Shown: in pieces, positions 1 through 28,601 of the stretch
Position numbering within the stretch: the stretch's first letter is position 1
How the letters are laid out: every line of letters starts with the position of its first letter
Source of the DNA: a virus
Reading direction: 5' to 3' (one strand)
Virus record (IMG/VR): IMGVR_UViG_3300023184_000413
Coordinates: 1-28,601 of that record
DNA length: 28,601 nucleotides
Made by a program: the position numbers and the translations under genes
Notes under the pieces: model-generated
Database searches by the model: none
The model's input: only the letters and a program-made list of their open reading frames with translations
Told to the model about the DNA's origin: nothing

Positions 1-18
1 ACACACACAAGGAGTAAA

Positions 19-576
19 ATGCAAAGTAAACCTATACTTTTAAGCATAATTTTTTCGTCATTGATTTTATTTTTATCATTAGTGAGTGTAGACACCTATA
101 ATATTCTACCCATCAAAGCAACCTATAATGCCTTAACTGAGGATGCCAAGAAACAAGTTACTTGTTTGGCAGAGAACATTTATTTTGAAGCAGGGCATGA
201 ACCACTTGAAGGTAAGAAAGCTGTTGCTTTTGTCACTTTGAATCGTGTACAATCTGGCTACGCCGATGATATATGCGGTGTAGTGAAACAAAAGACAGGC
301 AATCTATGTCAATTTTCATGGTATTGTGACCGCACATTTACCTCCAGAAGCTTGACAATGAAGCAGACTCCATTGTATAATGAGATTTTAGAATTGGCAA
401 CAAATGTGTTTTTGAATTTTGATAGAATGAAAGATATGACAAACGGAGCTACTTATTATCATGCTGATTATGTTAATCCAGGTTGGACAAAACTTAAAAA
501 GGAAACTCAAATTGGCAGGCATATTTTCTACAAAAGTAAAAAAGACACCATTGACCGAAGTAAAGGAATCATTTAA
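19..576 (+). CDS. SleB/CwlJ-type cell wall hydrolase (putative endolysin)
   Basis: Predicted peptidoglycan hydrolase of the SleB/CwlJ (Hydrolase_2) family, 185 aa. Residues 47-80 carry the family signature (CLAENIYFEAGHEPLEGK, then AVAFVTLNRV). E57 in IYFEA is the expected catalytic glutamate. The later CQFSW (97-101) and the ATYYHA...NPGW stretch (about 144-158) are also typical of the family. Residues 5-24 form one hydrophobic segment, which could be a cleaved signal peptide or a signal-anchor-release segment that sends the enzyme to the periplasm. A good Shine-Dalgarno (AAGGAG, 9-14) precedes the ATG. The next gene, a small membrane protein, starts one base after the stop, so the two may act together in lysis. 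The family is clear; the role as endolysin is inferred. Confidence 0.85.
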   Translation: MQSKPILLSIIFSSLILFLSLVSVDTYNILPIKATYNALTEDAKKQVTCLAENIYFEAGHEPLEGKKAVAFVTLNRVQSGYADDICGVVKQKTGNLCQFSWYCDRTFTSRSLTMKQTPLYNEILELATNVFLNFDRMKDMTNGATYYHADYVNPGWTKLKKETQIGRHIFYKSKKDTIDRSKGII

Positions 577-577
577 C

Positions 578-796
578 ATGAATAAAGATTTAATCACAAT
601 CTGTGTATCGGTAATCATCGTATTATGTACCGCAATAGTCGGTCTAATCGTGTATAATATTAATGATAGAAACAACATGGCGAAAAACATTGAGGCTGCA
701 ATCAGTCGAGGTGTTGACCCATTATCCGTGAAGTGTGCATATGAAACAAATTCTAATCCGATTTGCATAACATACGCCGCTACAACCAAGAAATAA
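578..796 (+). CDS. small single-pass membrane protein
   Basis: Unrecognised 72-aa protein. I chose the ATG at 578 because it follows the stop of the hydrolase by one base; longer in-frame starts upstream would overlap that gene. Residues 5-27 form one hydrophobic helix (LITICVSVIIVLCTAIVG...), followed by a polar tail with two cysteines and the stretch AISRGVDPLSVKCAYE. Topology (short N-terminus, one helix, about 45-residue tail) suggests an inner-membrane protein with a periplasmic C-terminus. Being next to the hydrolase, it could be a lysis accessory protein, but no holin or spanin signature is visible. No lipobox is seen. Confidence 0.65.
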   Translation: MNKDLITICVSVIIVLCTAIVGLIVYNINDRNNMAKNIEAAISRGVDPLSVKCAYETNSNPICITYAATTKK

Positions 797-812
797 TTTT
801 TAGGAGTATATT

Positions 813-1085
813 ATGGCAGTACAGCAAGTGAGTGTTAATCAAATTTCAAACCCAGCAGACCGTGAGAAGTTGTTGAAGGTTATCCGTGAGGTGTCTGATT
901 CAATGGCACGGGCTCAGGGTGAGAAAGAATATATCCGTGAAGCAATTGCAGATATCAGTAAACAGTTGCAACTACCTAAAAAGATTGTTGCGAAAATGGC
1001 GAAGGTCTATTTCAAACAGAACTATGATGAAGAAGTTGCTGTTCAAGACCAATTTGAAACTCTTTATGAAACGATTGTGAAATGA
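813..1085 (+). CDS. dsbA: DsbA-like double-stranded DNA-binding protein
   Basis: 90-aa basic/acidic helical protein resembling T4 DsbA (89 aa), the dsDNA-binding protein that aids late transcription. Shared features are the length, the central stretch about E-Y-I-R-E-A-I-A-D-I with a following K-I-V-A-K-M-A-K-V-Y, and an acidic C-terminus ending in LYETIVK. Gene order also supports this: in T4 dsbA lies just upstream of 33, 59 and 32, and here it precedes the same set with one extra gene between it and gp33. A strong ribosome site (AGGAG) lies about 9 bases before the ATG. The stop overlaps the next start (ATGA). The assignment rests on weak sequence similarity plus synteny. Confidence 0.72.
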   Translation: MAVQQVSVNQISNPADREKLLKVIREVSDSMARAQGEKEYIREAIADISKQLQLPKKIVAKMAKVYFKQNYDEEVAVQDQFETLYETIVK

Positions 1086-1570
1086 AATATATCTTTAAGC
1101 AAATAGACAATATCTCTGGCCGTTGTGCAGAGACTACTGTTGAATTTAGTGCCGATTCTCTTTCTGATATCGTGAACCAATTTGAAATGTTTATTCGTGG
1201 ATGCGGATTTTATCCACCAGGAGCTTTAGAATTTGTTGATGAAGAAGAATATTATGGTGAACCAGAAACGGAAGAAGAACCTGTTCATCCATGGACTCAA
1301 ACATTAAGAGAAGATGCTGAGTGGCCTTTCGCAAAAGAAAAACAACCAGAATCAATCTATGATGGTGATTTGAATTCACCTAGTGCAGGTGCTTCAGATA
1401 AATGGACAAGCCCATGGCAAGGTACTGCACCATCGGTTGCAATGCAATGGACTGTGGAACAATTAACAAAAGAAAAATCAGTTTGCCCAGTTTGTAAGAT
1501 TGATAATGAAACCATGGCACAACATGAATGCTGGGACGATAATTGTCCAAAAGGAAAAGATGCCGACTAA
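1082..1570 (+). CDS. conserved phage protein with C-terminal zinc-ribbon-like motif
   Basis: 162-aa protein of unknown function. The N-terminal part contains a MFIRGCGFYPPG stretch (36-47) followed by a strongly acidic segment (52-66) and W/P-rich stretches. The C-terminus has C135-x2-C138 and C150-x4-C155 with H148 between, which looks like a small zinc-binding knuckle. It starts inside the stop of the dsbA-like gene (ATGA) and its 3' end overlaps the start of gp33, so it is probably translationally coupled to both. Lying between two late-transcription genes, it may be a nucleic-acid or RNA-polymerase-binding factor, but that is inference from position only. Confidence 0.8.
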   Translation: MKYIFKQIDNISGRCAETTVEFSADSLSDIVNQFEMFIRGCGFYPPGALEFVDEEEYYGEPETEEEPVHPWTQTLREDAEWPFAKEKQPESIYDGDLNSPSAGASDKWTSPWQGTAPSVAMQWTVEQLTKEKSVCPVCKIDNETMAQHECWDDNCPKGKDAD

Positions 1571-1784
1571 AGATGAAATGGCAAAATTTGCTAAGTCTAT
1601 AGAAGAATACGTTGCAAATACAAACTACAATTACATTGAAGCAATTGTGGAATATTGCAAAACTACTGGGCTTGAAATCGAAGTGGCGGCCACATTAATC
1701 AACTCTAATCTAAAATCGAAGATTGAAAATGTGGCATTGGATAATAACATGTTAAAAGAAAAGGGTGCTCGGTTACCAATATGA
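1560..1784 (+). CDS. 33: gp33-like late promoter transcription accessory protein
   Basis: 74-aa protein in the position of T4 gene 33. T4 gp33 (112 aa) bridges RNA polymerase and the gp45 sliding clamp to co-activate late promoters. The visible similarity is the helical core (IEAIVEYCKTTGLEIEVAA) followed by LKSKIENVALDNNMLK, which matches the gp33 pattern of a short helix, SKIEN/EKIQ-like step and A(L/I)D(N/E)N(M/L)L. The start at 1560 is preferred over an upstream ATG at 1500 because it has an AAGGAA ribosome site and overlaps the preceding gene by only 11 bases. The stop overlaps the gp59 start (ATGA). It is shorter than T4 gp33, and I cannot see an obvious clamp-binding peptide at the C-terminus. 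Confidence 0.7.
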   Translation: MPTKDEMAKFAKSIEEYVANTNYNYIEAIVEYCKTTGLEIEVAATLINSNLKSKIENVALDNNMLKEKGARLPI

Positions 1785-2386
1785 TATCAGGTTATGAAGC
1801 TTTTGGGCTATATCAGTCTCTAAAACTTCACTTCACAACCGACTCATATGATTACTTCAAATACAATGGCAAGACTAATGTCACAGTCACCGCATTTGAA
1901 AATCGTAAAGACAAATATCACTTCTACAAATTGTCTCGTAAGTACACCAACAAAGAAGATTTAATTAATTTCATTGTTGCTAATCTTGTAGAGGATGAAA
2001 AGTCATGGGTCGGTGTTCTGTTGCAAGAAGAGGCCGATATGAATTTCCGTAAACGACAAAAGGTAATACAGTCACTATCATACACCTTTGAAAATGATTG
2101 TAAACTTATTTTTCAAGATTGTATACTTAATCCCAATGAAGTATTGATGACTGATGGTGATTATCCTTTGTTACTTACCAAGACTCTACAGAAAGATGTA
2201 CAAGTTGAAACCTTGTGTATGTTGAATCAGATTCTTGGATTTTTCCCGATGTGGACAGATAAAATCAACGACACAATTAGGTGGCCAGAATATAGGCGAA
2301 AGTGTATCAAGTATACCGCATTTCTACCACAAGATAGTGTAAAATACAAGTTGATTTTGAAAAAGGTGTTAAATGAAAATCTCTAA
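1781..2386 (+). CDS. 59: gp59-like loader of the replicative DNA helicase
   Basis: 201-aa protein resembling T4 gp59 (217 aa), which binds fork DNA and gp32-coated ssDNA and loads the gp41 helicase. Recognisable features are the N-terminal GYEAFGLYQSLKLHF segment, the DKYHFYKLSRKYTNKEDL block (about 45-62, as DKYFFQKLSEKYKLKEL in T4) and FIVANLVEDEKSWVG after it (T4 FISNLVANQDAWIG). The C-terminal half is helical and basic. The gene overlaps gp33 by 4 bases and the following HAD gene by 14 bases. gp32, its partner in the fork complex, lies two genes downstream, matching the T4 33-59-32 order. Confidence 0.85.
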   Translation: MISGYEAFGLYQSLKLHFTTDSYDYFKYNGKTNVTVTAFENRKDKYHFYKLSRKYTNKEDLINFIVANLVEDEKSWVGVLLQEEADMNFRKRQKVIQSLSYTFENDCKLIFQDCILNPNEVLMTDGDYPLLLTKTLQKDVQVETLCMLNQILGFFPMWTDKINDTIRWPEYRRKCIKYTAFLPQDSVKYKLILKKVLNENL

Positions 2387-2891
2387 GATTTATTTGGATA
2401 TGGATGGTGTTCTCTGTAACTTTGAACGCCGTTATTTTGAGAGGTACAATGAGTTGCCCGGTTCAATGCGTGACCGGAAAGACTTCAATGTACATTGGGA
2501 TGATTTTATTGAAACACGCCAGTTTGAAACATTAGACTGGTGGCCCGGTGGTCAAGAACTGCTGACTTATGTTAGTTTTCTACATAACGAATATAAGATA
2601 GAGGTCGAAATGCTAACTTCTTCTGGTGGACAAAAACACCATAAGGTAGTAGCAGAGCAGAAGCAAGTATGGTTGGATTCTAAAGGAATCATTTACAAGG
2701 CGAATGTCGTTGCAGGTCGGAAAACAAAAGCCGAATATGCAAAGGCAGACACAATCCTTATTGATGATACACCTGATGTTATTCAATCATTTAATGCGGC
2801 AGGTGGTATAGGTATTCTGCATAAAGAGATTGGCAATACTTTGCTGTTGTTGAAATCTCTGGTTACAGAAGACATATATACTATTATATAA
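2373..2891 (+). CDS. HAD-family 5'-nucleotidase / phosphatase
   Basis: 172-aa haloacid-dehalogenase-fold protein, closest in pattern to 5'(3')-deoxyribonucleotidases. Motif I is YLDMDGVLCNF (7-17), with the nucleophile D9 and general acid D11. Motif II is the LTSS stretch (81-84). The basic residue of motif III probably lies in the GRKTKAEYAK region (115-124). Motif IV is ILIDDTP (128-134) with D131/D132. Such enzymes remove the phosphate from nucleoside monophosphates and could tune the nucleotide pool during phage DNA synthesis. The gene overlaps gp59 by 14 bases and stands between gp59 and gp32, which are adjacent in T4. Fold and catalytic residues are clear; the substrate is inferred. Confidence 0.78.
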   Translation: MKISKIYLDMDGVLCNFERRYFERYNELPGSMRDRKDFNVHWDDFIETRQFETLDWWPGGQELLTYVSFLHNEYKIEVEMLTSSGGQKHHKVVAEQKQVWLDSKGIIYKANVVAGRKTKAEYAKADTILIDDTPDVIQSFNAAGGIGILHKEIGNTLLLLKSLVTEDIYTII

Positions 2892-2946
2892 TGCATAATG
2901 TGGATAAGAAAATATATTAACATACAATTTATACAAGGAAATACAT
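2887..2946 (+). promoter_or_regulatory. AT-rich leader and possible promoter of gp32
   Basis: The gap before gp32 is very AT-rich and ends with a good ribosome site (AAGGA, about 9 bases from the ATG). A TATAAT hexamer lies at 2887-2892 with only a weak -35 candidate (GTTACA, 2862-2867, spacing 19). In T4 the gp32 leader is also the target of translational autoregulation by gp32, and an unstructured AT-rich leader would suit that. No pseudoknot is evident by eye. Confidence 0.3.
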
Positions 2947-3828
2947 ATGAGTTCATTTGCAAATCTTAAGCGCAATCGTAGTGATATCAAAACACTAACC
3001 AAAGCGATTGAAGCAACCTCCCAACCTGCTGAAGCAGGATCCAAAGATGACACACGTTTCTGGCAACCAGAAGTAGACAAAGCAGGTAACGGCATGGCTG
3101 TTATTCGTTTTCTCCCCGCTCCTGCGATTGATGGTGACGATGCTCTACCTTGGGTTCGTACATTCAGTCACGGTTTTCAGGGACCTGGTGGTTGGTTCAT
3201 TGATAACTGTCTCACAACTCTTAATGAGAAGTGCCCAGTTTGTGAACACAACAATACACTATGGAACTCTGGCATTGAAGCCAACAAAGAAATTGCTCGT
3301 AAACAAAAACGCAAGTTGAGTTATGTTGCAAACATCTTGGTCGTATCAGACCCAACTAATCCATCCAACGAAGGTGAAATTCGTTTGTACAAATTCGGTA
3401 AGAAAATCTTTGATAAGATTACTGAAGCAATGAATCCTGAGTTTGCGGATGAAACACCTGTTAACCCATTTGACTTGTGGGAAGGTGCAAACTTCAAGTT
3501 GAAGATTCGTAATGTTGAAGGTTATCGCAATTACGATAAATCAGAATTTGCCACACCAAGTGCATTGCTTGATGGTGATGATGCCAAACTTGAAGAATTG
3601 TGGAAGAAAGAATACTCTCTGAAAGAATTCACAGAGAAGAAACAATTCAAACCTTATGACCAACTCAAGTCTCGCCTTGATAAAGTTCTAGGCTTTGAAG
3701 GTGCTGCACCTGTATCTAAGGCAGATACTGCCGTAGTAAGCAAGTTTAATGATGATGATATTTCTGTGATTGACAAACCAGTTGCAGTAGATGAAGATTT
3801 GGATTATTTCAAATCACTTGCACAATAA
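2947..3828 (+). CDS. 32: gp32-like single-stranded DNA-binding protein
   Basis: 293-aa ssDNA-binding protein (T4 gp32 is 301 aa), which coats ssDNA in replication, recombination and repair. The N-terminus has a basic KRNRS patch (8-12), like the cooperativity LAST motif of T4 (KRKST). The core has the expected zinc site H75, C88, C96, C99 (HGFQ...DNCLTTLNEKCPVC), with spacing close to T4 H64/C77/C87/C90. The C-terminal 40 residues are acidic (FNDDDISVID...VDEDLDYF), the part that contacts replication partners such as gp59. It ends the + strand operon and is followed by a strong terminator. Confidence 0.95.
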   Translation: MSSFANLKRNRSDIKTLTKAIEATSQPAEAGSKDDTRFWQPEVDKAGNGMAVIRFLPAPAIDGDDALPWVRTFSHGFQGPGGWFIDNCLTTLNEKCPVCEHNNTLWNSGIEANKEIARKQKRKLSYVANILVVSDPTNPSNEGEIRLYKFGKKIFDKITEAMNPEFADETPVNPFDLWEGANFKLKIRNVEGYRNYDKSEFATPSALLDGDDAKLEELWKKEYSLKEFTEKKQFKPYDQLKSRLDKVLGFEGAAPVSKADTAVVSKFNDDDISVIDKPVAVDEDLDYFKSLAQ

Positions 3829-3858
3829 ACTAACGCTCCTTTCTCAGAACTTAGTTTG

Positions 3859-3882
3859 ACCCCGCCTTGTGCGGGGTTTTTT
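3859..3882 (+). terminator. intrinsic terminator after gp32
   Basis: ACCCCGC (3859-3865) pairs with GCGGGGT (3871-3877) around a 5-base loop, followed by a run of six T (3877-3882). It is GC-rich in an otherwise AT-rich region. The T run reaches into the stop codon (TAA, complement of 3881-3883) of the convergent gene. On the - strand the hairpin is not followed by a T run, so it should act mainly on + strand transcripts. A weaker inverted repeat (AAACTAA 3827-3833 / TTAGTTT 3851-3857) lies just upstream. Confidence 0.88.
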
Positions 3883-5710
3883 ATGCGTTCTTAGTAACCA
3901 CTTGTGTGTTATTCACTTTAGCATAATTAATCATTGCTGGATTACCTTGTTTCATTTGCTCTCTATAACCAGCACTTATACTTGAAGACTCTGAATTCAA
4001 TTTAGCACCTTCAAATGTACCTTTGAATCCCTCATATTTTTGGTCAGCTATTAATCTAACAGGTTTGTTACCGATTGCAATTAATGATGGCGCACCAGTT
4101 TTCAATGGGTCATAAGTTGCAGTCATGTAATCTTGGAAGGAAGATTTGGTTCTGTGTTCAAAGTGTAAGTGTGGACCACTTCCGATACCTGTATTACCCA
4201 ACAAACCTATTACAGTGCCTGCTTTTATTTTGTCACCTTTTTTAACAAACATTTTATTCAAGTGAGCAAATCGTAATATTTCTCCATTGACTTTCAAATC
4301 AATCATATTACCATAACCACTATGTTCACTTGCATCAACAACTTCAGCATCTGCAAGTGTTTGAATTGGACTATTAACAGGAACACCGGCGTAATCAACA
4401 CCAGTATGTGGTTTCAATTCTTTCTTTACTGGATGAAATCTCATGCCATATAAAGAAGTTACTACTGCTTGTCCTGCTGTTGCTGGGTAATCTACTCCAT
4501 CATCACCACTACCTTCAACTTTTTTAGTCTTATTTGTTTTTTCGTTTTTAACATCTTCTTTGGTTATTGGAGTTGCTTGTTGTCCTTCATATGGGTTAAC
4601 TACTTTACCAAAATCTTTAGGTGTTTCTGGTGTTGGAGTAGTTGGCACACTAGAGGGTGCAGAAATACCAGTTGTGGATGAAGGTGATTGTGCATCTGGT
4701 CTTGTTGGTGCAATAACAGGTTTTTCTTTTAATACCGGTTCAAGGTTTTTATCAACTTCTGGTTTTAGTTTTGGTTGTTTTTCCGAAGGAACTTTTTCTT
4801 CTAGTTTAGGTGGGTTATTGATTAGGTCTTTTAATTTTTCAACCCAATCAATGTTTCTTTTAATAGAAGTTTCTTTTACTTTTTTTAGTACATCAATATC
4901 ACTTTGTAATTTTACACCTTCTGTTGCCAAAGAATTGATATACTCATCTCTTGCTTTTCTATCACTTCTTGTTTCAACTTCCTTTACATCTATTCCAAAA
5001 ACATCTAGTGCCAACCAACTCGCAAAAGATTTGGTATTAGTAATTAATAAATCTTTAGTTGAGACTAAAAATGAACGAATGTACCCAATTACTACAGATG
5101 GTAAATTTGAAATGGTTGAGAAAATTCCTTTGACAGTTTCCTCATCGGCTATACCTAGAGAAGAAAGTGTATCAAAGAAAACTCTTGATGCTTTTCTGAA
5201 AGGTGCAGCCCAATCAATTTTTTTGAAACCATCTTCCGCACCAGCCCAAAAATCTATTGCTTTAACTTCAAGGGAAGAAAACGCTTCACTAATAATTTTT
5301 CCAAGATTTGAAACTCCAACTAATACTGAACCAACAGTAAATGTCAACATCCAAAATAATAAATCAACAATTGAACCAAATGAAAAAGATTCTTTTTCTT
5401 CACCCTTTTCATTTTTCTTTTTAGGCATACTGATAAACAGTTGACGATTTGCTCTAGACTCGGTTACATTTTTGCCTAAATTTGTAGGTTCTGATGGTTT
5501 GATTCCTTCTAATTTCAATAATTTAATGAAACCGTTACTGATTTTTTTAAATTCTTGTGCAAGGGTTTTAAAAGACAAACCCAGCTTAGCAATAATTTTT
5601 AAAGATGCCTCTATCTCCAGACCTTCTTTTTCTGATTTTACTTTAGATGTTGGGTCTTCTTTTCTAAGTATTTTTTTTGAAAATACTGAACCAAAAATAT
5701 CTTTTAACAT
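3881..5710 (-). CDS. tape-measure-like tail protein with C-terminal M23 peptidase domain
   Basis: 609-aa tail protein. The N-terminus (residues 36-68, starting SLKIIAKLGLS and ending FIKLLKLEG) matches the same block in the two preceding large genes. A hydrophobic segment lies at 113-134. A Pro/Lys-rich linker (about 315-400) includes PDAQSP and FGKVVNPYEGQ. The C-terminal M23 (LytM-type) metallopeptidase domain spans about 412-530: LYGMRFHP near 417, the zinc ligands in HTGVD near 434, a FAHLN stretch, and GPHLHFEH near 510. The expected role is to cut peptide cross-links of the host wall as the tail penetrates. Its start overlaps the end of the GH19-bearing gene by 7 bases. Domain call is secure; the tape-measure role is inferred from the hydrophobic segment, paralogy and position after the gp26 region. 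Confidence 0.85.
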   Translation of the reverse strand: MLKDIFGSVFSKKILRKEDPTSKVKSEKEGLEIEASLKIIAKLGLSFKTLAQEFKKISNGFIKLLKLEGIKPSEPTNLGKNVTESRANRQLFISMPKKKNEKGEEKESFSFGSIVDLLFWMLTFTVGSVLVGVSNLGKIISEAFSSLEVKAIDFWAGAEDGFKKIDWAAPFRKASRVFFDTLSSLGIADEETVKGIFSTISNLPSVVIGYIRSFLVSTKDLLITNTKSFASWLALDVFGIDVKEVETRSDRKARDEYINSLATEGVKLQSDIDVLKKVKETSIKRNIDWVEKLKDLINNPPKLEEKVPSEKQPKLKPEVDKNLEPVLKEKPVIAPTRPDAQSPSSTTGISAPSSVPTTPTPETPKDFGKVVNPYEGQQATPITKEDVKNEKTNKTKKVEGSGDDGVDYPATAGQAVVTSLYGMRFHPVKKELKPHTGVDYAGVPVNSPIQTLADAEVVDASEHSGYGNMIDLKVNGEILRFAHLNKMFVKKGDKIKAGTVIGLLGNTGIGSGPHLHFEHRTKSSFQDYMTATYDPLKTGAPSLIAIGNKPVRLIADQKYEGFKGTFEGAKLNSESSSISAGYREQMKQGNPAMINYAKVNNTQVVTKNA

Positions 5711-8424
5711 GTTACTCTACTCAGTAAAAGGTCTGTAACTGAAATTTCTTTTTCTTTTTCAACTTGTCTAAATTTAACTGCATTGGTATTCTGAACTTCG
5801 GTAATATTAATGATATCATAATCTGTAGGTTTCTTTTGATTACGGTGACCCAAAAATATTTCTTTTGAATCGTATATCATTTTTTTACCTGTTTCAGGTT
5901 CTACAACAGTAAAGGCATTTGAGAGTATGTCGGTATCTTGTCCACCAACACCTTCTAAGTGTTTTAAAAGACCTTTCTTACTTTCTGCCGCAGCATAATT
6001 TTCTTTTGCGTGTTTTGTTAATTCGTCTTTGCCTTTCCACGAACCACTTCCACTAAACATATCTTCAGTTTTTTGTTTATCTAATGCCACGGCACCAGAG
6101 GCTACTGATGCTATGACTCTCTTTAATGCTTCTTCATCATCTGAAAAAGAATTTAGTGTTTTAATTCCCTTTTCTTTTCCCATACCCATCATAAAATAAG
6201 CAGCCATAACTTTAGCTGCTGTTCCAAAATCTTTCATAACAGCATCAGGGTCATTTTCTAAATCTATGCCAATTATTTTACCAATATCTCTGTAAATGCT
6301 TCGTCCAGTTACTTGAATAAAACCACGACCTCTAAATTTGTATCCATCACCTGGTTGTTTATTGGTTGTTAATCCATCATAAATGAAATTGAAGAAGTCT
6401 TCTTCACTCATTGAGTTCAACATTTTTTCCAATACTTCTTTTGGTACACCTTCATGTTTGTAACCTGGGTCTCCTGGTTTTATTTTTTTATCTGAACTAA
6501 AACCCATTTGTACAGCTACTCGGCCGCCTGGAGCAAGCATTACTAATTTTGAATAGATATAACTTATTCCTCTATTTTTAAGACTTGATAACCAACCTTT
6601 TGGTCCTGCTTCTTTTGATGCTGGATCCAAACCAGATTCTTTTGCTGCCGTTAGAATAAGTGCTTTTATTGCAGACTTATTTGTTATGCCCATTTCCATT
6701 AATGCTCTAGCAAAAGATTGTACTTTTTCTTTTTCACCACCTGGAGATTTACTTGGTGGTGCAGGAGTTTTTTCTTCTGGTCTTAATTTTGCCAATCGTT
6801 CATTCACATAAGGCAAATAAACTTTTGGAACACTTTCAATCTTTTCTTTTTTCTGATATACTGCATTGACCCAAGAGTTTATATTTGTGTCATTCACAGC
6901 AAACCATTGTGGAGAACCTTCTTTTGCTTTTTCGACAACTGGTTCTGGCTTAGGTTTAGCAGGCTCAGGTACAGGTGCAGCAGGTACAGGTGATGGTGCC
7001 TTTGTTGGCACAGATGGCTTTTCCACAGGAATTGAAACTTGACCCTCATACGGGTTAACTACTTTACCAAATTCTTTAGGTGGTTTAACAGGTGCTGCAG
7101 GTGCTACAGCTTCTTGTACTCTTTTTGGTAAAGCCGGAATAACTTTCTCATTTAAAAACTCTTGTGAAGCCTTTGCAATTTTTAATTTTATTTGATTTAC
7201 TTTTTTATAGTATTCAATAACTTTTATAATTTTTTGTTCTTCATTATCCAAATGTTGGATGTCATTCATCAAAGTTCTTTTTAGTTCCGCTTTTTTTCTA
7301 TTTTCGTTTGCAAGATTCGTTATGTACTCAGTCTCTTTTCTCAGAGCCTCTTCTGCTTCTCTTTTTTCTTTTTCAAATCTAAGTTGTTCTTCTTCTATCC
7401 ACTTATCATATTCATCTTGTTTACCTTTCATGTCAAAAGTTTTTTCAAGTGATTTCAAATATGGGTCAACAAATTCGGTTATTTTTTTGCCAATAAAATC
7501 AAAAGACTGTGAAACAATATCTTTCAATTTATTCCAAATCTCACCTAACCAATCAGTGAAAACATAAATGCTATCGGCAATATCTCTAGTATCAACCAGA
7601 CCAAGAGTAAGACCACTAAAAATACCAGAAATTGCACCAACGAACCAATTACCTTCACGGTCGGTTCTGGTCATTTCTTCTATTGCACCATCAACAGCAT
7701 CCCAAAGTATAAAACCGATAGTTACTATTAAACTACCAATTCCAAGAGTTCCAGAACCTGCGGCCGCAATAGTAGCTGCTCTTGCAGAGAATTTTGCTAG
7801 TGCTTTTCCACCTAGTTTTGGTATAATCTTCTTTAGAACATTGGCAATTTTTTCAAGTACAATTTTTCCTTTTTCAATAAAAAATTTACCTATTTCTTTA
7901 CCTTGAGTTTTAAACCAGTCTTTAATTATTTTTTTAAAATCAAATTTACTTAAAAAACTTGTTACTGCTTTTTTGAATTTATTGAATACTTTATAAAGGT
8001 TTCTGAATATTTTATTGTGTCTTAATTTTTTTAGTGCTGTGGCTTTTAGACTTCTTGTAAATCTTTTAATTTTTTTTCTAAAGATATTAGACAGTGCTCC
8101 GCCTTTTAAATTTGAACCATCATCTTCATCATCCTTTTTGACTTTGGAATCAATGTATTTGTCTTGGCGAACCTTAAAATTTATTTCTCGTTGGTCTTGT
8201 TTTAAATAATGTGCATCTTCTTTTTCTCTTGCCTCAATACCAAACAATTTCACCAATCTAATAATGTTTTGATTGGTTATGTTTAAGTCTTTGGAGATTT
8301 TACCTAGAAGTAGGTAATTTTTGGCAGCTTGTTGTAATGTTTTATCAACACCGAAACTTTTACCCAAACTAATTTTGGATAAAAGTGTTTGCCTAATATC
8401 TGCACCTATGGCTTTAGAATCCAT
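5704..8424 (-). CDS. tape-measure-like tail protein with GH19/lysozyme-like domain
   Basis: 906-aa tail protein, largest of three related genes. Residues about 35-62 (ending NIIRLVKLFGIE) and QDQRE at 76-80 match the N-terminal block of its neighbours. Residues about 215-241 are a glycine/alanine-rich hydrophobic segment like those of tape-measure proteins. Residues about 325-430 are a charged coiled coil, followed by an Ala/Pro linker with FGKVVNPYEGQ near 449. Residues about 565-790 look like a GH19 chitinase/lysozyme domain: ILTAAKESGLDP with a probable catalytic Glu, and GRGFIQVTGRSIY near 699 followed by IGIDLENDPD. It would cleave the glycan strand of peptidoglycan. It follows the 603-aa gene by 3 bases. 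The domain is clear; function in tail penetration is inferred. Confidence 0.83.
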   Translation of the reverse strand: MDSKAIGADIRQTLLSKISLGKSFGVDKTLQQAAKNYLLLGKISKDLNITNQNIIRLVKLFGIEAREKEDAHYLKQDQREINFKVRQDKYIDSKVKKDDEDDGSNLKGGALSNIFRKKIKRFTRSLKATALKKLRHNKIFRNLYKVFNKFKKAVTSFLSKFDFKKIIKDWFKTQGKEIGKFFIEKGKIVLEKIANVLKKIIPKLGGKALAKFSARAATIAAAGSGTLGIGSLIVTIGFILWDAVDGAIEEMTRTDREGNWFVGAISGIFSGLTLGLVDTRDIADSIYVFTDWLGEIWNKLKDIVSQSFDFIGKKITEFVDPYLKSLEKTFDMKGKQDEYDKWIEEEQLRFEKEKREAEEALRKETEYITNLANENRKKAELKRTLMNDIQHLDNEEQKIIKVIEYYKKVNQIKLKIAKASQEFLNEKVIPALPKRVQEAVAPAAPVKPPKEFGKVVNPYEGQVSIPVEKPSVPTKAPSPVPAAPVPEPAKPKPEPVVEKAKEGSPQWFAVNDTNINSWVNAVYQKKEKIESVPKVYLPYVNERLAKLRPEEKTPAPPSKSPGGEKEKVQSFARALMEMGITNKSAIKALILTAAKESGLDPASKEAGPKGWLSSLKNRGISYIYSKLVMLAPGGRVAVQMGFSSDKKIKPGDPGYKHEGVPKEVLEKMLNSMSEEDFFNFIYDGLTTNKQPGDGYKFRGRGFIQVTGRSIYRDIGKIIGIDLENDPDAVMKDFGTAAKVMAAYFMMGMGKEKGIKTLNSFSDDEEALKRVIASVASGAVALDKQKTEDMFSGSGSWKGKDELTKHAKENYAAAESKKGLLKHLEGVGGQDTDILSNAFTVVEPETGKKMIYDSKEIFLGHRNQKKPTDYDIINITEVQNTNAVKFRQVEKEKEISVTDLLLSRVTC

Positions 8425-8427
8425 ATT

Positions 8428-10239
8428 TTAAGCCGCAGACGGTTGTAGATATTTTTGAACAAAGTCAGTATTGTAAGCATCTGCTATCTTAGATGAATCT
8501 TTACCAATACTTCCTTTGTTGTTATTCACATTTGAAGAATTGACTACAGTTCCGGCATCTGGTGCAGAATCCAATCTCTGGCCTTCTGCAACATCACCTG
8601 ATAATTTTCCTAATTGAGAACCAGAAGCATTTGGTGTTACTGGTTCTGCTGAAGTTTGAGATGTTGGTGACATAGAGCCACTACCACCACTCGTATCACC
8701 AGGTGTATTTGGTGATGCACTAATACTTCCTCCACCAGAAGCACCCGCATCTCCGCCTGATGATTTCTCAGTAGGTAACTTTATGTCCATATTATTAGTA
8801 ATTGGACTTGCAGCTTCAGGTTTTGGTGTTGATGTAGATTTGACTAGGTTTATAACCTTATCACCATCAACACCTTGAGCTATTAATGCAGAACGTAGAA
8901 GTGGTTCATCTATTGGTGTTCCATTTTTTGTGGAGAAACCAGTTGGTGATTGTGCATCTGGTTTTGCACCAAATGAATCCAACAGTTTAATAGCTTCTTC
9001 TTTAGTTTGTACTACTGGTGCCGATTCTTTACTAGGTGATTTACTAGTTGTATCAGTTGATTCATTTGGTGTGACTTGTTCTGGTGAAGTTTTTTCACCT
9101 GTATCAGTTTCAGGTTTTGCGGAAACTGTTTCTGCTGTTCCTGTTGTACCACTCTTTTTACTTTGAGGTGTTACTCTTGCTCGTTTAGAGAATGGTCTAA
9201 AACCAGGAATAGTAATGTCTGGAAAACTAATAGCAACTTTATCTGATAAATTGATTCCTAATTTGGCAGCTGCTGCAACCAATGTATCAGGTAATGGCAT
9301 ATCAAAACCAAATTTTGAAAGTGGTATAGTAAATTTATCCCACCCAATATTTTCTGCCATCCAGTTTGCCACACGGTCAAACATTTCAGTAAAGAAAGTT
9401 ATAATTGGTTGTAATTCATCCGAAAGACCTTTTAGGTTTTCTCGTAATTGTTTTTCACCAAATAAACCAAAACTAATAAATTCTAAAAGTTTTCCTATAC
9501 CTTTCAGTAAAGTTTCTTTAACAATATCAGTTTCAGTTATTGCTTTCCATCCATCAGTTATAGACTTGAATAATGACTCAATCCATTCCATTGGTTTGAA
9601 ATTTTCTTCAAACCATTTTGCGATATTACTACCAATTGTAAGTGCAGTACCTACAGCGGCTATTATACCCCAAAAAATTAATTTAGCTATACTTTTTGCT
9701 TTATCCCAAAGCCAGCTGGTGATGCCACTATCATCATCTTCGGCATTTGGTTTTTTCATTCCTTTACTACCTGAAGATTTGTCATTAACAATACTTACTT
9801 TAGTGTCTTGTTTTTTCCTTGAAGCTTCTAATTCAGATTCTCTTTGGTCTTCAGTTTTGAAAAATTTATCGGCTTTTGTTGCTGCACCTTTTTTGTCGTT
9901 GGCTTTTAATTTAACCAACTTAACGACATTTTGACGAAGCACGTTAACATCTCTTGCCATACCTGGAAGTGATATAGAATTTTTAGCTATAATTTTTAAG
10001 AAAACTAAACTGTCTTGGCTGATAGCTGATGATTCACCATCAGCACTTCCACCACTTTCAGTTTTCTTCTCACCAGGTGCTTTTTTGGATTTAAACTTAG
10101 AACGAATGAAAGTTGAAAAAATATCAGAACCACCAAAAAAAGATTGCAAAGCCTTATCTCTATTGGTGTCACCACCTTTAGATTTTTTAGATTTACTATC
10201 TTTCAAATAATCATTTAAAGATTTTTTTAATGATGCCAT
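8428..10239 (-). CDS. tape-measure-like tail protein, no enzyme domain
   Basis: 603-aa protein, first of three related large genes after the gp26 region. Residues 80-112 (FLKIIAKNSISLPG... ending VVKLVKLKA) and EDQRE (130-134) align with the N-terminal blocks of the other two. Residues 186-206 are a hydrophobic segment. Residues 210-360 are amphipathic helices. The last 230 residues are Ser/Thr/Pro/Gly-rich low complexity with a PDAQSPTG motif shared with the M23 protein. No peptidoglycan-hydrolase domain is visible. Its ATG lies directly after the stop of the gp26 -1-frame extension (stop and start in neighbouring frames, TAAATGG). This corresponds to a tape measure gene after the tail assembly chaperone, but T4 gp29 similarity cannot be claimed by eye. 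Confidence 0.75.
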   Translation of the reverse strand: MASLKKSLNDYLKDSKSKKSKGGDTNRDKALQSFFGGSDIFSTFIRSKFKSKKAPGEKKTESGGSADGESSAISQDSLVFLKIIAKNSISLPGMARDVNVLRQNVVKLVKLKANDKKGAATKADKFFKTEDQRESELEASRKKQDTKVSIVNDKSSGSKGMKKPNAEDDDSGITSWLWDKAKSIAKLIFWGIIAAVGTALTIGSNIAKWFEENFKPMEWIESLFKSITDGWKAITETDIVKETLLKGIGKLLEFISFGLFGEKQLRENLKGLSDELQPIITFFTEMFDRVANWMAENIGWDKFTIPLSKFGFDMPLPDTLVAAAAKLGINLSDKVAISFPDITIPGFRPFSKRARVTPQSKKSGTTGTAETVSAKPETDTGEKTSPEQVTPNESTDTTSKSPSKESAPVVQTKEEAIKLLDSFGAKPDAQSPTGFSTKNGTPIDEPLLRSALIAQGVDGDKVINLVKSTSTPKPEAASPITNNMDIKLPTEKSSGGDAGASGGGSISASPNTPGDTSGGSGSMSPTSQTSAEPVTPNASGSQLGKLSGDVAEGQRLDSAPDAGTVVNSSNVNNNKGSIGKDSSKIADAYNTDFVQKYLQPSAA

Positions 10240-10440
10240 TTATTTTCTTCTCGTTTGTTTCTGCAATTCTATTCTTTGTTTTTCTTCCTCAAGATGCTTA
10301 ACCAATAATGCCAAATAAATGTTTCTTTCCCACGGCAACATGTTCTCAAGTTCAGTCAGACTATATTTGTGGTATTGCATTAAAGCAAAATTAGTCTGAT
10401 AGTAATTACCTAGGGTATCATATCGAAATGTTAGGCGAAA
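10240..10440 (-). CDS. -1-frame extension of gp26 (tail-assembly-chaperone-like; position of gp51)
   Basis: This open frame continues gp26 in the -1 frame for 66 codons. It is read on the - strand from TTT at 10440-10438 to TAA at 10242-10240. It has no ATG, GTG or TTG between the upstream stop (10474-10476) and its first Met at 10380, so normal initiation would give only 46 aa and would discard a protein-like stretch (FRYDTLGNYYQTNF). The protein reads YHKYSLTELENMLPWERNIY in its middle and ends in a charged helix, LKEEEKQRIELQKQTRRK. A conserved-looking SL-ELE-MLPWER core and its position before tape-measure-like genes fit a chaperone C-terminal domain. Alternatively it is a separate 46-aa protein starting at 10380, without a visible ribosome site. 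Gene 51 follows 26 in T4, but T4 gp51 is far longer, so I do not use that symbol. Confidence 0.65.
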   Translation of the reverse strand, partial: FRLTFRYDTLGNYYQTNFALMQYHKYSLTELENMLPWERNIYLALLVKHLEEEKQRIELQKQTRRK

Positions 10441-11162
10441 AAATTTTGTAAGCCCCTCACAACAATTTCTTCTTCATATCCACATTTTGTACATTTAAAA
10501 TGTAAATCTTTTTTGATTTCAGGCATAGTGTCAAAAAACACTTTGATTTTTTCTAAATGAGGTTGTTGTAAGTTGTCGATAAATTCTTCCAATTCTTCTT
10601 TTGAAGTATCTTTTGCATAGTATAAGTTGTCTTTGTCATAGATGTAATCAACACAATCAATTAAAATTGTCATCATAACATCTTTTTCATCCATGTCTTC
10701 ATACTTCTGAATCATTTCAAAAGTTGGATATCTTAGACATACACCAAGATTTTCGGTAAGTTGAATTTTGTTTGAGTGTTTTTCATCTTTAGTAGGATGA
10801 ATTTCTAACAGATTCAATTTGAATTCAACTGAATTGTTACAAACTTTGTCTTCATTCTTTTCATCTTTTACTGTGTTGTTGCATTTGTATTTTAACTCAA
10901 CAACTTCTTCCACAGACCTTGCTCGAAGATTCATAAACAAATATTCCAAATCAAATGTTGGAATATTGTCAATGTCAATATCATCTAAAACACAGTTTTT
11001 CAATACTTGGCGTATTACACCAATTGTTTCTTTTTGGTCTTCATTCTCTGAAGCCATCAGAAAAAGTTTTTGTTCTTTAACTAAGAACGGACGAAATCTT
11101 ACTGGTTTATTTGTAGAAATTAAATTCACAGTATAAATTGGTACTTCGATTTTTGGTAACAT
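10431..11162 (-). CDS. 26: gp26-like baseplate hub protein (T4_baseplate family)
   Basis: 243-aa protein resembling T4 gp26 (208 aa), a baseplate hub / hub-assembly protein. Typical features are the start with FRPFLVKEQKLFLMASE (24-40), then IRQVLKNC, DLEYLFMNLRARSVEE (71-86) and a C-terminal metal-site-like CxxC. Four cysteines (C94, C108, C224, C227) could form one zinc site. The ribosome site GAGG precedes the ATG. Its last codons carry a slippery heptamer that may fuse it to the downstream -1 frame, giving a 307-aa product. It lies between the tube-initiator-like gene and three tape-measure-like genes, the position of the tail assembly chaperone in many long-tailed phages. Confidence 0.82.
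   Translation of the reverse strand: MLPKIEVPIYTVNLISTNKPVRFRPFLVKEQKLFLMASENEDQKETIGVIRQVLKNCVLDDIDIDNIPTFDLEYLFMNLRARSVEEVVELKYKCNNTVKDEKNEDKVCNNSVEFKLNLLEIHPTKDEKHSNKIQLTENLGVCLRYPTFEMIQKYEDMDEKDVMMTILIDCVDYIYDKDNLYYAKDTSKEELEEFIDNLQQPHLEKIKVFFDTMPEIKKDLHFKCTKCGYEEEIVVRGLQNFFA
10440..10446 (-). promoter_or_regulatory. candidate -1 ribosomal frameshift site
   Basis: On the - strand the gp26 codons CAA AAT TTT TTC GCC TAA contain A-AAT-TTT, a full X-XXY-YYZ slippery heptamer, two codons before the gp26 stop. Slippage by -1 gives AAA TTT and continues into the extension frame. A purine-rich GAGGGG (10458-10453) lies 6 bases upstream and could act as an internal Shine-Dalgarno-like stimulator. 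Only a weak hairpin (TACC-CTA-GGTA) is visible downstream. Confidence 0.6.
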
Positions 11163-11188
11163 AATAACCTCGCTTGTTTAATGTTTAA

Positions 11189-11929
11189 TTACAGGGCACG
11201 ACCTATTGGTAGAATTCTAGATAGACCAGTACCAAGGAGAGCAGTTGCAGCACCTGCAAGGTCGTAACTTCCTTCGTAGATTGGTCTATATCTTTGATAT
11301 GCAAATTGGATTGAAAGACGATGAAAACCATCTTCAGACCAACTCAATGCTTGAGGTGCAATTCCTATAGGAAAAGCATCTATCAATTCTACTGCAAAAA
11401 TTTGTTTGATAAAATCATCATATTGAATGATTTTTATATTTGTCATATATCTTGTGGTGTTGCCTTTTGGAAAACGCATATTATTTGTGTCAGAAGGTTG
11501 AATTGCCTCCATCCAACGGTCGAATAATTTTCTTTCATAAAAGTCATTGGTACACAAGAATGTTAATGTTGTATCACCGTATTGTGTTTGATATGGCACT
11601 TTAAAAGTTGGACCATAAATCTTAACATCGGCTGTTTGGAATGTTCTGCCTGGCAATTCAGCTGATTCACATTGTAGAGCCAGATACCTTGTCATAGAAG
11701 AATTGGCACCTTGTGAAGAATCTCCTTTACCGCCAAATGCCGAACTGATTGCATCACTAACATCACTAAAAACAGAGTTTGGAAAATTCAATATTTTTTC
11801 AAGTATTGAACTTCCAACAAAACTATTAATATAAGATGGAATAGGAAGAATGACTTCAAAACGGGAAGGTTTTGCAAGTCCGTCTTTTGCTCTCACATTT
11901 GAGAGAAATAAATTTGGTGAGAATGCCAT
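11189..11929 (-). CDS. 54: gp54-like baseplate tail-tube initiator
   Basis: 246-aa protein of the tail-tube fold group (gp19/gp48/gp54 type). The N-terminus reads SPNLFLSNVRAKDGLAKPSRFEV. The core LQCESAELPGRTFQTADVKI (84-103) and the following YGPTFKVPYQTQYGD are typical of tube-like proteins that begin the tail tube on the baseplate. FLCTNDFYERKLFDRW (124-139) and ELIDAFPIGIAPQALSW near 180-205 complete the pattern. The start overlaps the stop of the upstream gene by 1 base (TAATG), so it is coupled. It is shorter than T4 gp54 (320 aa). It could instead be another tube-related adaptor, but the tube family is likely. Confidence 0.68.
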   Translation of the reverse strand: MAFSPNLFLSNVRAKDGLAKPSRFEVILPIPSYINSFVGSSILEKILNFPNSVFSDVSDAISSAFGGKGDSSQGANSSMTRYLALQCESAELPGRTFQTADVKIYGPTFKVPYQTQYGDTTLTFLCTNDFYERKLFDRWMEAIQPSDTNNMRFPKGNTTRYMTNIKIIQYDDFIKQIFAVELIDAFPIGIAPQALSWSEDGFHRLSIQFAYQRYRPIYEGSYDLAGAATALLGTGLSRILPIGRAL

Positions 11930-12507
11930 TAGAATTTTTTCCGTGAGTCTGCGTAAACTTTACTTGTTGATGCACCAACAAATGATTCAACTGGCAACAT
12001 TGCAGCAATGTCCCATTCATCTGCGGCGATTTCCAAAAATCTGGATTCAATCTGTCTAAACAAATATCTTTTGATACATGGATTTGCCTCAAATATCTTA
12101 GAAGCTGCAGCCAAGTATCTGTAGTTAATTTTCAATTTTGTATCTTCATCATAAGTATCATTAGAGATTGTATCACTCAATTTATCTAACAAAATCATTC
12201 GGTATTTGGGATGAATATAATGAAGATTTAGACCTAGAAAACCATCATTATATCTTTGAATCGGAATCACCAATGGAAACCGGTCATAGTATGGCATTGT
12301 ATCTTTTGTTTTTGGGTCATAAAAATAGAAATACATTCTACCAATCATTGAACGATTTTTAAGTCTATTTCTATCATTCATCAATGCAGTTGAAGTTGGT
12401 TTCAAGTCTTTAACTTTTGAACGCAACCAAGCCCTAGACGCATTGGTTCTAGGTGTCAAACCTTCTTTTGCAAGTGATGTTTTGATTCTGTCAAGTAGTT
12501 TTGCCAT
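11929..12507 (-). CDS. conserved T4-like virion protein, possibly gp2-type DNA end protector
   Basis: 192-aa basic protein. The middle has a striking conserved-looking block: GRMYFYFYDPKTKDTMPYYD (56-75), then FPLVIPIQRYNDGFLGLNLHYI (77-98). The C-terminus contains KRYLFRQIESRFLEIAADEWDIAAMLP followed by a basic SKVYADSRKKF end. I recognise this as a widespread protein of T4-like phages of marine bacteria but cannot fix its function from sequence. In T4, gene 2 (DNA end protector) lies next to gene 4, and this gene lies next to a gp4 homologue, so gp2 is one possibility. It has no Shine-Dalgarno; instead GATAAATA ends 4 bases before the ATG. Confidence 0.7.
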   Translation of the reverse strand: MAKLLDRIKTSLAKEGLTPRTNASRAWLRSKVKDLKPTSTALMNDRNRLKNRSMIGRMYFYFYDPKTKDTMPYYDRFPLVIPIQRYNDGFLGLNLHYIHPKYRMILLDKLSDTISNDTYDEDTKLKINYRYLAAASKIFEANPCIKRYLFRQIESRFLEIAADEWDIAAMLPVESFVGASTSKVYADSRKKF

Positions 12508-12511
12508 CTTC

Positions 12512-12519
12512 TATTTATC
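12512..12519 (-). promoter_or_regulatory. GATAAATA late-promoter-like element before the gp2-like gene
   Basis: On the - strand GATAAATA directly follows the gp4 stop codon (TGA) and is followed by GAAG and then ATGGC. It matches 7 of 8 positions of the T4 late promoter TATAAATA, which lies at -13 to -6. With T4 geometry, transcription would begin at or next to the start codon. The same arrangement precedes gp25. Confidence 0.5.
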
Positions 12520-12966
12520 TCATATGCCTAAGTCTTTTTCAGTTAAGACTTTGAATTGCCAACCATGTTCTTTACAAAACAAATCGGCAGCTCTCCACTT
12601 TTCTTGGTTTACGGCATATGTTGCCGACTCTTGGATAAATCGTGCCGTTTTACGTTTTTGCACAGGTTGTTTCGTCTGTGACTCTGGCTTTATCTCTAGT
12701 ATCATTGTCGTCTCCTGACCATCTTTCCGTTTGATCCTGACGATGAAGTCTGGAAAGTAACGATGCACTTTTTGGTCGATAGGAGACTTGTAAGGTATTG
12801 GCAACTCTTCCGATGCAAACCAAATAACATTCGGATTATTATCTAACCATTTCAAAACTAAAAGTTCCCAACTTGAACGGTATATAACATTGTCTGCATT
12901 ACCATTATATTTGTTTCTATTTTTTACTTTATAAAAACCTTTATAAAAAGATTTTTCTTTTTTCAT
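12520..12966 (-). CDS. 4: gp4-like head completion protein (PD-(D/E)XK nuclease-like)
   Basis: 148-aa protein matching T4 gp4 (also called gp50, 150 aa), which is needed to finish DNA-filled heads before tail joining. The N-terminus reads FYKVKNRNKYNGNADNVIYR and SSWE (31-34), as in the family. HRYFPDFIVRI (68-78) and MILEIKPE (88-95) give a PD-(D/E)XK-type site: E34, D73, E91 and K93. This supports a nuclease fold, as known for TnsA-like gp4 relatives. It is followed by LFCKEHGWQFKVLTEKDL near the end. Its ATG overlaps the stop of the NUMOD3 gene (ATGA), so it is translated from the same message. Confidence 0.82.
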   Translation of the reverse strand: MKKEKSFYKGFYKVKNRNKYNGNADNVIYRSSWELLVLKWLDNNPNVIWFASEELPIPYKSPIDQKVHRYFPDFIVRIKRKDGQETTMILEIKPESQTKQPVQKRKTARFIQESATYAVNQEKWRAADLFCKEHGWQFKVLTEKDLGI

Positions 12967-13328
12967 TTTCTGAAACGAAGTTTTGCTTTTTCAGACATTT
13001 TTTTTCTTGCTTCTTCCGAATGTTTTTTACCAAACATAGGATTCAAATCACCAGACCTAGGTTTTCCATACATACCATTTTTTTCACCAATACATATTCT
13101 GGACATTCTAAAATTTTCATCTTTCAAAAGTTCTAATGTTTTTTCTCTTAATACTTGTTTGGTTTCTTCTGTGTGTTTTTTACCGTAAAAACCATTTAGC
13201 TTACCTTCAAATCCAGAACTACCTTCTAATTTTGGTATTGTTATAAAATCTGGACCATCAACATCAAAGAATTGATTTATCTTATAACAATTCATTTGTT
13301 GACTTTTTGAATTTAATTTTTTTGTCAT
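12963..13328 (-). CDS. orphan NUMOD3 DNA-binding protein (homing-endonuclease remnant or segregated DNA-binding module)
   Basis: 121-aa basic protein with repeated NUMOD3 helical DNA-binding motifs, normally found behind the GIY-YIG or HNH nuclease domain of homing endonucleases. Visible copies are NGFYGKKHTEETKQ (46-59), NGMYGKPRSG (85-94) and NPMFGKKHSEEARKKM (97-112). No GIY-YIG, HNH or PD-(D/E)XK catalytic motif is seen in the first 45 residues. It has the strongest ribosome site of the region (GGAGGT) and heads the - strand operon. Its stop overlaps the gp4 start (ATGA). So it is intact, expressed and coupled, but lacks a nuclease; it may be a degraded mobile element or a domesticated DNA-binding protein. 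Confidence 0.8.
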   Translation of the reverse strand: MTKKLNSKSQQMNCYKINQFFDVDGPDFITIPKLEGSSGFEGKLNGFYGKKHTEETKQVLREKTLELLKDENFRMSRICIGEKNGMYGKPRSGDLNPMFGKKHSEEARKKMSEKAKLRFRK

Positions 13329-13347
13329 TTTAAGACCTCCGATGACT

Positions 13348-13355
13348 TATTTAGA
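13348..13355 (-). promoter_or_regulatory. possible late-promoter element for the - strand tail operon
   Basis: On the - strand TCTAAATA (7 of 8 match to TATAAATA) lies 19 bases before the NUMOD3 ATG, leaving room for the GGAGGT ribosome site in a short leader. It lies in the only gap of the divergent region, so a promoter for the - operon is expected near here. The exact element is uncertain. Confidence 0.35.
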
Positions 13356-13376
13356 AAGAAACATTCCTTTATATGA

Positions 13377-13384
13377 CATAAATA
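13377..13384 (+). promoter_or_regulatory. possible late-promoter element for the + strand structural operon
   Basis: CATAAATA (7 of 8 match to the T4 late consensus TATAAATA) ends 29 bases before the gp48 start. With T4 geometry this leaves a leader of about 24 bases containing the ribosome site AGGA (13404-13407). It is in the divergent gap between gp48 and the - strand operon. Confidence 0.45.
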
Positions 13385-13413
13385 CTATCTATAACACCTT
13401 TACAGGAATAAAC

Positions 13414-14715
13414 ATGGCTTTTTTCGGTCTATCAGACATATCGTTCAACAAAGGAACTGGTGCCACTAGAGGTCCTTTGGCGTCACTATCTGGCAGTGAA
13501 TTTGAACAAACAACTTTAAGATATCCTTTGGATGTTGGAAACTACGATAAGTCACACTATGTTGTGTTTTATATAAGACAACAAAAAAATAGTGCGTTTC
13601 AAAGACCACAGTCTCGGTCAGATATGATGGGTACTTTTGATAGTGACAATTACAACAATATGGATGTGAAAGCTGGTGGAACATCAATTTCAAATTTGAC
13701 AAATAAAGTTGGTGGTGAGATTATTAATAAGGTAAATTCAGCCTTTGGTAAAGTTAATGAAGTAACTAACAACAAGTTGGCAGGTTTAACAGGTGCTCTT
13801 TCTAAAGGAATTACCAATGTTGTTGGTGGTGTAGGAAACATATTTGCATCAACACCAAATGTGAATCTTGGTGGTGGTTCATCAGAAACTTCTGCTGTTA
13901 TTGATAATTCAATTAAAAGAATTTCTAGAAAGGGCAATGTTGAATTTGACCGTCCAACATATTTGACTACAGATGCTATTGCATTGTATATGCCTGACAC
14001 CTTAGCTTATAGTTATACTCAATCATATGAATCTATAGGTACAGGTAATGAATTTGCCGGACAAGCTATAGCCATGGGTAAATCAGCACATGATGCTTAC
14101 AAAAATGGTGGCTTAGCAGCTGCTGGTGATTCTATGAGAAAATCCGCTACTGAGAATATAACAGAAATTTTAGCAAAGACAGCCGGAAAAGCTTTATCTA
14201 GTGATAATACAGCTAAACTATTTTTAGGAAATGTGATGGGTAGGGTTGTTAATCCCATGTTGGAAATGCTCTATCAATCTCCAAACTTTAGAACATTCCA
14301 ATTTGAGTTTCTTTTCTATCCAAGAGATGAACGTGAAGCTTTAGAAACTCAACGTATTTTGGAAAGATTTCGTTTTCACCAGGCACCAGAAATTTTAAAA
14401 GAAAATGGTGCTTCTGCTGGTGGATTCTTAGTTCCACCATCAGAGTTTGATATTAGATTTTATTATTCTGGAAGTGAGAACCCAAACATACCTCAAATCT
14501 CAACTTGTGTATTGACTACTATGGATGTCAACTATGCACCAAATGGTTGGTCATCATATGAAGTTCCTGATGAATTCAAACCAAGTATTGGTAGAACAGG
14601 TATGCCAACTGCAATTCAAATCACATTAAGTTTCCAAGAAACCACTTATTTGACAAAAGATGATTTTGATGAAAAATTAGTCAACTCAAATAGTACTGGC
14701 GCAAGAAAGACTTAA
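13414..14715 (+). CDS. 48: gp48-like baseplate tail-tube cap protein
   Basis: 433-aa protein of the gp48 type (T4 gp48 is 364 aa), which joins the baseplate centre to the tail tube with gp54. I prefer ATG 13414 (MAFFGLSDISF) to an in-frame start at 13342, because AGGA precedes it and the extra 24 residues would cover the putative promoter. The N-terminal third has LRYPLDVGNYDKSHYVVFYI. A low-complexity Gly/Asn/Val-rich stretch follows (about 95-165). The conserved C-terminal part contains SPNFRTFQFEFLFYPRDERE near 289-308 and an RFRFHQAPE stretch, ending with MDVNYAPNGWSSYE and ITLSFQET. It is the first gene of the + strand baseplate operon and directly abuts gp53. Confidence 0.78.
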   Translation: MAFFGLSDISFNKGTGATRGPLASLSGSEFEQTTLRYPLDVGNYDKSHYVVFYIRQQKNSAFQRPQSRSDMMGTFDSDNYNNMDVKAGGTSISNLTNKVGGEIINKVNSAFGKVNEVTNNKLAGLTGALSKGITNVVGGVGNIFASTPNVNLGGGSSETSAVIDNSIKRISRKGNVEFDRPTYLTTDAIALYMPDTLAYSYTQSYESIGTGNEFAGQAIAMGKSAHDAYKNGGLAAAGDSMRKSATENITEILAKTAGKALSSDNTAKLFLGNVMGRVVNPMLEMLYQSPNFRTFQFEFLFYPRDEREALETQRILERFRFHQAPEILKENGASAGGFLVPPSEFDIRFYYSGSENPNIPQISTCVLTTMDVNYAPNGWSSYEVPDEFKPSIGRTGMPTAIQITLSFQETTYLTKDDFDEKLVNSNSTGARKT

Positions 14716-15369
14716 ATGGCAAAATATTTTAATTATTTCCCAAGAATAATATATTCAGCTAATAACAATACTGCTGGGTTGGATACTGTTACTTCTATCA
14801 CCTCTAGGTTTACATTTACAGATAATTTCAAATTTAATTCTTCAATATTCTACACATACGATATACAAGAAGGTGATACTCCAGAAATCATTTCAGCAAA
14901 ATTTTATCATAATCCTGAAAGACATTGGATTGTTTTGATGTTCAATGATATCATTGATCCGTTTTATGATTGGCCATTAAAAAATAATGACTTAGTTAAT
15001 TTTATTGATACAAAATATTCAGCTTCAAATTATGCTGATACAGCAAACACTTCTGTATCTGGTTTGTCTTGGGCAATGAATGTTAACAATGTTCAATCAT
15101 ATTATAAGGTTGTAACTAAGACTAATGTGGACAATCAAAATTTTATTGAAAAAATTCAAGTTGATGCAAACACATATGCAAACGTAGCGGCAACCACACA
15201 AACATTTACTTTGGATAGTGGTGATGTAATCATACAAAAAGTAACAAAAGAAAAACAAACCTACTATGATTATGAAGTTGCTGAAAATGAAAGTAAGAGA
15301 ACTATCAAATTGGTAAAACCAGAATTTATAGTTCCAATCGAAAAAGAATTTAAACGAGTAATTAAGTAA
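14716..15369 (+). CDS. 53: gp53-like baseplate wedge protein
   Basis: 217-aa protein of the gp53 family (T4 gp53, 196 aa), which links the inner wedge to the hub during baseplate assembly. The signature is a LysM-like segment, YDIQEGDTPEIISAKFYHNP (48-67), followed directly by ERHWIVLMFNDIIDPFYDWPL. The N-terminus FPRIIYS and C-terminal KLVKPEFIVPIEKEFKRV are typical. There is no gap to gp48, and the stop overlaps the next start by 1 base (TAATG), so translation is coupled. Confidence 0.85.
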   Translation: MAKYFNYFPRIIYSANNNTAGLDTVTSITSRFTFTDNFKFNSSIFYTYDIQEGDTPEIISAKFYHNPERHWIVLMFNDIIDPFYDWPLKNNDLVNFIDTKYSASNYADTANTSVSGLSWAMNVNNVQSYYKVVTKTNVDNQNFIEKIQVDANTYANVAATTQTFTLDSGDVIIQKVTKEKQTYYDYEVAENESKRTIKLVKPEFIVPIEKEFKRVIK

Positions 15370-16706
15370 TGGGTATACCTTTTAAGAAATCGACTGGGTT
15401 TTCAGTTAATGAATTGGTGGTTGTCACCAAAGGTGGGCCTGTTGACATTACTTCAATCTATGAAGAAATCAATATCTTTGATTCTGTGTTATCACCAGTA
15501 ATGACTGGAACAATTTTGATAACAGATGCAATCGGTTTATCAGATAAACTTTTATTTGATGGTTCTGAATCTGTTCTAATACACATCACAAAATCTTCTG
15601 AGATGGAAGATGTTGCCTCTTTTAAGAAAGCTTTTAGAATTTACAAACAATCAGATAGAAAAAATCAAGGGTTAAATTCTGAAGTCTATGTTCTTCATTT
15701 TTGTTCCGATGAATTGATGTATTCAGACCAACAAAAAATTAATCAAGCATATGAAGACAGTTATGGTAAAATTGTATCCAGAATTCTAATAGATTACTTG
15801 AAAGTTCCAAATAATAATCTTACTGGTATTTTTGAAGATACTTTTGGCATTAAAAAAGTGGTTATACCTAATTTGAAACCTCTTGATGCAATAGATTGGT
15901 GTGCAAAAAGGTCTGTTGACTCCAATCAATCACCAAACTATGTTTTTTTTGAAAATGCAACAGGTTTTAATTATGTGACGCTTTCAAAACTACTGACACA
16001 AGATAGTATATTGGATATTAAATTTGATGCTAAAAATTTACAAGGTCAAGATGCACTTGATGAGATTAGTATGGCCAGAGGATTTGAAGTTGTTGTTCAA
16101 AATGATAGTCTAACAAAACAAAGGTCTGGTGTTAATGCTGGACAATTTATTGGATTTGACCCAATAACCAGAAGTACCGCAATCAAACAAATTGGATATG
16201 GAGATGTTTACTCATCTATGAAACATTCCAATAGTACACCAAATGTTTCTATAAACCAAAACAGAGCAGGTATTGAGAATGTGAAAGCTTATAATTCTAA
16301 GAAAACATTTTCTATGTTTGGTGCAGCTCAACAATTTAGTGAATACATTAAGAAGAATGACCCTACATCACTATCTAAAATTGAAAACTTAGAAGATTGG
16401 GTTTTCCAAAGAAAATCAATTTTTGAAAATCTAATGTCTAAGAGAATCAAAATTGTTATGCCTGGTAATTTTCAATTATCTTCTGGTTTTAATGTCAATG
16501 TTAGTGCGCCAAATTTTTCTAAGAAGACTAAAGGTGATGACAATGAAGACACCAGTTTAAGTGGTAGTTATATTATTGTTGCCTCTAGACATATCATTGG
16601 ATATGAAAAACATGAAACAATTATTGAAGTGGCAACTACTTCTACAAATAGTGAGTTTATTACACAAAGTAATTCTCAACAAACACAAGAAATGTTAGAG
16701 TATTAA
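15369..16706 (+). CDS. 27: gp27-like baseplate hub protein
   Basis: 445-aa protein in the place of T4 gp27 (391 aa), the trimeric ring that connects the gp5 spike to the tail tube. Segments seen are an N-terminal beta region (ITSIYEEINIFDSVLSPVMTG), an ISV/AFRIYKQ tail-barrel-like region, IVIPNLKPLDAIDWCAKRSV near 165-185 and a C-terminal VMPGNFQLSSGFNVNVSAPN. The 'LKPLDAIDWCAKRS' pattern is common to hub proteins of contractile tails. It starts one base before the gp53 stop and lies directly upstream of gp5, its binding partner. Direct similarity to T4 gp27 is weak, so the call rests on fold-type pattern and position. Confidence 0.7.
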   Translation: MGIPFKKSTGFSVNELVVVTKGGPVDITSIYEEINIFDSVLSPVMTGTILITDAIGLSDKLLFDGSESVLIHITKSSEMEDVASFKKAFRIYKQSDRKNQGLNSEVYVLHFCSDELMYSDQQKINQAYEDSYGKIVSRILIDYLKVPNNNLTGIFEDTFGIKKVVIPNLKPLDAIDWCAKRSVDSNQSPNYVFFENATGFNYVTLSKLLTQDSILDIKFDAKNLQGQDALDEISMARGFEVVVQNDSLTKQRSGVNAGQFIGFDPITRSTAIKQIGYGDVYSSMKHSNSTPNVSINQNRAGIENVKAYNSKKTFSMFGAAQQFSEYIKKNDPTSLSKIENLEDWVFQRKSIFENLMSKRIKIVMPGNFQLSSGFNVNVSAPNFSKKTKGDDNEDTSLSGSYIIVASRHIIGYEKHETIIEVATTSTNSEFITQSNSQQTQEMLEY

Positions 16707-16707
16707 A

Positions 16708-17670
16708 ATGGCTGATTTCGCAGGTAAAGATGGTTTCATTTGGTGGGTGGGATTTGTCGAGGACAGAAAAGACCCATTAAAACTTGGAAGACTAAAGGTA
16801 CGTTGTGTGGCATGGGACTCACAAAATAAAATGGAAGTGCCAACCAGTTATCTTCCTTGGGCTCAAGTTGTTACACCTCTAAACAAAACTCCAAAAGAAG
16901 GAGATATGGTTTTAGGATTCTTCGCTGATGGTGTTGATGCTCAGCAGAGAATAGTATTTGGATATTTTCCTGGCATACCATTAAATCCTGCAAATCCTCA
17001 GGAAGCATTTAGTGACCCAAGAACTGCAACAGAACTGAAGACTGCACCAAAAACACCAAAAGAAAAAACATACAATACTGACGGAACAGGTATTAAGATT
17101 ACTGAAAGAGAACAAGCAGAATCTTATCCTAAAAATTTGGATGAACCAACAACTTCCCGTATTGCAAGAAATGAAACGATTGAAAAGACATTCATACAAG
17201 AACGTAAAGACAATCGGGTAAAAAATGTTCCAACTGCTAATTCTAACAGTACTTGGGATGAACCAGAAACTCAATATAAAACTGTATATCCTTATAATGA
17301 TGTACTTGAAACAGAATCTGGCCACTTGTTAGAATTTGATGATACACCAGAGGCTGAAAGAATTCATTTAGCACACCGCAATGGTTCTTTCCAAGAATGG
17401 TTTCCTAATGGTGACAAAGTTGAGAAGATTACAAAAAATAACTATACTATCGTAATGAAAGATGATAGTGTATACATCATGGGAAATTGTAATGTCACCG
17501 TTCAAGGCAGCGCACAGGTTTATGTTAAACAAGATGCACTCTTAAAAGTTGATGGAGATGTTCAAGTTGCGGTAGGTGGTAATTACACCGAAACTGTTAG
17601 TGGAACATACACAGTTACTTCAGGTGGCAACATGAAATTTGTTGCACCTCGTATAGATTTGAACCCATAA
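16708..17670 (+). CDS. 5: gp5-like central spike protein without the lysozyme domain
   Basis: 320-aa spike protein. Residues 1-95 are the OB-fold (WWVGFVEDRKDPLKLGRLKV, TSYLPWAQVVTPLN, GDMVLGFFADGV), which binds the gp27-like hub. A polar linker follows (about 100-195). Residues 196-240 carry the conserved ESGHLLEFDDTPEAERIHLA block, and 240-320 form a triple-beta-helix needle with V-V-G repeats (VQGSAQVYVKQDALLKVDGD...). T4 gp5 (575 aa) has a lysozyme domain between OB-fold and needle; here no lysozyme motif is present. The PAAR tip protein is encoded 2 bases downstream. Piercing would be mechanical, with wall digestion by other tail enzymes (inference). Confidence 0.85.
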   Translation: MADFAGKDGFIWWVGFVEDRKDPLKLGRLKVRCVAWDSQNKMEVPTSYLPWAQVVTPLNKTPKEGDMVLGFFADGVDAQQRIVFGYFPGIPLNPANPQEAFSDPRTATELKTAPKTPKEKTYNTDGTGIKITEREQAESYPKNLDEPTTSRIARNETIEKTFIQERKDNRVKNVPTANSNSTWDEPETQYKTVYPYNDVLETESGHLLEFDDTPEAERIHLAHRNGSFQEWFPNGDKVEKITKNNYTIVMKDDSVYIMGNCNVTVQGSAQVYVKQDALLKVDGDVQVAVGGNYTETVSGTYTVTSGGNMKFVAPRIDLNP

Positions 17671-17671
17671 T

Positions 17672-17983
17672 ATGCCAGCAGTCGCAAGAGATGGAGATTC
17701 AACAACTACTGGTCACGGTTGTGATTCAGTAACCACAGTGACTGGTCCAACAGGTTCACCGGCTAAAGTATATGCAAATGGCATTCCTGTAGAATGTAAA
17801 GGTAATCCTGTTGCACCACATACAATACCTTCTGGACCTGCTTGTGTAGACCATCCAGATGCGGTAATTAATGTTGGTTCAACTAAAGTTTTTGTTGGTG
17901 GAATAGCACTTGCGAGAATCGGTGATTCCACAGATAACGGTGAAATTATTACTGGTTCTCCAAATGTCTTTGCCGGCGGATAA
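17672..17983 (+). CDS. PAAR-repeat spike tip protein (gp5.4-like)
   Basis: 103-aa PAAR protein that caps the gp5 needle. Features are the N-terminal PAVARDGDSTTTGHG, the repeated glycine-turn beta pattern (VYANGIPVEC, NVGSTKVFVGGIALARIGDS) and conserved potential zinc ligands H15, C42, H50, C58 and H61. T4 gp5.4 has the same role. The gene is only two bases from gp5, as in many contractile systems. The stop (TAA) directly abuts the GATAAATA element before gp25. Confidence 0.88.
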   Translation: MPAVARDGDSTTTGHGCDSVTTVTGPTGSPAKVYANGIPVECKGNPVAPHTIPSGPACVDHPDAVINVGSTKVFVGGIALARIGDSTDNGEIITGSPNVFAGG

Positions 17984-17991
17984 GATAAATA
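17984..17991 (+). promoter_or_regulatory. GATAAATA late-promoter-like element before gp25
   Basis: GATAAATA directly follows the PAAR stop codon and is followed by GAAA and then ATGGC, nearly identical to the element before the gp2-like gene on the other strand. 7 of 8 bases match T4 TATAAATA. gp25 has no Shine-Dalgarno of its own. Confidence 0.5.
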
Positions 17992-17995
17992 GAAA

Positions 17996-18403
17996 ATGGC
18001 AACAGTTAACACTATCAGTTCATCAAAAACATTCAAAGATTTGGATTTGAATTTTGCAATTCATCCAATCAGGAAAGACATAAACATCTTCAATAATGAA
18101 TATGCTGTCATAAATGCAGTTAAAAATTTGATTTTAACTAATCACTATGAGAGACCTTTTCGTCCAGAATTAGGAAGTAATCTTCGTAGATTACTATTCG
18201 AAAATGTTGATAGTTTATTAGCCGCACAAATTGAACGTGAAATAGAAGAAACTATTAATAATTTTGAACCAAGGGTTAGAATATCTAAAGTTGAAGCATT
18301 TCCGATTCCAGACGAAAACAAATACCAAGTTAGAATGGAATTTTTCATTGTAGATAAAACTGATTCAGTTACGATAAATTTTTTCCTAGAACGGATTAGA
18401 TAA
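17996..18403 (+). CDS. 25: gp25-like baseplate wedge protein
   Basis: 135-aa protein of the gp25/TssE family, which joins the gp6 wedge core and starts sheath assembly. The family signature is visible: [10 protein letters not shown] (20-29), [21 protein letters not shown] (41-61; residues given as positions) and the EPR motif at 91-93 (NNFEPRVRI), which forms the core interface in contractile systems. T4 gp25 is 132 aa. The gene stands just before gp6, its wedge partner. Older names call it a lysozyme-like protein, but it carries no lytic residues. Confidence 0.92.
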
Positions 18404-18404
18404 C

Positions 18405-20462
18405 ATGGCAGACCGATTAAGAGTCACAGAACTTGATTTTGATACAATCAAATCAAATCTAAAGGCATTTTTAAACCAGCAAACACAATTTACAGACTAT
18501 GACTTTGAAGGGTCAGGACTATCTGTACTTTTAGATATTTTGACATATAACACACATTACAATGCCTACTATCTCAATATGGTTGCAAACGAATCATTTA
18601 TGGATACTGCATTGTTGCGTGATTCAGTTGTATCTCATGCTAAAACTTTGGGATATGTTCCACATTCAATGAAGGCACCGATTGCCACAATTAACTTTTT
18701 AGTACAGTCTTCTAATTCTTCTTCTGGTAACTTAACTTTGCCAGCAGGATTTTCTTTCCTGTCAAACCAAATTGACAACAAATCATATAACTTTGTAGTG
18801 TTGGAAGATACACTGGTAACAAAATCAAATAGTTCATATTATTTTGAGAATCTGAAAATTTATGAGGGTCAGTTAATCACCTATAATTACACACAGAATG
18901 TAACATTAAACCCAAAACAAATATTTACATTACAAGATACAAACATTGATACAACAACAATCAAAGTTCGTGTTTCTCCATCAGCAACATCAACCGAATC
19001 GTCTGTTTATAATTTGGTTTCCGATATCTTGGATATTAATTCAACGTCTGAAGTGTATTTCTTACAAGAAGGACGAAATGGTAAATATGAAATTTATTTT
19101 GGAAATGATGTTATAGGAAAATCAATAGCTGATGGTTCTGTTGTTAGAGTATCTTATTTGTTGACAAACGGCACATCAGCAAGTAAAGCAAATAACTTTA
19201 TTGCCACAGCATCACTATCAGATACATTAGGTGAATCTTTAACTAACTTCACAATTACTTCTGTTTCAGCTGCATCTGGTGGTTCGGAAAGAGAATCAGT
19301 TGATGATATCAAGTTTGGTTCTGCGGCACAATTTGCAACACAAAATCGTTTGATTACAACCAAAGATTATGAATCTTACATAAAGAAAAATTATCCATCA
19401 ATTGATTCTATTTCTGTATGGGGTGGTGAAGAAGAAACTCCAAAGGCTTATGGTAAAGTTTATGTTGCGTTAAAACCAAAACAAGATTACTATATTTCTG
19501 AAACAGAAAAACAAAGAATTATTGATGAGATTATTTCTCCAAAATCAATCGTTTCTGTTGATACCGTAATTCGTGACCCTGAGTATTTGTATTTGTTGGT
19601 TGCCAATTATGTTGAATATGACAAAAAGAAAACTACACAAAATGCAGAAGGCATTAAAAATGCAATTCGTAATGCCATTTTGTTGTACAATGAAACAAAT
19701 TTAAATCAATTTGGTTCAACATTTGTTTTATCAAAATTACAAGATGGTATTGATAGTGTTGATTTAAATGCAATTCGTGGTTCTGAAACTGTACTCAGAT
19801 TACAAAAACGATTTGAACCAGATTTAACAAAATCACTATCATATACAATTAACTTCAATGCAGAGTTGCATAGAGGTACAATTACCAACAGAATGACTTC
19901 TACGCAGTTTGATGTGTATGATTCTTATGGTACAAGAAGAACAGTTTTATTGGAAGAAATTCCACAATCATATACTGGTGTTACTTCTATTGAGGTAACA
20001 AATGGTGGTTCAGGATATCTTGTTGCACCAACAGTAACAATTACTGGTGATGGTTCTGGTGCAACCGCAACTGCAACAATTGTAAATGGTCGTGTTGTTA
20101 GTATTACAGTAACAAATCGTGGTTCTGGTTATACACGAGCATTAGTAACAATTTCTGGTGGCAGTGGTTATGGTGCAACTGCGATTGGTATACTAGATGC
20201 CAAATACGGAACAATTCGCACAATTTATTATGATGAATTTGTTCAAAGACAAGTTGTAAATGAAAATGCTGGAACAATAGATTATGCTTCAGGTACAATC
20301 ACAATAAATGATATAAGAATTTTATCAGTTACTTCTGGTGATGGTTTAATTCGTTTAACGATTGAATCTGAAAGAGGTATTTTATCGTCTACTAAAAACA
20401 CAATCATCACTATTGATGAAACAGATTCAACTTCTATTTCAACCGAACTAACTGAAATCTAA
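18405..20462 (+). CDS. 6: gp6-like baseplate wedge protein
   Basis: 685-aa protein of the gp6 (Baseplate_J-like) type; T4 gp6 is 660 aa and forms the iris ring of the baseplate. The N-terminus has [20 protein letters not shown] and [23 protein letters not shown] (positions 46-68), a classical signature. A second conserved block is [19 protein letters not shown] near 301-319, followed by [16 protein letters not shown]. Residues about 526-600 contain a GGSGY beta-repeat unit ([25 protein letters not shown]...). It starts one base after the gp25 stop and its own stop overlaps the next gene by 1 base. Confidence 0.9.
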
Positions 20463-23095
20463 TGACTGATAAATTAACATCATTACTTGTTAATCATCAA
20501 GTTCCTGAATTCGTTCGGGAAGAGTATCCGCTTTTCATAAATTTTTTAGAAGCATACTACGAATACCTTGAACAAAAACAAGGCACAGAATTAAATGATT
20601 TAACCGCAAAAGCAAAAGATTTGCGTTATATCTCCGATGTGGATGATTCTATTGATGACTTTGAAATTAACTTTTTCAATACATATGCATCATTAGTTCC
20701 AAGAGATGTTGCGGTAGATAAAGCTGCACTTATTAAGAATGTTTTACCTCTTTACCTTTCAACGGGTTCAGAGGCATCATTCAAACTCTTGTACCGATTT
20801 ATGTTTGGGCAAGAGTTACAAGTTACCTATCCAAAGAATAATGTTCTTCGTGCATCTGATGGTAAGTGGGAAATTGAAAATACATTAAAAGTTTCTTCTA
20901 ATTTCTACTCATACTATACTGGTGACGGCACAACAAAAGAATTTAAGATTCTACAGGCACTAGATTCTTCTCAAATTTCAGTTTATGTAAATGATGTATT
21001 ACAAACAACTGGATTCTATGTAAGAAAAGAATCAAAGAAACTTGTTTTCAATACTGCACCTATAACTGGTTCTGAGATTAGAGTTCTGCATAAGACGCTT
21101 GATAAAACTATATTTGCCAATAGAAAAATTACTGGTGTATTATCTGGTGCAACAGCTCTTGTAGAAAAAGTTTCAAACAAAATTGTAAATGCAGAAACGG
21201 TTGTTGAATTATACATCAATGACAAAACTTTGATTGACACATTCACAAATGGTGAAGATGTAACCACCAGTGTTTTTGTTGATGATGTTTTGGTAAATGT
21301 AATTGTTACCACAATTTCCAACGTACTGAGAATCAACATCATTGATGGTGGTGCCAACTATAATGTTGGTGACCCAGTTATTGTTAATGCACCAATTGCT
21401 GAAGTTTATCCTTCTGCATTAATTTCAAAGACATTTAAGGGTGTAATCAACCAAGTTCTCATTACTGATGGTGGTGCAGGATTTATGGTTGGTGAAAGAA
21501 TTGCTGCTATAGATTATGCTAACACTCAATTAGATTTTGCAATTGCGAATGTTAATACAAATTCTGCAAACACAGTAAATGTTTTTCAAATTTACACCGA
21601 CATTATTACCGATGTTGATCCAGCAAACACAGTATTGACAGCAGCCAATTGGCATTTTCCTGGTAACATTGCACCATCAGGTGTAATCAATGTTAACTCG
21701 GTAATTTCAACTGCATTTTCAAATACAAAATATATTTCAATTGGTGAAATTTCTAATGTTACAATTACGGCAGCTAATGTTGTTGTTACGACTACACCTG
21801 TTCTTAATGCGGCACCTGCATATGTAACAATTACACCTTTGACTGCAAACACACCTTCATCAACAAGATTAACGATTGATACATTTGGTTCACTAGGTAA
21901 AATGGTTGTTCGCAATGGTGGTACAGGTTATTCAGTTTTTGATGAATTGGAATTTACAAATAAACCAATGTCATTTGGAACGGGCGCATCGGCCATCGTT
22001 TCAAAAATAGCAACTAGTGGTCGCATCACCGAAGTTAAATTTGTACCAAATAAAATTACAGGTAATGTAAATGTAACCGCAGTTTCAAATGTAATGGTTC
22101 AAGGTATCGGAACTTCATTTAATACTGAATTAGTTCCAGGTGATGAGATTATGATTGGATATGATACTCGTAAAGTTATCAGTATTGCATCTGCAACATC
22201 ATTGAATGTTACCTCTGCAAGTTGGACACAAATTTATTTAGCAGTACCAATTAGAAAGTTGGGTAAAAGTTTAATTGGTGGTCAAGGTTACTCAAATGAT
22301 AAACTACCAACAGTAACAGTAAATTCATCTGGTGGTTCTAATGCTGTAATTGAAGTTACCACAACTATGGGTGATGGTGAAAACTTGTTAGCCAAAGGTA
22401 CAAAACGACCAGGTGAAATTGAAGAAATCATTGTTACAAATCCAGGTAGAGCAATTAAGGTTCTTCCAAGTGTTGATTTATCCACTTATGGTGATGGTAC
22501 TGCAAGAGCAAATGTTACATTAAATCCTTCATATGAAACACTAGAAGGTCGTTGGTCAACTTCTGATAGTATGTTATCGTCTTCAGATAGAAAACTACAA
22601 GGTCGTGACTACTATGTAAACTATTCTTACCTACTTTCTTCTGCCACAGAGTTTGCTAAATATAAGAAAGTATTTAAAGACTTATTACACCCTGCCGGTT
22701 TCAAAGCATATGCTGAATTAACAAAACTAGATGAACTAGAACCAACAGTTGCAACACTCGAAACACTTGTTGCACCAAAGAATATTAAAACACTTTCTGG
22801 TCTTGTAAGTATTGTTAACACAAGCATTTATGTAACAGGTTCAAATACTAAATTTAATGTTGCCAATAGTCTAGGTATTATGACTGTTGGTTCATATATT
22901 GCTGTCAATTCGGAAATCCGTGTTGTATCAAGCATTATAAGTAATACAAATCTTGCGGTTACCAGTGCGTTCACTATAACTGCAAACAATGAAGAACTAT
23001 TGGTTGTAAATACCGTATACGATGCTATTGCAACAGAAATCACATTGGATGAAATCATTGCAGAAAACGAACTAACATTGACAGTAGAATCATAA
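20462..23095 (+). CDS. 7: gp7-like large baseplate wedge protein
   Basis: 877-aa structural protein in the position of T4 gp7 (1032 aa). The N-terminus contains VPEFVREEYPLFINFLEAYY and FMFGQELQVTYPKNNVLRASD near 117-137, typical of a wedge protein of T4-like phages of marine bacteria. Later parts are beta-rich and modular: GGxGY-type units near residues 294, 336, 482 and 604, and two copies of a beta module (about 530-590 and 778-850) of the form GTxFN...VGD/GSxI..DTR/SEIRVVxSI. The C-terminal part contains GRDYYVNYSYLLSSATEFAKY and LLHPAGFKAYAE. Overlaps gp6 by one base. The wedge class is clear; the gp7 name is by position. Confidence 0.7.
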   Translation: MTDKLTSLLVNHQVPEFVREEYPLFINFLEAYYEYLEQKQGTELNDLTAKAKDLRYISDVDDSIDDFEINFFNTYASLVPRDVAVDKAALIKNVLPLYLSTGSEASFKLLYRFMFGQELQVTYPKNNVLRASDGKWEIENTLKVSSNFYSYYTGDGTTKEFKILQALDSSQISVYVNDVLQTTGFYVRKESKKLVFNTAPITGSEIRVLHKTLDKTIFANRKITGVLSGATALVEKVSNKIVNAETVVELYINDKTLIDTFTNGEDVTTSVFVDDVLVNVIVTTISNVLRINIIDGGANYNVGDPVIVNAPIAEVYPSALISKTFKGVINQVLITDGGAGFMVGERIAAIDYANTQLDFAIANVNTNSANTVNVFQIYTDIITDVDPANTVLTAANWHFPGNIAPSGVINVNSVISTAFSNTKYISIGEISNVTITAANVVVTTTPVLNAAPAYVTITPLTANTPSSTRLTIDTFGSLGKMVVRNGGTGYSVFDELEFTNKPMSFGTGASAIVSKIATSGRITEVKFVPNKITGNVNVTAVSNVMVQGIGTSFNTELVPGDEIMIGYDTRKVISIASATSLNVTSASWTQIYLAVPIRKLGKSLIGGQGYSNDKLPTVTVNSSGGSNAVIEVTTTMGDGENLLAKGTKRPGEIEEIIVTNPGRAIKVLPSVDLSTYGDGTARANVTLNPSYETLEGRWSTSDSMLSSSDRKLQGRDYYVNYSYLLSSATEFAKYKKVFKDLLHPAGFKAYAELTKLDELEPTVATLETLVAPKNIKTLSGLVSIVNTSIYVTGSNTKFNVANSLGIMTVGSYIAVNSEIRVVSSIISNTNLAVTSAFTITANNEELLVVNTVYDAIATEITLDEIIAENELTLTVES

Positions 23096-23107
23096 TAGGA
23101 CACAAGA

Positions 23108-25156
23108 ATGTCAACAACAAAGATTACCTCTTTACCAGTATTATCATCACCTTCTGCAAATGCTGAAAACACAGTATTTGTGGTTGTTGATAAGAGTAGT
23201 GGAACCGCAACGACAAAACAATTAAGTCTACAGAATTTAGATTTGTTTGTTGATAATGTTGGTTCTGTTGCTTTTGCACAAGCTAACGCTGCGTATAATC
23301 AGGCCAATACTGCAAACTCTAATGCTGCAACTGCTAATACAAATGCAGGTTTGGCAAATACTAGTGCTGCAGCTGCAAATACTAATGCTACTAATGCAGG
23401 CACTTATGCCAATGCGGCCTTTGCGAAAGCCAACTCTGCGAATGTGTTGGCGCAACAAGCGTACAACGCAGCCAACTCTGCGAACACATTTGATTATACA
23501 ACTATTGCAACTTCTGCTGGTTTTTACGGTGATTCTATTTCTGTTGCATCATTTAACTTGGCCGCAAATGGTCGTGTCATTAGTGCATCAAATATTGCTA
23601 TTACTGGTTTTGCAAATTCAACATATGCGACTTCTGCATATGACAAGGCCAACTCTGCAAATGTTCTTGCACAAGCCGCTTTTAATGCCGCAAACACAGA
23701 AACAATAGGTACCGCAGCGTTTGCAAAGGCCAATAGTGCCAACGTACTTGCACAACAAGCATATGATGCCGCAAATTCTGCCAATGCACCATTTTCTCAA
23801 GCTGCGTTTGATAAGGCAAATTCTGCAAATGTACTAGCACAGGCCGCATACGATAAAGGTAACTCTGCGAATGTATTGGCACAGACTGCCTATAATGCTG
23901 CCAACTCTGCGAACACTTTTGACTATACAACCATTTCAACAACCGCAGGTGTTTATGGTAACTCAACATATGTTTCAGTTATTACCTTGGCGGCCAATGG
24001 TCGTGTCAGTTCTGTAACAAATACTGCAATCACAGGATTTGCCAATTCAACTTTTGCATCAGCATCATTCGACCAAGCAAATGCAGCTTTCAATAAAGCA
24101 AATTCTGCAAATGTATTGGCACAACAAGCATATGATTATGCCAATACAGTTACTATCACTCTGAATAATGCATTTATTACTGCATCCAGAAATACTGCCA
24201 ATTCTGCGTATGCACATGCAAATGGCGCCTATGATGCCGCAAATAATGCTCTCTCAACCGCATCACTATCTTGGTTGACTGCAAATAGTTCAGACACAAA
24301 AGCAACTTCTGGTTACGCACATGCGAATGGTGCTTTCAATAAGGCAAATAGTGCAAACGTAATTGCACAGGCCGCATTTGATACTGCCAATACTAATGCG
24401 GGTGTTATTACATCTTCATTCACACAAGCAAATGCTGCTTTTGATAAAGCAAATTCTGCTAATGTATTGGCACAGGCTGCGTTTGATACTGCAAATACTG
24501 GTAGTACAACTGCAAGTGCAGGATTCAATCAAGCAAATACTGCCACTACAATTGCACAATCTTCTTATGATTTTGCAAACACAGTTAGCACTTATGCAGC
24601 ATCGGCATATGCGACTGCAAATACTAATGCAACAACAATTTCAACTGTATCAACCAGAACCAATTCTGCATACGATACTGCAAATACCGCACTTACATTT
24701 GCCGCACAAGCAGTAAGTTATGACAATCAAGCAAATGCCGCATACGATGCTGCAAACTCTGCGGTAATCATTGCAAATCAAGCAAACACAACTGCAAACA
24801 ATTTGGTTGTAACTGCACAATCTATATTGGATAAAACTAATGCTGCATTTAATCAAGCCAACACAGATGCAACAACTGTTTCTGTTACATCAGGAACTTA
24901 TGGCAATTCAACAATAGTTCCCATTGTTACTGTTGCTGCAAATGGCCGTATTAGTTCTATTTCAAACACTTCAATAGCATTTACTGCAAATACTTTAGTA
25001 TATGTTGGTTCTGCACCATCTACAAACAAAGGTACGACTGGTGATACCAAAGGTATGGTATATCTTGCCAACAATTATTTCTACTATTGCACCGCAACTT
25101 ACACGACAGGTACTGCCAATATTTGGAGTAGAATTTCATCAACTGACGCTTGGTAA
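23108..25156 (+). CDS. repetitive tail fibre protein
   Basis: 682-aa fibre. Residues about 55-125 and 170-270 and 315-585 are built of Ala/Asn-rich heptads (ANTANSN, ATANTNA type; AKANSANVLAQQAY occurs in eight versions), giving a long Ala-zipper-like coiled coil. Three shaft modules of the form AGxYGNSTxVxVxTLAANGRVSS are at about 130-168, 273-314 and 586-627. The last 50 residues are a typical fibre cap: VYVGSAPSTNKGTTGDTKGM, then a YFYYCTATYTTG stretch ending IWSRISSTDAW. Trimeric receptor-binding or support fibre is likely. It lies between gp7-like and gp8-like genes, which are neighbours in T4. AGGA precedes the ATG. Confidence 0.82.
   Translation: MSTTKITSLPVLSSPSANAENTVFVVVDKSSGTATTKQLSLQNLDLFVDNVGSVAFAQANAAYNQANTANSNAATANTNAGLANTSAAAANTNATNAGTYANAAFAKANSANVLAQQAYNAANSANTFDYTTIATSAGFYGDSISVASFNLAANGRVISASNIAITGFANSTYATSAYDKANSANVLAQAAFNAANTETIGTAAFAKANSANVLAQQAYDAANSANAPFSQAAFDKANSANVLAQAAYDKGNSANVLAQTAYNAANSANTFDYTTISTTAGVYGNSTYVSVITLAANGRVSSVTNTAITGFANSTFASASFDQANAAFNKANSANVLAQQAYDYANTVTITLNNAFITASRNTANSAYAHANGAYDAANNALSTASLSWLTANSSDTKATSGYAHANGAFNKANSANVIAQAAFDTANTNAGVITSSFTQANAAFDKANSANVLAQAAFDTANTGSTTASAGFNQANTATTIAQSSYDFANTVSTYAASAYATANTNATTISTVSTRTNSAYDTANTALTFAAQAVSYDNQANAAYDAANSAVIIANQANTTANNLVVTAQSILDKTNAAFNQANTDATTVSVTSGTYGNSTIVPIVTVAANGRISSISNTSIAFTANTLVYVGSAPSTNKGTTGDTKGMVYLANNYFYYCTATYTTGTANIWSRISSTDAW
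23267..24870 (+). repeat. heptad / SANVLAQ repeats in the tail fibre gene
   Basis: The encoded protein repeats KANSANVLAQxAY(D/N)xAN eight times with single substitutions (VIAQ once, DKGN once), between stretches of free heptads. The copies differ at many third codon positions, so the repeats are clear in protein but weak in DNA. They are interrupted by two of the three YGNST/AANGR shaft modules. Confidence 0.85.
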
Positions 25157-25161
25157 TGATA

Positions 25162-25169
25162 GATAAATA
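25162..25169 (+). promoter_or_regulatory. GATAAATA late-promoter-like element before gp8-like gene
   Basis: GATAAATA lies 5 bases after the fibre gene stop and ends 7 bases before the gp8-like ATG (AAACACT between). As in the other two cases, no Shine-Dalgarno is visible between element and start codon. Confidence 0.45.
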
Positions 25170-25176
25170 AAACACT

Positions 25177-26730
25177 ATGTCAAATTATACTTCAAAGAAG
25201 TTAGCGTTCAATAACGCTGAACAATTCAAAGAGTCATTCTACGAACCAGAACCGGCTACGCTTGGTTATATTTTCTTAGGAAACCATGTTGCATGGCCAA
25301 ATGAAGATGCACCAACAACAGCAGTTGATACAGTTTCAAATGAGAAATCTATTTGGGAAAACATGTATGCTGGTAAAAAGATAACTGGTAATGATGTTGA
25401 GTTGGTTATTCCAAGAGTCAATTGGGAAGCAAACAAAAAATATCGTGAGTATGATGACACAATAGATTTGACAGAATTAATTACTTCTAATACTGCACAG
25501 AATTTAGGTCCAGTATATGTTATGAATTCTGACAGAAATGTGTATTTGTGTCTTTCAAACAATACTACAACCGCAAATTCTACTGTAGAACCAACTGGTA
25601 AAAACTTCAATGCAAACGGTATTATTCAAACTGCCGACAGTTATGTTTGGAAATATCTTTACAACATTAAGCCATCAAATAGATTCTATAGTAACAACTG
25701 GATTCCAGCACCAACTTCAACTGCAAAATTAGACTATGATACTTCATCTTTAATTTCAGTTGATGGTGAGTTAACAAATATTGTTGTTGTATCTGGTGGT
25801 TCTGGTTATATCCACAGCACAATTTCTGTGGGTGCATTTGCAACAGGCTGCACAACACTCTCAGTTGCCAATACAACCAATTTAACTGCAAATATGGCAA
25901 TTTCTGGTACAGGTATTGCATCAGGAACTCACATTGAATCTGTTGATGTTGTAAATACTACAATTCAATTATCAAGCTCAACTACCAATTCTGGTGGTGG
26001 TACAGGCAACACATTGTTTGTTCAGTCTAGAGTTTATATTTCAGGTGATGGTATTGGTGGTGTTGCATCAACAGTATTATCCGGCAACTCAATTAGTGAT
26101 ATATCAGTATCATCTTATGGTAAAAATTATTCTGTGGCTAATGTGTATATTTACGGAACAGGAACTGGTGCTCAAGTTAGAGCAGTATTGCCACCTAAAT
26201 TTGGTCACGGATACAATCCTGCAAAACAATTAGGTGCATCCAATGTAATGGTTGCAATGAGAATTGGTGAAGTAGATTCCACAGAAGGTGGTATTATTTC
26301 TACAGATACTACATTCCGACAGTATGGTCTTCTGAGGGATCCGTATAAATATGGTGAAACAGTTTCAGCAAATACTTCTACTGCTAATACAGTATTTTCA
26401 CAGACAACTAATTTGACAGTAATTTCTGGAACTGCATTTAATTTGAATGAATTTGTGTATCAAGGACCATCATCATCTTCACCTACTTTTAGTGGTTATG
26501 TACATGCATATTCTACCAATCAAGTTAGATTGACAAAAGTAAAAGGTAGTATTTCTGTTGGTAGTCCATTAAAAGGCACAGAAACAAATCCTTCAGGAAG
26601 AACAGTTGTTACATATAGTAATCCAGAATTTGAACCATATACAGGCGATATTTTGTATGAAGAAAACATTGTTAGCGTTCAAAGAACAGACGGTCAGGCA
26701 GAAAGCCTCAAATTTGTCATACGATTTTAA
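25177..26730 (+). CDS. 8: gp8-like baseplate wedge protein with nested beta-domain insertion
   Basis: 517-aa protein whose N- and C-terminal parts resemble T4 gp8 (334 aa), an outer wedge protein. The signature includes FLGNHVAWPNEDAPTT (33-48), WENMYAGKKI, PVYVMNSDRNVYLCLSNN (112-129) with EPTGKNF, and YVWKYLYNIKPSNRFYSNNW. The C-terminal part contains LLRDPYKYGET and the FEPYTGDILYEENIVSVQRT ending. The extra length is a middle region: a GGSGY beta-repeat (about 205-330) that is itself split by about 65 residues containing ISGTGIASGTHIESV and TTIQLSSSTT. The next gene follows after 14 bases. Confidence 0.8.
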   Translation: MSNYTSKKLAFNNAEQFKESFYEPEPATLGYIFLGNHVAWPNEDAPTTAVDTVSNEKSIWENMYAGKKITGNDVELVIPRVNWEANKKYREYDDTIDLTELITSNTAQNLGPVYVMNSDRNVYLCLSNNTTTANSTVEPTGKNFNANGIIQTADSYVWKYLYNIKPSNRFYSNNWIPAPTSTAKLDYDTSSLISVDGELTNIVVVSGGSGYIHSTISVGAFATGCTTLSVANTTNLTANMAISGTGIASGTHIESVDVVNTTIQLSSSTTNSGGGTGNTLFVQSRVYISGDGIGGVASTVLSGNSISDISVSSYGKNYSVANVYIYGTGTGAQVRAVLPPKFGHGYNPAKQLGASNVMVAMRIGEVDSTEGGIISTDTTFRQYGLLRDPYKYGETVSANTSTANTVFSQTTNLTVISGTAFNLNEFVYQGPSSSSPTFSGYVHAYSTNQVRLTKVKGSISVGSPLKGTETNPSGRTVVTYSNPEFEPYTGDILYEENIVSVQRTDGQAESLKFVIRF

Positions 26731-26744
26731 GGAAAAGATAGTTC

Positions 26745-28601
26745 ATGGCTCTTGATACAAATTTTAATGTAAATCCATATTATGATGACTACGATGAAGA
26801 CAAGAGGTTTCTTCGTGTCCTTTTCAAGCCTGGCTATGCAGTTCAGGCTCGTGAATTAACACAAGCGCAAACAATTCTCCAAAAACAAGTTGAACGATTT
26901 GGTTCAGCTGGTTACAAAAATGGTAGTGTTGTTACTGGTGCAGAAACATTCACACAAGATGCTACATACATCAAGTTAAATTCCAGTTATCTTGGCACCG
27001 ATATTGTTGCCAATAATTTTATTGGAATGACAATTCTCTCTAACGATGAGTCAAAGAGAGCAGAAGTTATTAGAGTATATGAGGCAGATTTAGGTACTGG
27101 TGACCCAATTACCTTAATGGTAAAACAACTTTATGGTGATGCATTTGCAGCCGCTGATGTTATCAAGACCAATGAAACTTCACCATACTATGCTGAAATT
27201 GCAGCTAGTGGTGTTGGTACTGGACAAATCTTTTCTGTTACTGAAGGTATTTTCTATTATGAAGGTTTCTTCATTAAGAATGATAAACAAACTATTGCAA
27301 CTTCAAAATATGACAATATTTCTTCAAATGTAAGAATTGGTTTTGAAGTTACAGAAACACTTGTTAAATCTACCAGTGACACAAGTCTTTTAGACCCAGC
27401 GCAAGATGCATCAAACTATCAAGCACCAGGTGCAGATAGATTTAAGATTGATTTGGTTCTTGCAACAAGAAGTTTAGATTCCACAGACACAACAAAATTT
27501 ATTGAGATTAGTAGAATTCAAAGTGGTCAAAGCACAAGAACTGCTGACACAGGTATTTCTGCAATCATTGAAGATGAATTAGCAAGAAGAACATATGATG
27601 AGTCTGGTAACTATACAGTAAGACCATTCTTATTATCCATGGAAACAAATGCTGCCAATAGCGCAAACATGGATGTCATTTTGTCGCCAGGCAAGGCATA
27701 CGTCTATGGTTATGAATATGGTACGACTTCACCTACCACAATTACAATCGAAAAATCAAGAACAACTTCTAATGTTAACAACAAAAGAATAACTGGTGAT
27801 TATGGTAATTTTGTTTACACAACTGAACATATTGGTAACTGGCCTATTGACCAGTTAAGTACAGTTGACTTACATTGTGTTCCAAATGCGTCAATCAATG
27901 TAACATCAACCGCATCAATTTCAAATACAAAAATTGGTACTGCAAGAGTTAAATCCGTTGCATTTGATTCTTCTTCAAACACAGCCAATGTTGTAACATA
28001 TTCGTACAAAACATTTTTGTTTGATATCAATGTTAACAATTCAATTACTGGTAATGTAAACACATATACCACAGGCACATCAACTGTTGTAAGTATCGGT
28101 AACACAACCGCTGGTCAAGTATTCTCTACTGTTGATAATGCCTACAAGGGTGCAAAACTTAGAATTACAACTGGACCTGGTACTGGTGAATCACCAAAAT
28201 TCATTACATCATCCACTGGTTCATCTGGCAACTTAACACTTGCATCAGCATTTACTGCCACACTAAACTCACAATCTAAATTTGCAATTGATTTTGAATT
28301 CAATGATACTGATTCATTGGCAACATTTAGTGGCACAACAAAAATTAATGCTGCATCAATTGATAACCGTTCAAGAGATTTAACATCAACATATTCTGAT
28401 GTATCGGTTACTGATTCTTCATACGAACCATTAATATTCCAAGTTGGTCAACAATATGTTGCACCAGGAACTATTGCAGATTTTTCATATACACAAAGAA
28501 GACTATATCAAAACGTAGCATTTTCTGGAACAGGAACAACTGTAGATTCAGCTGCACTATCAACATATAGTGGTGAATCATTGTCTTCTGCAACAACCAC
28601 A
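26745..28601 (+). CDS. DUF4815-type tail/baseplate structural protein (partial, runs off the window)
   Basis: 619 codons with no stop before the window end. The N-terminus FNVNPYYDDYDEDKRFLRVL (5-24) with GYAVQARELTQAQTILQKQV (29-48) is the hallmark of DUF4815 proteins, found in tails of T4-like phages of marine bacteria. A conserved GIFYYEGFFIKN lies near 166-177 and SPGKAYVYGYEY near 315-326. Residues from about 360 are beta-rich with Thr/Ser/Asn repeats and may be a fibre-like or adhesin part. Start ATG 26745 follows AAGGA (26729-26733) at a rather long distance of 11 bases. Function is probably a fibre attachment or baseplate-periphery protein; the T4 equivalent is not clear. Confidence 0.8.
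   Translation, partial: MALDTNFNVNPYYDDYDEDKRFLRVLFKPGYAVQARELTQAQTILQKQVERFGSAGYKNGSVVTGAETFTQDATYIKLNSSYLGTDIVANNFIGMTILSNDESKRAEVIRVYEADLGTGDPITLMVKQLYGDAFAAADVIKTNETSPYYAEIAASGVGTGQIFSVTEGIFYYEGFFIKNDKQTIATSKYDNISSNVRIGFEVTETLVKSTSDTSLLDPAQDASNYQAPGADRFKIDLVLATRSLDSTDTTKFIEISRIQSGQSTRTADTGISAIIEDELARRTYDESGNYTVRPFLLSMETNAANSANMDVILSPGKAYVYGYEYGTTSPTTITIEKSRTTSNVNNKRITGDYGNFVYTTEHIGNWPIDQLSTVDLHCVPNASINVTSTASISNTKIGTARVKSVAFDSSSNTANVVTYSYKTFLFDINVNNSITGNVNTYTTGTSTVVSIGNTTAGQVFSTVDNAYKGAKLRITTGPGTGESPKFITSSTGSSGNLTLASAFTATLNSQSKFAIDFEFNDTDSLATFSGTTKINAASIDNRSRDLTSTYSDVSVTDSSYEPLIFQVGQQYVAPGTIADFSYTQRRLYQNVAFSGTGTTVDSAALSTYSGESLSSATTT

Follow-up and report, generated by a model that had tools for sequence, protein, structure and literature searches.

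Late mRNAs that begin at or very near their start codon, produced from T4-type late promoters, are quite probably the best explanation of the layout found upstream of three structural genes in a 28.6 kb IMG/VR fragment of a T4-like phage (28,601 nucleotides; hereafter, the window). The boxes in these promoters would be read by the RNA polymerase of the host together with the phage factors gp55 and gp33, and transcription would begin on the start-codon A or no more than 1–3 nt away from it. Late mRNAs of gp2, gp25 and (nearly) gp8 would then be leaderless, with ribosomes recognizing the 5′-terminal AUG instead of a Shine–Dalgarno (SD) site. In this group of phages, each late gene has one of two layouts, namely, the box followed by 4–7 nt and ATG, or the box followed by a leader of approximately 18–42 nt, often with an SD. 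The promoter activity of the boxes, the position of the RNA start and leaderless translation are all inferred from sequence.

The proteins encoded in the window match the T4-type families gp59, gp33, gp32, gp2, gp4, gp25 and gp8, together with other structural ones (representative features in Table 1). Kyanoviridae are among its nearest isolates (S-PM2, Melnitz, HTVC008M and Mosig), with amino acid identities of approximately 30–45% for gp25 and gp8. The T4-type box GATAAATA was present at all three sites and matches exactly the late consensus NATAAATA of T4 and cyanophages (PMC2984593, PMC2988020). The T4 late promoters, which depend on gp55, gp33 and gp45, have the same box without a ‒35 element and serve late structural genes in a phage that encodes both gp33 and gp55. 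Here, the bases upstream of the boxes were coding sequence in most cases, and the boxes precede the structural genes gp2, gp25 and gp8. A gp33-like gene, with an SD-like AAGGAA before its ATG, lies in the window; the fragment itself contains no gp55, which was found in three long freshwater relatives (G013, G014 and G016) and in HTVC008M, Mosig and Melnitz.

Table 1. Late boxes and associated genes in the window
Feature	Position	Strand	Details
gp33-like late transcription co-activator	1560..1784	+	PHROG 254, E 1.9e-15; ORF from 1500
gp2-like DNA end protector, 192 aa	11929..12507	-	ATG 12507-12505; PHROG 429, E 6e-55
gp2 late box GATAAATA	12512..12519	-	T4-type; GAAG spacer (12508-12511), 4 nt to ATG
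ATAAATA box, leadered class (internal control)	13378..13384	+	29 nt to tail-tube-cap start; AGGA in leader
Baseplate tail tube cap (gp48-like)	13414..14715	+	ATG 13414; PHROG 230, E 5e-49
gp25 late box GATAAATA	17984..17991	+	T4-type; GAAA spacer (17992-17995), 4 nt to ATG
gp25 baseplate wedge subunit, 135 aa	17996..18403	+	PHROG 261, E 2e-47
gp8 late box GATAAATA	25162..25169	+	AAACACT spacer, 7 nt to ATG; near-leaderless variant
gp8-like baseplate wedge subunit, 517 aa	25177..26730	+	PHROG 438, E 5e-83

A sequence-only reading of the window had described a stop codon, the box, GAA(G/A) and ATGGC in direct succession before the gp2-like gene and gp25. Both cases were confirmed, with TGA (12522–12520) preceding the box of gp2 on the minus strand and TAA (17981–17983) that of gp25 on the plus strand. 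The same reading had counted gp8 as a third case; the box is indeed present, but its spacer is longer and five extra bases (TGATA) follow the stop codon (TAA, 25154–25156). Each of the three genes lies behind a co-directional gene that ends 0–5 nt before the box, and the exact 17-mer GATAAATAGAARATGGC was found twice in the record. Counted on both strands, ATAAATA occurs five times in the window against 12.2 expected from dinucleotide shuffles, and three of these five sit 4–7 nt before a start, compared with an average of 0.20 for the other A5T2 heptamers. The number of GATAAATA copies alone was not over-represented in the window (3 observed, 1.76 expected) and was not used as evidence; within the window, GATAAATA is non-random in position, not in number.

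As the window is a fragment, enrichment on a genome-wide scale was examined in relatives. A near-DNA search against isolated phages gave no match, and relatives were therefore sought by protein, using gp25 and gp2 and without consulting the upstream DNA. A scan with GATAAATAGANNATGGC, which is biased by its own pattern, served only to find long contigs and was excluded from the conservation counts. All 74 distinct gp25 upstream sequences carried the box 4–5 nt from ATG (72 at 4 nt and 2 at 5 nt), as did all 54 distinct gp2 upstream sequences at 4–6 nt (36, 17 and 1 at 4, 5 and 6 nt, respectively), while 20 of the 22 distinct gp8 upstream sequences had it at 6–7 nt (17 at 6 nt, 3 at 7 nt) and the other two had longer spacers. 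In the gp25 upstream alignment, the box columns reached 1.8–2.0 bits compared with mostly less than 1 bit in the flanks; the upstream sequences drift among relatives, while the box and its distance stay constant, with variation at the first base of the box as in NATAAATA. The layout was also found at orthologues with 33–45% amino acid identity, for gp25 at 4–5 nt in G013, G014, G016 and HTVC008M and for gp2 at 5 nt in HTVC008M, Mosig and Melnitz. The sequence-only reading had named a box not enriched upstream of starts as what would refute its proposal; in relatives, the box instead shows strong enrichment beside start codons, at a constant distance. Its proposal of a gp33/gp55-type system that drives leaderless late messages is supported by this enrichment together with the gp33 and gp55 genes.

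The tail-tube-cap family carries the same box with a variable leader of 22–42 nt in 100 of 100 relatives, indicating that the short spacing is a trait of particular genes and not of the promoter generally. The longest ORF call for this gene in the window (13342–14715, plus strand) begins upstream of its own late promoter, for which reason the start at 13414 is preferred over 13342; 13414 is the likely start, and automatic gene callers may overextend the protein by 24 aa here.

To describe the spacing more generally, we measured the distance from box to ATG for ORFs of at least 100 aa in the freshwater set and in the isolates infecting SAR11 and OM43. The distribution was bimodal, with a sharp group at 4–7 nt, very few cases at 0–3 and 8–16 nt, and a broad group beyond. 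In the freshwater set, whose counts are dominated by gp25 and gp2, spacings of 4, 5, 6 and 7 nt were found 141, 29, 23 and 10 times, compared with 4 cases at 0–3 nt and 5 at 8–16 nt, and in the SAR11/OM43 isolates 19 cases were at 5 nt and none at 4 or 6 nt. That spacings shorter than 4 nt hardly occur suggests a need to keep the complete AUG within the transcript. At 4–7 nt, neither GTG nor TTG was used as a start codon, compared with 203 (freshwater) and 20 (SAR11/OM43) cases of ATG; this strict preference for AUG over GUG and UUG is as expected of leaderless mRNAs. A few sites with an 8-nt spacing (HTVC008M, L338:19699 and L341:9414; Mosig gp25, L368:9815(-); gp2 in L412 and L414–L418) resemble the 5-nt layout with one additional in-frame codon (ATT or GTT) before ATG, and would have either a leader of 3 nt or perhaps an initiation codon other than AUG at +1.

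Some bacteria initiate translation without an SD at A-rich starts. Since the box is A/U-rich and touches the start codon region, it might be a ribosome-binding or translation-enhancing signal, for example an A/U-rich site of the S1 type or a conserved context of the start codon, rather than a promoter. We regard this as very unlikely, because ATAAATA was enriched 6.7- and 9.3-fold at 4–7 nt over other A5T2 words, with no enrichment of words of equal composition. The same word also stands 22–42 nt before other late genes with a leader and directly after terminators, and it matches the late consensus exactly (PMC2984593, PMC2988020). Moreover, no other A5T2 word is as rare in the relatives as ATAAATA, which fits counter-selection acting on a promoter sequence. 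The corresponding value at 4–7 nt was only 0.3-fold in T4, Syn9, S-PM2, BUCT-ZZ01 and vB_OspM_OC.

The SAR11 phages HTVC008M and Mosig and the OM43 phage Melnitz carried start-fused boxes at exactly 5 nt, before gp2 in all three; the gp25 box is start-fused in HTVC008M and lies at 8 nt in Mosig. The tail tube gene has the box at 5 nt in HTVC008M, Mosig and G013 and at 18 to 36 nt in G014, G016 and Melnitz, indicating that this gene switches between both layouts, with none seen in between. Late boxes also precede tail tube, tape measure and baseplate genes in HTVC008M and G013. HTVC008M, Mosig and Melnitz differ from the window in their spacing of 5 nt instead of 4 nt, in a YR initiator, and in having divergent and terminator-isolated examples.

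The T4 late promoter TATAAATA occupies positions ‒13 to ‒6 (PMC2988020), so that a 5-nt spacer places +1 on the A of ATG. At the 5-nt sites of the SAR11/OM43 phages, a pyrimidine was found at ‒1 in 20 of 21 cases against a background of 52% (p=2e-5); this usual YR initiator gives an independent hint that the A of ATG is the start point. The leaderless reading is very likely to hold for these SAR11/OM43 cases. The freshwater 4-nt sites showed no such preference (pyrimidine at ‒1 in 41 of 109) and had a conserved G directly after the box in 90 of 109, as at 12508–12519 and 17984–17995 in the window, suggesting that the SAR11 rule is not that of the freshwater 4-nt sites. This conserved G also creates an in-frame TAG two codons before ATG. 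The earlier expectation that T4 spacing puts the transcript start at the start codon therefore holds for the 5-nt spacer, but not directly for gp2 and gp25, with 4 nt, or gp8, with 7 nt. By strict T4 numbering, a 4-nt spacer puts +1 on the U of AUG, and either a start 1 nt closer must be assumed or the rule differs; for gp8, the leader would be about 1–3 nt. From box geometry and spacing, we consider a leaderless message probable for gp2 and gp25 of the window, and only slightly favoured for gp8.

The sequence-only reading had further argued from the SD, which it found missing before the three genes and present at other starts. Clear SD-like sites do occur at the starts 813, 2947, 11162 and 13328, but most operon-internal starts have none, including 8424, 12966, 14716, 16708, 17672 and 20462. 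A missing SD was therefore rejected as a decisive sign of leaderless messages, as many coupled genes of the window also have none. The three genes with the start-fused box do generally have no SD, and SD-like 4-mers were found in 1 of 74 gp25, 0 of 54 gp2 and 0 of 22 gp8 upstream sequences.

The close packing of these genes raises translational coupling, in which translation on long late messages started upstream would re-initiate just past the adjacent stop codon; the box would serve mainly downstream genes, and its nearness to ATG would reflect compaction. The three boxes of the window begin within 0–5 nt after a stop codon, many neighbouring starts without an SD clearly depend on close packing, and an upstream gene may share its frame with the additional TAG that lies two codons before ATG at 4-nt sites. 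Coupling fails to explain a spacing fixed at 4–5 nt with sharp edges at 3 and 8 nt, or the 22–42 nt kept behind the same box at the tail tube cap, and it is inapplicable to divergent back-to-back promoters or to genes located right behind intrinsic terminators. We consider it unlikely overall; for the tandem genes of the window it is the main rival and could still apply.

Natural controls of both kinds were found. Intrinsic terminators (‒16.8 to ‒20.3 kcal/mol) were predicted upstream of 5-nt boxes at Mosig gp2, Mosig tail tube, G013 tail tube and two HTVC008M genes, with a gap of 0–8 nt between terminator and box except at Mosig tail tube (about 20 nt); these terminators speak against transcripts that read in from upstream. 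The divergent genes gp2 and gp4 of HTVC008M are separated by 26 bp in all; with both start codons, this region (L336:18914-18945) reads CAT-gttac-TATTTAT-at-CTAAATA-aggat-ATG, with each box 5 nt from its ATG, and two leaders do not fit in it. When all IMG/VR contigs were scanned for back-to-back boxes with 5/5 spacing, 65 places matched, and at 51 of these an open gene lay on either side, representing 17 different gene pairs; the 8/8 spacing used as a control gave 17 places, with genes on both sides in only one, a truncated case. Back-to-back gp2/gp4 boxes were also seen in L437, L439, L440, L443, L461, L478 and L494, and divergent boxes were seen between 16 further gene pairs, in contigs of up to 517 kb (L453).

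As a caveat on the divergent case, an alternative ATG of HTVC008M gp4 is possible 45 nt downstream. This, together with the unremarkable count of GATAAATA in the window, would favour an account in which translation truly begins at other positions or the boxes arose by chance. Such an account is extremely improbable, given that 128 distinct gp25 and gp2 upstream sequences preserve the layout and that the N-termini of both proteins are conserved across relatives. In addition, in-frame stops two codons upstream rule out longer forms of gp2 and gp25; in the gp2-like ORF, these stops are at codons ‒2 (a TAG formed by the box) and ‒5.

Start-fused boxes were at or near chance level in T4, Syn9, S-PM2, P-SSM2, KVP40, IME13, BUCT-ZZ01 and vB_OspM_OC. 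The T4-like phages phiM12, phiM9 and Cr30, which infect alphaproteobacteria, were likewise at or near this level and had no 5-nt layout, and the layout was therefore rejected as a trait of alphaproteobacterial hosts. T4 differs from the window and its relatives in having no box 4–8 nt from the ATG of any ORF of at least 50 aa, and its late genes have leaders, usually with an SD. The cyanomyoviruses S-PM2 and Syn9 belong to the same family, Kyanoviridae, and share the late promoter motif NATAAATA (PMC2984593); together with P-SSM2, they differ in that start-fused boxes are present only at chance number.

Leaderless mRNAs are well known, as are T4 late promoters, and the cI message of lambda transcribed from PRM is a known leaderless mRNA with a 5′-terminal AUG. 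Mycobacterial leaderless transcripts (PMC4633059) share the 5′-terminal AUG, the missing SD and the exclusive use of ATG. Unlike known leaderless mRNAs, those proposed here, on the evidence of genome sequences, would be linked to a dedicated late promoter of the phage, and to structural genes within a virus family. In the open-access literature that was searched, no account was found of T4-like phages making leaderless late mRNAs. The Melnitz paper predicts 15 late promoters and, in the passages searched, does not discuss leaderless messages (PMC9004378); the one mention of the term found in a T4-like phage paper cites a gene caller.

Late transcription of the T4 type is a textbook system of which leaderless late messages are no part, and the start-fused combination appears to be undescribed. 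In core genes of head and tail, a deep and widespread branch, comprising freshwater viruses and phages of SAR11 and OM43, which are among Earth's most numerous bacteria, appears to have joined the late promoter directly to the start codon. This bears on translation in streamlined hosts and gives a sharp prediction for cultured phage–host pairs. A late box 4–5 nt before ATG also marks the true start, a precise signal for gene callers and promoter annotators. Speculatively, and with considerable doubt, the late programme might run on two tracks, in which a defined set of structural genes is expressed from leaderless mRNAs and others from messages with SD leaders. A late shift of the ribosomes, caused by the phage or by a starved host, with fewer initiation factors and more 70S initiation, would favour the leaderless set and thereby control timing or stoichiometry.

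Other features were also observed in the window. A homing-endonuclease-like ORF (12963–13328, minus strand; PHROG 314/655) lies upstream of and overlaps the gp4 start and adjoins the gp48 promoter region. Two large virion-type proteins (3881–8424, minus strand) have domains that, judged by eye, resemble cell-wall hydrolases, with an M23-peptidase-like region at 3881–5710 and a GH19/lysozyme-like region at 5704–8424. Finally, a putative tail fibre (23108–25156, plus strand) contains many Ala/Asn-rich repeats (AYNKANSANVLAQAAYDAANSAN).
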